DNA of 64,000 nt from Candidatus Treponema merdequi (GTDB taxonomy: Bacteria > Spirochaetota > Spirochaetia > Treponematales > Treponemataceae): the NCBI GenBank assembly GCA_018064525.1, contig JAGHVB010000040.1, forward strand, positions 1 through 64,000, written 5' to 3'. Of the stretch, positions 1 through 64,000 are shown piece after piece. A model generated the notes under the pieces. That model had not been told where the DNA came from and made no database searches. It saw only the letters and a program-made list of their open reading frames with translations. Both the position numbers and the translations under genes were made by a program. Position 1 is the stretch's first letter. Each line of letters starts with the position of its first letter.

Positions 1-15
1 TTCAGGTTAAAACAA

Positions 16-53
16 AATGGATGCCTCCTGTAAAATACAGGGAAGCATCCATT
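16..53 (-). terminator. Intrinsic terminator after the lipoprotein gene
   Basis: A long hairpin (arms AATGGATGC and GCATCCATT with an inner CCTG/CAGG pair) lies just beyond the stop codon of the minus-strand lipoprotein gene. On the minus strand it is followed by a T-rich tract. A gene upstream of the window on the plus strand might also use it. Confidence 0.65.
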
Positions 54-98
54 CGTTCCGCCTAGTTCATAATATGTGTCCAGAATTATGGGTACATA

Positions 99-842
99 TC
101 AAAGCGGGTAAGTAGAAGCAGATGATGTAAATAAATCTGAAGAAACTGTTTTTTCTGCATCGGTATAAAAAACAGAACGGTCATCAGAAAGATAATAAGT
201 TGTACCGGAAATAATAATACGGTTTATATCTTTATGAATTGTATTGTTTAACACTGGAACAAAAAAACAGAGGATATAATTTCCTTTTCCTGGTTCTGTC
301 AGCTGAAAAGCGGGATTTCTGACTGTAACAGGGCTTGTGTTTGCAATGTAATTTATTCCAAAATCTTCAAAATTTCTTAAAGTTGAAGTCTGATATAATT
401 TTAAAGTTCCTTTTAAAGAATTACTGTCTGTTCCGTCAATTGTTTCGAGAAAGGCTTTTGAAAATGTTAAGCCGTAAGATGAATTTGATTCGAGCTTTTG
501 TATTTTAACTGAATCTGGAATTGAATTTGCAATGGTCTGTACATTCGGGTCGAAAAAGTAATAGTTAAAGCCAATGTCAGGATAGTTCTGCGGGTTTCTT
601 AAAAAAAGTTTAATTTGTTTGTTTGAGTCAGACGAAATACATGTAATTCCGGAATCTGTTGTAGGGAAAATTTCTTCAAGTTCTACTTTACCGACAGCAA
701 CTGTTTCTGTGTAATATTCAAGAAAACCTTTTACAGGTCTGTCAAACATTTCACATGAAAGTAAAAATGCTGAAAAAATAAATGAGAAGATAGTTTTAAT
801 TAATACAAATTTCTTTTTCAATGTAAACTTTTGATTGTCCAA
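99..842 (-). CDS. Hypothetical outer-surface lipoprotein
   Basis: The protein has about 247 residues and I do not recognise its family. The N-terminus has lysines (FTLKKKFVLIK), then a hydrophobic stretch ending in the lipobox-like FLLSC near residue 30, so a lipid-anchored envelope protein is likely. The rest is a soluble, beta-rich looking domain with no motif I can name. The start is uncertain: the longest frame begins with TTG, and another TTG lies seven codons inside, just before the signal peptide. A terminator follows the stop codon. It is transcribed in the same direction as iorAB but probably separately. Confidence 0.6.
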   Translation of the reverse strand: MDNQKFTLKKKFVLIKTIFSFIFSAFLLSCEMFDRPVKGFLEYYTETVAVGKVELEEIFPTTDSGITCISSDSNKQIKLFLRNPQNYPDIGFNYYFFDPNVQTIANSIPDSVKIQKLESNSSYGLTFSKAFLETIDGTDSNSLKGTLKLYQTSTLRNFEDFGINYIANTSPVTVRNPAFQLTEPGKGNYILCFFVPVLNNTIHKDINRIIISGTTYYLSDDRSVFYTDAEKTVSSDLFTSSASTYPL

Positions 843-871
843 AATCAGCTGGACACTCCATTTACATTATA

Positions 872-1447
872 CTATATATTGCGTCCAAGTGTGAATGCTT
901 TTTTGTTGATTTCGAGGAATGCAGGCTTTACAAGTTTTTCAATTGCTTTAAGCCATGACTCTTCTGAAAAGTCCATGTATTTTGAAAGTCGTCCCATCAG
1001 AACGATGTTTACGGCTTTTACGCTTCCGGCTTCTTCGGCAAGTTTTAAGCAGTCGAGTGCATCAACTTTTGCACCAGTTGCTTTAAGCTTTGCAACTACG
1101 TCTTCCGGGTAAACTGCGGCGCCTGTAATTACTGGCATCGGATCGATTGTCTGTGTGTTTGTTACAATCTGTCCGTCCGGGGCAAGGTAAGAAAGATAGC
1201 GGGCTGCTTCGAGCTGTTCAAAAGAAACGATGTAATCTGCCTGACCTTTGTCTACAATCGGGCTGTAAACTTTTTCGCCGTAGCGAACGTATGTTACAAC
1301 AGAACCGCCGCGCTGGCTCATTCCATGAACTTCTGAAACTTTTACATCAAAGCCTGCATCAAGCAGAACCTGTCCAAGTGTTTTACTTGCCAAAAGTGCG
1401 CCCTGTCCGCCGACTCCGACTATCATTATATTTTTTGTAGTATTCAT
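872..1447 (-). CDS. iorB: Indolepyruvate:ferredoxin oxidoreductase, beta subunit
   Basis: This is the gamma-domain-type subunit of the 2-oxoacid:ferredoxin oxidoreductase family. With IorA it oxidatively decarboxylates indolepyruvate and other aryl pyruvates made by transamination, yielding aryl-acetyl-CoA and reduced ferredoxin in the cytoplasm. The N-terminal GVGGQGALLASKTLG and the following SEVHGMSQRGGSV are typical of the family, and the length (191 residues) is normal. I chose the ATG at 1447 because GGATGG lies 8 bases upstream. The ATG four codons earlier has its AAGG directly against it. The gene follows iorA by a short gap in the same operon. Confidence 0.9.
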   Translation of the reverse strand: MNTTKNIMIVGVGGQGALLASKTLGQVLLDAGFDVKVSEVHGMSQRGGSVVTYVRYGEKVYSPIVDKGQADYIVSFEQLEAARYLSYLAPDGQIVTNTQTIDPMPVITGAAVYPEDVVAKLKATGAKVDALDCLKLAEEAGSVKAVNIVLMGRLSKYMDFSEESWLKAIEKLVKPAFLEINKKAFTLGRNI

Positions 1448-1494
1448 ATTAATTTCCATCCTTAAAAACGAAAAACGATTTTCGAAAATTCCAC

Positions 1495-3261
1495 TTAAAC
1501 ATTGAATGCATCAAACTTGCACTGCTGTGTACAGACTTTACATCCAACACAAAGCGTTTCGTCAACTTTTGCTTTTCCATTTTTCATTGAAATTGCAGGA
1601 CATCCGATTTTCATACAAGACTTACAGCCTTTACATTTATCTGCATTTACAGAAATCGGACCCGGATGTTTTACTTCTTTAAGAAGTGCACACGGACGGC
1701 GGCTGATGATTACGCTTGGTTCATCTGCAGCAAGTTCTTCTTTGAGAGCGGCTTCGCATTCTGCGATGTTGTATGGATCAACGACACGGACGCGGTTGAT
1801 TCCCATTGATTTAACGAGGGCCTCAAGATTAACGCGGCCGGCTGGTTCTCCGTAAAGGTTTTTGCCTGTTGTCGGATTCTGCTGGTGGCCTGTCATTCCT
1901 GTGATTGAGTTATCAACGATGATTACTGTGGAATTAGACTGGTTGTATGCGATTGTTGCAAGACTTGTCATTCCTGAATGCATGAATGTTGAGTCACCGA
2001 TGATTGCAACTGTTTTATTTTCGCTTTCTGATTTGAGTGCCTTGTTGAATCCGTGAAGTGAAGAAACAGATGCGCCCATGCAGAGTGTCATTTCCATTGA
2101 GTTGAGCGGTGCGGCACTTCCGAGAGTGTAGCATCCGATGTCGCCGAGAACTGTAATTTTATTTTTGCTCAATGCGTAGAACATTCCGCGGTGAGGACAT
2201 CCGGCGCACATTACAGGTGGTCTAACCGGAACATTTTCTGAAAGTGTAAACTTTGTTTCTGCTGAATAATCTTTTACAGAGTCTGCAAGAATTGCAATTC
2301 CACTTTCTGCAAAACATTTTACGATCAAGTTCTGAGAAAATTCTCCGCAGATAGGGAGGATGTCTTTTCCATGAACATTAATGCCGAGTGCTTTACAGTG
2401 AGTTTCGATAATCGGATCGAGTTCTTCGATTACGACTACTGTTTCACATTTTGAAGCAAAGTCTTTTATTAATTTTACCGGAAGCGGATTAACCATTCCG
2501 AGTTTTAAAATGTTTGCTTTTGTTCCAAAGATTTCTTTTGCGTACTGATAAGAAGTTGAACTTGTAATAATTCCAAGTTTTGCTTTGTTGTCTTCTGTTC
2601 TGTTGATTGAACTTGTTTCTGCCCATTCAATTAATTTTCGTGTGCGTTCTTCTACAACCGGATGTTTTTTGATTGCGTTTGCAGGAGACATTACATATTT
2701 TGCGATATTTTTTTCGTATGTTTTAACAGGGAGTGTCTTTCTTTCTTCTGTGTCAGTGATGCTCTGTGAGTGAGCAACGCGTGTACACATTTTAAGAATT
2801 ACCGGTGTATCAAACTGTTCTGAAAGTTCGTAAGCGAGTTTTGCAAAACAGCGTGCTTCTTCTGAATCACTTGGTTCGAGCATCGGAACTTTTGAAGCAA
2901 TTGCGTGATGTCGTGAGTCCTGTTCGTTCTGGCTTGAATGCATTCCAGCATCGTCAGCAACAGTAATTACCATTCCGGCATTAACGCCTGTGTAAGAACA
3001 TGTATAAAGAGGGTCAGCTGCAACGTTAAGTCCAACGTGCTTCATTGCACAGAATGAGCGTTTTCCGGCAAGACTTGCACCGAATGCTGTTTCCATTGCT
3101 ACTTTTTCGTTTGGTGCCCATTCACAATAAATTTCTTTGTATTTTGCAGCTTCTTCTGTAATTTCTGTACTTGGTGTTCCAGGATAGCTCGAAATGATTT
3201 CACATCCAGCTTCATAAAGACCGCGTGCTACTGCTGCGTTTCCTAACATGAGTTGCTTCAT
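1495..3261 (-). CDS. iorA: Indolepyruvate:ferredoxin oxidoreductase, alpha subunit
   Basis: The large, thiamine-diphosphate-binding subunit of the enzyme, at the usual length (588 residues). In order one sees the pyruvate-oxidoreductase-like N-terminal domain (SYPGTPSTEI near residue 25), the TPP-binding domain (GDIGCYTLG and GDSTFMHSG near 375-430), and a C-terminal ferredoxin domain. The last has two cysteine clusters, CKGCKSCMKIGC and CVGCKVCTQQC, for two [4Fe-4S] clusters. The SD is TGGAG, 6 bases before the ATG. A promoter with 17-bp spacing lies upstream. It is the first gene of the iorAB pair and points to amino-acid fermentation in an anaerobe. Confidence 0.95.
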   Translation of the reverse strand: MKQLMLGNAAVARGLYEAGCEIISSYPGTPSTEITEEAAKYKEIYCEWAPNEKVAMETAFGASLAGKRSFCAMKHVGLNVAADPLYTCSYTGVNAGMVITVADDAGMHSSQNEQDSRHHAIASKVPMLEPSDSEEARCFAKLAYELSEQFDTPVILKMCTRVAHSQSITDTEERKTLPVKTYEKNIAKYVMSPANAIKKHPVVEERTRKLIEWAETSSINRTEDNKAKLGIITSSTSYQYAKEIFGTKANILKLGMVNPLPVKLIKDFASKCETVVVIEELDPIIETHCKALGINVHGKDILPICGEFSQNLIVKCFAESGIAILADSVKDYSAETKFTLSENVPVRPPVMCAGCPHRGMFYALSKNKITVLGDIGCYTLGSAAPLNSMEMTLCMGASVSSLHGFNKALKSESENKTVAIIGDSTFMHSGMTSLATIAYNQSNSTVIIVDNSITGMTGHQQNPTTGKNLYGEPAGRVNLEALVKSMGINRVRVVDPYNIAECEAALKEELAADEPSVIISRRPCALLKEVKHPGPISVNADKCKGCKSCMKIGCPAISMKNGKAKVDETLCVGCKVCTQQCKFDAFNV

Positions 3262-3296
3262 AAGTGACTCCAGTTTTTTGTTTAGATTTTGGAATT

Positions 3297-3325
3297 ATTA
3301 TAGTAAGGAAATGGCTGTTTGTAAA
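3297..3325 (-). promoter_or_regulatory. Promoter of iorAB
   Basis: On the minus strand, TTTACA (3325-3320) and TATAAT (3302-3297) are separated by 17 bases and lie about 35 bases upstream of the iorA start codon. The remaining part of the 3262-3467 gap shows no other convincing feature. A 68-codon frame there has no coding signs. Confidence 0.7.
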
Positions 3326-3467
3326 CGGAGTAAAGTTTTGAAGGGGGAGTTAATTAATGTGGAATTCGATGGATGTGGGGTGTGGTGTGGGATTTTAAGT
3401 TGCTACCTGCTTCATTGTCTTTTGTTATTTATAGTAGAAACGTATAAATTATGATAATATTGGAGGC

Positions 3468-4424
3468 ATGAAAATTATTATTCAGAAAATTATTGGTATT
3501 GTATTAAAAGTTATTGGTGTTATAGCAGCAATTTTGGTACTTATGACGGTCGTTTTTTCGATTGTTGCACATGTAAAATATTCCAAGTTCTATTCGCTTA
3601 GGACAAAAGAGGCAAAAAATCCTGGTATGTGGGATGATTATGTTCCACAGGGAATAACATATATAGACGGTCAGGATTATTATGTTACATGCGGTTATAT
3701 GAAAGATCACAGTGCCAGCAGAATCTATACTGTTAAAGATAAAAATAAAATCAAAAGGTATCGTTTGATTTCTGGTGCAAAAGATTTTTGCGGGCATACG
3801 GGTGGACTTCAGTATTCAAATGGAATGTTTTATCTTGCGAGCGAAGGCGAAGGTGTTTATAAGTTTTCTGCAGACCAGCTTGAAAATAATGTAATCGAAA
3901 TTGGAACAGTAACAAAAGTAAATAATAATTCTTCATTCTGTTTCAGTGATGATAAGTTTTTATATGTCGGAGAATATGCACATTCTCCAAAGTATAAATG
4001 TAACCATACTTTTACATTTAATGGAAAAACTAATACTGCAATTATGTCAAAATACGATTTATCAGATTTGACAAAACCTGTCGCAGTTTATTCAATTCCA
4101 GATGAAGTACAAGGCGTTGGAGTAACTTGTGACGGCGATATGATTTTTTCAAGAAGCTGGGCTTTGAGTTTTTCAAGCTATGATACTTATAAACAGGAAG
4201 ACATTGTTAAGACGGATTTTACAATGGATAATGCTCCTGTTTATTTTTTATCAGAACCTTCAAGCAGTTTGCAGACAATTTTGTTCAGCGAAGATGTTGA
4301 TTTAGCCGGAGACAAATTGATAAGCATGACAGAAGCCGGAGCAAATATGTATTACATCGGTAAGTTTATTTTTGATTTCGATATCTATTCATTTAATATT
4401 AATGAATTGAAAAACTTAAAATAA
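3468..4424 (+). CDS. Membrane-anchored hypothetical protein, propeller-like
   Basis: A protein of 318 residues with one N-terminal membrane segment (about residues 8-32) and a large domain that should lie outside the cytoplasm. Repeated short motifs of the kind VPQGITYIDGQDYYVTCGY, HTGGLQYSNGMFYLAS and DEVQGVGVTCDGDMIFSRS suggest a beta-propeller fold, but I cannot name a family. The SD GGAGG is 4 bases before ATG. The gene stands alone and converges on the MATE gene, with only 8 bases between the two stop codons. Confidence 0.7.
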   Translation: MKIIIQKIIGIVLKVIGVIAAILVLMTVVFSIVAHVKYSKFYSLRTKEAKNPGMWDDYVPQGITYIDGQDYYVTCGYMKDHSASRIYTVKDKNKIKRYRLISGAKDFCGHTGGLQYSNGMFYLASEGEGVYKFSADQLENNVIEIGTVTKVNNNSSFCFSDDKFLYVGEYAHSPKYKCNHTFTFNGKTNTAIMSKYDLSDLTKPVAVYSIPDEVQGVGVTCDGDMIFSRSWALSFSSYDTYKQEDIVKTDFTMDNAPVYFLSEPSSSLQTILFSEDVDLAGDKLISMTEAGANMYYIGKFIFDFDIYSFNINELKNLK

Positions 4425-4432
4425 AAAATAAA

Positions 4433-5830
4433 CTAGCAGCTGACTTTATTTTTCTCTGCTAAATTCACAACCCACTTCTCTTGTTTTAATCTTGCACCGG
4501 CTACCCAGATCTTTGGTAATTCAACTGCCTTGATGATTGTGTACATTGCGACAGGGCCGAGAGTTGTGCAGCGGGCCATGAAAAAGATTCCTGGAATGAC
4601 GATGCAGCCGTTTGCGATTCCGTCGACGAGCATACCCATGATGGTGTCACCACCGGCGCGGCTTACTGAGAACTGACCGTTGATGTAGACCCAGGCTGGC
4701 ATATAGAGTGCCATGATGAAAACCATTTCGCTGCAGATTTTCTGTGAGTTGGGACTTAAGTTTTTAAAAACAAGCGGAACAAGGAACATTGTTGCAAGAC
4801 CAAAGAAAGTCATGAAAACTCCAAAGACATTTGCACCGTTTAAGAGCCAGACTTTTTCTGTCTTGGCCTGTTCGAGGTTTCCGCTTCCGAGATTTTTTCC
4901 GAGAATGACACCTGTGGCTGTGCAAATTCCACCGAATGCGACAAAGAACAAGTTTGCAATCGCAAAGCTTGCTGACATTCCAGAGACAACATCAGCGCCG
5001 CCTCTTCCATTGTAAAGAGCAGTTGTGACAGTTTCGGCGATTGCCCAGAGCATTTCGGAACAGATCATCATCCATGCTTTTTGCAAAATGTTTCTGAACA
5101 ATTTGAAATTGATGTGAACAAAATCAGAAAGTCTTACAGCAAAGTCTGGTTTTTTAACAACGACATATCCGATAAAAATTAATGTTTCGACTGAACGCGC
5201 GATGATTGTTGCAAATGCGGCTCCGCGGACTTCGAGTCGTGGAAGGCCGAGGTTTCCGTAGATAAAGCACCAGTTAAAAAATGTATTTACCAAAGTTGCG
5301 ATGACAGAAATTACAAGCGGAACTTTTACTTCGCCGATTTCACGAAGCGATGAACCGATCATCATTGAAAACAGCCATGGGATTCCCATCCAGCCCATAA
5401 TTTTCATGTACGAAATTCCATATTCGAGAATTGAATCGGCTTCGGCATTTCCTTTTACCATGAGGCTTAAAATTTTATCTGGAATTACAAAGCACGAGAA
5501 CATGTAGATTGCGACAATAAAAGTTCCTGCGATGAGCTTAAAAATAAAAGTCTGGCGCATTCCCTGTTTGTCTTTAGCACCGAAAAACTGGGTCATGAAA
5601 ATTCCACCAGCCATACAGACAGTGTTAAAGAAAACCATAAAGAGAAAAATTATCTGACCTGTGATGTTGACGCCGGCCATTTTTATATCGCCGAGTCCTG
5701 CAACCATAAAGTTGTCGATAAGAGAAACCAGATTCTGAATTAATGCCTGAGCCATGACCGGAAGCGCAATCATGAGTGCGCTTTTATAAAACGATGCCGG
5801 TCCAAAACGATCTAAAAAATTTTTTTTCAT
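4433..5830 (-). CDS. MATE-family multidrug/cation exporter
   Basis: A 465-residue integral membrane protein with about twelve hydrophobic segments in two related halves. This is the layout of the MatE (NorM/DinF) family, which exports cationic drugs in exchange for Na+ or H+. The family-typical opening (ALMIALPVMAQALIQNLVSLIDNFMVAGLG) covers residues 17-46. A 24-bp element identical to one upstream of the DUF1538 gene lies about 75 bases upstream of the start and could be an operator. A second, only distantly similar MATE gene lies at 11432-12754, so the substrates probably differ. Confidence 0.9.
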   Translation of the reverse strand: MKKNFLDRFGPASFYKSALMIALPVMAQALIQNLVSLIDNFMVAGLGDIKMAGVNITGQIIFLFMVFFNTVCMAGGIFMTQFFGAKDKQGMRQTFIFKLIAGTFIVAIYMFSCFVIPDKILSLMVKGNAEADSILEYGISYMKIMGWMGIPWLFSMMIGSSLREIGEVKVPLVISVIATLVNTFFNWCFIYGNLGLPRLEVRGAAFATIIARSVETLIFIGYVVVKKPDFAVRLSDFVHINFKLFRNILQKAWMMICSEMLWAIAETVTTALYNGRGGADVVSGMSASFAIANLFFVAFGGICTATGVILGKNLGSGNLEQAKTEKVWLLNGANVFGVFMTFFGLATMFLVPLVFKNLSPNSQKICSEMVFIMALYMPAWVYINGQFSVSRAGGDTIMGMLVDGIANGCIVIPGIFFMARCTTLGPVAMYTIIKAVELPKIWVAGARLKQEKWVVNLAEKNKVSC

Positions 5831-5906
5831 TATTCAATTTAAAACGTAAAAAAACGTCTCTTCCTGAGTTTGTATCTTAAATTGAACTGATTTTTTTTTC
5901 AATTAA

Positions 5907-5930
5907 CTTTAACTAAAGTTGAAGTTTAAA
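5907..5930. repeat. 24-bp element, copy 1 (possible operator)
   Basis: The 24 bases starting CTTTAACTAAAGTTGAAG are identical to 8299-8322. The core CTTTA-AC-TAAAG is a palindrome. This copy lies upstream of the minus-strand MATE gene. The other lies upstream of the plus-strand DUF1538 gene, so a shared regulator (for example MerR-like) is one explanation. The two copies also form direct repeats around a 2.4-kb segment. Confidence 0.5.
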
Positions 5931-6001
5931 GATTATTCCAGGCGTTTTTTTCTGGTTAACCTGAAATTTGTGAATAATCTGTAATTTTACCACTATAAAT
6001 A

Positions 6002-6030
6002 TATACAGTAAACACGATGTGGTGTATAAT
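6002..6030 (+). promoter_or_regulatory. Promoter of small-peptide locus 1
   Basis: TATACA (6002-6007) and TATAAT (6025-6030) with 17 bases between them. The transcript would start near 6037, just before the leader repeat at 6040-6071. Confidence 0.6.
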
Positions 6031-6039
6031 GATCTTATT

Positions 6040-6071
6040 GGAAATGCCTGATTCTAAGGCGGTTAGCTCCC
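6040..6071 (+). repeat. Leader repeat with anti-SD, locus 1 left arm
   Basis: This stretch begins GGAAATGCC and ends AGCTCCC. It matches the reverse complement of 6262-6292 over most of its length, so the two form inverted repeats around the peptide gene. The terminal AGCTCCC can pair with the peptide's SD region GGGAGGCT (6105-6112), and the hairpin CAGC-TTAT-GCTG lies between them. Confidence 0.6.
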
Positions 6072-6117
6072 AAACTCAATCAGCTTATGCTGAAATTTGA
6101 TTATGGGAGGCTTGCTT

Positions 6118-6216
6118 ATGACTTTTGACAGATTTATTGCAGTAGTGGCTTGCGTTGCTACTGTTATCTGCACTGTTATAGCAGTACTCTCCTACCTGTA
6201 CGATAGAAAAGAGTAA
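6118..6216 (+). CDS. Small hydrophobic peptide, putative type I toxin (locus 1)
   Basis: A 32-codon gene with a strong SD (GGGAGG, 7 bases before ATG). The peptide starts MTFDRF, has one hydrophobic segment (IAVVACVATVICTVIAVL) and ends SYLYDRKE: a single membrane span with a charged tail, as in Fst, Ldr and holin-like type I toxins. The SD can be masked by the leader repeat. A convergent antisense RNA with its own promoter overlaps the 3' part of the transcript. Locus 2 at 26.3 kb encodes another 32-residue peptide with the same layout and the same 16 bases around its stop codon. The toxin role is inference. Confidence 0.65.
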   Translation: MTFDRFIAVVACVATVICTVIAVLSYLYDRKE

Positions 6217-6294
6217 AAAATAAAGCCGCCCTGTTCATCCTCACGGCGGCTTTTGTCAAATGTGGAGATAACCGACAGAGTCGGGCATTTCCTT
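6214..6294 (-). ncRNA. Putative antisense (antitoxin) RNA of locus 1
   Basis: A minus-strand transcript of about 80 bases is predicted from the promoter at 6301-6329 to the T-run after the hairpin at 6222-6254. Its 5' end (6292-6262) repeats the leader of the peptide mRNA and contains CTCC, which can pair with the peptide's GGGAGG. Its 3' end is antisense to the end of the peptide gene. No expression data are available; this rests on promoter, terminator and symmetry. Confidence 0.55.
6222..6254. terminator. Shared hairpin terminator of locus 1
   Basis: The AAAGCCGCC / GGCGGCTTT hairpin has TTTT on the plus side and a longer T-rich tract on the minus side. Both convergent RNAs of locus 1 should end here. 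Confidence 0.75.
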
Positions 6295-6300
6295 ACTTCT

Positions 6301-6329
6301 AATATATCATATCATATTATTACCGTCAA
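6301..6329 (-). promoter_or_regulatory. Promoter of the locus 1 antisense RNA
   Basis: On the minus strand, TTGACG (6329-6324) and TATATT (6306-6301) are separated by exactly 17 bases. The predicted start is about 6294, just before the right-hand copy of the leader repeat. Confidence 0.7.
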
Positions 6330-6379
6330 ATAAACTTCCACATAATTTTCAATTTAAAAAATCGATTATGCTATGCACA

Positions 6380-8107
6380 TCACTGAACTTTTTTTATTGC
6401 CCTTACACGATTTCCTCCGGTTTTTCCACCTGTACCCTGAGACTCTGCAGTAAAAGAAACAAACCACGCATAATTTGGGCTGGTTGTTGATGCATAGCTT
6501 GACCAATATATATTATTTTCAAAGCTTACTGCAGAAACTCCATATTGGTTTAATAATTTTACAGTTGCATCAACAGCTTTTTTATTAAAGCACAATGTTG
6601 TCAATTCATCACGTGAAGGAAGATACCAGCCTTCGCCCATAGAATTACAATATTCAAATGCAGGATAGTTTCCTGAAGTTCCTTCATCACTGACATTATC
6701 GCAGATTATCTTCCAGTTTCCGCTTCCGTCTGTAGGACTCAATGTCGTGAAAGTTTTAGAAGAAGCTTCTGTTCCTGATATGCACCATTTTATGTCTTGT
6801 TTAAGTTGTATCAGATTTACGATTCTTGAAGGATTTCCGGAAGCGTCGACATCAAAGACAATGCCGTCTGGTGTTTTATTAGAATTATAGTCCTGAGAAA
6901 AAGTTCCATCAGAATACGAAATATAACCGATTTTTTCTGTCTTTCCAGTTCCGCATTCCACAGTACAAATATTGCTGTATGTAATGCTGTTGCCGTTTAT
7001 AGCTTCGCACAGATAATATGTAATTCCCTGTACTACTGTTATCGTCAAAGCATTTGACGTACCACTTTCAGTAAGCTTTTCCCATTTACCGTCTGTTCCT
7101 GTATACCATTGATATTTTGAGGCTTCTTTTACATTACTTGTCGTTATTTTGGCTTTAATTCCCGCACTGCTTTGTGAAAGATACAGATGATCCTGAATCG
7201 GAGAAGAAAATTCTGGCTGGGCGTTCGATCCTGTAATATCAGCAGGTTTTGTACCTGCGTTGTAATCTACAGCACAGACTCGAGGTGTTGCATTTGTACC
7301 AATTGGACTGCTGGCATTACCTGAAGTGTCATAAGTTTTGACTGAAAATATATACAAAGTTCCATTTGTAAGTCCGGAAATTATTGCTGCATTATTTACT
7401 TCTGCAGATTTCAATACAGTAACTTTGTTGCCTTCGCCGTAAGAAATTTCAACTTTTTCAAAATCTTCATCTGTTGGATTTGTCCATGTAAGCTTTATTG
7501 TTTGAGATTTTTCACAAGAAGGACTGAGGTTTTTTACCACTCCAGGTGCAGTATTATCTATCCATGTTGCTTTTATCGTTACATCGCCTGTTACAGTATA
7601 ATCTTCACCTACACCGTAATCTCTAGTACCGTCATTCCAGTAAGTAAATAACAATCCTGCTTCTTGTAGTCCTGACGGTATTTTTATTGTCTCGCCTTTG
7701 TGTTTTCCGGTGATTGAATCAGGTGCAGTTCCATGACCATTTGCGTCAAATGTAACAGTATATGTTTTAACCGTATATGATTTTTCAGAAACCTCGCTGT
7801 CATTCATTCCGGCTTTTACTGCAATCGCCTTGATTGTTACCGCTTTCGTAATTGTAACAGGATTTTCATATTTTGTGCTTTCTTTTGATGGAACAGTTCC
7901 ATCGAGTGTATAAAAAATTTCAGCGCCAGAAAATTCACAGGAAAGAGTAATCTTATCCCCATAGTCAACTGCTTCATCACTAACACTAAATACCGGTGCC
8001 ATCACTGTAATTTTTTCTGGTACATCATTTGGAGCAGAACATCCCGCAAACACGCACAGTACAAGCACACAAAAAACAGACTCAATTCCATTCAAAAAAT
8101 TTTTCAT
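6380..8107 (-). CDS. Modular surface lipoprotein (CHB_HEX_C, InlB-type repeat, Fn3, DUF1566)
   Basis: A 575-residue protein with a lipobox (VLCVFAGCS near residue 23). Domains in order: a chitobiase C-terminal-type domain (about 40-110, with IFYTLDGTVPS), a Listeria-Bacteroides (InlB-B) repeat (about 115-185, VTFDANGHG...), a fibronectin type III domain (about 190-275), a spacer, and a C-terminal DUF1566/Lcl-type domain (about 390-575) with WYLPSRDEL and the end GGNRVRAIKKV. Such mosaics occur in many copies in Treponema and are thought to be surface proteins. No catalytic residues are visible, so it is probably a binding or structural protein. It has no obvious operon partner. Confidence 0.85.
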   Translation of the reverse strand: MKNFLNGIESVFCVLVLCVFAGCSAPNDVPEKITVMAPVFSVSDEAVDYGDKITLSCEFSGAEIFYTLDGTVPSKESTKYENPVTITKAVTIKAIAVKAGMNDSEVSEKSYTVKTYTVTFDANGHGTAPDSITGKHKGETIKIPSGLQEAGLLFTYWNDGTRDYGVGEDYTVTGDVTIKATWIDNTAPGVVKNLSPSCEKSQTIKLTWTNPTDEDFEKVEISYGEGNKVTVLKSAEVNNAAIISGLTNGTLYIFSVKTYDTSGNASSPIGTNATPRVCAVDYNAGTKPADITGSNAQPEFSSPIQDHLYLSQSSAGIKAKITTSNVKEASKYQWYTGTDGKWEKLTESGTSNALTITVVQGITYYLCEAINGNSITYSNICTVECGTGKTEKIGYISYSDGTFSQDYNSNKTPDGIVFDVDASGNPSRIVNLIQLKQDIKWCISGTEASSKTFTTLSPTDGSGNWKIICDNVSDEGTSGNYPAFEYCNSMGEGWYLPSRDELTTLCFNKKAVDATVKLLNQYGVSAVSFENNIYWSSYASTTSPNYAWFVSFTAESQGTGGKTGGNRVRAIKKVQ

Positions 8108-8298
8108 TCGTTACCCCAAAAAAAACATTTCCGCCTGTAACTTACCCGTAAGCGAAAATGCTCTAAATATACAGATTAATCTCTCCGAAAAACTTTTGTA
8201 TTATATTTTTTTCTCTCGAACTTATTCAATTTGTTCAGTATAAAATGAGATTTATGGGATGTCAAAATTTTTATTTTCGGAAATCCCAGAAAAATAAC

Positions 8299-8322
8299 CT
8301 TTAACTAAAGTTGAAGTTTAAA
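8299..8322. repeat. 24-bp element, copy 2 (possible operator)
   Basis: Identical in all 24 bases to 5907-5930. It ends 9 bases before the -10 box of the DUF1538 gene, the place expected for a regulator acting on that promoter. Confidence 0.55.
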
Positions 8323-8331
8323 CATTTTTTC

Positions 8332-8337
8332 TATAAT
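8332..8337 (+). promoter_or_regulatory. -10 box of the DUF1538 gene, leaderless mRNA likely
   Basis: TATAAT ends 8 bases before the GTG start codon and there is no SD, so transcription should begin at or next to the start codon. The -35 region falls in the 24-bp element (TTGAAG), with sub-optimal spacing. That would fit an activator-dependent promoter. Confidence 0.5.
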
Positions 8338-8345
8338 ATATATAT

Positions 8346-9875
8346 GTGAGAATATTAGCTAAACTTAAAGAAACTGCCATGTCGGTTTTTCCTGTCATGG
8401 TAATCGTCCTGCTTCTTGGATTTACAATTGTTCCTTTAGAAAAAATAATGCTTGTCCGCTTTGTTGTCGGCGGTATTATGCTGATTCTGGGGCTTACGAT
8501 TTTTCTTCTGGGAGTTGATCTTGGAATTCAGCCGATGGGTGAGAGATGCGGTGCGGAACTTACTAAAAAGAAAAATCTTATTCTGCTTTTGATTGCTGCT
8601 TTTGCAATCGGATTTATTGTAACTGCTGCAGAACCTGACATTCAGGTTTTTTCTGATCAGGTTAAAAGAATTTTTTCTCAGGTCAACAAGCAGGCAATCA
8701 CTTTTGTAATTGCAGCCGGAGTCGGTCTTTTTATTATGATCGGGCTTCTCAGAACTGTAATGAATATTTCGATTAAGTTGACTCTTTTTATTTCATATCT
8801 GATTCTGTTTGTCATAATGTTTTTTGCGCCTTCAAGTTTTGTTGGAATCGCGTTTGATTCTGGCGGTGCGACAACAGGTCCGATGACTGTTCCATTCATC
8901 ATGGCTATGGGTCTTGGTGTTTCGCAGGTAAGGCAGGACAGTGAAAACTCTTTTGGTCTGACTGGAATCTGTTCTGTTGGACCTGTGATGGCTGTTTTAA
9001 TTTATTCTGTTGTGATGAAAAATTTTGGACTTCTTGATGCGGCTTCTCTTGAATGTTCACAGGCTGCAGAAAGTGCAGTTGTATCAGGTGGAATTTTATA
9101 CGAAATTTTTCATCCGTTTAAAATGATAATTGGTTCGACAATCTGCGAATCACTTATTTCTATTATTCCGCTCTTTGCACTCTTTATTGTTTTTCAGATT
9201 TCACTTTTGAAGATGACAGGTCTTCAGGTTACAAGAATTATAATCGGTTTTATTTACAGTCTCATTGGACTTACGATTTTCTTAATCGGAGTCAACGGCG
9301 GTTTTTCTCAGGCAGGAAGCGCGCTTGGAAAATCACTTGGAACTTCTGCTTTGTCTAACGGCGGAATCTGGTATGGAATTCTGATTGTAATCGGTTTTGC
9401 GTTTGGTGCAATCATTGTCTGTGCAGAGCCTGCAGTCTGGGTTTTGAGTGAACAGGTAGAAACTGTTTCCGGTGGAACTATAAAACGAAAATCTCTTTTA
9501 GTTTTCTTATCAGTCGGAACTGCGATTGCAATAGGTCTTTCACTTTTGAGATCGCTTCTTGGTTTTGATTTGAAGTGGGTTTTAGTTGCAGGATATTCTC
9601 TTGCGATGATTCTTATGATTTTCTGTCCGTCGATGTTCAGTGGAATTGCATTTGACTCCGGCGGTGTTGCATCAGGTCCTTTGACTTCGACATTTATTCT
9701 TTCGTTTACCCTCGGGGCAGCTGCCTGCGGTAAAAATGCAGTTGATTCTTTTGGTGTAATTGCGCTTGTTGCAATGATGCCGCTTATTGCAATTCAGATA
9801 ATGGGAATTATGTTTAAAATTAAATCTTCAAAAAGTGAAGAGAACAAATGTATTACTGACGGAGGTGAACAATGA
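8346..9875 (+). CDS. DUF1538 membrane protein, putative permease
   Basis: A 509-residue protein with about twelve membrane segments, built from two copies of the DUF1538 domain. The signature GIAFDSGGATTGPMT (near residue 165) recurs as GIAFDSGGVASGPLT (near 433). The substrate is unknown. The next gene encodes a PII-like protein and overlaps by four bases, the same kind of pairing as AmtB with GlnK, so transport controlled by a PII signal is a reasonable inference. The GTG start opens a family-typical sequence (MRILAKLKETAMSVFP). An internal ATG 11 codons later is an alternative. No SD is seen. Confidence 0.85.
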   Translation: MRILAKLKETAMSVFPVMVIVLLLGFTIVPLEKIMLVRFVVGGIMLILGLTIFLLGVDLGIQPMGERCGAELTKKKNLILLLIAAFAIGFIVTAAEPDIQVFSDQVKRIFSQVNKQAITFVIAAGVGLFIMIGLLRTVMNISIKLTLFISYLILFVIMFFAPSSFVGIAFDSGGATTGPMTVPFIMAMGLGVSQVRQDSENSFGLTGICSVGPVMAVLIYSVVMKNFGLLDAASLECSQAAESAVVSGGILYEIFHPFKMIIGSTICESLISIIPLFALFIVFQISLLKMTGLQVTRIIIGFIYSLIGLTIFLIGVNGGFSQAGSALGKSLGTSALSNGGIWYGILIVIGFAFGAIIVCAEPAVWVLSEQVETVSGGTIKRKSLLVFLSVGTAIAIGLSLLRSLLGFDLKWVLVAGYSLAMILMIFCPSMFSGIAFDSGGVASGPLTSTFILSFTLGAAACGKNAVDSFGVIALVAMMPLIAIQIMGIMFKIKSSKSEENKCITDGGEQ

Positions 9876-10615
9876 GTTATAAATTAATTATAAGTGTTGT
9901 TCCTCAGTACGCCGGCGAATTGATAACGAACACTGCACGCGATGCCGGATGCCCTGGAGGAACTGTCCTCATGGGAAGAGAAACTTCGGAAAATGGAATC
10001 ATTCAGCTTTTGGGATTTGGTGATGCTCCCAAAGATATTACTTACAATGTTGCTGATGATTCAGTTGAATGTAATAAAAATGAAAAATCATCAGAAAAAA
10101 TATTGCAGTCAGAAAAAATCATGAATGCGATTATTAAGGCAACAGAAAATAAAAAAAGAAAATACGGAATCATGTTTTCACTTGATGTCGGTAATTTTAT
10201 AAAGGCAGGAAGTTTATCAAATGACAACAGTGATTCAAAAAATTGCGGTGAAAAAAATTCCACTTGCAAAACTGCTTCAAAAACAAACGGAGAAAAAATT
10301 ATGAACAATTCTTATGAAATGATAAATGTAATTGTAAATAAAGGTTATGCAGAAGATGCGATGGCAGCCGCAAGAAAAGCTGGAGCAGGCGGCGGAACAA
10401 TCATTCAGGCACGCGGAACTGCAAGAGAAGGTGATGCAAAATTCTTTGGTGCAGAAATCGTTCCGGAAAAAGACATGCTTATGATTTTAGTTCCATGCGA
10501 TAAAAAAGAAGAAATAATCAAGGCAATTACAGGCGTAAAATGTTTTCAGAAAGCCGGAAGTGGAATTGTGTTTACAAATCAGGTTCAGAATTTTACAGTT
10601 CTTGGAAAAAAATAG
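9872..10615 (+). CDS. Tandem PII-like regulatory protein
   Basis: A 247-residue protein with two PII-type domains joined by a low-complexity linker (about residues 85-145, rich in N, S and K). The C-terminal half (about 148-245) has clear PII features: an opening MINVIVNKGYAEDAMAAARKAGAGGGTII, T-loop-region ARGTAREGDAKFFGAEI, and the closing MLMILVPCDKKEEIIKAI. The N-terminal half is more divergent. The gene overlaps the DUF1538 gene (ATGA) with SD GGAGG and probably controls that permease. The uridylylatable T-loop tyrosine of GlnB/GlnK is not evident. Confidence 0.8.
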   Translation: MSYKLIISVVPQYAGELITNTARDAGCPGGTVLMGRETSENGIIQLLGFGDAPKDITYNVADDSVECNKNEKSSEKILQSEKIMNAIIKATENKKRKYGIMFSLDVGNFIKAGSLSNDNSDSKNCGEKNSTCKTASKTNGEKIMNNSYEMINVIVNKGYAEDAMAAARKAGAGGGTIIQARGTAREGDAKFFGAEIVPEKDMLMILVPCDKKEEIIKAITGVKCFQKAGSGIVFTNQVQNFTVLGKK

Positions 10616-10662
10616 TTTATTATCCAAAGAAAGTATGTTATCCTAAAATTAAGAGAGGGGAC

Positions 10663-11445
10663 ATGAAGGATATAAAATATATTTTCTTCACATCAATTAA
10701 TTCCACAAATACTTTTGCGATGAATCTTGTCAATTCTACAGCATCGCAAAAACTGAATCTCATTCATAAAACAGTTGTCATTTCTGACAAGCAGACAAAT
10801 GGCCGCGGCCGCCTTGAAAGAGTTTTTTATTCACCGGAAAAAACCGGACTTTATATGTCTGCAATTTACTGTCCTCAAAAACCAGTTACAGATGCCGCAA
10901 TTATTACAGCCACCGCTGCTGTTGCAGTTACAAGAAGCATAAAAGAATTATTTAAAATTGATACACAGATAAAATGGGTAAATGACATTTACTTTGAAAA
11001 TAAAAAGATCTGCGGAATTTTAACAGAAGGTCATTTTAATACAGATGCAAAATGCATTGACTCATGTGTAATTGGAATCGGAATAAATCTTTCGACAAAA
11101 TATTTTCCAATTGAATTAAGTTCAAAAGCGGGATGCATTTCTGAAGATATTGATGAACACAAGCTTTATTATTTTAGGGACATACTTGCAAAGATGATTT
11201 CTGATGAACTGTATTCGCTTTTGGAAAATGGTTCTGATTCGATTGATGAAATAATGCAGGAATATAAAGACAAGTCTATGTTGATTGGAAAAAAGGTAGA
11301 AGTATCTCCTGTTATCGGTGAGACAAAAGAAAATTATTCTGCTCTTGTTACGGATATAACAAAGACCGCCAGACTTGTTGTAAAAACAGATGACGGTCTT
11401 GAAAAGCATCTTGATAGCGGTGAAGTTTCTCTTACAGTTTTTTAA
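10663..11445 (+). CDS. birA: Biotin-[acetyl-CoA-carboxylase] ligase
   Basis: Attaches biotin to the carrier lysine of biotin-dependent carboxylases through biotinyl-AMP. The 260-residue protein has the catalytic-domain motifs GRGRLERVFYSP (biotinyl-AMP loop; the more usual form is GRGR.GR.W.S) and KWVNDIYFENKKICGILTE (active lysine region), plus a small C-terminal domain. The N-terminal helix-turn-helix domain of E. coli BirA is absent, so it should not act as a repressor. The frame is open further upstream, but GAGAGGGG 5 bases before the ATG at 10663 fixes the start. It converges on the next MATE gene with a 14-base overlap. Confidence 0.9.
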   Translation: MKDIKYIFFTSINSTNTFAMNLVNSTASQKLNLIHKTVVISDKQTNGRGRLERVFYSPEKTGLYMSAIYCPQKPVTDAAIITATAAVAVTRSIKELFKIDTQIKWVNDIYFENKKICGILTEGHFNTDAKCIDSCVIGIGINLSTKYFPIELSSKAGCISEDIDEHKLYYFRDILAKMISDELYSLLENGSDSIDEIMQEYKDKSMLIGKKVEVSPVIGETKENYSALVTDITKTARLVVKTDDGLEKHLDSGEVSLTVF

Positions 11446-12754
11446 GTGAAAGATAAAATGCTGGTGCTACCCAGAGCATTCCTAAAATCCAGATGACTGG
11501 TTCTGTGTAACATATTGCAGTAAATCCAAACTTCGGAATTAAAAAAGCAGTTGCACAGATCTTAACGACAAGTTCTATTCCACTTGCAACAAGCGGAAGT
11601 TTTTTCTGGTTGATTCCCTGTAAGGAACTTCTGATTATTACAAGTACAAAAAGTGAATAATAAAATGGAACTCCGACTTTGAGATATTTTATTCCGTAAA
11701 TGATGATGGAAGGCAGCGCTTTTGTTCCTGTGATGGAAGTAATCAATGGGTATGCAAAAATCCAGGCGATGCAGAAAGCAAAAGTTGCCCAGATCCATGA
11801 AATTAAAATTAAATATTTTATACCGCGTCTGATTCTTGCAATTTTTTTTGCACCGTAATTCTGGCTTACAAAAGTTGCGGCACTTGATGCAAATGCTCCG
11901 CCCGGAATCATTAAAAGTTCGAGATATTTTCTTCCTGCAGTCCATCCGGCAATTAAATTTGGTCCGAGCGAATTAATTCCAGCAGACAAAACAACAGAAC
12001 CGATATCAACAACAGTAAACATCAGTGCCATTGCACTTCCCTGACTTAAAAGTTCATGTACGATTTTCGGTGGAATTTTAAAGTCAGAAAGTTTTACGCG
12101 TGTTGCAGGTCTTTTTGTCATACTGAAAATAAAACACAAAAAACCTGACACAGCCTGTGAAATTACAGTTGCAAGAGCTGCACCACTTACTCCCCATTTT
12201 AACGAAATGATAAAAAATAAATCGAGTGCAATATTCAAAACAACACTTATAATCAAAAATACAAGCGGAATGATACTGTCGCCTAATGCCCTTAAAACTG
12301 CAGAAAACATATTGTAGCAGACAGTAAAAATAATTCCGGCTGTTAAAATTGAAAGGTAGTTCTTTGCCTGGCTGTAAATTTCCTGCGGAACATTTATAAG
12401 TTTGAGAATCAGATTAATAAAGACAAGTCCAAGAACAGAAAGTAATGCAGAAATGATAAAAGAAAAAAGATAAGTTCCCGCTATTGATTTTTTGAGACCG
12501 TCTTCATCTTTTGCTCCGTAATGCTGTCCGATTACGATTGAAAATCCGTTTGTAAAACCGTTTGAAATTGAAAGGAACATTATAAAGACGCTTCCGCAGG
12601 CTCCGACAGCTGCGAGTGCAGACTGGTCAATAAACCTTCCGACAAGCATTGTGTCAAAAAGGTTGTAGAGTCTTTGAAAAACTATTCCGAGTAAAATTGG
12701 TAAAGCAAATAATAAAAGCGGGCGGACGATTCGTCCTTCTGTCATATCTTTCAT
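11432..12754 (-). CDS. MATE-family exporter (second copy)
   Basis: A 440-residue membrane protein with twelve predicted segments and MATE signatures near the N-terminus (LALPILLGIVFQRLYNLFDT, residues 15-34, and VGRFIDQSALAAVGACGS). The sequence belongs to a different branch from the exporter at 4433-5830, closer to the DinF/MepA-like group found in Firmicutes and Treponema. The substrate is unknown. Its last codons overlap the last codons of birA on the other strand, so convergent transcription may limit both. Confidence 0.9.
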   Translation of the reverse strand: MKDMTEGRIVRPLLLFALPILLGIVFQRLYNLFDTMLVGRFIDQSALAAVGACGSVFIMFLSISNGFTNGFSIVIGQHYGAKDEDGLKKSIAGTYLFSFIISALLSVLGLVFINLILKLINVPQEIYSQAKNYLSILTAGIIFTVCYNMFSAVLRALGDSIIPLVFLIISVVLNIALDLFFIISLKWGVSGAALATVISQAVSGFLCFIFSMTKRPATRVKLSDFKIPPKIVHELLSQGSAMALMFTVVDIGSVVLSAGINSLGPNLIAGWTAGRKYLELLMIPGGAFASSAATFVSQNYGAKKIARIRRGIKYLILISWIWATFAFCIAWIFAYPLITSITGTKALPSIIIYGIKYLKVGVPFYYSLFVLVIIRSSLQGINQKKLPLVASGIELVVKICATAFLIPKFGFTAICYTEPVIWILGMLWVAPAFYLSLKKL

Positions 12755-12835
12755 AGGTGTTAATATAGAATAATTGAATGTTTTGATAAAGGCGTTTTTT
12801 TGATATTAAATTATGACTTTAATGATATATACGGT

Positions 12836-12864
12836 TTGCTAAAAAGAGTTCTAAGGTTTATAAT
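12836..12864 (+). promoter_or_regulatory. Promoter of the 555-residue unknown protein gene
   Basis: TTGCTA (12836-12841) and TATAAT (12859-12864) with 17 bases between them. The start near 12871 leaves a leader of about 17 bases that contains the SD GGAG. Confidence 0.6.
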
Positions 12865-12887
12865 ACTAGAATGGAGTTTTTTAAAAA

Positions 12888-14555
12888 ATGAGCAATAGTG
12901 ATATCGATCCGTCAATCGCAGCTTTACTGAATGATGCAGCACCTTATAAACCAGATGAAATGTCATTTGAACAGATGATGATTGAACAGAATGAAGAAAG
13001 TAAACCTAAAAAGGGTCCGAGTTTTGTTCCAGAAGTAGATTTGAGTATCAAAGAGTTTAAAGAAGTTACTCACTTGTATAATGATACTCCTGCAGACTGG
13101 TTTGACAGTCCGACATATTATAAAACAGCCATTGCAGGTGAAGGCAGCAATTCACAGCGTCTTCATCAGGTACTTTCGAAATATCTTACATGTAAGGACA
13201 TCAAGGACAGAATGGTTTACCGTCAGCAGGTCATTATGGCTTACTGGGAATTCATTCATTCGATGGCGCCAAAGATGGCAGATAAAAATGTTGATATAAC
13301 AAAACGAATGATGATGCGTTTTGCAGTTTTGCTTCCATCACTTTTTAAACCTGAACATAAGGAATTATTTGCAAAGACAATTCTTGATAATGAAACAAAT
13401 GAACCTGTTTTTTATCTTGATGAATGGTTTAAGGGAGTTGCGACAGGTCTTATTAAATGTTCTACAACTGATGAAGTCAGACAGCCTAAAAAAGCTTCTT
13501 CTGCAGAAGAGGCTGCAACTCAGGAACAGCAGAGACTTATGCAGCTTCAGTCTAAAAACTCTGGAAAGGTTCAGAGCGCAGAAGGTATTCTGAATGTTAA
13601 AGAAAGTGAACGTTCAATGCTTGAAGCTGAATTAAAATCAAGAATAGACAATCTTTGTGAACATCAGGTTTTACCAGGCTGTGAACCTCACAGAGAAGGT
13701 TATACAGAAATGCAGAAAAAACTTTTTTCTGATATTACAAATTACCTTCATCAGCTTTCTAAAAACGATAAAGAACTTTCAAAAGCATTAAAAGAGTATC
13801 AGGATGCTTCTGAAGCATACAATTCTGTAACAGATAAAATTGCAATGGGTCCGGCTGTTGTAAGTGTAAACACCGGTGACATTGATACTGAATATGAAAC
13901 TGTAAGACAGATGGCAAAGATGACTTGTGGCCGTCAGGGAAATCAGTTTCCGATTTTTACACGCGAGTTTTATCACTGTCTTCCGCAGGGAACAGGCTTT
14001 AGAGAAAATGTCGTTAACATTTTGAAATGGGTTGAATCAATTGACCCTGGTGCATTCTGCCGTATTCATAAAAATATGCCTAACAGAATTGTTCCATTTG
14101 TAATTTTACTTCCAACTTATGGTGACTCAGGTTTCTGCTGGGAACCGTTTGACCGTTACAACCGTGTAACAAGCCGTGGTCGTATTGTTGTTCCGATGTA
14201 TCCTCGTGATCTGAAGATTGCTGTTTTGACTGCGGTTGCAGATTTGAGATGGCAGGTTGCAAAAGAGAAAGCATCTTATTACTGGATGGAAGAAGGTCTT
14301 ACAGGTCAGTATTACGAATGGATTGATAAACAGAAACTCAAGGGTGATTTGAAGCAGTACTTTATTCAGGATTACGTTTTGTGGATGACGAAAGAGTCTG
14401 AAGGAGTTCAGCGTCTTGATAAAGAAGTTCGTGGAATTTTCTGGCGCAATATGCCGTTCCCGCAGGAACTTAAAGAAGAACTTAGAACACGAAGTCTTGT
14501 TTACGATGAACTTTGTAAGAAAGACCGTAACCGTGAAATGTCGGACGGATATTGA
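12888..14555 (+). CDS. Conserved hypothetical protein, cytoplasmic
   Basis: A 555-residue soluble protein without signal peptide or membrane segment. I cannot assign a family. The N-terminal 60 residues look disordered (acidic, with KPKKGP). Residues 200-310 are rich in E, K, Q and S and likely coiled coil. The C-terminal 200 residues are aromatic-rich and look folded (FPIFTREFYHCLPQGTGF, GDSGFCWEPFDRYNRV). The gene has its own promoter and is followed by a terminator. It stands alone between divergent and convergent neighbours, so context gives no clue to its role. Confidence 0.7.
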   Translation: MSNSDIDPSIAALLNDAAPYKPDEMSFEQMMIEQNEESKPKKGPSFVPEVDLSIKEFKEVTHLYNDTPADWFDSPTYYKTAIAGEGSNSQRLHQVLSKYLTCKDIKDRMVYRQQVIMAYWEFIHSMAPKMADKNVDITKRMMMRFAVLLPSLFKPEHKELFAKTILDNETNEPVFYLDEWFKGVATGLIKCSTTDEVRQPKKASSAEEAATQEQQRLMQLQSKNSGKVQSAEGILNVKESERSMLEAELKSRIDNLCEHQVLPGCEPHREGYTEMQKKLFSDITNYLHQLSKNDKELSKALKEYQDASEAYNSVTDKIAMGPAVVSVNTGDIDTEYETVRQMAKMTCGRQGNQFPIFTREFYHCLPQGTGFRENVVNILKWVESIDPGAFCRIHKNMPNRIVPFVILLPTYGDSGFCWEPFDRYNRVTSRGRIVVPMYPRDLKIAVLTAVADLRWQVAKEKASYYWMEEGLTGQYYEWIDKQKLKGDLKQYFIQDYVLWMTKESEGVQRLDKEVRGIFWRNMPFPQELKEELRTRSLVYDELCKKDRNREMSDGY

Positions 14556-14577
14556 TATAGAATGTGTTCAAAAAAGG

Positions 14578-14628
14578 GCACCACAAAAACTGGACAAACA
14601 AAGTTCAATTTTGGTGGTGCTTTTTTTT
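14578..14628. terminator. Terminator between convergent genes
   Basis: GCACCAC / GTGGTGC arms with an inner AAAA/TTTT pairing, followed by T8. It ends the 555-residue protein gene and could work in both directions. Its ends resemble insertion-sequence tips, as do two other hairpins in the window (46087 and 50521). Confidence 0.8.
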
Positions 14629-15280
14629 ATTTCTCAACTGTTACAAAAAGATTTTTACAATAATCAAGCGGAACATTCCACATTTGCATAAACTCAGAAT
14701 AAGTTCGCTTTTCATTGTATTCTTTTTTTCTGCAGTTTCTGAATTTTGGAACTGAATCTTGAATGAAAATGTATTTCTGATCAAATCCTACGACTGGTAC
14801 ATAGTGAAGAACATTGTTTGGATAAATAAGAAGTACGATTACAGGATTTCCTTTTGAAATGCAGTTTTTCAAATCATCAATTGTTCCGGTATAATATTTT
14901 ACTTTATATCCTTTTGGTACAAGGTAGTCATTAAAAACTTTCGGATAAGCACCAAGTTCAAATTTACATGGATAAAAGTCTGAATGAAACATTTTAATTC
15001 CATCGGCTTCTTTACCGAACCATCGCATCAAAAATGCAATTGAACATGCTGAACATTCGATTCCTTTTTGTGTATCTGGCCGTAAATTTTTTTTGGTAAG
15101 AATACATTTGTTAAAAGTTTCACCTTTGGCATTATATTTTTCTGGAACTACGATCCAGTTTTTCTTTGCGTATTCAAGTTGTTCACCTTTAAGATTCTGA
15201 TATTTTTCGAATGGATTTGAAAAGGCGAATGACGATAAAAGTAAAAATGAAATGATAAATTTTTTGAGAAAAGAATTCAT
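14627..15280 (-). CDS. Secreted C39-like cysteine protease-fold protein
   Basis: A 217-residue protein with a signal peptide (FIISFLLLSSFAFS, cleavage likely near residue 21) and a peptidase C39-like_2 domain. The candidate catalytic cysteine is in KGIECSACSIAFLMRWFG (near residue 78), the histidine in NVLHYVPVVGFD (near 166) and the aspartate in IFIQDSVPK. The canonical motif is usually Q-x-x-D/N-C; here only the cysteine part is clear, so activity is uncertain. It probably acts in the periplasm or outside the cell. An AT-rich, SD-containing region precedes it. Confidence 0.7.
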   Translation of the reverse strand: MNSFLKKFIISFLLLSSFAFSNPFEKYQNLKGEQLEYAKKNWIVVPEKYNAKGETFNKCILTKKNLRPDTQKGIECSACSIAFLMRWFGKEADGIKMFHSDFYPCKFELGAYPKVFNDYLVPKGYKVKYYTGTIDDLKNCISKGNPVIVLLIYPNNVLHYVPVVGFDQKYIFIQDSVPKFRNCRKKEYNEKRTYSEFMQMWNVPLDYCKNLFVTVEK

Positions 15281-15331
15281 AAATGTAATCTCCTGTCAGG
15301 ATTTTTGATATCTGATAAAAGATATTTTAAT

Positions 15332-16165
15332 TTACATCTGGTGACCAGTCTTAACTTTTGTTAAGAAGCGGTCGAGTTTTGGTCCTGAGAGAGGGTTTGC
15401 TTCGCCGGCGAGAACTTTTCTGAGTGCGTCGATTTCTTCACCGTTGAAAGCAACCTGATTGAGCATTACGTTTTCAAATGATGCTGTTGCAACAGGACAT
15501 ACTTTTCTTACGATTTCTAAAATGATTTCTGCGTATTTGCGCATTTCAAGCTGAGCATGCGGATCGAGTCTCAGTTTTAAAAATCTGAATAAGTTATTTA
15601 AATCCATCTGCCAGTAAAATTCTGTGTAGAGTGAAAGTGGAAGGTTGATGCGTGCGATTTCTCTGGCGAGCCCTTTTTCGATCAAGTCTTTGTATGATTC
15701 GTAGGCTTTTTTCTGGCCTTTCTTTAGGTCTGACTGGATTTTAGCAGCTTCTGCCGGTTCAACAGGTTCGAGTGCGCGCTCGAGTCTGTCTTTTTTCTGC
15801 GGGTCGATGTCTTCTTTTGCTGGAACGTAAAATTCTTCCTGCATTACTGAAAAGCGGCCGGAAAGTTCGTTCATACGGCCCATTCGGTGGCGTACCCACT
15901 GGCGGGCAACAAAGATAGGCATCTTTAAATGGAATGTCAGCACGACCTGCTCAAATGGAGAGGTGTGCTGCTGGCGCATCAAATAGTCAATCAAAGCTTC
16001 GTCTTTAGATACAGAATCTGTTCCTTTTCCGTATGACACGCGTGCAGCCTGAACGATTCTTTCATCACTTCCAAGATAATCAACAAGTCTGATAAATCCT
16101 TTGTCTAATACTTTGAAAGGTTTGTCTAAAATTTTCTCCGCTTCTTTAACTATACAATGCGCCAC
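15332..16165 (-). CDS. thyX: FAD-dependent thymidylate synthase ThyX
   Basis: Makes dTMP from dUMP with methylene-tetrahydrofolate and FADH2. The 277-residue protein carries the ThyX motif RHRMGRMNELSGR (near residue 90) and the downstream RLDPHAQLEMRKYAE substrate-binding region. The start codon is GTG at 16165 with AGGAAT upstream. A second, more divergent ThyX is at 41808-42509. No thyA is seen in the window. It follows a cluster of lipoprotein genes in the same direction but is spaced from them. Confidence 0.95.
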   Translation of the reverse strand: MAHCIVKEAEKILDKPFKVLDKGFIRLVDYLGSDERIVQAARVSYGKGTDSVSKDEALIDYLMRQQHTSPFEQVVLTFHLKMPIFVARQWVRHRMGRMNELSGRFSVMQEEFYVPAKEDIDPQKKDRLERALEPVEPAEAAKIQSDLKKGQKKAYESYKDLIEKGLAREIARINLPLSLYTEFYWQMDLNNLFRFLKLRLDPHAQLEMRKYAEIILEIVRKVCPVATASFENVMLNQVAFNGEEIDALRKVLAGEANPLSGPKLDRFLTKVKTGHQM

Positions 16166-16190
16166 TTTTATAATTCCTGTTTAATAATAA

Positions 16191-16760
16191 TTAGTTTTCG
16201 TCGAAGTATTTCTGGAATGCAGCCTGAGCTTTAGCTTCTGTGAATACTGTTTTTGTATCCTGAACAAAGTCGTTATATGACTGAGTTACTTCTGGTAAAA
16301 CTGCTGTGTATGGAACGAACATCAAAACATAAATTGTTCCGTCTTCTGCTTTCCACATATCAGCCTGTTTTGATCCTTTAAGAATATTTACAGATTTAAC
16401 TTCGATTGCTTCTTCCATGTATGTAAGAGCATCTTTTGCATTACCTGCATCTTCTGTGTAAGAGCGGAGAACAGATCTTGTTGAAGCAAGAATAGTTCTT
16501 CCAAGTTCTGCGCGTCCGTTTGTGCGTGCAAGTTTAAGTGAATTCTGGTCGTTAGAAAGTTTTGCACTTCCTACTGCATAAATTCCTGTTGCATCTTCTT
16601 TTCCTGTAAGAACCCATTCAGGTCTTTCAACACCGTCAGCACCCATTACTGTTTTTGCAGCGGCTTTTGCTGCAGCAGTTGGTTCCTGATTTGTAGTTCC
16701 ACAGCTTGTAGCCATGATAGCTGCTAAAACACATGAAATGATTAAAATTGATTTTTTCAT
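16191..16760 (-). CDS. Small LPP20-like lipoprotein
   Basis: A 189-residue lipoprotein: signal peptide with lipobox IMATSCG (cysteine near residue 20), then a domain with PEWVLTGKEDATGIYAVGSAK and LKLARTNGRAELGRTI. This arrangement (PxWV, then YaVG, then a helix rich in A and R) is seen in LPP20-type proteins. The partner gene at 16786 has the same motif. The SD AAGGAG precedes the ATG. Function is unknown in this family; envelope location is likely. It is the last of three lipoprotein-like genes in a row. Confidence 0.75.
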   Translation of the reverse strand: MKKSILIISCVLAAIMATSCGTTNQEPTAAAKAAAKTVMGADGVERPEWVLTGKEDATGIYAVGSAKLSNDQNSLKLARTNGRAELGRTILASTRSVLRSYTEDAGNAKDALTYMEEAIEVKSVNILKGSKQADMWKAEDGTIYVLMFVPYTAVLPEVTQSYNDFVQDTKTVFTEAKAQAAFQKYFDEN

Positions 16761-16785
16761 TTTTTTTCTCCTTGTATTGAAAAAA

Positions 16786-17826
16786 TTAATTTTCTTCTGC
16801 CAGCTTTAACAAGTCGGCTTTGAAATTTTTTTCTATATCTTTTGAAAGCATGATATACGCTTTATTTTTTGCACCCTGATCATTAACATGACCGGCTCTT
16901 CCGTGAGTTGAAAAATTATTGATAACCTGCTGAGTTGAAGATGATGTCATTTCTGAAGTTACAAGGTAGTAATAAAAAACATGTTCATCATCAGCGGAAT
17001 CTGATTTTTCAACATCAACAATTGCTTTAATAACATAAGAAGCATTGTCTTTTTCTGTAGTTGCAATTCCAAATTTATTAAGGCATTCTGTAAATGCAGT
17101 TTTAATTAAATTTTTTGAATCGTTTTCTACAATTACTTTTACAGGAATCTGTTTTTTTATTTCAGAAATCTGTTTTGAAAGCTTTGCTGTGTTTCCGTAA
17201 GATAAAGTTATATCAGATGGAAACGGTGAATCAATAATATCAATCAGATAAAGAAAGTAATCATTATCTTTTGCAAGTGTATAAGCTTTCTGTGCATAGA
17301 TGATTCCCTGCAGAGTCGGATTATTTTTTGCGTAATTCATAAACTCTGAAATTTTTTCATCATTGCGTAAAATCTGTTTTGAATAAAAATCAACAGCATC
17401 CTGTTTTTTTAAAACAGCAAGAACAATAATTTTATTTTCTTTTGTTTTAAATTTGTTTACGATTTTTAAACCTGTAATTGACTTAAGTTCAGAAGTTGTA
17501 TCAATTGAAGAAGATATTGATGCATAATCTGTAGTATTATCGGCAAAGGTATTGACTTTGTCGTTTGCAGAAATTTTCTGAACAAGTGTTTTTATAAGTT
17601 CCGCTTTTGCAACATCTGTTGCTGTCTGCTCATCAATTCCAGAACCAACTCCTGTTAAATAAAGGCGGCCATTGTATTCTGATTCTGGATTTACAACCCA
17701 TTCAGGAAAATCAGAAAATGATACGTCATTTATTTTTGAAGAAGTTTTTACTTTGGAAGGACTTGAAGAAGCGAAAAGAGAAGATGCAAAAATTAAAGCT
17801 GTAAATAAAATTGAAAATTTCTTCAT
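16786..17826 (-). CDS. LPP20-family secreted protein
   Basis: A 346-residue protein with a cleavable signal peptide (MKKFSILFTALIFASSLFA) and an LPP20-type domain (FPEWVVNPESEYNGRLYLTGVG, then DVAKAELIKTLVQKISAND, residues about 35-90). The second half is unassigned. The start at 17826 is chosen because it opens a normal signal peptide; the frame extends to a TTG at 17850 that would add eight residues with no SD. It sits between the small LPP20-like gene and the LpoB-like gene, all in one direction with gaps of about 26 bases, so they are probably one operon. Confidence 0.75.
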   Translation of the reverse strand: MKKFSILFTALIFASSLFASSSPSKVKTSSKINDVSFSDFPEWVVNPESEYNGRLYLTGVGSGIDEQTATDVAKAELIKTLVQKISANDKVNTFADNTTDYASISSSIDTTSELKSITGLKIVNKFKTKENKIIVLAVLKKQDAVDFYSKQILRNDEKISEFMNYAKNNPTLQGIIYAQKAYTLAKDNDYFLYLIDIIDSPFPSDITLSYGNTAKLSKQISEIKKQIPVKVIVENDSKNLIKTAFTECLNKFGIATTEKDNASYVIKAIVDVEKSDSADDEHVFYYYLVTSEMTSSSTQQVINNFSTHGRAGHVNDQGAKNKAYIMLSKDIEKNFKADLLKLAEEN

Positions 17827-17852
17827 ATCAATTCCATAAAAATTAAACAAAA

Positions 17853-18458
17853 TTAGAATCTGACAGACGGACGTTTAATGCTTTTTTTAATTTCGGCATT
17901 TTCTCCAAGCCAGACTTTATCTGTTGTTTCAATATTTATCAACTCTGCAGAAACAAAATAAGTTCTTGTAGAAATTTTTCCGTTTGTATCAACGATAGTT
18001 TTTACATCGCCCTGAAGCATAAAATCTGCCGCAGTTTCATTTCCGATATTCTTTGCAGTTTCAAGACTTGAGTTGAGCTGCTGTTCGTCTCTTTCTTTAC
18101 GAATTTCATTTCTTTCATTCTTAGCTGCAACTGATTTAACTTTTCCGGAATTTACAAGAGCAATTTCAAGTTTTTTTGAAATGATGGTTGTATCAATATG
18201 TTCATCACTTTTGTTTCTGAAAGTTCCAACAATAACTACCGGTTTGCGTCCATTTTCGTTTATAAAATCTTTATACCATTGTGCACCTGTTACCTGCTCA
18301 ATTAAATCAGCAGCGACAATTCTTACATCTGTGTCATTCCAGTAACCACTGATGTCAGTCTGAGTGCCGGCGTCAATTCGTTCAACTCTGGTAGTTTCAC
18401 AACCAGCAAAAAAGACTAATAAACTTAATAAAGCTGCAAAGGACAGTAATTTTTTCAT
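17853..18458 (-). CDS. lpoB: LpoB-like lipoprotein (penicillin-binding-protein activator family)
   Basis: A 201-residue lipoprotein with lipobox VFFAGCE and the LpoB/DUF family pattern: DTDVRIVAADLIEQVTG, KPVVIVGTFRNKSDEHIDT, and the late ADFMLQGDVKTIVD...YFVSAELINIETTDKVW. In enterobacteria LpoB is an outer-membrane lipoprotein that activates PBP1B; in spirochaetes the partner is not established. The SD AGGAGG lies before ATG. It leads the three-gene lipoprotein cluster, which suggests the two LPP20-like proteins work in the same envelope process (inference). Confidence 0.75.
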   Translation of the reverse strand: MKKLLSFAALLSLLVFFAGCETTRVERIDAGTQTDISGYWNDTDVRIVAADLIEQVTGAQWYKDFINENGRKPVVIVGTFRNKSDEHIDTTIISKKLEIALVNSGKVKSVAAKNERNEIRKERDEQQLNSSLETAKNIGNETAADFMLQGDVKTIVDTNGKISTRTYFVSAELINIETTDKVWLGENAEIKKSIKRPSVRF

Positions 18459-18500
18459 AAATCCTCCTGAATATTAAAATTATAGCATAGACAGGAATGA

Positions 18501-18529
18501 GTGTCTAATAATTGCTTAAAATTAGACAC
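18501..18529. repeat. Perfect 9-bp inverted repeat before lpoB
   Basis: GTGTCTAAT, 11 bases, ATTAGACAC. It lies about 40 bases upstream of the lpoB-like start codon and just after the Gx-transporter pair. It has no T-run on either side, so an operator or a processing hairpin is as likely as a terminator. Confidence 0.5.
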
Positions 18530-18538
18530 CATAATCAA

Positions 18539-19000
18539 TTATATTTGTTCCCAGATTGAAAAAAGTTTTTGATCAATTTTTTTAATTAAATTTAAGGTTG
18601 AATTTTTTTCGGGCGGAATTTTTGAAAACTGATTGTCATCTGTTTTATGTTTTATTTCTGAAATGAAATCTGTTTCTGTGAGCTTGCTGTAAATAAAAAA
18701 GACATCTGTCAGAAAATCGCCGGTTTTTCCTTTGAAATTAAAATTTAATGAGACAATCAGTTTGGAAAGCAGCTGCAGAAGAATTAAAATTCCACTTTTA
18801 AAAATACCTGATTCGAGAGCGCCAAGAGTAAGATTAAAATTCAGGACAGAAAAAATAATTTTTCCGTTCGGGGTTAAGAGCTGAAAAAAAGTAACTGCAG
18901 ATGTTAAAAATATAAGTGAAAGAAATCTGATTTTTCTTTTTTTGATAAGACATAAGATTAATAAAAAGAAAATGACTGACCATAGAATAATGTTTTTCAT
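18539..19000 (-). CDS. Small membrane protein, possible ECF-T-like partner
   Basis: A 153-residue protein with two to three N-terminal membrane segments and a C-terminal soluble tail. The stretch ESGIFKSGILILLQLLSKLI followed by a helix ending DVFFIYSKLTE recalls the core of EcfT/CbiQ proteins (a conserved membrane segment then the coupling helix), but the protein is shorter than EcfT and I am not sure. It overlaps the Gx transporter gene by four bases (ATGA), so the two products probably act together. Confidence 0.55.
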   Translation of the reverse strand: MKNIILWSVIFFLLILCLIKKRKIRFLSLIFLTSAVTFFQLLTPNGKIIFSVLNFNLTLGALESGIFKSGILILLQLLSKLIVSLNFNFKGKTGDFLTDVFFIYSKLTETDFISEIKHKTDDNQFSKIPPEKNSTLNLIKKIDQKLFSIWEQI

Positions 19001-19578
19001 TTTTTGTCACCTGAAAATAAATTTCTGTAATTTGAGTTTGAAGTGATTTTTGAAAACCATTCTGAATTATTAGTAAAACAGGTTATTGCAAGTCCAAGAA
19101 GGATTCCTGTTATGAAACTTGATGCAAGTAAAAACGGGGCAATAAATTTTGTATTTTCGTTAAAAATAAAAAAATAAGAAACTAAAAGCTGGGCAAGACT
19201 GTTAAAAAGAGCGCCGGCTAAAGAAATTCCAGTTAAAGAAATTAGATTTCTTCTGTACAGCAGTTTGAAAAGAGAAAACATAATCAGACTTGAAGCAAGT
19301 GAGCCAGCAACAGAAAAAAGAATTGTGTAAGAAAAAAGTGTTCCGGAAATAAGATTCTGAACAAATATTTTAAGCAGAACGAGAATAAAAAATTGAGATG
19401 GAGGCAGAATAAAAAGACTTAAAATAATCGGTGTGTTTGCAAGTCCAAGTCTGATAAATGGAAAAGGTTTTGGCAGAGCAAGTTCTATTGCAGAGAAAAA
19501 AAGGCAGAGTGCCGTGAGAAAAGAAAGGAGTTTTTTTCTGTCATACTCTTCAGATGACGGGGTGTTTTTTGTCTGCAT
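18997..19578 (-). CDS. Gx transporter family protein (heptaprenyl diphosphate synthase component I-like)
   Basis: A 193-residue membrane protein of the Hpre_diP_synt_I/Gx transporter family. The conserved LGLANTPIILSLF (near residue 45), SGTLFSYTILFSVAGSLASS (near 85-105) and GALFNSLAQLLVSYF (near 130) are visible. Members resemble ECF-type substrate-binding membrane subunits; the substrate is unsettled. In many Firmicutes and spirochaetes the gene lies next to a NusG/FMN-binding or prenyl-synthase gene, which is not the case here. It precedes the small membrane protein gene with overlap. Confidence 0.8.
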   Translation of the reverse strand: MQTKNTPSSEEYDRKKLLSFLTALCLFFSAIELALPKPFPFIRLGLANTPIILSLFILPPSQFFILVLLKIFVQNLISGTLFSYTILFSVAGSLASSLIMFSLFKLLYRRNLISLTGISLAGALFNSLAQLLVSYFFIFNENTKFIAPFLLASSFITGILLGLAITCFTNNSEWFSKITSNSNYRNLFSGDKK

Positions 19579-19606
19579 GAAAAAAGTATAACATAATTTC
19601 TGTTTA

Positions 19607-19636
19607 TTGACATATAAAAATTGGTAAAGGTATAAT
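19607..19636 (+). promoter_or_regulatory. trkA promoter giving a leaderless mRNA
   Basis: TTGACA (19607-19612) and TATAAT (19631-19636) with 18 bases between. The ATG of trkA is only 8 bases after the -10 box, so transcription should start at or next to the start codon. No SD is present. Confidence 0.75.
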
Positions 19637-19644
19637 TAATTGAT

Positions 19645-21084
19645 ATGAATATAGTAATTGTAGGTGCTGGTTTTACTGGAATTCAGCTTGCACGACGCCT
19701 TATTAATGAAAGAAATGAAGTAACTATCATCGATAATGATGAAGAAGTTGTCCGCCATGCGTCCAACAGTCTGGACTGTTCAGTAATTTTTGCAGATGGT
19801 AACAGCCTTGAAACTCTGGAAGATGCAGGAATTGCAAAAGCAGATGCACTTGTCTGTGTTTCTTCGAGCGATGAAGTCAATATGATAACCTGTTCACTTG
19901 TTGATGCAGTTTATCCTGATATTTTAAAAATTGCCCGTGTAAGAAATTTTGCTTATTATATGAACACAGAAAAAGTTCATAAAAAGCATGCAGAAACTTT
20001 TTCAGGAAAGCATCGTCCGCTTTATGGAATTGATTTTATGATTCATCCGGACGTAGAAGCTGCCCAGGCAATTGTTCAGGCAGTAGAAAGCGGTGCGGTA
20101 AGTGATGTTGTTTCTTTTGAAAATTCTGATTATGAATTGACTCGTGTAAATATAGAAAAAAAATCAAAGTTTGCAGGACTTACACTTCAGAATATCCGTA
20201 ATCTTACAAAAGTTCCGTTTCTTGCTGCTTATGTAGAATCATTTGGAACTCCGCGTCTTCCGAGCGGTCAGACTGTTCTTAATGAAGGCGACTGCATTGG
20301 TGTCTTAACAAAGAAAGGAGATATTACAAAGATTCTTGAACTCTGCGGAACAGAAGTTGAGACAATCGATAAAATTGCACTTGTCGGTGCTGGAAAAATA
20401 GGAACTCTGATTGCAGAAAAACTCATAACAAACAACAAAAAGAAATTTTTCCTTTCGCGTCTTTTTGGAAAAAGCGCAAAAATAAATTCCAATTTTGCAA
20501 TCATTGACCTTGATAAGCAGCTTGCAAAAGATGCAGCAGAAAAATTTCCAAGTGCAAAAGTTTATTGCGGTGATATCACTGATGAAAACTTTTTATATGA
20601 AGAAAATTTAACTACTTATGATCTTATAATCTGTGCAACTCATAATCATGAACTTAATATGGTAGGTGCTGCTTACCTTGAATCGCTTGGAGTCGGACAT
20701 ACAGTTGCACTTGTTGAAAATGCACCTTTTGCAGAAATCGCAAGAAAGCTCGGAGTTGATGTTCCTGTTCCGTTAAGAGACTCGGTTGTCGATTCGATTT
20801 TGAGCCATCTTCGTGGAAAAACTGTAACCGGCGTTCATACAATCAGTTCTGGTTCTCTTGAAATTGTTGAACTTACTTTACCGCTTGATTCAAAACTGAT
20901 TGGTAAAACTTTGATGCAGATTTCTGATCCTGGAAGTTTTCTTGTGATGCTCATTAAAAAATCTGGAACTGATGTTTACGAAATTCCATCTGGAGCAACG
21001 ACAATAGATGTAAATGATCAGATAATACTGATTGTAGATGCAGATAAATCAAAAAAGATTCTTGCGTCATTTGGAGTAAAATAA
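19645..21084 (+). CDS. trkA: Trk potassium uptake system, NAD-binding subunit
   Basis: Peripheral cytoplasmic regulator of K+ uptake by TrkH. The 479-residue protein contains two TrkA-N/TrkA-C units: the first Rossmann motif MNIVIVGAGFTGIQLARRL at the N-terminus, the second IALVGAGKIGTLIAEKL near residue 245, each followed by a RCK C-terminal domain (last one about 400-479). Length and layout are typical of bacterial TrkA. It is followed by trkH after four bases. The promoter places the start codon at the mRNA 5' end. Confidence 0.95.
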   Translation: MNIVIVGAGFTGIQLARRLINERNEVTIIDNDEEVVRHASNSLDCSVIFADGNSLETLEDAGIAKADALVCVSSSDEVNMITCSLVDAVYPDILKIARVRNFAYYMNTEKVHKKHAETFSGKHRPLYGIDFMIHPDVEAAQAIVQAVESGAVSDVVSFENSDYELTRVNIEKKSKFAGLTLQNIRNLTKVPFLAAYVESFGTPRLPSGQTVLNEGDCIGVLTKKGDITKILELCGTEVETIDKIALVGAGKIGTLIAEKLITNNKKKFFLSRLFGKSAKINSNFAIIDLDKQLAKDAAEKFPSAKVYCGDITDENFLYEENLTTYDLIICATHNHELNMVGAAYLESLGVGHTVALVENAPFAEIARKLGVDVPVPLRDSVVDSILSHLRGKTVTGVHTISSGSLEIVELTLPLDSKLIGKTLMQISDPGSFLVMLIKKSGTDVYEIPSGATTIDVNDQIILIVDADKSKKILASFGVK

Positions 21085-21088
21085 TTTT

Positions 21089-22534
21089 ATGGGCGTTGTA
21101 AACTTCTTAAAAATTATTTCTGCAATTGTTGCAATAGTTGCTGCAACTTTTATTTTTCCAATAATTACTGCATTGATTCACGGTGAAACAAAAATGATCC
21201 TGCCGTTTTTAATTCCAATGATCTGTGCATGGATTTTTTTTATTTCAGTTTTTGTTTTGACAAAAAAAGAAAAAATTAAATTTACAATAAAAAGTTCATT
21301 TTCTGTTGTTGCAGTTGCATGGCTTTCATGTGTAATTTTTGGTGCTGTTCCGTTTATTTTTTCAGGATGCTTTTCAAATATTACAGATGCTTTTTTTGAA
21401 ACGGTTTCCGGTTTTACTACAACTGGAGCGACAATTTTTTCTGATGTAGAAAATCTTCCTTATTGCGTAAATTTGTGGAGATGTGAAACACACTGGCTTG
21501 GCGGTATGGGAATTGTTGCGTTGACAGTTGCACTTCTTCCGCTTCTTGGTGTCGGTGGTTTTCAGCTGATTAAAGCAGAAACAACAGGTCCTGACAAAGG
21601 AAAAGTAACTTCAAAAATTACAAATACTGCAAAAGCTCTCTGGCTTATTTATATTTCAATGACAGTAATTTTGTTTGTATTGCTAAAGACAGCCGGAATG
21701 AATTATTTTGATGCGTTATGTCATGCTTTTTCAACGCTTGGTTCCGGCGGTTTTTCAACAAAGAATATAAGTATTGCAGCATTCAATTCTGTTTCGATTG
21801 AATGGATATTAACAGTATTTATGTTTTTAACAGGAATCAATTACAGCCTGTTTTTTTATCTTTTTACAGGAAAGTTAAGAGAGATAAAAGACAATTCTGA
21901 ATTTAAAGCTTATGTTGCAATCGTTCTTGTTATCATTTCACTTATAACAATCGTAATATGTCCTTTCATGAGTTCATTTTCTGATGCGCTTAGAATATCT
22001 GCATTTCAGGTGTGTTCAATTATTTCGACAACAGGATATTCAACATTTGATTATACGCTCTGGGTTCCGGCTGCAAAGTTTTTGATATTCATTTTGTTTT
22101 TTATCGGCGGCTGTTCAGGTTCAACTGCCGGCGGAATAAAAGTTGTACGCTGGGTTGTATTTCACAAGCAGGTTAAGAATGAAGTTTTTAAAATGCTTCA
22201 TCCGCACGGAATTTATTCTGTAAGATTAAATAAAAAAGTCGGAAGAAAAGATGTCGTATTTAATGTTGCAGCTTTTATGATGTGTTATGCAGTTTTAGTT
22301 GTTCTTGTAACTTTTGCGGGAACAGTTTCCGGACTTGAAATTTTTGATTCGTTCAGCGGTGCGCTTTCGATGATTGGAAATTTCGGACCAGGATTTGGTT
22401 CATTGGGACCGAGCTGCAATTTTGGTTTTATTTCTGCGCCGTTAAAGTGGGTTTACATGTTTGCGATGCTCGCGGGCCGTCTTGAAATTTACACAATGAT
22501 AATGTTCCTGATTCCAGAGTATTGGAAGCGCTAG
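21089..22534 (+). CDS. trkH: Trk/Ktr potassium channel subunit
   Basis: Membrane K+-conducting subunit. The 481-residue protein has four M1-P-M2 repeats; selectivity-filter-like pore sequences include SGFTTTGATIFSD (near residue 108), STLGSGGFSTKN (near 218), ISTTGYSTFDY (near 315), and GNFGPGFGSLGP (near 430). It follows trkA with a four-base gap, so the two are cotranscribed; the weak GGAG 12 bases upstream suggests translational coupling. Together they form a complete Trk system. Confidence 0.95.
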   Translation: MGVVNFLKIISAIVAIVAATFIFPIITALIHGETKMILPFLIPMICAWIFFISVFVLTKKEKIKFTIKSSFSVVAVAWLSCVIFGAVPFIFSGCFSNITDAFFETVSGFTTTGATIFSDVENLPYCVNLWRCETHWLGGMGIVALTVALLPLLGVGGFQLIKAETTGPDKGKVTSKITNTAKALWLIYISMTVILFVLLKTAGMNYFDALCHAFSTLGSGGFSTKNISIAAFNSVSIEWILTVFMFLTGINYSLFFYLFTGKLREIKDNSEFKAYVAIVLVIISLITIVICPFMSSFSDALRISAFQVCSIISTTGYSTFDYTLWVPAAKFLIFILFFIGGCSGSTAGGIKVVRWVVFHKQVKNEVFKMLHPHGIYSVRLNKKVGRKDVVFNVAAFMMCYAVLVVLVTFAGTVSGLEIFDSFSGALSMIGNFGPGFGSLGPSCNFGFISAPLKWVYMFAMLAGRLEIYTMIMFLIPEYWKR

Positions 22535-22547
22535 GAAACGAGTGATG

Positions 22548-22570
22548 GCCATTTGCATGGAGCAAATGGC
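22548..22570. terminator. Hairpin between trkH and the TPR gene
   Basis: GCCATTTGC, five bases, GCAAATGGC: a perfect 9-bp stem between two convergent genes. It has no T-run on either strand, so it may protect the 3' ends or terminate weakly. Confidence 0.5.
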
Positions 22571-22590
22571 TGTGTCGGTGGGTGTGAAAA

Positions 22591-23937
22591 TCAGGAGATG
22601 ACTTTCAGCATTTTCATGAGGGTTGGTTTTTCAATCAGGTCGATAGGACGGCCGTCGATGTATTTGTGAGCCTCTTCTGAGAAAGTTCCGGAAGTTATGC
22701 AGAAACCTTTATCACATTTTGTATCTTTAATTTTTGAGTGAAAGTCTCTGATGTAAAGTTCACCGATTGAACCAGTATTTCTGAAGAATCTGAATAATTC
22801 TTTGTCTTCCCATTTTGCATTTTCAACTTCGCATAAAATTTCAATTGAATCTGTTATGACTGCAACATCGACAATTTTAACGAATGATTTTGAATGGAAA
22901 ATTTTTACAAGGTTTCTACAGAGTGCAACAAAGTCACTTGTACCAGAAGTAAGATAAATCTGTAAATTTGAATTCTGATTTAATTCTTTGTATCTTGCGA
23001 TTAACTGGTTTACATCTTTGTAAACAGGTACAATCGACTGAATTTTATTTAAGCACTGCAATCCGGATGAGATTTTGTTTATTCTGAAATAGCAGCCTGC
23101 AAGCCGGTAATTTAATTCAAGAAAAATTTCCTGTGGAATATCCGTAAGGTGAAGTCCGATTTCAAAGTCCTGTGCTGCTTTATCAAGCTGCTGCATTTTT
23201 GTATGAATGATTCCCGCAGAAAGACTTGATTGAGCGCCGAATTTCGGATCCGGACGAAGGTGCATGAAAATTTTAAGAGCTTTGTCACTAACTCCGCATT
23301 CCTGCATTGCATCTGCCATTGCAAAAAGTGATTCCTTGTCTTCTGGATTTTCATCCAGTGCACGACGCAGATATTGAACAGATTCTTTAAAGTGATGAGC
23401 TTTATAGCATGCCATTCCTATCGGCTGGTAAATTCCCTGAGTTTCTGGATTTAATGTGAGAGCTTTTTTTAAAAGTGGAATTGATTTATCAAATTCACCA
23501 TTTTTATATAAAGCCTGTCCGAGATAAAAGTTAGCTTCGTAACTGTCTGGATTAACTTTGAGAGCTGTTAAAAGAAGGGGAGCAGCTTCCTGTGGTTTCT
23601 GAAGTTTGACAAGGCAGACACCGTATTTAAGATTTATGTCACCGATGTCAATTTCTGTATGTCTTGAAGAAAGTTCTGCAAGAGTTTCGTAAAGTGGAAG
23701 TGCTTTATCCCATACATGTTCTGAATAATATAAATCTGCAAGAGGTGTTAAAGCCTGAACATTCTGCGGATTGTGAGCTAATTTTTTTGTACAGTCGCGA
23801 ATGATTGAAGCGCGGTTTTTTGTTTTTGGTCCAGATGAACCTGAAGTGCTTTTTCTTGATGAAAGTAATACGAGTAAACTTGTGAATAAGAGAATAGCAA
23901 TTACTGCGATAATTACTGGAATAATTGTGCCGCCCAT
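22591..23937 (-). CDS. Membrane-anchored TPR protein with C-terminal restriction-endonuclease-like domain
   Basis: A 448-residue protein. It has an N-terminal membrane segment (IIPVIIAVIAILLFTSLLVLL), then TPR repeats (about residues 45-300; PDSYEANFYLGQALYKNGEF is one). The C-terminal domain (about 330-448) resembles the Mrr/PD-(D/E)XK-like restriction endonuclease fold: VAVITDSIEILCEVENAKW (candidate E-x-K-like strand) and GFCITSGTFSEEAHKYI with LIEKPTLMKML at the end. A clear E-x-K or Q-x-K pair is missing, so it may not cut DNA. I infer a scaffold role at the membrane. The SD AAGGTGAG precedes the start. Confidence 0.7.
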   Translation of the reverse strand: MGGTIIPVIIAVIAILLFTSLLVLLSSRKSTSGSSGPKTKNRASIIRDCTKKLAHNPQNVQALTPLADLYYSEHVWDKALPLYETLAELSSRHTEIDIGDINLKYGVCLVKLQKPQEAAPLLLTALKVNPDSYEANFYLGQALYKNGEFDKSIPLLKKALTLNPETQGIYQPIGMACYKAHHFKESVQYLRRALDENPEDKESLFAMADAMQECGVSDKALKIFMHLRPDPKFGAQSSLSAGIIHTKMQQLDKAAQDFEIGLHLTDIPQEIFLELNYRLAGCYFRINKISSGLQCLNKIQSIVPVYKDVNQLIARYKELNQNSNLQIYLTSGTSDFVALCRNLVKIFHSKSFVKIVDVAVITDSIEILCEVENAKWEDKELFRFFRNTGSIGELYIRDFHSKIKDTKCDKGFCITSGTFSEEAHKYIDGRPIDLIEKPTLMKMLKVIS

Positions 23938-23989
23938 GTATAAAATCTCACCTTAAATAATATTATATAATATTTTCGGCAAAATTCAT

Positions 23990-25159
23990 CTATTTCTTTA
24001 ATTCCTGAACAAATTGAGCAATTCTCTCGAGAGCGATTTTTATCTTGTCGATGGCAGTTGCATAGCAGCATCTGATGTGGCCTTCTCCGCCTGCACCAAA
24101 AACACTTCCCGGAACTACCGCAACGCTGTACTTCTGAAAAAGCTGAGTTGCAAATTCTTCACTTGTAAGTCCTGTAGAACTTATATCAGGGAACATGTAA
24201 AAAGCGCCTGTCGGTTCCGGAACAGAAAGTCCCATGCCGCAGAATGCCTTGTACATCAAGTTGCGTCTCTGCTGATAGCTTACACGCATCTTTTCAACAT
24301 CTTTGAAACAGTTTTTGAGTCCTTCTGCGGCACCATACTGAGAAAAAATCGGAGCACAGATTGTGTTGTAGCCGTGAAGCTTTACAATCTGCTGAAGAAG
24401 TTCATTTGGAGCTGCGATGTAGCCGATACGCCATCCTGTCATTGCGAAAGATTTTGAAAATCCGTTCAGAATGATTGCGTAGTCCTTCATTCCACTGAAC
24501 GAACCGATTGAGCAGTGCTTTGAATTTTCGTAAGCGAGTTCGCAGTAGATTTCGTCAGAGATACACCAGATTTTATTTTCAACAACGACTTTGGCAATCT
24601 TTTCGAGCTCTGATGCCGGAATCATTGTTCCAGTCGGGTTGTTTGGGGAACAGATCATGAGCGCTTTTGTTTTTGGAGTGATGGCGTTTTTAATCTGTTC
24701 TGCAGTCGGGTAGTAGCCGTTAACGCTTGAGTCAATTGGAACGACTTTTGCCTGGCAGAGTGCTGCGAGCGGTGCGTAGTTAACATAGCAAGGCTGAACA
24801 ACGATGATTTCATCGCCAGGATTTAAAATTGCACGAAGTGATGCATCAACGCCTTCAGATGCTCCGACTGTAACGAGAATTTCGTTTTTCGGATTGTAAA
24901 AAAGGTTATATCGTTCCATATACTTTGCAATTTCTTCGCGGAGTTCTAAAAGACCCCAGTTTGAAGTATATGATGTGTGACCTTTTTCGAGATGATAATA
25001 TGCTTCTTCACGAATTGACCAAGGAGTCGGAAAGTCAGGTTCACCGACAGAAAGAGAAATAACATCATCGTGACCAATAAGCATTTCAAAAAACTTTCGT
25101 ATTCCTGATGGCGGAATCTCAGTCATGAGTTTTGAAAATCTGTCTTCGCGGGTATTCAT
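23990..25159 (-). CDS. Class I/II pyridoxal-phosphate aminotransferase
   Basis: A 389-residue cytoplasmic aminotransferase of fold type I. The binding motifs are SPNNPTGTMIP (near residue 170) and the PLP-lysine motif NGFSKSFAMTGWRIGYIA (near 232), with a conserved arginine region GHIRCCYA near the C-terminus. The sequence is of the aspartate/aromatic/PatA-like group and the exact substrate is not clear. The start codon overlaps the stop codon of the Lrp-type regulator (TAATG), so the two are translationally coupled and the regulator probably responds to an amino acid related to this enzyme. Confidence 0.9.
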   Translation of the reverse strand: MNTREDRFSKLMTEIPPSGIRKFFEMLIGHDDVISLSVGEPDFPTPWSIREEAYYHLEKGHTSYTSNWGLLELREEIAKYMERYNLFYNPKNEILVTVGASEGVDASLRAILNPGDEIIVVQPCYVNYAPLAALCQAKVVPIDSSVNGYYPTAEQIKNAITPKTKALMICSPNNPTGTMIPASELEKIAKVVVENKIWCISDEIYCELAYENSKHCSIGSFSGMKDYAIILNGFSKSFAMTGWRIGYIAAPNELLQQIVKLHGYNTICAPIFSQYGAAEGLKNCFKDVEKMRVSYQQRRNLMYKAFCGMGLSVPEPTGAFYMFPDISSTGLTSEEFATQLFQKYSVAVVPGSVFGAGGEGHIRCCYATAIDKIKIALERIAQFVQELKK

Positions 25160-25644
25160 TAAGCCATTGCCCCTTCACGACGATCGCGTTCGTTTTCAAC
25201 ATAGAGAATGTCGTTTTCTTTGTAAGTCTTTAAGATGAAGTGTGTTTTAGTGGAACGCACGCCGTCGAGTGTTGCGAGTTTGCTTGAAACAAAGAAAGCT
25301 ACTTCTTTGAGAGAGTCGCCTTCGATGATAACTTTAAGGTCGTAGCCACCGCTCATCAGATAGAGCGACTTAACCTGCGGAAATCTGTATATTCTGTCAG
25401 CGATTGCGTCAAATCCATGTTCCCTCTGCGGAGTAACCTGAATTTCAATTTCTGCACATACTTTTCCTTTATTTTCTGAATCTTTTTCAGGGTTTACAAT
25501 GGCCGCGTATTTTAAAATAATTCCATCCGCCTCAAGCTTTGCAATGATTTCTTTAACTTCATCAACAGTTTTCTTTGTCATAGCTGCGATGTCTTCAACC
25601 GAGAGACGGGCATTTTCGCGTAATAAATCGAGAATTTCTTCCAT
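25159..25644 (-). CDS. Lrp/AsnC-family transcription regulator
   Basis: A 161-residue regulator: N-terminal winged helix-turn-helix (EEILDLLRENARLSVEDIAAMTKKT...EVKEIIAKLEADGII, residues 2-45) and C-terminal RAM ligand-binding domain (about 60-140, with AEIEIQVTPQREHGFDAIADRI and SGGYDLKVIIEGD). The start at 25644 has GGAAGG 9 bases upstream. The frame stays open 69 codons further up, but that part is not typical of the family. It is coupled to the aminotransferase gene. A tandem 20-bp repeat lies 45-90 bases upstream, where autoregulation would be expected. Confidence 0.9.
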   Translation of the reverse strand: MEEILDLLRENARLSVEDIAAMTKKTVDEVKEIIAKLEADGIILKYAAIVNPEKDSENKGKVCAEIEIQVTPQREHGFDAIADRIYRFPQVKSLYLMSGGYDLKVIIEGDSLKEVAFFVSSKLATLDGVRSTKTHFILKTYKENDILYVENERDRREGAMA

Positions 25645-25690
25645 AACTGTAAACCTTCCTTTTTGAACTGGAATATTTTTTAATAGTAAT

Positions 25691-25730
25691 AGTTTTTGGT
25701 GGAATGTGCAAGTTTTTGGTGGAATTTGGG
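25691..25730. repeat. Tandem 20-bp repeat upstream of the Lrp gene
   Basis: Two adjacent 20-base units, each beginning AGTTTTTGGTGGAAT, differ at four positions. They lie 47-86 bases upstream of the Lrp-family start codon and could be a regulator-binding array; a chance duplication is also possible. Confidence 0.45.
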
Positions 25731-25862
25731 AGGGAAGGCTGAATGTTATTTTTGTATTTTCGTAATTTGTATTAAGAAAATATTCAACAGGCTTTCCGAA
25801 TACTTTTGCTACTTTAAGTGCTTCTTCTTCTACTTTTTTCCAAAATCCCATATCAGAATAAT

Positions 25863-26108
25863 ATGAACTTTAGTTACTTGGTACTTGAAAAATATGACAA
25901 CCCTTATATTGGAACAGAATTTAAACTTGTTCCATTTTCAGATTTTCAAATAGAACCAAAAGGAAAGCACCTGGCAGGTGATGAAAATGATTCAGAGATA
26001 AGAAATAAATTTGAAAGCGAATTTCAAAAAACATTAAAAATAGGTGTTTTAAAAAAGAATTATCCTGAAGAAAAGAATAAATCTTTGAAGGTTGCTGATG
26101 AAATTTAA
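25863..26108 (+). CDS. Short hypothetical protein, possible gene remnant
   Basis: An 81-residue frame starting MNFSYLVLEKYDNPYIGTEF, with no SD and no family I recognise. It is hydrophilic, with a lysine-rich C-terminus. On the other strand at 25645-25851 an in-frame extension of the Lrp gene reads WKKVEEEALKVAKVFGKPVEYF, which resembles the end of an Xre-type HTH domain. Both may be remnants of a lost gene. The promoter of the locus 2 antisense RNA begins 17 bases after the stop codon. Confidence 0.3.
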   Translation: MNFSYLVLEKYDNPYIGTEFKLVPFSDFQIEPKGKHLAGDENDSEIRNKFESEFQKTLKIGVLKKNYPEEKNKSLKVADEI

Positions 26109-26124
26109 AGTATATTATTTTAAA

Positions 26125-26153
26125 TTGACACTATAGGTATTCAGTGGTATAGT
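26125..26153 (+). promoter_or_regulatory. Promoter of the locus 2 antisense RNA
   Basis: TTGACA (26125-26130) and TATAGT (26148-26153) with exactly 17 bases between. The predicted start is about 26160. Confidence 0.8.
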
Positions 26154-26159
26154 AAAAAT

Positions 26160-26250
26160 AGAGAGATGACCATTGTATTGGTCGTTCTCCCGGATTTTGG
26201 TTAAACACCGCCATTCGTTTGAAGAACAGGAAATGGCGGTGTTATTTTTT
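26160..26250 (+). ncRNA. Putative antisense (antitoxin) RNA of locus 2
   Basis: Predicted plus-strand transcript of about 90 bases from the TTGACA/TATAGT promoter to the T-run after the hairpin at 26204-26243. Its 5' part (26162-26193) repeats the leader of the peptide mRNA on the other strand and includes TTCTCCC, which can pair with the peptide's GAGGAGG. Its 3' part is antisense to the end of the peptide gene. Same design as locus 1; no expression data. Confidence 0.6.
26204..26243. terminator. Shared hairpin terminator of locus 2
   Basis: AACACCGCCATT / AATGGCGGTGTT, a perfect 12-bp stem. The plus side has the T-run ATTTTTT; the minus (peptide) side has only a weak T tract, so the peptide mRNA may read through into the 26162-26193 repeat. 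Confidence 0.8.
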
Positions 26251-26347
26251 ACTCTTTATTCTTATTTTTGATATAAGAGAGTAGTGCTTTAATTGTATTA
26301 AGAACAGCAGTAATGAAATTCATTATTGCTGTGATAAGTGCAATCAT
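26249..26347 (-). CDS. Small hydrophobic peptide, putative type I toxin (locus 2)
   Basis: A 32-codon gene with a very strong SD (GGAGGAG, 6 bases before ATG). The peptide starts MIALITAIMNF, is hydrophobic for about 23 residues, and ends LLSYIKNKNKE: one membrane span with a basic tail. The locus 1 peptide has the same length, the same LSY near its C-terminus, the same KE end, and the identical 16 bases AAAGAGTAAAAAATAA around its stop codon. The leader's TCTTCTCC can pair fully with GGAGGAGA of the SD region, with the hairpin CGGC-TTAT-GCCG between. The type I toxin role is inferred from layout. Confidence 0.65.
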   Translation of the reverse strand: MIALITAIMNFITAVLNTIKALLSYIKNKNKE

Positions 26348-26394
26348 AGCATCTCCTCCTCTGTACAAAATTCGGCATAAGCCGTAGAGTTTGC

Positions 26395-26428
26395 CGGGAG
26401 AAGAAAACCGCCTGCAATGGTCATCTCT
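26395..26428 (-). repeat. Leader repeat with anti-SD, locus 2 right arm
   Basis: On the minus strand this begins AGAGATGACCATTG and ends TTCTCCCGG. It matches the 5' part of the antisense RNA (26162-26193) except in its middle, so the peptide gene is enclosed by inverted repeats as in locus 1. Confidence 0.6.
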
Positions 26429-26434
26429 GCAGAA

Positions 26435-26463
26435 AGTATATATTAAATAGTTTGGCTTGTCAA
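26435..26463 (-). promoter_or_regulatory. Promoter of the locus 2 peptide gene
   Basis: On the minus strand, TTGACA (26463-26458) and TATACT (26440-26435) with 17 bases between. The transcript should start near 26428, at the first base of the leader repeat. Confidence 0.8.
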
Positions 26464-26614
26464 ATTATTAGTTTTTACTATACAAATTTATTTTAAATAT
26501 CCTTTATTTAATTTTTCTGTTTTTGTAAATTTCTCTAAATTTAATTCCCCTTGCCGAATTTCGAAATCTTTATTATTTTAATTAGTAATACATTTTATAG
26601 AGGTAAATGGAAAA

Positions 26615-28591
26615 ATGGCTAAACATGAATTTCAGACAGAAGTAAACCAGCTTCTTAAATTAATCATTCATTCAATGTACTCAAACAAAGACATCTTTTT
26701 GCGCGAAATTGTTTCTAACGCGTCGGATGCTCTGGACAAATTAAAATATCTTACAGTTTCAGACGAAGCTTTCAAGGCAATCAAGTTTGAACCGAAAATT
26801 GACATCACATTTGATGATAAGGCAAACGTTCTTGTAGTTCAGGATTCTGGAATCGGTATGAACGAAGAAGACCTCAACAATAACCTCGGAACAATTGCCC
26901 GCTCTGGAACAAAAGCTTTCATGGAAAAATTGACAGAAGAAGCTTCTAAAGACAGCGCTCTTATCGGTCAGTTTGGTGTCGGATTTTATTCTGCATTCAT
27001 GGCTGCAAAGAAAATCGATGTTTATACAAGAAAGGCTGCAGGTGATGGAAAAGTAATGCACTGGTCTTCTGATGGAACTAACTCGTATGAAATCGATGAA
27101 GTGGCCAGCGACAGCGATGCTGCAAAAAAATATAACTTTGATAAACCAGAAACAACTGGAACTGCAATCGTAATGTCATTGAACGACGATTCAAAAGATT
27201 ACGCTTCAAGATGGAAGATCGAAGAACTCATCAAAAAATATTCAGATCATATTGCATTCCCTATTTTCTTACACTACGACCAGAATAAATACGATGACAA
27301 AGGAAACATCGAATCAACAGAAGCAAAAGTTGATCAGGTTAACAGCGCATCAGCACTCTGGAAAAAATCAAAATCAGAACTTAAAGAAGCAGACTACAAC
27401 GAGTTCTATAAAACATTCGGACATGACGGACTTGATCCACTTCATTATGTTCACACACATGCAGAAGGAACACAGGAATATACAACATTGTTCTATGTTC
27501 CACAGAATGCTCCGTTTGACATGTATCAGGCAGATTATCAGAGCGGCGTAAAACTTTATGTAAAACGCGTATTCATCACAGATGATGACAGAGAACTTCT
27601 GCCGACATATCTTCGCTTTGTGCGTGGTATCATCGATTCAGAAGATCTTCCACTCAACGTAAGCCGTGAAATTTTACAGCAGAACAGAATTCTCGAAAAC
27701 ATCCGTTCAAGTTCCGTAAAAAAACTTTTGAGCGAATTCAAAAAAATGGGAACAGATGCTGACAAAGCAAAACAGACAGAAGAATCAAAACGCACAGATG
27801 CAGAAAAGAAAGCAATTGAAAAGTGGAATAAATTTGTAACAGCATTCAACCGTCCGATGAAAGAAGGATTGTATCAGGATTATGCAAACCACGATGAAAT
27901 TGCAGAAATCGTAAGATTTAAATCTACAGATGCAAGTGGAACAGGCGACAACAACTGGACATCATTTGCTGAATATGTTCAGCGTATGAAGCCAGACCAG
28001 AAATCAATTTTCTACATCACAGGAACAGACGAAAAAAATCTCCGCGAAAATCCACTTCTCAAAGCATATACAGCAAAAGGTTTTGAAGTTCTCGTAATGG
28101 CAGATGACATCGACGAAATCGTAATTCCTGCATTTGGAAAATACAAAGACTTCGATCTTAAAGCAGTTAACCGCGCCGGAAGTGATGAAGACCTCGGCGG
28201 CGACAAAGAAGAAGCAAAGAAAAAGGAAGAAGCTTTCAAACCTGTTGTAGAAAAAATCAAGAAAGCACTCGGTGAAAAAGTTAAGGAAGTAAAACTTTCA
28301 AAAACTTTGACAGGCGACAATCCGTCATGTATCGTAGTTGACGAAAACGATCCGTCATACCAGATGGAAAGAATGATGAAAGCAATGGGACAGGCTGTTC
28401 CAGAAGCAAAACCAATTCTCGAAGTAAACGGCGATCATCCGATCGTAGAAAAAATCAAAGCAACTGATGATGAAGATGTGATTAAAGATATTTCCGAAGT
28501 CCTTCTTGATCAGGCTCTCTTGATTGCAGGAGTTGAACTTAAAGCACCGGCAGATTTTGTAAAGAGTTTGAATAAATTGTTGAGTAAATAA
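26615..28591 (+). CDS. htpG: Molecular chaperone HtpG (Hsp90)
   Basis: ATP-dependent cytosolic chaperone of the Hsp90 family. The 658-residue protein has the GHKL ATPase domain at the N-terminus (FLREIVSNASDALDKLKYL, then QDSGIGMNEEDL, GTIARSGTKAF and QFGVGFYSAFM), the middle domain with the catalytic-arginine region LPLNVSREILQQNRIL (near 348), and the C-terminal dimerization domain. Length is normal for the family. The SD GAGGT lies 8 bases before ATG. A strong terminator follows, so htpG is separate from the cas operon downstream. Confidence 0.97.
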   Translation: MAKHEFQTEVNQLLKLIIHSMYSNKDIFLREIVSNASDALDKLKYLTVSDEAFKAIKFEPKIDITFDDKANVLVVQDSGIGMNEEDLNNNLGTIARSGTKAFMEKLTEEASKDSALIGQFGVGFYSAFMAAKKIDVYTRKAAGDGKVMHWSSDGTNSYEIDEVASDSDAAKKYNFDKPETTGTAIVMSLNDDSKDYASRWKIEELIKKYSDHIAFPIFLHYDQNKYDDKGNIESTEAKVDQVNSASALWKKSKSELKEADYNEFYKTFGHDGLDPLHYVHTHAEGTQEYTTLFYVPQNAPFDMYQADYQSGVKLYVKRVFITDDDRELLPTYLRFVRGIIDSEDLPLNVSREILQQNRILENIRSSSVKKLLSEFKKMGTDADKAKQTEESKRTDAEKKAIEKWNKFVTAFNRPMKEGLYQDYANHDEIAEIVRFKSTDASGTGDNNWTSFAEYVQRMKPDQKSIFYITGTDEKNLRENPLLKAYTAKGFEVLVMADDIDEIVIPAFGKYKDFDLKAVNRAGSDEDLGGDKEEAKKKEEAFKPVVEKIKKALGEKVKEVKLSKTLTGDNPSCIVVDENDPSYQMERMMKAMGQAVPEAKPILEVNGDHPIVEKIKATDDEDVIKDISEVLLDQALLIAGVELKAPADFVKSLNKLLSK

Positions 28592-28618
28592 TTTTTGAAG
28601 TGAATTGAAATGATGAAA

Positions 28619-28650
28619 GGGAACTGTCTGGTGGACGGTTCCCTTTTTTT
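28619..28650 (+). terminator. htpG terminator
   Basis: GGGAAC-(T)-GTC / GAC-GGTTCCC hairpin followed by T7. It isolates the cas12a promoter region from htpG transcription. Confidence 0.85.
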
Positions 28651-28695
28651 GTGTGGGGGAAGGTGTGATGGGAAAAAAGATAATGACAAATTTTA

Positions 28696-28718
28696 GGTGT
28701 GTCATTCTATGCGACACC
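28696..28718. promoter_or_regulatory. Dyad upstream of cas12a (possible operator)
   Basis: GGTGT and ACACC arms (also GTGTC/GACAC) with an 11-13-base centre, placed where the -35 box of the cas promoter should be. It could bind a regulator of the cas operon. Confidence 0.4.
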
Positions 28719-28738
28719 CTATGTGGTAAGATATGTGA

Positions 28739-28744
28739 TATAAT
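28739..28744 (+). promoter_or_regulatory. -10 box of the cas operon
   Basis: TATAAT, with no good -35 box at 16-18 bases upstream. The predicted mRNA start is near 28751, the first base of a repeat-like hairpin. The poor -35 fits a promoter that is weak or needs an activator. Confidence 0.55.
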
Positions 28745-28750
28745 ATTTTA

Positions 28751-28764
28751 TCTACTGTTGTAGG
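28751..28764 (+). repeat. CRISPR-repeat-like hairpin in the cas12a 5' leader
   Basis: TCTACTGTTGTAGG. Its first 13 bases are identical to the stem-loop of the array repeat (TCTAC-TGTT-GTAGA); the last base changes the closing pair to U-G. It follows the TATAAT box at normal start distance and directly precedes the SD AAAGGAG (28765-28771). In mature crRNAs this hairpin is what Cas12a binds, so the mRNA leader may be a ligand for its own product. Confidence 0.75.
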
Positions 28765-28779
28765 AAAGGAGAAAGAATT

Positions 28780-31700
28780 ATGAAAATGAATGAAGAATTT
28801 TGCGGACAGAAGAATGGATATTCTCGATCAATTACATTGAGAAATAAGTTAATTCCAATTGGAAAAACTGAAGAAAATATCAATCAGTTTTTGGAAAATG
28901 ATATTGAACGTTCAATGGCATATCCGGAAGTAAAAAAACTTATCGATGATATACATCGTTCTTTTATTCAAGATACCTTATCTAAAGTAACGTTTCCATG
29001 GGAACCATTATTTGATGAATTTGAATTATATCAGAACGAAAAAGATAAATTAAAAAAAGCATCCCATAAAAAAGAATTGGAAAAATTACAAACTGTAGCT
29101 CGAAAAAGAATAGTTGAAGCTTTCAAAAAAAATCCTGATTTTGACAAACTCTTTAAGGATGGATTATTTAAAGAATTATTACCAGCTTTGATAAAAAACT
29201 CTACAGATAAAGAAATAACTGACAAGAAAGAAGCTGTAGAAGTATTTAATCGGTTTAGCACATATTTTACTGGATTCCATCAAAACCGCCAAAATATGTA
29301 CAGCGAAGATCCTAAATCTACCGCAATTAGTTACAGAATCGTCAATGAAAACTTTCCAAAGTTTTTTGCAAATGTAAAACTCTTTAATTATTTGCAAGAA
29401 AATTTCCCACAAATAATTAAAGATACTGAAACTTCATTAAAATTACATCTTAATGGTAAAACACTTTCTCAAATCTTCAATATTGAAGCATTTAATGATG
29501 TTCTGACCCAGACAGGAATTGATTTTTACAATACAGTAATTGGTGGAATTTCAGGTGAAGCTGGTTCAGAAAAAGTACAGGGATTAAATGAAAAAATTAA
29601 TTTAGCAAAACAGCAGCTTCCTAAAGAAGAACAGAATAAACTTCGTGGAAAAATGACTGTTTTGTATAAACAAATTCTCAGTGATAGAGAAACTTCATCA
29701 TTTATTCCAGTTGGTTTTGAAAACAATAACGAAGTATATGATACTGTAAAACAGTTTAATGATGAAACATATTCTAATGTTGTTGAAAAAATTAAGGAAC
29801 TTATTAATATATGTTCTGATTATGATATCAGTCAGATATTTGTTCCTGCAAAAGAACTTACTGCATTTTCTTTATCTATTTTTGGGAACTGGTCAATTTT
29901 GTCAGAAGGATTATTTTTATTAGAAAAAGATAAATCTACAAAAAATCTTACTGAAAAACAAATTGAAGCTATAAACAAAGAAATAGAAAAAAAAGATTAT
30001 TCGCTGGTAGAATTACAAACGGCTTATGAAAGATGGTGTACAGAAAATACTATTCCTGTAACAAAAACTGTCAGAAACTTTTTTGCAATAAAACCATTAA
30101 AAAATCAAAAAGATTCACCTGATAAAACTGAATCTGACATTCTCCAAAACATAAAATCTAAATATGCAATCATCGATTTTGAAAATCAACATGATTTACA
30201 GCAGGAAAAAGATGCTGCAACTCCAATAAAAGATTATTTGGATGAAGTTCAGGAATTATATCATCATTTAAAACTTGTAGACTATCGTGGCGAAGAACAA
30301 AAAGATACAAATTTCTATTCAAAATTGGATGAAGTTTTACAAAAGCTTTCTGAAATTGTTCCTCTTTACAATAAAGTTAGAAACTATGTTACTAAAAAGC
30401 CAGGGGAAGTTAAGAAAGTTAAGTTGAATTTTGACTGTAGTTCTTTCTTAAATGGATGGGGTACTGAGTTTGGAACAAAGGATACGCATCTATTTATTAT
30501 CGATGGAAAATACTATCTAGGTATAATTGATAAAAAATTGTCGAAAGATGAAATTACTGGTCTTCAAAATACTGTAAATAATTCTTGTAAACATATTATT
30601 TATGATTTTCAGAAACCAGATAATAAAAACACTCCTAGATTATTTATCCGCTCAAAAGGAGAATCCTATGCTCCGGCTGTTTCAAAATATAATCTCCCTA
30701 TAGAATCAATAATTGATATATATGATAAAGGGATGTTCAAAACAGAATATCGAGATAAGAATCCTCAAGAATATAGAAAAGCATTAATACAAATAATCGA
30801 GTATTTTAAACTAGGTTTTTCTAAACATGAATCATACAAAAATTATGATTTTTGTTGGAAAGAAGCGGATGAATATAATGATATTGCAGAGTTTTATTCT
30901 GATGTTATTAAATCGTGTTATAAACTTGACTTTGAAAATATAAATTATGAAAAACTTCTTTCGCTTGTAGATTCCGGTAAACTTTTCCTATTCCAAATCT
31001 ACAACAAAGACTTTGCGGAAAAATCATCTGGAAAGAAAAATCTTCACACTTTGTATTGGGAAAACTTATTCAGCGAAGAAAATCTCAAAGATATCTGTTT
31101 AAAGTTGAATGGAGAAGCAGAACTTTTCTGGCGTAAAGCAAGTTTAGATTCAGAAAAAGTAACTCATCACAAAAAAGGTTCAATCCTTGTAAATCGTACA
31201 ACAAAAGATGGAAAATCTATTCCAGAAGAAATTTATCAGGAAATTTATCAATACAAAAATAAGATGATTTCTTCTGTTTCTGATGAAACAAAAAAACTCT
31301 TGGATTCAGGCACTGTTGTTTTCAAAGAAGCAACACATGAAATTACAAAAGATAAACATTTTACAGAAGACACTTATCTTTTCCATTGTCCAATTACAAT
31401 GAACTTCAAAGCACCAGAAATTACTGGCAGAAAATTCAACGACAAAGTTCTTGAATATCTTTCAAAAAATCCAGACGTAAAAATTATTGGACTTGACCGT
31501 GGTGAACGTCATTTGCTTTACCTTTCACTTATAAATCAAAAAGGTGAAATTGAAATGCAAAAAACTCTTAATCTTGTTGAACAGGTTCGCAATGATAAAA
31601 CAGTTTCTGTAAACTATCAGGAAAAACTTGTTCAAAAAGAAGGTGACCGTGACAAAGCCCGCAAAAACTGGCAGACAATTGGAAACATCAAGGAACTTAA

Positions 31701-32682
31701 GGAAGGATATCTTTCAAATATTGTTCATGAAATTGCAAAACTTATGGTAGAAAATAATGCCATAGTTGTAATGGAAGATTTGAATTTTGGTTTTAAGCGT
31801 GGTCGTTTTGCTGTTGAACGTCAGGTTTATCAGAAGTTTGAAAACATGCTCATCGAAAAACTTAATTATCTTGTTTTCAAAGATAAAGGTGTTACAGAAC
31901 CTGGTGGAGTTTTGAATGCATATCAGCTTACAGATAAATCAGCAAATGTGAGCGATGTATATAAACAATGTGGATGGCTTTTCTACATTCCAGCAGCATA
32001 CACTTCAAAGATTGATCCAAAAACAGGATTTTCAAATCTGTTCATAACAAAAGGTCTTACAAATGTTGAAAAGAAAAAAGAGTTCTTTGATAAATTTGAT
32101 TCAATACGTTATGACAACAAAGAAGATTGTTTTGTATTCGGATTTGATTATTCAAAACTTTGTGACAATGCAGATTACAATAAAAAGTGGGAAGTTTATA
32201 CAAAAGGTGAAAGACTTGTTTATAGTAAGGCAGAACGTACAAATATTACTGTAAATCCTACGGCTGAACTTAAAAAGGTTTTTGAAGAATTCAATATCAA
32301 TTGGAAAAGTGAAGACAATTTCATTGATTCGCTTCAAACTATTCAAGCTGAAAAAACAAATATAAAATTCTTCGATACTCTTTTACGTTCTTTCAATGCT
32401 ACTCTTCAAATGCGTAATTCAATTCCAAATTCAGAAATTGATTACCTTATTTCTCCAGTAAAAGCAGATGACGGAACATTCTTTGACAGTCGTGAACAAT
32501 TAGCACTTGGAAAGGAAGCTAAACTCCCAATTGATGCAGATGCAAACGGAGCTTATCACATTGCGTTAAAAGGGCTTTACCTTTTACAGAATGATTTTAA
32601 TCGCAATGAAAAAGGTGTTATCCAGAATATTTCCAACGCCGACTGGTTCCGTTTTGTACAGGAAAAAGAATACCAAAAATAG
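28780..32682 (+). CDS. cas12a: Cas12a (Cpf1), type V-A CRISPR effector nuclease
   Basis: Single-protein effector of type V-A CRISPR-Cas: it processes its own pre-crRNA and, guided by the crRNA, cuts DNA next to a T-rich PAM. The protein has 1300 residues, as in the family. RuvC residues: D906 (IGLDRGERH), E999 (VVMEDLNFGFKRGR), D1252/D1254 (DADANGAYHIALKG). The Nuc-domain arginine lies in LQMRNS (R1212). The RNA-processing WED region contains ITKDKHFTEDTYLFHCPIT (near 853-870). All catalytic parts are present, so the enzyme should be active. Start: ATG at 28780 with SD AAAGGAG. The 5' leader contains a repeat-like hairpin. It leads an operon with bro, cas4, cas1 and cas2. Confidence 0.98.
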   Translation: MKMNEEFCGQKNGYSRSITLRNKLIPIGKTEENINQFLENDIERSMAYPEVKKLIDDIHRSFIQDTLSKVTFPWEPLFDEFELYQNEKDKLKKASHKKELEKLQTVARKRIVEAFKKNPDFDKLFKDGLFKELLPALIKNSTDKEITDKKEAVEVFNRFSTYFTGFHQNRQNMYSEDPKSTAISYRIVNENFPKFFANVKLFNYLQENFPQIIKDTETSLKLHLNGKTLSQIFNIEAFNDVLTQTGIDFYNTVIGGISGEAGSEKVQGLNEKINLAKQQLPKEEQNKLRGKMTVLYKQILSDRETSSFIPVGFENNNEVYDTVKQFNDETYSNVVEKIKELINICSDYDISQIFVPAKELTAFSLSIFGNWSILSEGLFLLEKDKSTKNLTEKQIEAINKEIEKKDYSLVELQTAYERWCTENTIPVTKTVRNFFAIKPLKNQKDSPDKTESDILQNIKSKYAIIDFENQHDLQQEKDAATPIKDYLDEVQELYHHLKLVDYRGEEQKDTNFYSKLDEVLQKLSEIVPLYNKVRNYVTKKPGEVKKVKLNFDCSSFLNGWGTEFGTKDTHLFIIDGKYYLGIIDKKLSKDEITGLQNTVNNSCKHIIYDFQKPDNKNTPRLFIRSKGESYAPAVSKYNLPIESIIDIYDKGMFKTEYRDKNPQEYRKALIQIIEYFKLGFSKHESYKNYDFCWKEADEYNDIAEFYSDVIKSCYKLDFENINYEKLLSLVDSGKLFLFQIYNKDFAEKSSGKKNLHTLYWENLFSEENLKDICLKLNGEAELFWRKASLDSEKVTHHKKGSILVNRTTKDGKSIPEEIYQEIYQYKNKMISSVSDETKKLLDSGTVVFKEATHEITKDKHFTEDTYLFHCPITMNFKAPEITGRKFNDKVLEYLSKNPDVKIIGLDRGERHLLYLSLINQKGEIEMQKTLNLVEQVRNDKTVSVNYQEKLVQKEGDRDKARKNWQTIGNIKELKEGYLSNIVHEIAKLMVENNAIVVMEDLNFGFKRGRFAVERQVYQKFENMLIEKLNYLVFKDKGVTEPGGVLNAYQLTDKSANVSDVYKQCGWLFYIPAAYTSKIDPKTGFSNLFITKGLTNVEKKKEFFDKFDSIRYDNKEDCFVFGFDYSKLCDNADYNKKWEVYTKGERLVYSKAERTNITVNPTAELKKVFEEFNINWKSEDNFIDSLQTIQAEKTNIKFFDTLLRSFNATLQMRNSIPNSEIDYLISPVKADDGTFFDSREQLALGKEAKLPIDADANGAYHIALKGLYLLQNDFNRNEKGVIQNISNADWFRFVQEKEYQK

Positions 32683-32691
32683 GAGTTGCCA

Positions 32692-33552
32692 ATGTCAGAA
32701 AGTACTCAGATAAAACTTTTTCAAGATAAAAAGGTTCGTTCCGTTTGGAATGAGGAAGAACAACAATGGTATTTTTCGGTTATTGATGTTGTTGAGGTTC
32801 TTACAGAATCCCCAACACCTCGACAATATTGGGGAAAAATAAAAGACAGAGAATTCAAGCAACTTCAGTTGTCCCCAATTTGGGTACAACTGAAACTTCC
32901 AGCCACTGACGGAAAGATGTATAACACCGATTGTGCCAATGTAAAATCACTTTTCCGCATAATCCAGTCAATTCCTTCTCCAAAAGCAGAACCTTTCAAA
33001 CAATGGCTCGCTCAAGTTGGCTACGAGCGGATGCAGGAAATTGAAAATCCAGAGCTTGCCCAGGAACGAATGAAGGAACTTTACGAAAAAAAAGGTTATC
33101 CAAAAGACTGGATTGATAAGCGGCTTCGTGGAATGGCCATCCGTCAGAATCTCACAGATGAATGGAAAGAACGCGGAATTACAAAGGAAAAAGATTACGC
33201 AATTCTAACCGCGGAAATTTCAAAAGCAACTTTCGGACTTACTCCATCTGAATACAAGGAAATAAAAGGTCTTACAAAGAAAAATCAAAATCTTCGTGAC
33301 CACATGACCGACCTTGAATTAATCTTTACAATGCTCGGCGAACGTGTAACAACTGAAATTTCTCAAAATGAAAAACCGGAAACTTTTGAAGAAAACGAAA
33401 ATGTTGCACGACGTGGTGGAAAAGTTGCAGGAAATGCACGCAAAGAAACAGAAAAGGAAATAGGACATACAATTATTTCATCGGAAAATTATCTGGATAT
33501 AAACAAAGGTGATAGTGATGGAACTTTACCTGAAAATAACTTATCTGAATGA
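32692..33552 (+). CDS. Bro-N / DinD-like protein inside the cas operon
   Basis: A 286-residue protein of the Bro-N (phage antirepressor, BRO) family as found in bacterial chromosomes. The Bro-N domain spans about residues 5-105 (VRSVWNEEEQQWYFSVIDVV, SIPSPKAEPFKQWLAQVG). The C-terminal half resembles E. coli DinD (KKNQNLRDHMTDLELIFTML, ARRGGKVAGNARKETEKEIG). DinD inhibits RecA strand exchange; for this branch no function is known. The ATG at 32692 has GGAG 7 bases upstream; the frame extends two codons further to a TTG without SD. It follows cas12a by nine bases and overlaps cas4 by 35 bases, so it is translated with the cas genes. It is not a standard type V-A component. Confidence 0.85.
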   Translation: MSESTQIKLFQDKKVRSVWNEEEQQWYFSVIDVVEVLTESPTPRQYWGKIKDREFKQLQLSPIWVQLKLPATDGKMYNTDCANVKSLFRIIQSIPSPKAEPFKQWLAQVGYERMQEIENPELAQERMKELYEKKGYPKDWIDKRLRGMAIRQNLTDEWKERGITKEKDYAILTAEISKATFGLTPSEYKEIKGLTKKNQNLRDHMTDLELIFTMLGERVTTEISQNEKPETFEENENVARRGGKVAGNARKETEKEIGHTIISSENYLDINKGDSDGTLPENNLSE

Positions 33553-34099
33553 TTTTATCTTCTGTCCGCTTTCCATTTATTATCATCAGCTTTATTCAGA
33601 TTTAGCAGAACGGCTTTACTATGACGATGCTCAATTAAATGGTAAAGCCGCACATTCTGCTATTGATGAACAACGATATTCAACGCATAAAAATATCCTT
33701 CAAGGAATAGATGTATTTTCTGAAGAATATAAACTGTGTGGGAAAATCGACTTATTTGATACAGAAAAAGGATTGCTTACTGAGCGGAAAAAACATATTG
33801 AAACAATTTACGACGGTTATGTTTTTCAACTGTATGCGCAATGTCTTTGTCTTCGTGAGATGGGTTACAAAGTAAACAAAATCAGATTCTATTCTTCTGA
33901 TGACAACAAAGTTTATGATTATCCACTACCAGAAGATAATCCAGAAATGTTTGAAAAATTTATAAATACAAATGAGCAGATGCAGAATTTTAATGTTGAT
34001 TCATACGAACCAAAATCACCGGAAAAATGTGCACACTGCATTTATAACGATTTTTGTGACAGACCGTTAGCACCTAAAGCTTACAACGGTGGATTTTAA
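33518..34099 (+). CDS. cas4: Cas4 adaptation nuclease
   Basis: A 193-residue RecB-like iron-sulfur exonuclease that trims prespacers and helps select PAM-flanked ones. Visible features: the lone N-terminal cysteine (DFIFCPLSIYYH, C16) and the C-terminal trio in KCAHCIYNDFCDRP for a [4Fe-4S] cluster. RecB motifs are the histidine in GKAAHSAID, GKIDLFD (motif II), ERKKH (motif III, E-x-K) and QLYAQCLCL (QxxxY-like). The ATG at 33518 is chosen (AAAGGTGA upstream); the frame opens nine bases earlier with GTG. Its first 35 bases lie inside the bro gene. Confidence 0.93.
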   Translation: MELYLKITYLNDFIFCPLSIYYHQLYSDLAERLYYDDAQLNGKAAHSAIDEQRYSTHKNILQGIDVFSEEYKLCGKIDLFDTEKGLLTERKKHIETIYDGYVFQLYAQCLCLREMGYKVNKIRFYSSDDNKVYDYPLPEDNPEMFEKFINTNEQMQNFNVDSYEPKSPEKCAHCIYNDFCDRPLAPKAYNGGF

Positions 34100-34120
34100 G
34101 GTGGGAGAAGGAGTAATCAG

Positions 34121-35098
34121 ATGATGAGTACCCGCGATTTTGAGTGTAAACAAATTGCTTTTGTGTATACCGAAAAAGGGGAAAAAATCAGTTTTAAGAA
34201 TGACAATTTAATTATTACTGATTCTGAGGGGAAAATAAAACATCAGTCAACTTGTTACAGACTTTTTTTGCTTTTTATTTGTGGAGATGCGTGTCTTACA
34301 AGTGGAATTTTGGAGCGTTCAAAAAAGTTTGGATTCAATATTGTTTTTATGAGTTCAAATCTTCGTATAAAAACAATTCTTCCGTCAAAAGCAGAAGGAA
34401 ATGTTTTACTGAGGAAAAGACAATATGCATTAGAAAAAACTGATATTGCGGCTCATGTAATTGCAAATAAAATTCACAATCAGACATTTTTGTTGAAAAA
34501 GAAAAGAAATAAAACGGAGGAAGAAAAACAGAATATTAAAAAACTGGAACAATTTGAAAAAGATGTTTTAAAACCAGATTTAGCTGTTCAGGAAATTATG
34601 GGAATTGAAGGAGTAAGTGCAAAAATTTACTTTGGTGATTTATTCAAAAATCATAACTGGACAGCAAGAAGACCTCGTGTAAAACATGATATTACAAATT
34701 GTCTTATGGATGTTGGCTACACAATTCTATTTAATTTAATAAATGCCCTTTTGGAAATGTATGGCTTTGATGTTTATGTAGGAATTTTACATACACAGTT
34801 TTTTCACAGAAAATCTTTAGTTTGCGATTTGGAAGAACCTTTCAGACCAATTATTGATGCAGCTTTAATTAAAGCAATGAATTTAGGTCAGATAAATGAA
34901 AAGGATTTCTGGAAAAATCAGGAACAATATATTTTGCCATGGAAAAATTCTGCACCGTATGTAGAGATTTTTATAAAAGCTTTGATGGAATATAAAAATG
35001 AAATTTTTATTTATTTGCAGTCGTTTTATCGTGCTTTTATGAGAGATAAATCTGCCTGTGATTTTCCAAATTTTTATATGGATGAGGAGGATGAATAA
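34121..35098 (+). CDS. cas1: Cas1 integrase
   Basis: Metal-dependent integrase that inserts new spacers together with Cas2. The 325-residue protein has the active-site glutamate in GIEGVSAKIYF (E163), the histidine in GILHTQFFHRKS (H224) and the acidic cluster DLEEPFRP (from residue 236). An N-terminal beta domain precedes the alpha-helical catalytic domain. SD GAAGGAG lies before the first of two consecutive ATGs. The stop codon overlaps the cas2 start codon (TAATG). Confidence 0.96.
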   Translation: MMSTRDFECKQIAFVYTEKGEKISFKNDNLIITDSEGKIKHQSTCYRLFLLFICGDACLTSGILERSKKFGFNIVFMSSNLRIKTILPSKAEGNVLLRKRQYALEKTDIAAHVIANKIHNQTFLLKKKRNKTEEEKQNIKKLEQFEKDVLKPDLAVQEIMGIEGVSAKIYFGDLFKNHNWTARRPRVKHDITNCLMDVGYTILFNLINALLEMYGFDVYVGILHTQFFHRKSLVCDLEEPFRPIIDAALIKAMNLGQINEKDFWKNQEQYILPWKNSAPYVEIFIKALMEYKNEIFIYLQSFYRAFMRDKSACDFPNFYMDEEDE

Positions 35099-35373
35099 TG
35101 CTTCTTGTAAGTTATGATATTGCAAATGATAAAGTTAGAACTAAATTTGCAAAATTTCTTTCAAAGTTTGGATTCAGATTGCAATATTCTGTTTTTGAAA
35201 TTCATAACAGTGAAACAGTTTTAGGGAATATTCAAAATGAAATTGAAAATATTTATATGAAGACCTTTACAGAAGAAGATTCTGTGATTATATTTAACTT
35301 ATCAGCAACTTGTACAAAAACCTGTTACGGTTATGCCAAAAATGAAGAAACCGATGTTTTTGTAATAACATAA
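35098..35373 (+). CDS. cas2: Cas2
   Basis: Small dimeric ferredoxin-fold protein that holds the two Cas1 dimers in the integration complex. It has 91 residues, the usual size, with the N-terminal strand and aspartate LLVSYDIANDKVRTKF and the later FRLQYSVFEIHN. SD GAGGAGGA overlaps the end of cas1. A degenerate copy of the CRISPR repeat starts at the base after the stop codon. Confidence 0.95.
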   Translation: MLLVSYDIANDKVRTKFAKFLSKFGFRLQYSVFEIHNSETVLGNIQNEIENIYMKTFTEEDSVIIFNLSATCTKTCYGYAKNEETDVFVIT

Positions 35374-35404
35374 GTTTGAAACAAAAAAATCCTACTGTTG
35401 TAGG
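35374..35404 (+). repeat. Solitary degenerate CRISPR repeat after cas2
   Basis: This 31-base copy opens GTTTGAAAC (array repeat: GTTTCAAAC) and ends with the stem-loop CCTAC-TGTT-GTAGG, the same loop with one compensating change in the closing pair. The AT-rich middle is about five bases shorter. It lies about 120 bases from the first array repeat and is followed by a unique A-rich stretch. It could be processed into a crRNA-like RNA or be a fossil array end. Confidence 0.65.
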
Positions 35405-35525
35405 TAAAAATTGCAAACCCCTGGTCTTACTGTAAAAATTGGAGTAAAAAATGAAGAAAAATGCCAGTTTTAACGTAATATTTGCGAAATACAGTAACAA
35501 AAAGAACTGTTTAGCAACGACAGGG
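35405..35525 (+). promoter_or_regulatory. CRISPR leader
   Basis: An AT-rich stretch of 121 bases between the solitary repeat and the first array repeat. Its boundaries carry matching inverted sequences: AAACCCCTG at 35414-35422 and CAGGGGTTT at 35521-35529, the latter crossing into repeat 1. A pre-crRNA promoter is expected here; TACAGT near 35491 is a possible -10 box but I see no certain -35. A 28-codon frame with GGAG upstream (35451-35537) ends inside repeat 1 and is probably chance. Confidence 0.6.
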
Positions 35526-38500
35526 GTTTCAAACTAGATTTAAATTTCTACTGTTGTAGATCGAGTGCGTTACCATTCCAGCAGAAAGGTTTCAAACTAG
35601 ATTTAAATTTCTACTGTTGTAGATATAATGGTTGGGATACATCAGGCGAATGTTTCAAACTAGATTTAAATTTCTACTGTTGTAGATTGTACAAGAAGAA
35701 ACATAATGCGATTGGTTTCAAACTAGATTTAAATTTCTACTGTTGTAGATCCACGAAGTGTTCCGACTGGGGTTTGGTGTTTCAAACTAGATTTAAATTT
35801 CTACTGTTGTAGATCATACGCTTTAAAAACATTATCCATTCTGTTTCAAACTAGATTTAAATTTCTACTGTTGTAGATTGTTGACGATAACCAAGAAAAA
35901 ACCTGTTTCAAACTAGATTTAAATTTCTACTGTTGTAGATATTAGCTGGAAAGCAGGCTGGCGGAGAGTTTCAAACTAGATTTAAATTTCTACTGTTGTA
36001 GATTCATTGTAAACTTGCGATTAATGCCCTGGTTTCAAACTAGATTTAAATTTCTACTGTTGTAGATATAACGGTTGGGATACTTCTGGAGAAGTTTCAA
36101 ACTAGATTTAAATTTCTACTGTTGTAGATTTAAGCGGTGTTTCCCGTGCTATGAAGTTTCAAACTAGATTTAAATTTCTACTGTTGTAGATAAAATATTC
36201 CTAGTACTTATTCTAATTGTTTCAAACTAGATTTAAATTTCTACTGTTGTAGATAAGATAAAAAAACGGTTATTCATAAGTTTCAAACTAGATTTAAATT
36301 TCTACTGTTGTAGATAAAGCACAAGGACGTAGATATAAGTATTGTTTCAAACTAGATTTAAATTTCTACTGTTGTAGATTTGGAAAGGTAGCGAGGAAGT
36401 AAAATAGTTTCAAACTAGATTTAAATTTCTACTGTTGTAGATACTTACAAGAGAAAACATAATGCAATTGGTTTCAAACTAGATTTAAATTTCTACTGTT
36501 GTAGATTCAATGGTATGAAGACCATATGTATGGTTTCAAACTAGATTTAAATTTCTACTGTTGTAGATGTAGAATGATTCATTGCATACACCGTGTTTCA
36601 AACTAGATTTAAATTTCTACTGTTGTAGATTTTATAAGGCCGTGTTTTCTGATTATTGTTTCAAACTAGATTTAAATTTCTACTGTTGTAGATCGAACGA
36701 GTAAAAACACTATGCAAGGTTTCAAACTAGATTTAAATTTCTACTGTTGTAGATAGTCATACCATCCAACTCATCTACAAGTTTCAAACTAGATTTAAAT
36801 TTCTACTGTTGTAGATTGGGAATCTGGTTTTCTTTGAAAAAAAGTTTCAAACTAGATTTAAATTTCTACTGTTGTAGATCAGTATGACGGCTTTTTACAA
36901 CTCTATTGTTTCAAACTAGATTTAAATTTCTACTGTTGTAGATAAAACAGCTATTTTGGGTTTTAAAAAGTTTCAAACTAGATTTAAATTTCTACTGTTG
37001 TAGATACCCTGTTCATTGCTTGTCATACCAAATGTTTCAAACTAGATTTAAATTTCTACTGTTGTAGATATTGAGATGTATACTGAACTTAAAACTAGTT
37101 TCAAACTAGATTTAAATTTCTACTGTTGTAGATACTTCATCATCAATTTTTTGCATTTGTGTTTCAAACTAGATTTAAATTTCTACTGTTGTAGATTTGA
37201 GATGGTTGACAAGCTTTTGTCTGTTTCAAACTAGATTTAAATTTCTACTGTTGTAGATAAAAAATGTTTGATGATGCTGTTGATGGTTTCAAACTAGATT
37301 TAAATTTCTACTGTTGTAGATAAAATTAATTCGTCCATTACCATTCCTGTTTCAAACTAGATTTAAATTTCTACTGTTGTAGATACCTGTTTTGTCTGTC
37401 CTGGCTGAACTGTTTCAAACTAGATTTAAATTTCTACTGTTGTAGATATTTGTGACGGACGGACAATTAGTAGAGTTTCAAACTAGATTTAAATTTCTAC
37501 TGTTGTAGATTCGAAAATCTTCCGGAAGAAAGAATGTTTCAAACTAGATTTAAATTTCTACTGTTGTAGATCAGAAACAGAAATTACAGAATGGAGGTTT
37601 CAAACTAGATTTAAATTTCTACTGTTGTAGATACGAACCCAAACATGACCGTTGAAAAGTTTCAAACTAGATTTAAATTTCTACTGTTGTAGATTTCTTG
37701 AAGCGTCCGCCCTGCAAAGTGGTTTCAAACTAGATTTAAATTTCTACTGTTGTAGATCTTTACTGGACTGATGATTCAAGAGGAGTTTCAAACTAGATTT
37801 AAATTTCTACTGTTGTAGATATGATTTGTTAGAGTTCAATGAAAAATGTTTCAAACTAGATTTAAATTTCTACTGTTGTAGATATAAGCTGGTCTACAAA
37901 GCTGAAAAGGTTTCAAACTAGATTTAAATTTCTACTGTTGTAGATGTATTTTCGTTTTGCTTCACGGCATTGTTTCAAACTAGATTTAAATTTCTACTGT
38001 TGTAGATTAGTTAGCATTCAATATGTTGGCTCGTTTCAAACTAGATTTAAATTTCTACTGTTGTAGATAGTATCCATTTTTTCAGTAACCATATAGTTTC
38101 AAACTAGATTTAAATTTCTACTGTTGTAGATAAGACTGATGTTCTGAATTCCGCTGAAGTTTCAAACTAGATTTAAATTTCTACTGTTGTAGATACTTAT
38201 TATTAAGAGTAATATGAAAATGTTTCAAACTAGATTTAAATTTCTACTGTTGTAGATACGGGTGTGATCATTTTATTTCGGTAAGTTTCAAACTAGATTT
38301 AAATTTCTACTGTTGTAGATAAGGTGTATATCACCCTATTGTTTTAGTTTCAAACTAGATTTAAATTTCTACTGTTGTAGATTTTGACTGTTCCTGCGCC
38401 GCTTTAGATGTTTCAAACTAGATTTAAATTTCTACTGTTGTAGATATGAACGGCAAAAACACCGACCCCGATGTTTCAAACTAGATTTAAATTTCTACTG

Positions 38501-39639
38501 TTGTAGATATTCCGTTGATTGTCTGTTCCGGAAATGTTTCAAACTAGATTTAAATTTCTACTGTTGTAGATTTGAAAAGCGCGCGAACAGAACAATGTTT
38601 CAAACTAGATTTAAATTTCTACTGTTGTAGATGTACTTCTTCTCCCCACCATTTCCAAAGTTTCAAACTAGATTTAAATTTCTACTGTTGTAGATCTGAG
38701 ATGTATAACGAATTGAAAATCGTTTCAAACTAGATTTAAATTTCTACTGTTGTAGATCAGAAGAATGTTTCGAGTGTATTAGAGTTTCAAACTAGATTTA
38801 AATTTCTACTGTTGTAGATTCAGTATGGCACATTTCAATTCCAATAGTTTCAAACTAGATTTAAATTTCTACTGTTGTAGATCTGTACCGATGTTATTTC
38901 CTGAATAGGGTTTCAAACTAGATTTAAATTTCTACTGTTGTAGATTTTTAAACGGATTTTCAATCTCCGAAGTAGTTTCAAATTAGATTTAAATTTCTAC
39001 TGTTGTAGATCTAAGCATCAGCGCATAAATGCGAAGAGTTTCAAACTAGATTTAAATTTCTACTGTTGTAGATTTGGCTTGAACCTTACGGGCGCAAGGT
39101 TTCAAACTAGATTTAAATTTCTACTGTTGTAGATGGATTCCGAGCGGTCAAGCCCGATACTGTTTCAAACTAGATTTAAATTTCTACTGTTGTAGATTTT
39201 CTGCATATTCTGTATGCGAATGTCGTTTCAAACTAGATTTAAATTTCTACTGTTGTAGATGCAAGTGAAATTATAAAGGATTTTGAAAGTTTCAAACTAG
39301 ATTTAAATTTCTACTGTTGTAGATCGTGTGTAGTAGTTCCCGTTCGAGGTGGTTTCAAACTAGATTTAAATTTCTACTGTTGTAGATGTAAGTTTTACAA
39401 TCCAATAAATCTGTGTTTCAAACTAGATTTAAATTTCTACTGTTGTAGATATTCTTAATTCTTTCAGCGTGCTGTAGTTTCAAACTAGATTTAAATTTCT
39501 ACTGTTGTAGATTCATATATCAGGATAGTACCAACTTTATGTTTCAAACTAAATTTAAATTTCTACTGTTGTAGATGCCATATTAATGACAAGAAGGGAA
39601 ATAGTTTCAAACTAGATTTAAATTTCTACTGTTTTAATT
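35526..39639 (+). CRISPR. Type V-A CRISPR array, 66 repeats and 65 spacers
   Basis: The repeat is 36 bases, opens GTTTCAAACTAG and ends TTTCTACTGTTGTAGAT, the Cas12a-type 3' stem-loop. By hand count there are 66 repeats and 65 spacers of 25-29 bases, mostly 27. Repeats are nearly identical. The exceptions are all at the far end: repeat 56 (38975, one C to T), repeat 65 (39541, one G to A) and repeat 66 (39604), which loses the canonical last six bases. That places the growing end next to cas2. Three spacer pairs are similar to each other (see findings). Confidence 0.99.
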
Positions 39640-39715
39640 TTTTATAATTAAAAATTAGTTTATGTAAAGACAGAAAATTTATTTAGTTTCAGATGTCGAC
39701 ATCTCAACATCCCAT

Positions 39716-40300
39716 CTAAAAAATCCCTTTCTTAAACACATACGTCTTATACTCTTCCTCCGGCCTTGAAAATGCATCGTATGTTCCTTCTTCGACAAGT
39801 TCGTAGCCGTGGTTAAAGTAGAAGTCCACATTGCAGTCGCAGTCGGTCCAGAGGTACATGTTTTTAAAGCCGCGTGATTTGTAAAAGGCGATTGTTTCGT
39901 CGAGGATTTTTTTGCCTTCGCCTTTTGCGATGCTTACAAAGAGGCTCAGTTTTACGTCTGAATCTGTCATGTAAGAAAAAGTTTTCTGGTCCATCATTGA
40001 AAGATAGTCACGGCTGACGCCGAGAATTTTTTTTTCTTTATCTGTGGAATTTTCGAAAACTTTTTTGAGCCATTCGCCGGCGCTGTTTGTTTCATTTTTT
40101 GTTTCGGAAAAGGTCACGGCTAAAAGTCTGCCGCCGTCTGTGTGCATAAACTGCATGTCGTTGTCTGCGCCGTTCTGTCTTACGATTGCTTCGGCGTAAA
40201 GTTTTTTAAAATCGTCTGATGCGTCTTGCGGTGTCCAGATTGGTTTTACGCGTTCAACAATCTGCGGAATATATTTTGAGTTGAATTTTTCAAGTGCCAT
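39716..40300 (-). CDS. GNAT-family acetyltransferase
   Basis: A 194-residue protein whose C-terminal half fits the GNAT fold: a strand LSLFVSIAKGEGKKILDETI (acetyl-CoA-binding loop of the type R/Q-x-x-G-x-G/A, here KGEGKK, near residue 128) and MYLWTDCDCNVDFYFNHGYELVEEG. The substrate is unknown. It lies three bases after the end of a gene of unknown function that is transcribed in the same direction, and close to the distal end of the CRISPR array. Confidence 0.75.
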   Translation of the reverse strand: MALEKFNSKYIPQIVERVKPIWTPQDASDDFKKLYAEAIVRQNGADNDMQFMHTDGGRLLAVTFSETKNETNSAGEWLKKVFENSTDKEKKILGVSRDYLSMMDQKTFSYMTDSDVKLSLFVSIAKGEGKKILDETIAFYKSRGFKNMYLWTDCDCNVDFYFNHGYELVEEGTYDAFSRPEEEYKTYVFKKGIF

Positions 40301-40303
40301 ATT

Positions 40304-40726
40304 CTATTCTTCCAAATCTTCAAAGTTTGAGTTAATGTTTATTTTTTTAGTTTCATTTCGTTTTTTGATTTTTGTTTTTTTGCTTCCACCGGAATTTAAA
40401 TCGCCTGTTGTTAAAATGCTCATTGATTTTTCAGAAGCCTGTCTTCGTCTTTTTGCTTCAAGTGGAATTTCAAAAGGCGCATTTTCTTTTTTAATCAGAA
40501 TTTCATTTACAGAATTAATGTGAATTGAATAAAAGATATTCTGATTCTGTAATTCTTCTGTTACTGTAAGGATGTCATTAAGTGAAATTCCTGCTTTCTT
40601 TTTTGAATCAAGCTTTATGTTTTCACGGACTTTTTTTGCAAGAATAAATTCTGTAAAAGATGTTTTTTCGGACATCTGGTTAAATGCTTTTAAAATTTCT
40701 GTTTGAATTGGTGTAAGGTTACTCAT
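40304..40726 (-). CDS. Hypothetical basic protein
   Basis: A 140-residue soluble protein I do not recognise. Residues 1-80 are likely folded (LTPIQTEILKAFNQMSEKTS, then a helical NDILTVTEELQNQNIF), possibly a winged-helix-like unit. The last 50 residues are lysine-rich, ending KKTKIKKRNETKK. Charge and size would fit a nucleic-acid-binding protein, but that is inference. The GNAT gene follows after three bases. Confidence 0.55.
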   Translation of the reverse strand: MSNLTPIQTEILKAFNQMSEKTSFTEFILAKKVRENIKLDSKKKAGISLNDILTVTEELQNQNIFYSIHINSVNEILIKKENAPFEIPLEAKRRRQASEKSMSILTTGDLNSGGSKKTKIKKRNETKKININSNFEDLEE

Positions 40727-40737
40727 AATAAAAAAGA

Positions 40738-40762
40738 GGGTCTTTCTGTTATTGAAAGACCC
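40738..40762 (-). terminator. nagB terminator
   Basis: GGGTCTTTC / GAAAGACCC, a perfect 9-bp stem, followed on the minus strand by CTCTTTTTTATT. It ends nagB and separates it from the next minus-strand gene. Confidence 0.85.
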
Positions 40763-40792
40763 GTTGTTTGTTAAATCAAATAATTTGATTAT

Positions 40793-41596
40793 TTAGATTG
40801 CATTGTCAAAGTTGTTTTTTTCAATGTCTTTGAAATATTTTACAGTTCCAACTTTGAGTTCATCTGTTGCGTCATCGTCACAAACGATAACTGCATTTTC
40901 GTGCATCTGCAAAGCAGAAACTGTCCACATCTGGCTGATTCCTTCTTCGACTGCATGTTTGAGGGCAGTTGCCTTGTTGTGGCCTGTGATAAGAATCATT
41001 ACTTCATCAGAATCGCATACTGTTCCAACACCAACTGTTAATGCTGTTTTTGGAACTTTGTTAACGTCGTGGTCAAAGAAGCGGCTGTTAACGATGATTG
41101 TGTCCTGTGTGAGTGCCATTTCGCGTGTACGGCTTTTAAGTGAACTTCCTGGTTCGTTAAAAGCGATATGTCCGTCGCAACCAACTCCACCCATGAAAAG
41201 TCTGATTCCACCGGCTGCTTTGATTGCTTTTTCGTAGTCTTCACATTCTTTTTTAAGGTCTTTTGCATTTCCATTTAAGATGTGAACATTTTCTTTTTTA
41301 ATATTTATTTGGCTGAAGAAGTTATCCCACATAAAGCGGTGATAGCTTTCCGGATGGTCTTCTGAAATGCCGACGTATTCATCCATGTTGAATGTAACAA
41401 CGTTCTCGAAAGAGACCTTTCCAGCCTTATACAAATTGATAAGTTCTTTGTAAGTTCCAAGCGGAGTAGATCCTGTTGGAAGCCCAATTACAAAAGGTTT
41501 GTCTTTTGTAGGTTTTGCTTCATTGATGCGTGAAGCAATGTGGTTTGCTGCCCATTTAGAGACAGTGTCATAATCAGGTCTGATTATTACTCTCAT
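40793..41596 (-). CDS. nagB: Glucosamine-6-phosphate deaminase
   Basis: Converts glucosamine 6-phosphate to fructose 6-phosphate and ammonia, the last step in using amino sugars. The 267-residue protein shows the family motifs [15 protein letters not shown] (near residue 40), [21 protein letters not shown] (near 68), [18 protein letters not shown] (near 135) with the active-site histidine, and the ring-opening region near [13 protein letters not shown] (near 200). Length is normal. The SD is AGGAG, 6 bases before ATG. A structured leader precedes it and a terminator follows. Confidence 0.96.
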
Positions 41597-41665
41597 ATTA
41601 TTCTCCTAGCCGCACACAGCGGCACGAATACCGCGTGCGCATCACGGAGGGTATTCTCACGGGAT
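41597..41665 (-). promoter_or_regulatory. Structured RNA leader of nagB (possible riboswitch or attenuator)
   Basis: On the minus strand, GAATACC and GGTATTC (41656-41650, 41632-41626) can form a 7-bp stem with an inner CGTG/CACG hairpin. A separate GCCGC-TGTGT-GCGGC hairpin (41623-41609) ends two bases before the SD AGGAG. I do not recognise a known riboswitch class. The structure is GC-rich in an AT-rich region. Confidence 0.55.
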
Positions 41666-41727
41666 TTAAGTATAAAAAAAATGGTTTTTTTTGTAAATAA
41701 ATTTAGATAAAAAAAATAAAAAAAAAT

Positions 41728-41762
41728 CGGGCAGCCAAAACTGATATCATTCTGGCTGCCCG
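41728..41762 (-). terminator. Terminator after the second thyX
   Basis: CGGGCAGCCA / TGGCTGCCCG, a perfect 10-bp stem with a 15-base loop, followed on the minus strand by a long T-rich tract. Confidence 0.88.
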
Positions 41763-41807
41763 GATATATGAACTGTTTTAAGAAGTTATATCTTGTGTAA
41801 TGTTAGG

Positions 41808-42509
41808 TTATTTGTTCTTTTTCCACTGTTCAACAGCTTCGAGCATTTCGGCTTTTGAGATTTTTCTTCCGCATGAATGGTCTTCGTCACAGTAACCGAC
41901 AGCTTCGCATTTTGGAACAAAAAGGTTATCACAGATCCATTCCCATTCTGGAGAAAAAACGCGAAGTTTTTCTTTAAGTTCGACAGAAAGTGCGCGGATT
42001 TCTTTGTAAGCTCTTGTGCAGAGGCGCATGTTCATAAAATGCATGAGGGCTCTGAGGTTGATTTTCCAGACGATTTTTGTTTCCATTCCAAGTGGAAGAA
42101 TGTTTGCGGCGTCTTCTTTTGGATAACCGAGTTCTTCGAGTTTTGTGTATGTGTTCATGATTGAGTCGAGGCCTTCTTTGTAAACTTCGCGGGCTTCGTC
42201 TTTGAACGGATAGTAAAATTCTTTTTCTGTGTCCATTGATTTTGCATCAACGTATCTTGTGGAACTCTGAAGTCTTGTTGTTCCGATGATGTGAGTATAG
42301 AGCTCTCTGATACAGCGGGCAGAGTAGCCGTCAACGATGCAGAAAACATCAGGATATTCTGCAGTTCTTGTGTGACCACTTCTGATACATGCTTTTGCAC
42401 GTTTGATGTTTTTTTCTTTATCATCAACAGGACTGTTCCAGCAGATTCCGGCGCAGTAACCGATTGTGTTCAATGGTTCTTTGTCTGTGTTTGGTAAAAT
42501 TGTAATCAT
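41808..42509 (-). CDS. Divergent ThyX-family protein
   Basis: A 233-residue member of the ThyX superfamily. The region corresponding to the ThyX motif reads THIIGTTRLQSSTRYV (near residue 71), keeping the S-x-R-Y end but not the RHR of the gene at 15332. The downstream KINLRALMHFMNMRLCTRAYKEIRALS (near 150) matches the conserved dUMP/FAD-binding part. The C-terminus has cysteines (VPKCEAVGYCDEDHSCGR) that could bind metal. It is either an active ThyX with altered chemistry or a related flavoenzyme. SD GGAG precedes ATG. Confidence 0.75.
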   Translation of the reverse strand: MITILPNTDKEPLNTIGYCAGICWNSPVDDKEKNIKRAKACIRSGHTRTAEYPDVFCIVDGYSARCIRELYTHIIGTTRLQSSTRYVDAKSMDTEKEFYYPFKDEAREVYKEGLDSIMNTYTKLEELGYPKEDAANILPLGMETKIVWKINLRALMHFMNMRLCTRAYKEIRALSVELKEKLRVFSPEWEWICDNLFVPKCEAVGYCDEDHSCGRKISKAEMLEAVEQWKKNK

Positions 42510-42597
42510 AAAATGGTCTCCAGTTTTTTAATTATACAATGAGATTTTTTTAATCTCAACATCTGTTTTGATTTAATAAAAAAGATTCAGCTTTAAT

Positions 42598-43362
42598 TTA
42601 CATCTGTGTCGGGCAGTCGATAAATTCTACTTCAATCTTTTTTTCTTTTGCAAGTTTCTGCATCACAAGCTGAACTCCGACAGTTTCTGTCTGATAGTGT
42701 CCGCCTGCAATTACATTAATTTTACTTTCTTTTATAAAGTGATAAAGTTCGTGATTCATTTCTCCTGTGATGAATAAATCAAGACCTTCTTTAACAGCTT
42801 CTTCAACATCATCGGCTGCTCCCCCGGAACAGATTCCGACTGTCTTTATGTCTTTTTTTCCAAAGTTCAAGACATGCATCGGTTTTTCGCCGCATAAAAC
42901 TTTTTCTGCTATTTCATCAATCGACATCGCTTTTTTTAAAGTTCCCTTTACGCCGATATCCATTCCGCGCCATGTTGCAAACGGTTTTATTTTTGTAAGT
43001 GCAATTCGTGATGCAAGGCCATAATTGTTTCCGTTTGGATTATTTGCATCAAGTGGAATGTGATAAGAAATGAGTGCGAGGTCGTTATCAAAAAAAGTTT
43101 TGATTCTTGTGTAATGATTTTTTGTGATAGTTTCGCATCCGCCCCAGAAAAGTCCGTGATGTGTAAAAAGAACATCAGCTTTACATTCTGCAGCAAGTCT
43201 TGCGGTTTCTTCTGAAGCGTCTACGGCAAAAGCAACCTTTTTAATTTTTTTTGAATCAGGATTTGAATTTTGAATTTGAATTCCATTGAGCGCAATGTCG
43301 TTTGAATAATTTTCTTTTTTTAAAAATGAATTAAAGTATTCATCAAGTTCATATAATGTCAT
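42598..43362 (-). CDS. Nif3-like dinuclear metal centre protein
   Basis: A 254-residue NIF3/YbgI-family protein; such proteins form hexamers with two metal ions per subunit. Motifs: DVLFTHHGLFWGG (metal histidines near residue 66), LISYHIPLDAN (histidine near 97), and the C-terminal GGHYQTETVGVQ (near 221). The biochemical role of the family remains unsettled (GTP cyclohydrolase-related or RNA-related proposals). It overlaps the upstream membrane-protein gene by four bases, so the two are cotranscribed. Confidence 0.88.
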   Translation of the reverse strand: MTLYELDEYFNSFLKKENYSNDIALNGIQIQNSNPDSKKIKKVAFAVDASEETARLAAECKADVLFTHHGLFWGGCETITKNHYTRIKTFFDNDLALISYHIPLDANNPNGNNYGLASRIALTKIKPFATWRGMDIGVKGTLKKAMSIDEIAEKVLCGEKPMHVLNFGKKDIKTVGICSGGAADDVEEAVKEGLDLFITGEMNHELYHFIKESKINVIAGGHYQTETVGVQLVMQKLAKEKKIEVEFIDCPTQM

Positions 43363-44447
43363 TTTGTTTCCTCGCTTAAATCTGTAAACTGCGCTTTTTC
43401 GTAAGCATTAATTGCAGATTTGATTTTCATTACAACATAGCTCGGAGAGTAACCAGTTTTATCTTTTGAAAGATTGAATAAAACTTTTGCAGAAAGTGGA
43501 TCTGCCTGCTGAATGAATCCAAATCCGGGAGTTTTATATTCTGAAAGCAAAGCAATATTATGAAACATTAAAACTGGTCTTGCAGTATCAGTAATTCTTG
43601 AAGCACAGAGAGCAGGACTTTCATCTGCAACAATAATTAATTTTTTTGTAACAGGTTCTGATTTGTCTGCGATTCTGGAAAGAACTTCATATTCTTTTGC
43701 ATATACATCGAGATAAAAATTATTTGAATCAGAAGAAAAATATTTTATTCCATCTTTTCTGGAATTCATGTTCAGTGAATATCTTTTTATAAAGTTGATG
43801 TTTATTTTTGATTTTGAAGGAACTGTGCTGAATCCGAAATCTCCTGCATAAACTTTAAATCCTGATTTTGCGAGAAGTTTCAGAAAAGGTTCATAAGCAG
43901 AAAAGTTTGCTCTTTTGTCTGGAATGAATAAAACTGCATAATCGTTTTGATAGTTCTGCTGATTCTGGTCTGGATAAAAAACAGTCAGCGCAAGATTTTT
44001 TGAAGAAAAAAGTTTTTCTGATTCTGAAAAGCCGGTGCTGAAAGTTCCACTTAAATATTTTGTTTCAGATTTAATCTGAAGTTTTGTATTGTCAAAATAA
44101 ACTGGTTTGAAAATTATAAAAATGATTGCTGTTGTGATTGCAAGCAAAAGAAGAACCGATGAAAAAATTGTAAATGTAATGCTGTATGTATCAATTAAAA
44201 GATGATTGCAGAATCTGAAAAAACTTTTGTAATTAACAAGTATTGCAAAGAAAACTAAATTTGTGAGAATTATTTCGTTTATGCTGTATCCCCATGCAAC
44301 GGCTTCAATAAACAGGAGTAATGCAGAAAGCGGAATGAATAAAACAAGTGAATCTAATCTTGTCTGTCTGATAAAAAAAACCCTTGCACTTGAAACTGCA
44401 ATTAAAAAGAGTATTAAAAGCTGCGCATATAACGGAATCATTGTCAT
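43359..44447 (-). CDS. Membrane protein with C-terminal hydrolase-like domain
   Basis: A 362-residue protein. The first 120 residues hold about four membrane segments. The rest has the alternating pattern of an alpha/beta-hydrolase fold: YAVLFIPDKRANFSAYEPFLKLLAKSGFKVYAGDFG (residues about 168-203) and LIIVADESPALCASRI, where the nucleophile elbow (usually G-x-S-x-G) would be ADESPA. The elbow is not canonical, so activity is doubtful. It overlaps the Nif3-like gene by four bases. Confidence 0.55.
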   Translation of the reverse strand: MTMIPLYAQLLILFLIAVSSARVFFIRQTRLDSLVLFIPLSALLLFIEAVAWGYSINEIILTNLVFFAILVNYKSFFRFCNHLLIDTYSITFTIFSSVLLLLAITTAIIFIIFKPVYFDNTKLQIKSETKYLSGTFSTGFSESEKLFSSKNLALTVFYPDQNQQNYQNDYAVLFIPDKRANFSAYEPFLKLLAKSGFKVYAGDFGFSTVPSKSKININFIKRYSLNMNSRKDGIKYFSSDSNNFYLDVYAKEYEVLSRIADKSEPVTKKLIIVADESPALCASRITDTARPVLMFHNIALLSEYKTPGFGFIQQADPLSAKVLFNLSKDKTGYSPSYVVMKIKSAINAYEKAQFTDLSEETK

Positions 44448-44559
44448 AATTGAATATTACTCAAAAAAAATGATGATTTCAACTTATAAAATCCTTTATT
44501 TTCACCGACAATTATGGTAAAATTGTATCATTAAAGTAAAAAGGTAAGGGTTTATATTA

Positions 44560-46062
44560 ATGGGTCTTCAGAAACGAATTGAAGTCGATGCATCAAAAAT
44601 CTCAAAGGCAATTAATTCTGGAATTGCATTAACAATTACGACCTATACATTACCACATGAAATGGAAGTTTACATGGGTGATGTTCTTACTGCTTTTCTT
44701 AAGGAATTGCAGCAGGATCATATGGTTGAATATCTCAACTATTGTCTTAATGAATTAATTACAAATGCCAAAAAAGCAAATACAAAACGCGTTTACTTTA
44801 AACAAAAAAATCTCGATATTACAGTTGCACAGGATTATGATGAAGGTCTTAAAACTTTCAAGGAAGATACATTAAATAACATCAATTACTATCTTGGACT
44901 TCAGAAAAAAGCAGGACTTTATGTTAAGTTAATTCTCCAGGTAAGAAATAATAAAATTAAAGTTGAAGTTCGTAACAACTCAAGCCTTACAGTTTTTGAA
45001 TATAAGCGTATTCACGATAAACTTTCGCGTGCACAGCAGTATACTTCTGTAGAAGATGCACTTTCACAGATTCTCGACGATTCAGAAGGAGCAGGTCTTG
45101 GACTTGTAATTATGATTCTTATGCTCGAGAAAATCGGTTTGACAGAAGAAAACTTTCAGACTCTTTGTGAAAACGGTGAAACAATTACAAGAATTATTCT
45201 TCCGCTCAGTGAAAAAACTCAAAAAGAAATCAGCATCATTTCTTCAGAATTTGTCAAGCTTATTGATAATCTTCCTCAGTTTCCTGAAAACATCACTCAG
45301 ATCAACAGACTTTTGAATGATCCGGATTCTAAAATGTCAGATATTGCCATGCAGATTTCAAATGATGTCTCGTTAACAGGTGAACTTCTCAAAATGGTAA
45401 ACTCTGCAGCATTTGCACTTGCAACTCCATGTCACAGTATTGCAGATGCCGTAAAACTTGTTGGACTTCGCGGAATTAAAAACCTTCTGTTCAGTATCGG
45501 AACAATGCAGACATTCAAGCAGGTCGGTGTAGAAAAGGCAGACTTGTGGACACATGCTTATCAGGTTGCTTTTTATTCATATAATCTTGCACGAAATTTC
45601 TTTAACGGGCAGAGAGCCATTATTGAAGATTCCTACATCTGTGGTCTTCTTCATGATATGGGAAAAATTATTTTTGAAACTTCCCATCCGGATATTCTTG
45701 ATAATATTAAGAATGTCTGCGAAGCAAAGGGAATTTCAACAGACTTGATAGAAAGAATGATTGCCGGTGTAAACCATGGCGAAATTGGAAGTGAAGTTGC
45801 AAAAAAATGGAACTTCCCGGAAGTAATCATTAATGTCATTAAATATCATCACGACCCGGAAGAAGCTCCTGAAAATGTGCGCTCTTTAACAAGTGTTGTC
45901 TATCTTGCAGATATTTTGACTTATTATCAGACTGGAGAAATTGCGTTCTATCAGATTGATTCAGAGATTCTTGCAATGTTTAAGATTTCTAATGAAGACC
46001 AGCTCAGAAAAGTTTCTGAAAAACTTCTTGCTTCATTCCAGAAAGAACAGAGTGAAGAATAG
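44560..46062 (+). CDS. GHKL ATPase-like / HDOD fusion protein
   Basis: A 500-residue cytoplasmic protein. Residues about 1-215 resemble a histidine-kinase-type ATPase domain (N-box LNELITNAKKAN near residue 65; G-box DDSEGAGLGLVIMILMLEK near 170) without a phosphorylatable histidine domain. Residues about 230-440 are an HDOD domain (LPQFPENITQINRLLNDP, DVSLTGELLKMVNSAAF, GLLHDMGKIIFETSHP). HDOD proteins act in chemotaxis and second-messenger signalling. A nucleotide-binding switch coupled to HDOD is the reasonable reading. GGTAAGGG lies 9-16 bases before ATG. It is followed by an IS-tip-like hairpin terminator. Confidence 0.82.
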   Translation: MGLQKRIEVDASKISKAINSGIALTITTYTLPHEMEVYMGDVLTAFLKELQQDHMVEYLNYCLNELITNAKKANTKRVYFKQKNLDITVAQDYDEGLKTFKEDTLNNINYYLGLQKKAGLYVKLILQVRNNKIKVEVRNNSSLTVFEYKRIHDKLSRAQQYTSVEDALSQILDDSEGAGLGLVIMILMLEKIGLTEENFQTLCENGETITRIILPLSEKTQKEISIISSEFVKLIDNLPQFPENITQINRLLNDPDSKMSDIAMQISNDVSLTGELLKMVNSAAFALATPCHSIADAVKLVGLRGIKNLLFSIGTMQTFKQVGVEKADLWTHAYQVAFYSYNLARNFFNGQRAIIEDSYICGLLHDMGKIIFETSHPDILDNIKNVCEAKGISTDLIERMIAGVNHGEIGSEVAKKWNFPEVIINVIKYHHDPEEAPENVRSLTSVVYLADILTYYQTGEIAFYQIDSEILAMFKISNEDQLRKVSEKLLASFQKEQSEE

Positions 46063-46086
46063 AAAAAAAAGCTGAGATTCAATTTG

Positions 46087-46136
46087 AAGTGTACCCCAAA
46101 AGTTGGAGACAATTTTCGGAGGTACACTTTTTTTAT
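46087..46136. terminator. Palindromic terminator with IS-tip-like arms
   Basis: AAGTGTACC / GGTACACTT plus an imperfect inner pairing, then T7. The left arm TGTACCCCAAAAGTTGGAGA resembles terminal inverted repeats of IS3/IS150-like elements. It separates two convergent genes and may serve both. Confidence 0.75.
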
Positions 46137-47029
46137 TTATTTAACGATTCAACCCATTTCTGCATTAAAATTCCAAAAGCAACTCCGACATTCAACGAAG
46201 CCTTTAATCCGATCATTGGAATTGTAACGCAGCCATAAGTCGCTTTTTTGATTGCTTCAGGACTTACTCCAAGTTCTTCCGAACCGATGATGCAGATTCC
46301 TTCTTTCGGAAATTTAAATTCATCAATCGGAGTACCGCCTGTTTCTAAAACAAAAATCGGTTTATCTGTCGGAAGTTCGTCTAAAGATTTTTTTTCGTAA
46401 GGCAAAGTTTCGATACAGCCCATTCCGCTTCTGACAGCGCGTGGATGTGTCTCGTCGCAGCAGAAAGGAGAAAGATAAAGTTTTTCTGCTCCAAGTCCTT
46501 CTGCAGTTCTGAAAATTGAACCCAGGTTAAATGGAGAACGAATGTCTTCTGCATAAGCGCAGACACCAGGGTAGAATTTTCGTGTTTCGATTTTTGATTC
46601 GTTTGATGTTTCAGTTATCGTATCGTGTGAATCTGAAGAAGCATCAGATTCTTTTGAAAGGTCCGGTGTTTTGTTAAGTTCTATCTGACCTTTATGAGGT
46701 GCGATGATTAAATCCCATTCTGCAGGAAATGTTCCGATGATTGCGAGAAGGTGGTTGCGAGCGATGTTGCATGTGCGTCGTTCGTTAAACGGGTTTTCGT
46801 TTAAAAGGGAATTTAATTCTGACGCGGCATCTTTCGGGAGTTTCGGGTCGAGCAGCAGAACTTTGACGAGTTCTTTTACATACTGCTCACGTGTCATTGA
46901 ATTGAAATTGTATTCGGTTCCTTTTTCTGCAATACCGGCAATATCACGTTCCAGAGCGCCAAATGAAAGTGCGAGTTTTCGTCTTTTCTGTCCGCCTGAA
47001 AGTTGAAATAATTTTTGAGGTTCAATCAT
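46133..47029 (-). CDS. TrmH/SpoU-family RNA 2'-O-methyltransferase
   Basis: A 298-residue protein with a C-terminal SPOUT (trefoil-knot) methyltransferase domain (about residues 150-295): VCAYAEDIRSPFNLGSIFRTAEGLGAEKLYLS (motif 1, N and R), CIIGSEELGVSPEAI (motif 2), and VTIPMIGLKASLNVGVAFGILM (motif 3). The N-terminal 145 residues are an extra domain not typical of TrmB/TrmH. The RNA substrate is unknown. It likely has AdoMet bound at the knot. Confidence 0.85.
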   Translation of the reverse strand: MIEPQKLFQLSGGQKRRKLALSFGALERDIAGIAEKGTEYNFNSMTREQYVKELVKVLLLDPKLPKDAASELNSLLNENPFNERRTCNIARNHLLAIIGTFPAEWDLIIAPHKGQIELNKTPDLSKESDASSDSHDTITETSNESKIETRKFYPGVCAYAEDIRSPFNLGSIFRTAEGLGAEKLYLSPFCCDETHPRAVRSGMGCIETLPYEKKSLDELPTDKPIFVLETGGTPIDEFKFPKEGICIIGSEELGVSPEAIKKATYGCVTIPMIGLKASLNVGVAFGILMQKWVESLNK

Positions 47030-47068
47030 AACTTATCGAAGACTAATTTAGAATGCAGTTATTGTCAA

Positions 47069-48217
47069 TCAGAATGCGAGTTTTAATAAATCAAAAAGAT
47101 CATCTGATGTCATGCTTCTTGGAAGTGTATTCATCAGATCAAGTTCACCTGCATCTTCTGCAGCCAGTGCAAGCTGGTCAATTGAAATTGAAAGATCTTT
47201 TAATCGTGCAGGAAGATTGTTTTTTGCAATTTTCTGTCTGACATATTCGCAAAGGGCTGTTACTGCTTCTTCTTTTGTTGCATTTTCCGGTGCAGCTCTT
47301 AAGATTTTTGCAAGTTTTTCAATTCTGTCTGCCTTGAATTTTGCTGCATCTTCGATTACATACGGAAAGAGAATTGAAGAAATAAGTGAGCGTGAAATTC
47401 TGTAACGGGCATTGATTGTCATTGCAAGTAAAGAAGCAATTCCAGGAGCGCTCATTGCACTTGCAAGAGATGTCATACAGCCACCCTGTGTCAAAAGAAC
47501 TTCTGAAGGTGTTGTAACAGTAAGAGTATCGGAACCGTCAATTGCATATCCTAAAACCTCTGTTCCTTTTTCGACAATCATATCACTGAAGAAAGTTGCT
47601 TTCTGAGAAATATAGCTTTCTGTTGCAAGACAGAGAGTTTCAATAGACATTGAAGCGGTCTGGTTTTCTGTCAAAGTCAAAGAGAGGTTTGGATCGTAGA
47701 GAACGAGTTTGCAAAGACCATCTTTATTTTTAATAAGTTTGTTTTTGTTTGAGCGAGAATCGATAACGGGTGTAAACGAAGAAAAGATAAACGGATCGCG
47801 CATTGTTGTCGGAATTGCGATTAATGGAAGCGGTGCAACAGTAGGAGCAGCGCCATCAACAAATTCGTAAAGTCCGTGAACTTCGTAGTATACAGAACAT
47901 ACAGCTTTTGCAATGTTGATTGTTTTTGAACCGCCGACTGCGATGATTCCGTGAACATGTGCATCGCGTGCAAGATTTAATGCCTGTTCAATTGTCTGTG
48001 TATTTGCACCGTTTGTAATTTCATCAAAAATAAAATATTCAATTTTGTGTTCATTCAACGGCTGAAAGATTTTGTCTGCAATACCGACTTCCTTTAACAT
48101 TGGATCGATGATAAGCATAAATTTAGAGCCGTATTCCTGTGCATACTGGCCGATGCGGGTAATTGTGTAAGAACCGAGGACAATGTTTGGTGAAATTTTG
48201 AAGATGAAATCTGCCAT
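47069..48217 (-). CDS. Iron-containing alcohol dehydrogenase-like protein lacking metal ligands
   Basis: A 382-residue protein of the Fe-ADH (type III) fold. The N-terminal NAD-binding half has IIAVGGSKTINIAKAV (family: GGGSxxDxAKA, near residue 94) and LIAIPTTMRDPF. In the C-terminal half the usual metal-binding D-x-x-x-H reads SMSIETLCLATES, and the two later histidines (H-x-x-x-x-x-H-x-x-x-H-G) are replaced in GIASLLAMTINARYRISRSLISSI. No iron site is therefore expected. The SD CGGAG precedes ATG. Confidence 0.75.
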   Translation of the reverse strand: MADFIFKISPNIVLGSYTITRIGQYAQEYGSKFMLIIDPMLKEVGIADKIFQPLNEHKIEYFIFDEITNGANTQTIEQALNLARDAHVHGIIAVGGSKTINIAKAVCSVYYEVHGLYEFVDGAAPTVAPLPLIAIPTTMRDPFIFSSFTPVIDSRSNKNKLIKNKDGLCKLVLYDPNLSLTLTENQTASMSIETLCLATESYISQKATFFSDMIVEKGTEVLGYAIDGSDTLTVTTPSEVLLTQGGCMTSLASAMSAPGIASLLAMTINARYRISRSLISSILFPYVIEDAAKFKADRIEKLAKILRAAPENATKEEAVTALCEYVRQKIAKNNLPARLKDLSISIDQLALAAEDAGELDLMNTLPRSMTSDDLFDLLKLAF

Positions 48218-48289
48218 AAAATAAACTCCGGATTTTTAATTAAAAAAATGTTTTATAAGTTCCATTTATAAACTTTTTGTCTGTATACA

Positions 48290-48322
48290 AAAAAAGACGG
48301 AATTCCTTCCGCCTTTTTTTAT
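48290..48322 (-). terminator. flgM terminator
   Basis: A hairpin with CGGAA/TTCCG arms and T-runs on both sides, between flgM and the ADH-like gene; it can serve as a terminator for flgM. Confidence 0.75.
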
Positions 48323-48342
48323 TACGAGCTTAGAATCTTTAA

Positions 48343-48630
48343 TTAGATTCCGTAGCTTGCCATAATACGCTCTGCAGTTGAGTTGATAACTTCTGCACTA
48401 AGGTATGATGAGTCTTTAATTTTCTCTTTAATCTGAGCGATGAGTTCTGAACGAACATCAGGAGTTTCTGCAGCTACTTCTTTGAGATAGTAAGCTTCTG
48501 CCATTTCTTTAGCTTCTGCAGACACACTGATTGAATCTGGTGAAGATTTAACGCTTGATGTGTTCTGAGTGCGTTTTGTGCCCTGAACATTGTTAAGAGG
48601 AGCAACTCCTCCAAGTTTGTCTATCATCAT
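48343..48630 (-). CDS. flgM: FlgM, anti-sigma-28 factor
   Basis: A 95-residue protein with a disordered N-terminus (Q, T, S and N rich) and the FlgM pattern at the C-terminal side: SPDSISVSAEAKEMAEAY and PDVRSELIAQIKEKIKDSSYLSAEVINSTAERIM. It holds the flagellar sigma factor inactive until the hook is finished and FlgM is exported. The SD AGGAAA lies before two adjacent ATGs. It shares direction with rsmI, with a 34-base gap. It supports a flagellated organism. Confidence 0.9.
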   Translation of the reverse strand: MMIDKLGGVAPLNNVQGTKRTQNTSSVKSSPDSISVSAEAKEMAEAYYLKEVAAETPDVRSELIAQIKEKIKDSSYLSAEVINSTAERIMASYGI

Positions 48631-48664
48631 ATTTTCCTGCCTTATACCTTAATTATCGGTATTT

Positions 48665-49357
48665 TTACTCTGAAAGTTTAGCATTAATTATGCCAGAAAC
48701 GAAGACGGCAAATTCGCCCTTAATGGACTGTCTTTGTGCGAAATCGTCTCTTACTTCTGCCGAAGTCCCTTCCACAATTTCTTCATGCAGTTTTGTAAGT
48801 TCCCTGCCGACTACAACGCGGCGGGTACTATCAATATCGGCAATATCTGTAAGCAACTTTACTATTCTGAACGGACTTTCGTACAAAATAAATGCGCTGC
48901 CTGCATCCATGAGTTCACGAAGGCGTTTTCGTCGTTTTCCGGGGCTTGGAGAGGTAAAACCTTCAAAAACGAGGGTTTTTCCACCAGGGCCTGCAACGCT
49001 TACAAGTGTTGCAAAAGCACTTGGTCCTGGAATCGGAACTACCCTAAATCCAGCCTGTCTCACTTTGTAAGCCAGAACAGAACCAGGATCACTTATTCCA
49101 GGCATTCCCGCATCGCTTGCGTATGCAACAGACTGGCCCTTTTTTAAGAGCTCAATTACTTTTTCTGCGGCAAACTCTTCATTCTGCGACCGGCACGAAA
49201 TCAACGGCTTTCGTATCTCAAAATGCGTCAAAAGTTCAAGTGTATGGCGCGTATCTTCACAGGCGATTACATCTACGGTTTTAAATGTTTCTAAAGCCCT
49301 GCAGGTGATGTCTCCCAGGTTTCCGATAGGCGTTCCAACAATGTATAATTCTGACAC
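48665..49357 (-). CDS. rsmI: 16S rRNA 2'-O-methyltransferase RsmI
   Basis: Methylates C1402 of 16S rRNA with AdoMet. The 230-residue protein shows LYIVGTPIGNLGDITCRALE (residues 3-22), ACEDTRHTLELLTHF, and YASDAGMPGISDPGSVLAY, then VPIPGPSAFATLVSVAG: all strong RsmI (tetrapyrrole-methylase fold) motifs. Its length is a little below the 280 of E. coli. flgM follows it. Confidence 0.95.
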   Translation of the reverse strand: MSELYIVGTPIGNLGDITCRALETFKTVDVIACEDTRHTLELLTHFEIRKPLISCRSQNEEFAAEKVIELLKKGQSVAYASDAGMPGISDPGSVLAYKVRQAGFRVVPIPGPSAFATLVSVAGPGGKTLVFEGFTSPSPGKRRKRLRELMDAGSAFILYESPFRIVKLLTDIADIDSTRRVVVGRELTKLHEEIVEGTSAEVRDDFAQRQSIKGEFAVFVSGIINAKLSE

Positions 49358-49571
49358 ACTAATATTATATAGGTAAAATTAGTGTAGTGCAAGTAAAAAT
49401 GTTAAGTGGAATTTGTCCGACCGCGGTTTTTGGTAATGTCCGGAAATAAAAATAGTATACGGAGTTGAATTAATTATCCTGGAAGCCGGTTTTATAAAAT
49501 TCCCCTTTATTGTAATAAAACTTAAAAGTCGATAAAATCGGATTTATAATTCTTATTTTTTGAGGTGGAAT

Positions 49572-50519
49572 ATGGCAAAGATTTTTATTGATGGAAGAGA
49601 AGGAACTACAGGTCTTAAGATTTATGAACGCTTTGCAAACCGCAGTGATATTGAAATCATGCAGATTGATGAAGACAAAAGAAAAGATCCTGTTGAAAAA
49701 GCAAAAATGATTAATGCTTCTGATTTTACTTTTCTGTGCCTTCCTGATGCAGCGAGCATTGAATCGGCATCGCTTTGCACAAATCCTAAAACAAGAATTA
49801 TTGATGCATCTACAGCTCACAGAACAAATCCAGCATGGGCTTATGGTTTTCCGGAACTTGATAAATCATTCAGAGAAAAAATCATCACTTCAAACCGAGT
49901 TGCAGTTCCTGGCTGTTACGCAAGCGGATCAAATGCAATTTTATATCCTCTCGTAAAATCAGGAATAATGCCACGCGATTATCCTGTCGTAATTCACGCA
50001 GTAAGCGGTTATTCTGGCGGTGGAAAAAAAGCAATTCAGAATTATGAAGCAGAAGGAAGAAACAAGGATCTTGATTCTCCAAGAATGTATGCTTTGACTC
50101 AGAGTCATAAACATTTACCAGAAATCAAGGCAATGTCAAATCTTGAATATGATCCGATTTTTTCTCCATACATCTGTGATTACATTCAAGGAATGTGTGT
50201 AACAGTTGGTCTTCATACAAGACTGCTTTCTAAAAAAGTGACTGTTAAAGATGTTCACGAAATGTTTGCTGCTCATTATGACGGAACAAACTTTCTGCAG
50301 GTTGCTCCGGTGATGGGTGAAGGTGTTTTAACAGACAATTATATTCCGTCAAATACAATGGCCGGAAAAAATACAATGCAGGTTTTTGTTTACGGAAATG
50401 ATGACCGCATTATGGTAACAACAAGATTTGATAATCTCGGAAAAGGTGCTTCTGGTGCTGCAGTTCAGTGTCTTAACATTATGATGGGAATTGACGAAAC
50501 AACAGGTCTTGAAAAATAA
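49572..50519 (+). CDS. argC: N-acetyl-gamma-glutamyl-phosphate reductase, short type
   Basis: NADPH-dependent third step of arginine synthesis. The 315-residue protein belongs to the shorter ArgC group: N-terminal MAKIFIDGREGTTGLKIYERF, the active-site cysteine in VAVPGCYASGSNAIL (near residue 117), and HAVSGYSGGGKKAI. The start at 49572 has GAGGTGG 4 bases upstream; an upstream TTG at 49560 would add four residues. No other arg gene is in the window. A long palindromic terminator follows. Confidence 0.93.
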   Translation: MAKIFIDGREGTTGLKIYERFANRSDIEIMQIDEDKRKDPVEKAKMINASDFTFLCLPDAASIESASLCTNPKTRIIDASTAHRTNPAWAYGFPELDKSFREKIITSNRVAVPGCYASGSNAILYPLVKSGIMPRDYPVVIHAVSGYSGGGKKAIQNYEAEGRNKDLDSPRMYALTQSHKHLPEIKAMSNLEYDPIFSPYICDYIQGMCVTVGLHTRLLSKKVTVKDVHEMFAAHYDGTNFLQVAPVMGEGVLTDNYIPSNTMAGKNTMQVFVYGNDDRIMVTTRFDNLGKGASGAAVQCLNIMMGIDETTGLEK

Positions 50520-50520
50520 A

Positions 50521-50612
50521 AAAAGTGTACCTTCGGAAGTTTGAAATGTGATTTGCTGCAATAAATCCGATGCATTTCACCTATTTCAATTTTTGAAGGT
50601 ACACTTTTTTTG
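50521..50612. terminator. Long palindromic terminator after argC
   Basis: AAAAGTGTACCTTC / GAAGGTACACTTTT arms with a further inner pairing (TTTGAAAT / ATTTCAA), then T7. The outer arm matches that of 46087-46136 (AAGTGTACC), so both belong to one palindrome type. Confidence 0.75.
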
Positions 50613-50633
50613 TATATAGTCTTTCAGTATCTG

Positions 50634-51806
50634 TTATAAATCTTCTATATCGTCATCATAATCAGATGAAAAAATTCCAGATTTTTGCGGAGTAACAGGT
50701 TTTTCCTGTTTTACCGGTTTTGAATTCTGATTCTGTTTTTCTGAATTTTTCTTTGCACCTGAATTTCTTTTTCCTTTTAAATTTTTCTGTTGTTTTAATC
50801 TTTCTCTTTGATTGATTTCTTTCTGAACATCATCTAATGCAGCGTAAGCATCTGATGAAGGAGAAATTGAAATTAATGTATTAAGCTGGTCACGGGCTTT
50901 TTCATATTCGTGAAGTGTTACAAGAACGATTGCCGAGTTGTAGAGTGCTTCAGGATAGCGGAATTCGTTATAAAGAGATTCGAATAGTTTTTGAGATTCT
51001 TTTAAAAGGCCTTTCTTTGCGAGCTGGTTGGCGGTTTTCATCTGTTCATTTTTTGTTTTGTCTTTTAACAGAGTGTAAGTTTTTGTTACGTAATATGGCT
51101 GAATCTGGCGTAATATCTGTGAAGAAATTGACTGAAGCTGATATTTTACACATTCAAGTGCGGATTCTACCTGATAAGATTTATCTGCATTTGAAGAAGT
51201 TTTATGAACATGTTCTGTCTGAACAGAAGTTATTCTGTTTGTATCTGCATCAATGATCTTGTAATAAACATCGAAAGAAACTTCGCGGTAAAATTTCAGA
51301 ACTTTTCTTTTTTCTTTTTTACGTACAATTTCGCCATCTTCGAAAACTTTAACTTCTACATATTCAAAATCGTAAGTTTTATTGATGTCATTTTTAAAAT
51401 TAGAAATATTTCCTGTCAGATAGACATCACATGGAATAGCTGTTCCGGAAGTGATTGCGCTCTGTACGGCAGAAGATGGAACAAGCTTCATATAATTAGA
51501 TTGTGAAAAGGAACTTTCAATTTCTCTTGTTAGATAATCTGCAATTTCTACCTGATCTGTAAGTTTTCCGTGAGTAATATTGTGACCTGTTGCGATGCTT
51601 GCAAATAAATCAATTACGGAAACAGTGATGTCTATTCCTTTTTCAAAATCGCCTGCACTTGTCTGAAATGGAATGATAGAAAGTTCTTCTGCCCCATTTA
51701 AATCAAGTTCTGCCGGCCGTTCAATAGTTGTTCTGACTGTTGTCGCACAGCTGAAAAATATGCTCATAAAAAGTATGAAAGATAATGATTTATAAAAAAA
51801 TTTCAT
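50634..51806 (-). CDS. Lipoprotein with TPR-like segment
   Basis: A 390-residue protein. It has a lipobox (FMSIFFSCA, cysteine near residue 20), then a domain of about 230 residues with LNGAEELSIIPFQTSAGDFEKGI and a VYLTGNISNF motif that recalls Curli-type (CsgG/LpoB-like) assembly or sensor folds. A TPR-like helical region follows (about 255-325, NQLAKKGLLKESQKLFESLY, EYEKARDQLNTLISI), then a lysine/asparagine-rich tail ending YDDDIEDL. Function unknown; located in the envelope. SD AGGA precedes ATG. Confidence 0.7.
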   Translation of the reverse strand: MKFFYKSLSFILFMSIFFSCATTVRTTIERPAELDLNGAEELSIIPFQTSAGDFEKGIDITVSVIDLFASIATGHNITHGKLTDQVEIADYLTREIESSFSQSNYMKLVPSSAVQSAITSGTAIPCDVYLTGNISNFKNDINKTYDFEYVEVKVFEDGEIVRKKEKRKVLKFYREVSFDVYYKIIDADTNRITSVQTEHVHKTSSNADKSYQVESALECVKYQLQSISSQILRQIQPYYVTKTYTLLKDKTKNEQMKTANQLAKKGLLKESQKLFESLYNEFRYPEALYNSAIVLVTLHEYEKARDQLNTLISISPSSDAYAALDDVQKEINQRERLKQQKNLKGKRNSGAKKNSEKQNQNSKPVKQEKPVTPQKSGIFSSDYDDDIEDL

Positions 51807-51900
51807 GTTGTTCCTCTTTATTGAATTATACAGGTTAAGAATTGGAAATTCAAATTAAAAAAAATTATTTCGGATTTAGTTTTTATTTAATTGAGAATCT

Positions 51901-53625
51901 TTATCCGAGTTTTTCAATTTTTCTATGAAGCTCGAGTATTCGTGTATGAATGTAATGATCAATAGTTGTCTTTTCCAGAATTCCAAGAGGCTCTCCATTA
52001 TCTCCGACAATTGCGATTGCCTGACTGTCCTGTTTTTCAAAAAGTTCATACGCTTCTGGTAATGTTGTATGAGGATTGCAGCAGACTCCCGGGGCATCCA
52101 TTATGTCCATTGCGAGAAGGCTTTCTGCAAGTTCTCCAATCTGTAAAACTTCTTTCAGATGTTCAAGAGAAATAATTCCTGCAAGTTTATTTTCACTTTT
52201 GACAACATAATTTAAATTCTGCTGTCTGCTGAAGGAATCAAGAATTTCTTTAATAGTTGTTACATCAGAAACGATTGCCGGAGATTTTTCATTACAGATT
52301 TTCAGGTTTCCCCACATAACATCTTTTACAAGTGTATTTTTTTTGATGTCATCCTCTGTAATGTTAAGACCACATTCGCCTGCTTTTGTTACGCCGTGTT
52401 TAACAAAAACAGGGCCGAGCAGTTGAACTATGAAAGTTGTTGCAGTGATGATTAAAAGTATCTGAGGTCCGATTGAATCTGGAAAATCATTTCCGGCGGC
52501 AATTGATAAACCTATTGCAACTCCGGCTTGTGATAAAAGACAGTAGGGGAGATATTTTTTTACAGTTTCCGGAGCGTGCGTAATCCATGCACCAATTTTT
52601 GCTCCGATTGTTTTTCCAAAAGTTCTTCCAAAAACATAAAGCAATGCAATTATTCCCAGGTAAGGAGTAATAATCCAGATGTCGAGTTTAGCGCCTACTA
52701 AAACGAAAAATAAAACATAAACTGGAGGAGTAAACTTTGTTGTTAAATCAAATACAGGTTTTGTTTTTGATGGCGCAAAATTGACCATAAAAAATCCGAG
52801 TGACATTGCGGAAAGAATATTGTCGAATCCAAATATGATGCACGTGCCTGTGCAGAGAAAAAGGCATCCCAGAGAAAAAGAAAGAATTCTTCCTTCGTCT
52901 TTCATAACATGGCGTACGATTAAACTTAAAAGAAATCCAAATGCACTGCCTATTGCTATGGAACCGAAAATATCGCGTGCAATTGAAATAAGCTGGGCAG
53001 CAAGTGAAAGCTGTTTTCCTCCGAGAAGGGAAGAAGCAATTGTAGAAGCGACTGCATACAAAATAAGTGCGACCGCATCATCCATAGCAACGATTCCGTA
53101 AACTGTTGTCGTAAGAGGTCCTCGTGTTCTGTATTCAACAAGAACATCAGTTGTTGCAGCAGGCGCAGTAGCCGAACAGATGGCACCAAGCACAAGTCCC
53201 ATTGCAAGAGAAACAAAAAGGTTATTCGTTACAGCGTAAGAAACTGCAGTAACAATTCCGCCAACAATAAAAAAAGGAGTGATCGATTCAAAAAGCAGAA
53301 TACCGATAAACTGTTTTCCGTATTTTTTCAAAACCGAAAGCTTAAGTTCGCCGCCAATTAAAAAACCGATTAATGAAAGTGCGATAGTACTTATCGGATT
53401 AAGAGCAGCAATCGTTTCTTTACTCAAAAGCTGAAGTCCCGAAGAACCGATGATAATTCCGATTACAATATAACCGACAACCTGTGGTATTTTTAATTTT
53501 TGAAATAAGCGTCCACCGATTGCACCAAAGAACATAATAATACCAAGAAGAAGAACAATTTGAGTTCCCTGCAGAGAATAAAAGTGCATAAAATCGGGCA
53601 GAACTTTTGAAAAAGGACCGTTCAT
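51901..53625 (-). CDS. CPA2-type cation:proton antiporter with CBS domains
   Basis: A 574-residue protein. The first 400 residues form about twelve membrane segments of the Na+/H+ or K+/H+ exchanger (KefB/CPA2) type, with VVGYIVIGIIIGSSGLQLL and CSATAPAATTDVLVEYRT and MDDAVALILYAVAS (the conserved aspartates lie in the last). Residues about 435-565 hold two CBS domains (MWGNLKICNEKSPAIVSDVTTI..., MDIMDAPGVCCNPHTTLPEA), probably sensing adenylates. The ion is unknown. SD GAGG lies 6 bases before ATG. Confidence 0.88.
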   Translation of the reverse strand: MNGPFSKVLPDFMHFYSLQGTQIVLLLGIIMFFGAIGGRLFQKLKIPQVVGYIVIGIIIGSSGLQLLSKETIAALNPISTIALSLIGFLIGGELKLSVLKKYGKQFIGILLFESITPFFIVGGIVTAVSYAVTNNLFVSLAMGLVLGAICSATAPAATTDVLVEYRTRGPLTTTVYGIVAMDDAVALILYAVASTIASSLLGGKQLSLAAQLISIARDIFGSIAIGSAFGFLLSLIVRHVMKDEGRILSFSLGCLFLCTGTCIIFGFDNILSAMSLGFFMVNFAPSKTKPVFDLTTKFTPPVYVLFFVLVGAKLDIWIITPYLGIIALLYVFGRTFGKTIGAKIGAWITHAPETVKKYLPYCLLSQAGVAIGLSIAAGNDFPDSIGPQILLIITATTFIVQLLGPVFVKHGVTKAGECGLNITEDDIKKNTLVKDVMWGNLKICNEKSPAIVSDVTTIKEILDSFSRQQNLNYVVKSENKLAGIISLEHLKEVLQIGELAESLLAMDIMDAPGVCCNPHTTLPEAYELFEKQDSQAIAIVGDNGEPLGILEKTTIDHYIHTRILELHRKIEKLG

Positions 53626-53665
53626 AAAAACCTCAGAAAGCAGATAGAAAATATATTTCCGAATG

Positions 53666-55867
53666 TTACATCATTTCGTCGATAATGTCACAAGGATTTT
53701 TTTCATAGTAAAGCCAGGCATAGATTGCTGCACTTGAGATGACTTTTCTTCCGTAATTTCTTGTTTCATTAAATGGAATTGTTTCAAGAAATAAGTCCGA
53801 AGGAAGGTCTTTAAAAAGTCCCAGCCCGGCTTTAGAATATTTTAACCATTTTTTAACTCTTGTAAGTCCTGCATTGTATGCAAAGAGAGCAAGAATATCA
53901 GAATCAAGTCTTTGAACAAGAGTTGAATAATAGTAAGTTCCAATTTGGATATTTGTTTTTGGATCAGTAATGTCTGCGTCAGTAATTTTTAATTTATCTG
54001 CACAGTCCTGAAAAGTAGTTTCCATCAGTTGAGTAAGTCCAAGAGCTCCGACATTACTTTCTACAACGGGATTGAAAAAACTTTCGGTACGGATAAGACC
54101 GAGCATATCGTATTCATCAACGCCAAATTCTTTTGCACTGTGTGAAATTTCTTTTGAAAAGTTTTTAGGATATGAAAGTTCAAATATTTTTTTATTAAGT
54201 CTTGAATTATCGAGGTTTGAAGTTTTTGATATCATATGAAGACTTCGATAGTAATTATTATTTAAACTGTTTCCGCACGAGCGTAAAAATTCTGAAACGT
54301 AAGTAATTGTTTCAAGACTGAAAGTTTTTTTATTGATTGTATAAAAATACTGCCATTCAGGATAAATCAATTCTTCAAAACCAAAATCTGCATAACCCTG
54401 TAAAAGAATTTCAGCTTCGTAATCATTTTCTGCACTTTGAGCAACAGCGGGAGTAAAAATGTTTTTTTCTATTTCTTCAATCTGAAGACCGAGATGTTTT
54501 GCAGAAAGAAGTCTGTAATAAATATCTGTTCCTGCATTTAATTCAAACGATTTAATAAATGCATTTTTAATATCTTCTTCCGATCCATGCAGGTAATTAA
54601 GTTCCATCAGTCTTCCTGTAAGATATGAAAATCTGGAAGCAGTTGCGTTATCTGCATGTCCTTCGATGATGTTATAAATTTTTGGAAAGAGCTGCCACTT
54701 TGCATTTGTAAATAAGAGGAGTGAAAGAGTATCAAGTAAATCAGAAAAGTAATATGGATCGTGCCATGTTCCGCAGTATTTTTCGAGACAGTCAATACAA
54801 GCTTCGGTAGAAAGTGCCAGTCTTGAATTAAGTAAAAACCAGAGCGCCATATCATAATCAGAATCAGTTTTACTTATGTTCATCGCTTCTAAATATGCTT
54901 TTTCTGCGTTTGAATAATAAACTCCTGACTTGGTAAAAATTCTTCCTGCATAAATGAGGGCATAATATTTAATATTCTCATTCATGGCATGAGGTGATCT
55001 GCTCAGTTCAAGAAAAAAGTTTCCGTTCTGAAGATATTTTTTACTGACATTGAAATAAGTTTTACCAATATCTGCGACAAGAAATTCTGATAAGGGAATA
55101 ATCTGCTGCGAAATGCAATATTGTTTTACATTGTTCAGCATATCGTATGCTTCAGAAAAATTATTGCAGTAGCAGAAAATTCTGAATTTCAGAATATAAG
55201 TCATTATGTTGTAAAAATATTCTGGAGAATCAGTATTTAAAATATCATTTTCAAAAATGTCAGGTGAATTTTCTTTATCCTGTTCAACTGGTTCAATAAC
55301 TTCAATTTCTGCAGAGTCTTTTGCAGAATTATCTGCAAGATATTCGTTATAAAAATCCAGATGATCATCAGTAAGTTTTCTTGAGGTAAACCATCTGCAT
55401 GTTGCAAGATTTAGGCGTGAGTCACATTTTTCGTGCATTGCAATAAGACGCATTTTTGCAAGTTCATTCGGACATTTTGAAAGGTCGACTGAATTTGTTT
55501 CTTCGATCAAAACAGAATATTCTTTATTTTCAAAAAATATTTTGCAGGCAAAAAGAAGAGCTGCATCATCGCTGTAGATTTTGAGATACTCTTTTGCGCC
55601 TTCAATTTGCTGAAGAATATTACCGAGCTTTATTTTCTGTTCAAGACTTCGTCTTTTAACATATTTTGTTCCCTGTGCGATTGACTTGTTAAAATGTCGT
55701 AATGCTTTTTTTGTATCGTTTTCGTTTACAGCTTTTAAACCGATAAAATAATCTGTATCTGGTCCGTACTTTTTTTGTAACGAATTGTCAGCATTTGAAT
55801 TAGAATTACAACCTAAAAAAAGCGTTGTAAAAATAAAACACGCTGAGAGGCACTTTTTTATATTCAT
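53666..55867 (-). CDS. Lytic murein transglycosylase lipoprotein (Slt-type)
   Basis: A 733-residue protein. It has a lipobox (FTTLFLGCN, cysteine near residue 20) and a long helical, TPR-like superhelix (about 30-560), as in Slt70. The C-terminal SLT catalytic domain (about 575-725) contains the catalytic glutamate in LIRTESFFNPVVESN and the motifs GALGLTQLMETTFQDCA and LALFAYNAGLTRVKKW. It cleaves peptidoglycan glycan strands, making anhydro-muropeptides, at the outer-membrane side. It is followed downstream by the antiporter and preceded closely by the LysM gene. Confidence 0.92.
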   Translation of the reverse strand: MNIKKCLSACFIFTTLFLGCNSNSNADNSLQKKYGPDTDYFIGLKAVNENDTKKALRHFNKSIAQGTKYVKRRSLEQKIKLGNILQQIEGAKEYLKIYSDDAALLFACKIFFENKEYSVLIEETNSVDLSKCPNELAKMRLIAMHEKCDSRLNLATCRWFTSRKLTDDHLDFYNEYLADNSAKDSAEIEVIEPVEQDKENSPDIFENDILNTDSPEYFYNIMTYILKFRIFCYCNNFSEAYDMLNNVKQYCISQQIIPLSEFLVADIGKTYFNVSKKYLQNGNFFLELSRSPHAMNENIKYYALIYAGRIFTKSGVYYSNAEKAYLEAMNISKTDSDYDMALWFLLNSRLALSTEACIDCLEKYCGTWHDPYYFSDLLDTLSLLLFTNAKWQLFPKIYNIIEGHADNATASRFSYLTGRLMELNYLHGSEEDIKNAFIKSFELNAGTDIYYRLLSAKHLGLQIEEIEKNIFTPAVAQSAENDYEAEILLQGYADFGFEELIYPEWQYFYTINKKTFSLETITYVSEFLRSCGNSLNNNYYRSLHMISKTSNLDNSRLNKKIFELSYPKNFSKEISHSAKEFGVDEYDMLGLIRTESFFNPVVESNVGALGLTQLMETTFQDCADKLKITDADITDPKTNIQIGTYYYSTLVQRLDSDILALFAYNAGLTRVKKWLKYSKAGLGLFKDLPSDLFLETIPFNETRNYGRKVISSAAIYAWLYYEKNPCDIIDEMM

Positions 55868-55882
55868 AAATTAAACTCTGGT

Positions 55883-57061
55883 TTATTCAGCAGGAATTAT
55901 GATTTTTGTTCCAGAAATAATATGGTCTGGATTTTTAATTCCATTATATTTTGCAATCTTAGGGTATTTCCACGGATTGTTGTAATAGGTTTTTGAAATG
56001 TCCCAAAGTGTATCACCCCATTTAATTTTGTAGGTGATATTTTTTGAAGCAGGAGCTTTAGCCTTTGGAGCTTCCGGAACAACTTCTGCTGCCGGTGCTA
56101 CAACAATTTCATTTTCTTTTGCTTCATATTTAGAACTTTCTTTTACTTCTGAATTTTCAACAACTGTTTCTGTTTTAGTCTGTGGTTCAGAATTGTTTGC
56201 GCATTTCTTTTTTGAAATTAAAAGAATTGTCAAAATAACGGCAATTACACAGATAACTGCACAGATGATACAAATCAAAACAGGAACTTTTGCTTTTTTA
56301 ATTGAATCTGTTTCGGAATCAGAAGCAGCATGACCTTCTTTTGTTTCTTCATCAAGAATGTCAGAAAAATCAAGTCCTGCATTTGAAGAAGTTGTTTCTG
56401 CCGGAGTGTCTGAAAAACTCATTTCAGAAGCCGGCTCGTCAAAAGAGATTTCCGAATTAACATCGCTGTCAGAAGCCGGTTCGTCAAAAGAAATTTCTGA
56501 ATTGAAATCATTTTCAGAAATTGTTTTGTCTGATGAATCTTCTTCTACAATTGAGTCGAACTGAAGTGAATTAGGATCAAATGCGATATCTTCGTCAGAT
56601 TCGAAAGTTTCCTGTTCTGTATTTGAATTAAGGCTTGCGTCTAAATCAAAGTCATCATCTGAATTAAAATCTGCAGGTAAGTCGCTGTCTGTTGCCATTG
56701 TTACATCAGAAGTTTCCCCTCTCTGCTCAAGAGTTCTTGAAACAAGACTTACGGTTGTAGAAGAGTCTTTACCAGTTTCCGGATCATGAAGTTCTGCAAT
56801 AAGTTCATTGTTTTCATCAAGTGAAACATCAAGTGCAATATCAGGTTCGCCATTAGGATGTTTTTTCAGGTTTTTGATTTCGAGAGTATCAACATATTCA
56901 GCGTCATCCATAGTTCCACTTTCTGAACGGTATAAATCAACCTGAACAGTAGTCTGATCATCTTTTACAGTTGTTAAGTTTAATTCTTTTTTGTCTGCTG
57001 TTCCTTCTGTTAAAACAGGATAGAAAGTTCCGTCAGCAAGTTTAATACCAATTGTTTTCAT
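55883..57061 (-). CDS. Membrane-anchored LysM protein
   Basis: A 392-residue protein. The N-terminal 250 residues are acidic and partly repetitive (the block SFDEPASDSDVNSEISFDEP is nearly duplicated). One membrane segment (KVPVLICIICAVICVIAVILTILLI, about 260-285) follows, then an alanine/proline-rich linker and a C-terminal LysM domain (about 340-392: KIKWGDTLWDISKTYYNNP, IKNPDHIISGTKIIIPA). LysM binds peptidoglycan, so the protein links the inner membrane to the wall. It lies 15 bases upstream of the Slt-type gene, probably the same operon. Confidence 0.85.
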   Translation of the reverse strand: MKTIGIKLADGTFYPVLTEGTADKKELNLTTVKDDQTTVQVDLYRSESGTMDDAEYVDTLEIKNLKKHPNGEPDIALDVSLDENNELIAELHDPETGKDSSTTVSLVSRTLEQRGETSDVTMATDSDLPADFNSDDDFDLDASLNSNTEQETFESDEDIAFDPNSLQFDSIVEEDSSDKTISENDFNSEISFDEPASDSDVNSEISFDEPASEMSFSDTPAETTSSNAGLDFSDILDEETKEGHAASDSETDSIKKAKVPVLICIICAVICVIAVILTILLISKKKCANNSEPQTKTETVVENSEVKESSKYEAKENEIVVAPAAEVVPEAPKAKAPASKNITYKIKWGDTLWDISKTYYNNPWKYPKIAKYNGIKNPDHIISGTKIIIPAE

Positions 57062-57224
57062 AGAAACACTCCCAAAATACTTACATCTATCTATTATCTG
57101 TAAAATTTGTTTATTTGTCTAGAATAAAAGTATAATAAATTACCCATAAAGAAAACAAACTAGGGAAATGATAATTGGTTCGAATCGGATCTGTTCAGTT
57201 TATTTGATTTCAATTTAAAATAAA

Positions 57225-57251
57225 AAAACTCATCTGTAAAAGATGAGTTTT
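57225..57251 (-). terminator. Terminator of the tRNA cluster
   Basis: AAAACTCATCT / AGATGAGTTTT, a perfect 11-bp stem with a 5-base loop, followed on the minus strand by a T-run. It begins one base after the tRNA-Arg gene. Confidence 0.88.
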
Positions 57252-57252
57252 A

Positions 57253-57327
57253 CGAGGCTGACACGATTCGAACGTGCGACCCTCACCTCCGCAGGGTGAT
57301 GCTCTAATCCAGCTGAGCTACAGCCTC
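57253..57327 (-). tRNA. tRNA-Arg (anticodon GCG)
   Basis: A 75-base cloverleaf with acceptor stem GAGGCTG/CAGCCTC, D arm GCTCAGC, anticodon arm TCACC-CTGCGGA-GGTGA and T arm with TTCGAAT. The loop reads C-T-GCG-G-A, decoding CGC (and CGU by wobble). The terminal CCA is not encoded. Confidence 0.9.
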
Positions 57328-57355
57328 AAATACAGGCCACGTTCTGCGGGCCTTA

Positions 57356-57440
57356 CGGAAGCGACAGGAGTTGAACCTGCCCGGCCCGTAAGGAACCGAC
57401 GGATTAGCAATCCGTTGTATTACCGCTCTACCACGCTTCC
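57356..57440 (-). tRNA. tRNA-Ser (anticodon GCT)
   Basis: An 85-base tRNA with acceptor stem GGAAGCG/CGCTTCC, anticodon arm ACGGA-TTGCTAA-TCCGT, and a long variable arm typical of serine tRNAs. It reads AGC/AGU. CCA is not encoded. Confidence 0.92.
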
Positions 57441-57447
57441 TAATTAG

Positions 57448-57533
57448 CGGAGCGAGAGGGATTCGAACCCCCGGTACCCGAAGGTACAACGGTTTTCAAG
57501 ACCGCCTCAGTACGACCACTTTGATATCGCTCC
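57448..57533 (-). tRNA. tRNA-Ser (anticodon TGA)
   Basis: An 86-base tRNA with acceptor stem GGAGCGA/TCGCTCC, anticodon loop CTTGAAA, and the long variable arm TACC-TTCG-GGTA. It reads UCN-type serine codons. It is first of the three-gene cluster, seven bases before tRNA-Ser(GCT). Confidence 0.93.
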
Positions 57534-57545
57534 AAATGTGATATG

Positions 57546-57575
57546 AATATAACAAAAAAAGATAAACTTTGTCAA
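57546..57575 (-). promoter_or_regulatory. Promoter of the tRNA cluster
   Basis: On the minus strand, TTGACA (57575-57570) and TATATT (57551-57546) with 18 bases between, 13-18 bases upstream of the first tRNA. Confidence 0.8.
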
Positions 57576-57587
57576 TAATAAAAAAAA

Positions 57588-58025
57588 TTATTTATTACCT
57601 TTGATATCAGCAACTTTGGTTTTTACATTCCGTTTTTTAGGTGGAATTTTATAATTATCAGAATTCCATTCTGACTGGCTGTTTTCGGTTGAACTGTAAA
57701 ATTCTGTTAATTCCATATAGAGATTAAAACCAAAAGATTCCATATTGTTTCTTAAAATGTTTGTCAGATTGTTTATTTTTTTTCTCTTTGAATTATCTAA
57801 AAAAAGTTCATTTGGAGTAACTGGAAAAGTATGGAGAATTTTTTCAATTAATTTGAGACTTGCTCCGCATTTTCCTCTTTCAATATTGGAAAGGTGAGGA
57901 GAAGAAATTTCAAGAAGTTCAGCAAATTTTTCCTGTGAAATATGAAATTTTTTTCGTAGTATGCCAAGATTTTTACCTGCAATTATGCTGAGTTCCGTTG
58001 GCTTTTCTTTTTCGGTTTTATTCAT
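57588..58025 (-). CDS. Xre-family transcription regulator
   Basis: A 145-residue protein with an N-terminal helix-turn-helix of the Xre/Cro type (GKNLGILRKKFHISQEKFAELLEISSPHLSNIERGK, about residues 18-53). The C-terminal half is lysine-rich and without named domain. It sits between the tRNA cluster and the divergent DUF308 gene, which it might control (138 bases between the start codons). No clear SD precedes the ATG. Confidence 0.82.
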   Translation of the reverse strand: MNKTEKEKPTELSIIAGKNLGILRKKFHISQEKFAELLEISSPHLSNIERGKCGASLKLIEKILHTFPVTPNELFLDNSKRKKINNLTNILRNNMESFGFNLYMELTEFYSSTENSQSEWNSDNYKIPPKKRNVKTKVADIKGNK

Positions 58026-58162
58026 AGTACAAATAATTGTAAGTCCAAAATATTCATTTATACATAATGTGGCGCAAAAGAAATTCTTTGTAATACAAAA
58101 GTAATAAATTTTGACTTTAGAAGTGTTTAGAATTATATTTATTTTTATAAGGAGAAATTTAT

Positions 58163-58711
58163 ATGATAACTGTCTATTTAATTCCGGCTTTGACTGCAGT
58201 AATCGGTCTTGTTATGCTTTGTTCTGCAGAGGCCATTATCAGTGTTTTCGTAATTGCTCTTGGAGTTTTTATGCTGATTTCAGGAATTTACTTGCTGTTT
58301 ACGATGCCTAAATATCTGACAGAAAATTCTTTAAAAATTGGAATTTATGTACGCGGTGGTTTAAGTATTATTCTTGGACTTCTCTGTATTATTCTTCCCG
58401 TTGGTGTAGTAAATTTTTCATGGAAAGTAATGATGATAATCCTTGGAATTTATGCATTGTGTTCAGCGGCGCTTGAGATTTTTACTTTTGTCAGAATGAC
58501 TTGCGGTTCTGAAGAAAAAAAACATTTTGTTATAGAAATAATTGGAACTTTGATCGGTGCAATCGTTTTGTTCATGCTTCCTTCTAATTTTGGTTTTACA
58601 TTGATTAGAATTGCAGGTGGAATTTTCATACTTATTGCAATCATTCAGGCAATAAACATCTATCGTAACCGCGACATCGTAGAAGAAGATGCTCCAGTAA
58701 AAGATGAATGA
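58163..58711 (+). CDS. DUF308 (HdeD-like) membrane protein
   Basis: A 182-residue protein with six short membrane segments and the G-x-x-(L/M) small-residue motifs of the DUF308/HdeD family (LGVFMLISGIYLLF, GGLSIILGLLCIILP, IRIAGGIFILIAIIQ). HdeD in E. coli is linked to acid stress; the role here is unknown. SD AAGGAG is 9 bases before ATG. It overlaps the next gene by four bases (ATGA). Confidence 0.83.
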   Translation: MITVYLIPALTAVIGLVMLCSAEAIISVFVIALGVFMLISGIYLLFTMPKYLTENSLKIGIYVRGGLSIILGLLCIILPVGVVNFSWKVMMIILGIYALCSAALEIFTFVRMTCGSEEKKHFVIEIIGTLIGAIVLFMLPSNFGFTLIRIAGGIFILIAIIQAINIYRNRDIVEEDAPVKDE

Positions 58712-59577
58712 TTATGCTTGAATCGCAATGGAAAATTTTTTCTGCATTTAAAAAAGAACTGAAGGAAAAATGTCTCGAGTGGAACAAATTTGCAGAACAG
58801 CTTGTTCCACTTCAAAAAAAAGAAGCTCTCACGGACACTCCTGATTACCCGTTTGAAAATGCAGTCGTCTATAACACTGCCCTTGATGAACTTACACCGG
58901 ATTCAGAAATCAAGTTGATTGTAATCGGTGACAATCCGGGAAAATCCGAACAGTTAAACATCAATCAAAAATATCTCGTAGGTCAGGCAGGAAAACTTGC
59001 CGAAGGTTTTTTTCGAAATAATCCGGATCTTAAAATAGATTTTAGAAAAAATGTAATCATTTTAAATAAGACGCCTGTTCATTCGGCAAAAACAAAGCAT
59101 CTTGCAAAAATTGAAAAAGCATTAAAACAGACAAATTCCCCGGCATCAGATTTAATACGCGATTCGCAGATCTGGATGGCTCAGAAAACATCCCGGCTCC
59201 ACATAGATCTTTTTAATGCCGCCTTCGCAACTTATACTGGTCAGCCTGACATTCCATTCCTCCCGGAACTCTGGCTTGTCGGTTATTCGGAATTAAAGCC
59301 CCGCGGACTTTTTATTCCATATCGCGACACTCTCGCCCGGATTTATACTGACCAATCTAAATCCGATTCTGCAACTTATGCCGGTCAGTCTAAGTCCACT
59401 GGTTTTTCTACAGATCCATGGTCACATGTTTTTGTTTACCAGCATTTTTCGATGAACTGTTTTACAAAGGACCTTTCTGATTTTCAAAATTCAAACAAAG
59501 ACCTTTCACTAAAATCATCTCTCGAAAAACTTGGAACAATTCACAAAGACGAAATCTTTACGCATCTTGATTTCTAG
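58708..59577 (+). CDS. Uracil-DNA glycosylase-superfamily-like protein
   Basis: A 289-residue protein. Residues about 65-115 resemble the N-terminal motif of family-4-type UDG proteins: LIVIGDNPGKSEQLNINQKYLVGQAGKLAEGFF (usual form G-E-x-P-G...G-x-P-F-V-G-x-A-G). A second motif FVYQHFSMNC (near residue 250) could correspond to the usual H-P-S motif. The [4Fe-4S] cysteines of family 4 are absent, so the substrate may differ. Around residue 220 a short element (TDQSKSDSATYAGQSKS) is nearly duplicated. It overlaps the DUF308 gene by four bases; a second ATG lies at 58714. Confidence 0.6.
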   Translation: MIMLESQWKIFSAFKKELKEKCLEWNKFAEQLVPLQKKEALTDTPDYPFENAVVYNTALDELTPDSEIKLIVIGDNPGKSEQLNINQKYLVGQAGKLAEGFFRNNPDLKIDFRKNVIILNKTPVHSAKTKHLAKIEKALKQTNSPASDLIRDSQIWMAQKTSRLHIDLFNAAFATYTGQPDIPFLPELWLVGYSELKPRGLFIPYRDTLARIYTDQSKSDSATYAGQSKSTGFSTDPWSHVFVYQHFSMNCFTKDLSDFQNSNKDLSLKSSLEKLGTIHKDEIFTHLDF

Positions 59578-59609
59578 ACTTTTGAAAACAATATTTTTCT
59601 CATACTGAA

Positions 59610-59638
59610 TTGAAAACAATTATAATTTTCAATACAAT
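59610..59638 (+). promoter_or_regulatory. proS promoter giving a leaderless mRNA
   Basis: TTGAAA (59610-59615) and TACAAT (59633-59638) with 17 bases between. ATG follows the -10 box after seven bases, and no SD is present. The same region is a near-palindrome (ATTGAAAA...TTTTCAAT), which could be an operator. Confidence 0.65.
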
Positions 59639-59645
59639 TATCGTT

Positions 59646-61460
59646 ATGAAAAGTTCACAGTTTTTAATCAGCACATTGAGAGATTCTCCATCTGATGCTG
59701 TTATTTCGAGCCATCAGCTTATGATGCGTTCCGGCATGATCCGTAAACTTGGAAACGGACTTTATTCTTACATGCCGATTGGATTGCGCTCATTACGCAA
59801 AGTTGAAAAAATCATCCGCGAAGAATTAGATAACGCCGGTCTTTTGGAAATGAAACCTACAGTTATTCAGCCCGGTGAATTATGGAAAGAATCTGGCCGC
59901 TGGAATACAATGGGTGCAGAAATGCTCAAGCCTCAGAACCGCGGCGGACAGGACATGGTTGTTTCTCCTACAGCCGAAGAAGCATTTACAGCTTTAATCC
60001 GCGAAGGACTTTCAAGCTACAAACAGCTTCCTATCATTGCATATCAGATCAACACAAAATATCGTGATGAAATCCGCCCTCGCTATGGTGTAATGCGTGG
60101 CCGCGAATTTATCATGATGGATGCATATTCATTCGATGCAGACCAGAAATCACTCGACGAATCATACGACAAATGTGCAAAAGCATACCGCCGTATTTTC
60201 AAACGCCTCGGACTCAACACAATTTCTGTAAAAGCAGATACTGGTGCGATGGGTGGTTCTGGTTCAGAAGAGTTTATGGTCGAAAGTGAAGTAGGTGACG
60301 ATACACTTATTCTCTGTCCTAAATGCGGTTATGCTGCAAATGTAGAAAAAGCAACTTGTAAACCGGATGTTGCAGTCGACAAAGACGGAAATCCTCAGAA
60401 ACCAACAGACAAGCCGTACGAGAAAATTCCAACACCAGACGTAAAGACAATCGATGACCTCGCAGCTTTCTTGAAAACAAACACACAGAGTTTCATCAAA
60501 ACTCTTATTTATAAAGTTACAAATTCTTCTATTGATTTATCAAAAGTGGAATGCTGTAAAAACCTCAAGCGCGTTCAGGACGGCGACAACTTCTATTATC
60601 CGGAAAGTTTTGTAGCTGTTTGTATCAGAGGCGATCTTGATGTAAACGAAGCAAAACTTTGTGCAAAGTTAAAGGCCAGTGAAGTGGAACTTGCAGCAGA
60701 AGAAGATGTTGTCCGAATTACAACAGCTCCTGTTGGATTTGCAGGTCCTGTAAAAATGGTAAACGCTCCTGTCATCTGTGACGAAAGCGTTTCTACAATG
60801 CACGATGCAGTTACAGGCGGACTTGAAAAAGACGTTCACTTCATTCATGTAGAACCAGGCCGTGACTTTACTCCGTTTATGACAGCAGATGTCCGCGTTG
60901 TAGTTCCTGGTGACAAATGTCCTGAATGCGGCGAAACATTCTATTCAAAAAAAGGAAACGAACTTGGACACATCTTCAAGCTTGGAGACAAATATACAAA
61001 ATCAATGCATGTTACTTACCTCGATCAGAGCGGTAAACCTGTAACTCCAATCATGGGATGTTACGGAATCGGTGTTGACCGTACTCTTGCAAGTATTATC
61101 GAAGGACATCACGATGACAGCGGAATCATCTGGACAATGAGTACAGCTCCGTTCCAGGTTGCAATCGTTCCTATCAAATACGATGGTGTAATGAAAGAAG
61201 CATGTGACAAACTTTACGATGAACTTACTTCAAAAGGAATCGAAGTTCTTCTCGATGACAGAAACGAACGCCCTGGAGTTAAGTTTGCAGATGCAGACTT
61301 GATCGGATATCCTGTCCGCGTCGTAATCGGTGACAAGAATCTTCCTAATGTAGAAGTAAAACTCAGAAGTGAAAAAGACGCTTCGCTTATTCCGCTTGAA
61401 GAAGCAGGCGCAAAAATCGTTTCAATCGTAAACGAAGAACTTGCCAGACTTAACGGCTAG
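59646..61460 (+). CDS. proS: Prolyl-tRNA synthetase (bacterial type)
   Basis: Charges tRNA-Pro. The 604-residue protein starts at ATG 59646 (MKSSQFLISTLRDSP, as in the family; the frame extends to an upstream TTG that would add 12 untypical residues). Class II motifs are seen in order: motif 2 TKYRDEIRPRYGVMRGREF (near residue 140), the long insertion (editing) domain (about 225-400, with YPESFVAVCIRGDLDVNE), motif 3 YGIGVDRTLASIIE (near 468) and the C-terminal anticodon-binding domain (about 495-600). Two zinc-type cysteine pairs (CPKCGYA, CPECGETF) are also visible. Confidence 0.96.
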   Translation: MKSSQFLISTLRDSPSDAVISSHQLMMRSGMIRKLGNGLYSYMPIGLRSLRKVEKIIREELDNAGLLEMKPTVIQPGELWKESGRWNTMGAEMLKPQNRGGQDMVVSPTAEEAFTALIREGLSSYKQLPIIAYQINTKYRDEIRPRYGVMRGREFIMMDAYSFDADQKSLDESYDKCAKAYRRIFKRLGLNTISVKADTGAMGGSGSEEFMVESEVGDDTLILCPKCGYAANVEKATCKPDVAVDKDGNPQKPTDKPYEKIPTPDVKTIDDLAAFLKTNTQSFIKTLIYKVTNSSIDLSKVECCKNLKRVQDGDNFYYPESFVAVCIRGDLDVNEAKLCAKLKASEVELAAEEDVVRITTAPVGFAGPVKMVNAPVICDESVSTMHDAVTGGLEKDVHFIHVEPGRDFTPFMTADVRVVVPGDKCPECGETFYSKKGNELGHIFKLGDKYTKSMHVTYLDQSGKPVTPIMGCYGIGVDRTLASIIEGHHDDSGIIWTMSTAPFQVAIVPIKYDGVMKEACDKLYDELTSKGIEVLLDDRNERPGVKFADADLIGYPVRVVIGDKNLPNVEVKLRSEKDASLIPLEEAGAKIVSIVNEELARLNG

Positions 61461-61480
61461 TTTTCAAAACGATAACTTCA

Positions 61481-61520
61481 AATCGATTGGTTTGTAACAA
61501 ACAGGCCAATCGATTTTTTT
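61481..61520 (+). terminator. proS terminator
   Basis: AATCGATTGG / CCAATCGATT, a perfect 10-bp stem, followed by T-rich sequence, 20 bases after the proS stop codon. Confidence 0.85.
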
Positions 61521-61535
61521 TAGTACGAGGTATAT

Positions 61536-62621
61536 ATGAAAAAAAAATTATTACTGATTGCTGCAGCATTTTGTGCGGGGCTTGCATTTGCTGTTCCTGG
61601 AGTAACTCCTTACATTGAGGATATTTCAGGGGAATATGTTTACTACCGCGATTATTCATTTAACCGGGAATCCTATATCGGATTTTTAACTTACAGCAAT
61701 TCAACTTATTCAGCACGCTATTTTGCTCCTGCTCAGGATGATCTTGCTCCAAAAAGTATTGAACTTCTTTTTACAGTTGACCCGGATAAAGAATATATCG
61801 ATATGACAGGCGAAAGATTTGTTACACAGCCTGCTCCGGAAGATACAGAAATCATTAATTATATCCACGATCTTATTTATGAATTTTCTTCAAGAAGAAA
61901 AAAAGCCGGAGAAATTTCTCGCGCAGTAATTGATGATCCGGAATTAAACAGTTCTGTCGTTTATGAAAATTCATCAGTTTTTATGAACAGCGGTTTTAGA
62001 AAAAAAGAAGAGTTTCCGCAATTTGGCGGAGATGTGTTTATCTATTATGATTTTTATATTCCGATTTTCAATGTAAAAAAAATCATAAGCAATTCACAGG
62101 AAGTTCTTTTTGAAGCTGTGTGCAACGGAAGAATCAGAAGCACAGAAGATACAAGTTTTTCAAATTTTCAGATTCAGAAAAACGAAGATAAAAACGAAAC
62201 TTTTAATCACAAAAACAAAAAGCCAAAATCAGTAACTTATGAAACTGAAAATACAAAAATTACTCTTGATGACAACTGGCAGCGTGGAGCAGAATCTGCA
62301 GAAAACCTGTTTTTTTATGATGGTGAAGCTATGGTTTACATCAGGGAATTTGATGAAGATATAACTGAAGATATGTATATCAGAAATCTTTTCTGCCAGG
62401 TTGAAGGAACTTTTTATCCTTTTAGTGAAATCTCAATTTTAGACGAAGATGAAAACACCACTGTCCGCCTTAAATGTTACAGCAGTGATTCTTCATTTGA
62501 GAGATTTGTACTCCTTAAAAGTAAGAATGGCAAAAAAATCATGCTGAACATGGTTGTAAATGAAAAATGCTATAACGAAAAGCGTAAATATTACAGAAAT
62601 ATCCTTAAAAGCTGGAAATAG
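61536..62621 (+). CDS. Hypothetical secreted protein
   Basis: A 361-residue protein with a clear cleavable signal peptide (KKKLLLIAAAFCAGLAFA) and no membrane segment afterwards; family unknown. The sequence is acidic, rich in tyrosine and phenylalanine, and has a central low-complexity stretch (NKKPKSVTYETENT). The start ATG has GAGG upstream, 9 bases away. It follows the proS terminator, so it uses its own promoter. Periplasmic or outer-surface location is inferred. Confidence 0.65.
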   Translation: MKKKLLLIAAAFCAGLAFAVPGVTPYIEDISGEYVYYRDYSFNRESYIGFLTYSNSTYSARYFAPAQDDLAPKSIELLFTVDPDKEYIDMTGERFVTQPAPEDTEIINYIHDLIYEFSSRRKKAGEISRAVIDDPELNSSVVYENSSVFMNSGFRKKEEFPQFGGDVFIYYDFYIPIFNVKKIISNSQEVLFEAVCNGRIRSTEDTSFSNFQIQKNEDKNETFNHKNKKPKSVTYETENTKITLDDNWQRGAESAENLFFYDGEAMVYIREFDEDITEDMYIRNLFCQVEGTFYPFSEISILDEDENTTVRLKCYSSDSSFERFVLLKSKNGKKIMLNMVVNEKCYNEKRKYYRNILKSWK

Positions 62622-62664
62622 AAAAAAAATAAAGGGAAATTCAAAGAATTTTTAATTTTTTTTG

Positions 62665-62693
62665 TTGACAACTAATCAGATTGGATAGATAAT
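62665..62693 (+). promoter_or_regulatory. Promoter of the solute-binding protein gene
   Basis: TTGACA (62665-62670) and GATAAT (62688-62693) with 17 bases between. The predicted leader of about 75 bases before the ATG holds no structure I can name. Confidence 0.75.
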
Positions 62694-62773
62694 AAGAAAT
62701 ACAAAAGAGAAAAACCGGTTGCCTTGCAGCTGGCCTCTTTAGAATTTTTATGTTCATGTATCCTGGAGGAAAT

Positions 62774-64000
62774 ATGAAGAAAAGTAGAATTATTCTTTCA
62801 GCTATCGCAGCAGCTGCTATGATCGCATCTGTATCAAGCTGTGGTGCAAAGGAAGAAGCAAAAAAATTGGTTATCTGGTCGTTCACAGACGAACTCCAGA
62901 CTATGGTTGATAACTATTACAAACCTGATCATCCTGGTATCGAAGTAGAATACTCACTTACACCTACTGATCAGTTCCCTAACAAATTGGACCCAGTTCT
63001 TGCTAACGGAAATGGTGCTCCAGACGTATTCGCTCTTGAAGATGCATTCGTTCGCAAATACATCGAACAGGGTGATGCACTTCTTCTTGACTTGACAGAC
63101 GTTTATAACGAAATCAAAGGCAAGATGATTGCTTATCCAGCAGAAGTTGGATCTTTCAACGGAAAAGTTTACGGACTTTCTTGGCAGGCAGCTCCTGGAG
63201 CTATGTTCTATCGCCGTTCTATCGCTAAAAAATATTTCGGAACAGACGATCCAGCAGAAATCCAGAAAAAAGTTGCTAACTGGAGCGCTTTCAACGAAGC
63301 TGCAAAAGAACTCAAAGAAAAATCAAACGGAAAATGTGTAATCGTATCTACAACTGGTGACTTGTTCAAACCATTCCAGGGTGCTCGTAAAGATCCTTGG
63401 GTTGTAAACGGAAAACTCGTAGTAGACCCAGCAATGGAAGATTACATGGACGCTTGTAAATTCCTTAAAGACAAGGGATATGAAGGACGCCAGGGTCAGT
63501 GGGCAGAAGGTTGGTTCGCTGGTATGAAAGGCGAACTCAAAGACGAAAAAGGTGCTGATGTAGAAGTATTCTCTTACTTCCTCCCTACATGGGGTCTCCA
63601 CTACGTTCTTAAACCAAACGCTCCTAATACAGCTGGAGACTGGTATATGTGTCCAGGACCTGCAGCATATCGTTGGGGTGGTACATGGGTAGCAGCTTAT
63701 AAGAAGACTAAGGTTCCTAACCTTGCTAAAGACTTCATCAAATATGTAGCTACAGATGACAGCTTCCTCGAAAGATGGGCTAAAGATACAGGTGACGTAG
63801 TTTCTAACAACAACGTAATCAACAAGATTAAAGATACATATGCTGAACCATATTTGAATGGACAGAACCACTATGCTGCTTTCGCTGCAATGGCTAACAA
63901 CGTAGATGGAAAACTTACACAGGGAACAGACCAGGCTATCGAAGCTATTTGGGGTGACTGTGTAGGAGCTTATGTTAACGGTGAAAAGAGCAAAGAACAG
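62774..64000 (+). CDS. Carbohydrate ABC-transporter solute-binding lipoprotein (truncated by window end)
   Basis: The open frame of 409 codons runs off the window. The N-terminus is a lipoprotein signal (KKSRIILSAIAAAAMIASVSSCG, cysteine near residue 23). After it comes LVIWSFTDELQTMVDNYY and then SBP type 1 features: FALEDAFVRKYIEQGDALLLDL, ...GSFNGKVYGLSWQAAPGAMFYRRSI, and QGARKDPWVVNGKLVVDPAMEDYM. This family binds sugars or oligosaccharides outside the inner membrane and delivers them to an ABC permease, probably encoded downstream. SD GGAGG is 6 bases before ATG. Confidence 0.93.
   Translation, partial: MKKSRIILSAIAAAAMIASVSSCGAKEEAKKLVIWSFTDELQTMVDNYYKPDHPGIEVEYSLTPTDQFPNKLDPVLANGNGAPDVFALEDAFVRKYIEQGDALLLDLTDVYNEIKGKMIAYPAEVGSFNGKVYGLSWQAAPGAMFYRRSIAKKYFGTDDPAEIQKKVANWSAFNEAAKELKEKSNGKCVIVSTTGDLFKPFQGARKDPWVVNGKLVVDPAMEDYMDACKFLKDKGYEGRQGQWAEGWFAGMKGELKDEKGADVEVFSYFLPTWGLHYVLKPNAPNTAGDWYMCPGPAAYRWGGTWVAAYKKTKVPNLAKDFIKYVATDDSFLERWAKDTGDVVSNNNVINKIKDTYAEPYLNGQNHYAAFAAMANNVDGKLTQGTDQAIEAIWGDCVGAYVNGEKSKEQ

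Follow-up and report, generated by a model that had tools for sequence, protein, structure and literature searches.

Locus 2 of Candidatus Treponema merdequi, situated at 26120-26465 of the window (the whole stretch of 64,000 nucleotides that was analysed), consists of a minus-strand gene for a hydrophobic peptide and, facing it on the plus strand, a gene for an antisense RNA, arranged around a perfect 12-bp hairpin. Judged from its sequence, the locus is quite probably a type I toxin-antitoxin module. A more specific reading, to which we give even chances, is that it belongs to an undescribed multicopy type I family of spirochaetes, in which DNA of the antisense 5' hairpin would also serve as terminator and 3' lock of the toxin mRNA, and in which the peptide would be exchangeable between subfamilies. 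Sequence and comparison of family members show selection on the ORF, both promoters, compensatory changes in the hairpins, coupling of the two 5' domains and codon restriction in the LSY motif.

Organization of locus 2

The original prediction comprised a 32-codon peptide on the minus strand, its Shine-Dalgarno sequence (SD), two promoters and the 12-bp hairpin, all of which were found where it had placed them. Elements of the locus are listed below, with the evidence for each in brackets.

26125-26153, plus strand: antisense RNA promoter TTGACA-17-TATAGT, 11/12 sigma-70, extended -10 (TGG) (promoter scan)
26154-26162, minus strand: T-rich tail past T2, proposed mRNA 3' end (family mean T fraction 0.68)
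26160-26250, plus strand: antisense RNA of about 90 nt, putative antitoxin (promoter, hairpin and terminator kept in the family)
26163-26190, plus strand: antisense RNA 5' hairpin GAGATGACCATTG..TTGGTCGTTCTCC; its minus-strand reading is T2, the proposed 3'-end hairpin of the mRNA (sequence, family hairpin)
26204-26243, both directions: T1, perfect 12-bp stem (26204-26215 with 26232-26243) with 16-nt loop (sequence)
26242-26257, minus strand: 16-mer AAAGAGTAAAAAATAA (Lys-Glu-stop codons and complement of the antisense terminator U-run)
26249-26347, minus strand: ORF of the 32-aa peptide MIALITAIMNFITAVLNTIKALLSYIKNKNKE, putative toxin (ORF, family dN/dS, hydrophobicity)
26276-26281, minus strand: CTCTCT, Leu-Ser codons of the LSY motif; predicted second, in-frame anti-SD (codon restriction, 69/69 CTY)
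26353-26361, minus strand: Shine-Dalgarno sequence GAGGAGGAG upstream of the peptide ORF (sequence)
26373-26384, minus strand: leader hairpin CGGC-TTAT-GCCG, with strong covariation among family members (in helix 6, pairing in 98.4% of cells and double changes at all five pairs)
26396-26403, minus strand: upstream anti-SD CTTCTCCC (fold and pair counts)
26408-26412, minus strand: GGCGG, nearly invariant across the family; possible partners are CCGCC of the terminator hairpin or, where present, an upstream GCC (family counts)
26415-26427, minus strand: mRNA 5' arm GAGATGACCATTG, shared with the 5' arm of the antisense RNA, so that the DNA has an inverted repeat (sequence, arm comparison)
26435-26463, minus strand: mRNA promoter TTGACA-17-TATACT, 11/12 sigma-70 (promoter scan)

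T1 is the terminator of the antisense RNA, with a U-run at 26245-26250; in the mRNA direction its U tail is weak. The mRNA leader is 80 nt long. Sites with at least 11/12 agreement with the sigma-70 consensus number ten in the whole 64 kb. Two of them facing each other across 340 bp are remarkable, although by themselves they prove nothing.

Locus 2 belongs to a family

Two paralogues were found in the same genome. One is locus 1 of the window:

6040-6292, plus strand: leader (6040-6117) and ORF MTFDRFIAVVACVATVICTVIAVLSYLYDRKE (6118-6216); the antisense 5' arm begins at 6292 on the minus strand, and the 16-mer is at 6208-6223 (plus strand)

The other is located on another contig (C72:30286-30368) and encodes the peptide MTCSEIIALVTCVATLIMTVIALLSYYKNNKE. 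Homology of loci 1 and 2 had been predicted, with peptide length, the LSY and KE ends and 16 identical bases around the stop codon offered as proof. Homology is borne out by family comparison. The 16-mer is indeed present at both loci and confined to the family, and its genome-wide search, which had been proposed as a check, returned exactly three occurrences, each in a family member (locus 1, locus 2 and the third copy). As proof, however, it is weak when taken alone, since a 16-mer pair with at most two mismatches arose in 16 of 100 shuffles.

The leader, rather than the peptide, is the best search handle for the family; that its 80 nt are conserved more strongly than the peptide had escaped the original prediction. 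The first covariance model was built from six leaders and, at a threshold of E<=0.1 in the genus scan, matched 58 of 200 genus genomes (30/85 among good genomes). Matches of the refined model fell in 46/394 genomes of the order, some of which belong to further genera of the same taxonomic family and carry as many as nine copies each. Two intact copies were detected in one genome of another spirochaete family (G535). A weak match without ORF in a third family (G218) was taken as chance. Among 144 model matches, 121 have an SD followed by an ORF of 22-50 aa, and a recognisable facing promoter accompanies 110. Some copies are in tandem (e.g. L079, L085, L092, L093, L098, L112). Wherever assemblies with matches to the antisense motif bear names, these are Treponema, Spirochaetales or Spirochaetia, many of them of animal gut or faecal origin. 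No Rfam family matched within the locus at gathering score.

The expectation of several members in this genome is thus upheld by the three copies, to which about 120 members in other genomes are added. Peptide, both promoters and terminator, named beforehand as the conserved units, hold as such across further copies, and the aligned copies conserve the peptide as well as both promoters. We give practically no credence to the idea that locus 2 is a spurious ORF lying by chance between unrelated promoters. The weakness of the 16-mer would suit it, whereas the family of more than 100 loci, covariance-model E-values reaching 1e-23, selection and covariation all argue against it.

Repeats of other kinds were observed at some loci. 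In several genomes (loci L092, L106, L121 and L124), a palindromic repeat (CAAGG..TTAAG..CCTTGACC) is inserted into the antisense 5' hairpin or immediately ahead of it; as far as the position of the insertion indicates, those antitoxins may be altered or inactivated. An unrelated dispersed repeat with GCTTATGGCGAATTTTG is present in at least seven copies in the single-contig genus genome G049 (loci L010, L030, L032-L035).

The peptide is under purifying selection

Comparison of 145 pairs gave a median dN/dS of 0.26, with 99% of pairs below 1, which indicates that the reading frame is translated and selected. Family peptides are mostly 26-35 aa long and have one hydrophobic segment and a tail that is usually short, polar and often basic; proline occurs in none of 75 peptides. 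The locus 2 peptide has a single hydrophobic segment as well (Kyte-Doolittle 19-aa maximum 1.96). Peptides of loci 1 and 2 matched nothing in Pfam and NCBIfam scans, and among the results of these profile scans no AapA-type family was present. A sister subfamily (MTIYE..), which shares the same RNA chassis, matches Pfam Hol_Tox PF16935, the family of TxpA/BsrE-type putative toxins. Its best score is 26.1 bits at a cut-off of 23.3; only this subfamily reaches the gathering score, and loci 1 and 2 remain below it. Fst peptides carry the motif PxxxG, which was found in 0/75 family peptides.

The RNA pair could be real and the peptide no toxin; a membrane enzyme or a stress response would then be tuned by this small membrane protein, with the antisense RNA exerting ordinary expression control. 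Such a role would agree with the lack of any toxin family matching peptides of the locus 2 type. We consider it improbable, because multicopy tandem and dispersed layout, patchy presence, locus-biased antisense pairing and masking of the SD in several layers are features that type I toxins typically show, and because sister peptides on the same chassis fall in Hol_Tox.

The leader and the LSY codons may mask the Shine-Dalgarno sequence

In the leader structure, CUCCC pairs with the SD around a GCUUAUGC-type hairpin. In 98 sequences, 88% of cells are paired and 20 of 23 pairs are changed on both sides, counts which come from an alignment fitted to the model and which collapse in slid controls. 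From a leader alignment based on sequence only, RNAalifold recovered the SD/anti-SD core and little else. Minimum free energy folds of mRNAs ended at T1 contain the SD-CUCCC pairing in 65/80 loci. When the closed form, ended at T2, is folded, the SD pairs with the LSY codons in 31/75 loci and with the upstream anti-SD in 27/75.

The LSY motif shared by both loci had already been noticed at the peptide level. It is indeed conserved, and its codons are restricted: Leu is encoded by CTC or CTT in 69/69 cases, CTC accounting for 42/69 as against 4/220 elsewhere in the ORFs, and the Ser codon is nearly always TCN, mostly TCT or TCC. This restriction implies that LSY is kept at least partly as RNA. 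According to the folds, the SD appears to be masked in the primary transcript, by CUCCC upstream or by the LSY codons. Its predicted accessibility is low in both forms (0.08 when ended at T1, 0.15 when ended at T2).

Coupling of GGCGG with the terminator is weak (own 1.45 vs permuted 1.34, sd 0.03). A conserved leader ORF starting from GGAA-AUG was also considered and dropped, since start codon and frame vary (GUG, AGA, frame shifts).

mRNA and antisense RNA begin alike

In the antisense 5' hairpin, 91% of cells are paired, compared with 29-63% in slid controls, and five of ten pairs show two-sided changes; these counts rest on a structure that we specified, and RNAalifold recovered two pairs from an antisense alignment based on sequence only. 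The first 13-15 bases of both RNAs, whose likeness the original prediction did not mention, are near-identical and drift together across loci. The shared arm is GGAAAUGCC in most loci, and elsewhere GGAAAGACC, GAGAUGACC or GGAAAUAACC is found on both sides. Similarity between the arms is 8.75 for own pairs and 4.25 for permuted ones (sd 0.24).

Since the genes converge and their RNAs start identically, the starts form inverted repeats in DNA, and the two ends of an mRNA extending past T1 are complementary to each other. These complementary ends of a longer mRNA, too, had gone unseen. On the mRNA strand, the T fraction is 0.68 after T2 and 0.46 after T1, and it is 0.31 at the mirrored site, where the mRNA starts; by its composition, the T-rich stretch past T2 resembles the tail of a terminator. 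For mRNAs taken to end after T2, folding predicts closure of the 5' end with the 3' end in 72/75 loci. Pairing of the 5' domain with T2 yields -36.8 kcal/mol for own and -28.0 kcal/mol for permuted combinations (z -18.9), where the permutations leave sequence relatedness in. When paralogues of a single genome are compared, the 5' domain pairs best with the T2 of its own locus in 28 of 55 cases. For the three paralogues studied here, predicted pairing of locus 2 amounts to -32.1 kcal/mol with its own partner as against -21.2 and -17.6 kcal/mol, so that locus 2 is predicted to be insulated from the other two.

The inverted repeats at both transcript starts might also bound a mobile, MITE-like element with peptide and promoters as passengers, and it would fit that copies are dispersed as well as in tandem and that the closest relative lacks common synteny. 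We regard such an element as very improbable: the repeats do not include the conserved promoters, purifying selection acts on the peptide, RNA helices covary, and the family was not found on the viral contigs examined. Carriage by phages was rejected as a separate possibility, as viral contigs matching the antisense-motif pattern show no leader match.

An alternative that deserves to be taken seriously, while we favour it in a minority of our judgement, retains the toxin-antitoxin module and lets the mRNA end at T1, in which case the 5'-3' lock cannot form. The arms would then be alike due to pairing in trans between the antisense 3' arm and the mRNA 5' arm (cf. direct repeats of Fst/par), or due to gene conversion between the inverted repeats. 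T1 is a perfect hairpin, evidently in use by the antisense RNA, and pairing of the mRNA 5' arm with the antisense 3' arm is stronger for own than for permuted partners (-8.07 vs -7.19 kcal/mol, z -5.5). On the other hand, read in the mRNA direction, the U tail after T1 is poor while the tail at T2 is T-rich, and own-locus complementarity is far stronger for T2. Differences between the arms, moreover, are biased towards G-U-compatible ones (63 to 13, or 32 to 12 when position 10 is left out), a bias that favours RNA pairing and that gene conversion would not produce.

Two further pairings were tried and rejected as locus-specific. Between the antisense 5' arm and the anti-SD arm of the mRNA there was no signal (z 0.1); between the antisense 3' arm and the SD, pairing is possible via CUCC and lacks locus specificity (z 1.0).

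Genomic neighbourhood

Downstream of locus 2 lie htpG and a Cas12a locus; the original prediction had placed it next to htpG and a CRISPR locus. The type V-A CRISPR locus spans 28780-39520 of the window, with Cas12a at 28780-32682, cas4 at 33509-34099, cas1 at 34121-35098 and an array of 63 exact repeats with 62 different spacers. The adjacency is real, and we take it as incidental, because the closest relative of locus 2 (L208 in genome G007, peptide MIELITAIMNFITAVLNTIKALLSYIKRKNKE) sits elsewhere, with no htpG neighbour, and because no spacer matches. Control of the toxin by a spacer or a degenerate repeat was rejected, as the best spacer match covers at most 15/20 bases.

Several other features were noted in this region. 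A BRO-N domain protein is encoded between cas12a and cas4 (32686-33552); its 46%-identical relative adjoins family locus L158 in another genome. An isolated degenerate repeat-like hairpin CCTACTGTTGTAGG, with no match to the toxin loci, is located between the cas genes and the array (35380-35420). A short ORF (25869-26108) between an Lrp-family gene and locus 2 has the appearance of a gene remnant. A possible defence gene at 22591-23937, upstream of the CRISPR locus, encodes a TPR protein that has an Mrr-type nuclease domain at its C terminus.

Proposed mechanism and its meaning

For the preferred reading, a type I module whose mRNA extends to T2, we propose the following course, in which we infer where the transcripts end and in which order they fold, as well as 3' trimming, toxicity and the action of the antitoxin. 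Transcription from the minus-strand promoter would give an mRNA some 265 nt long, which codes for the putative toxin, a membrane peptide of 32 aa with a single helix. The facing promoter would yield an antisense RNA of ~90 nt, the putative antitoxin, which would end at the toxin stop codon and be complementary to the mRNA 3' end. Translation would be blocked in layers. Once the ORF is transcribed, the SD could pair with CUYUC, the Leu-Ser codons of LSY. After the mRNA has reached T2, which is complementary to the antisense 5' hairpin, its two ends would pair with each other and close the molecule. Trimming at the 3' end would open the closed mRNA and expose it to capture by the antisense RNA. 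Capture probably starts from the loops of the terminator hairpins, which are complementary, and RNase III would follow. When the antisense RNA is lost or run down, the peptide would enter the membrane.

A paper of 2025 states that Proteobacteria, Firmicutes and Tenericutes were the only groups with known type I systems, and adds Cyanobacteria to them (PMC12390103). Our literature search, which covered few subscription papers, found no type I system reported for spirochaetes. If our reading is true, the family extends type I systems to Spirochaetota, with up to nine copies per genome. It would make available more than 75 natural sequences with AapA-like design (upstream anti-SD, anti-SD within the ORF, 5'-3' lock) for testing that design, and the covariance model offers a direct route to annotation of a gene class missed by ordinary gene callers.

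Comparison with known systems

In hok/sok, the 3' end of the mRNA folds back on the 5' end, a metastable 5' hairpin occurs and activation proceeds by 3' trimming. Predictions for the locus-2 family include the same fold-back, a possible metastable 5' hairpin and presumed activation by 3' trimming. Unlike in hok/sok, no mok-like overlapping frame was established, the peptide is shorter and unmatched to Hok, and the antisense RNA is placed at the 3' end instead of the leader.

AapA3 mRNA is masked by an upstream anti-SD and by an anti-SD at a Ser codon inside the ORF before 5'-3' closure takes place (PMC6733600). The locus-2 family is similar to aapA/IsoA of Helicobacter and Campylobacter (PMC6733600) in long-distance 5'-3' closure of the mRNA (here predicted, provided that the mRNA ends after T2), in an upstream anti-SD with a second one within the ORF at a conserved Ser codon (here by prediction and codon restriction), and in several chromosomal copies. 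It differs in phylum, and no relationship of the peptides was found in the profile scans; its anti-SD within the ORF consists of Leu-Ser codons near the ORF 3' end, and its antisense RNA covers the 3' end of the mRNA as far as the stop codon.

Like in txpA/RatA and bsrE/SR5 of Bacillus (PMC6562991), a short mRNA for a membrane peptide is matched at its 3' end by a complementary antisense RNA, the SD is masked by a few GC pairs, and one sister subfamily is at or above the Hol_Tox cut-off. By sequence, the antisense RNA of locus 2 begins some 85 nt past the stop codon and runs back to it; the overlap of about 90 nt is slightly below the 100-140 bp of txpA/RatA and bsrE/SR5 (PMC6562991). In contrast to these systems, loci 1 and 2 are not Hol_Tox, and both RNAs of the locus-2 family carry 5' domains that form inverted repeats.

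Peptide size, converging RNAs, a common central terminator and an extra sequence relation between the RNAs are shared with RNA I-RNA II of Fst/par from Enterococcus pAD1 (PMC4147584). There, direct repeats allow the RNAs to pair and to block the ribosome (PMC4147584), whereas here inverted repeats make the RNAs alike. With no PxxxG and no direct repeats in its sequences, the locus-2 family is not assigned to Fst, nor is locus 2 to Hol_Tox. By analogy, the logic of the mRNA resembles that of AapA/IsoA and hok/sok, and the layout of the locus resembles that of txpA/RatA and Fst/par.
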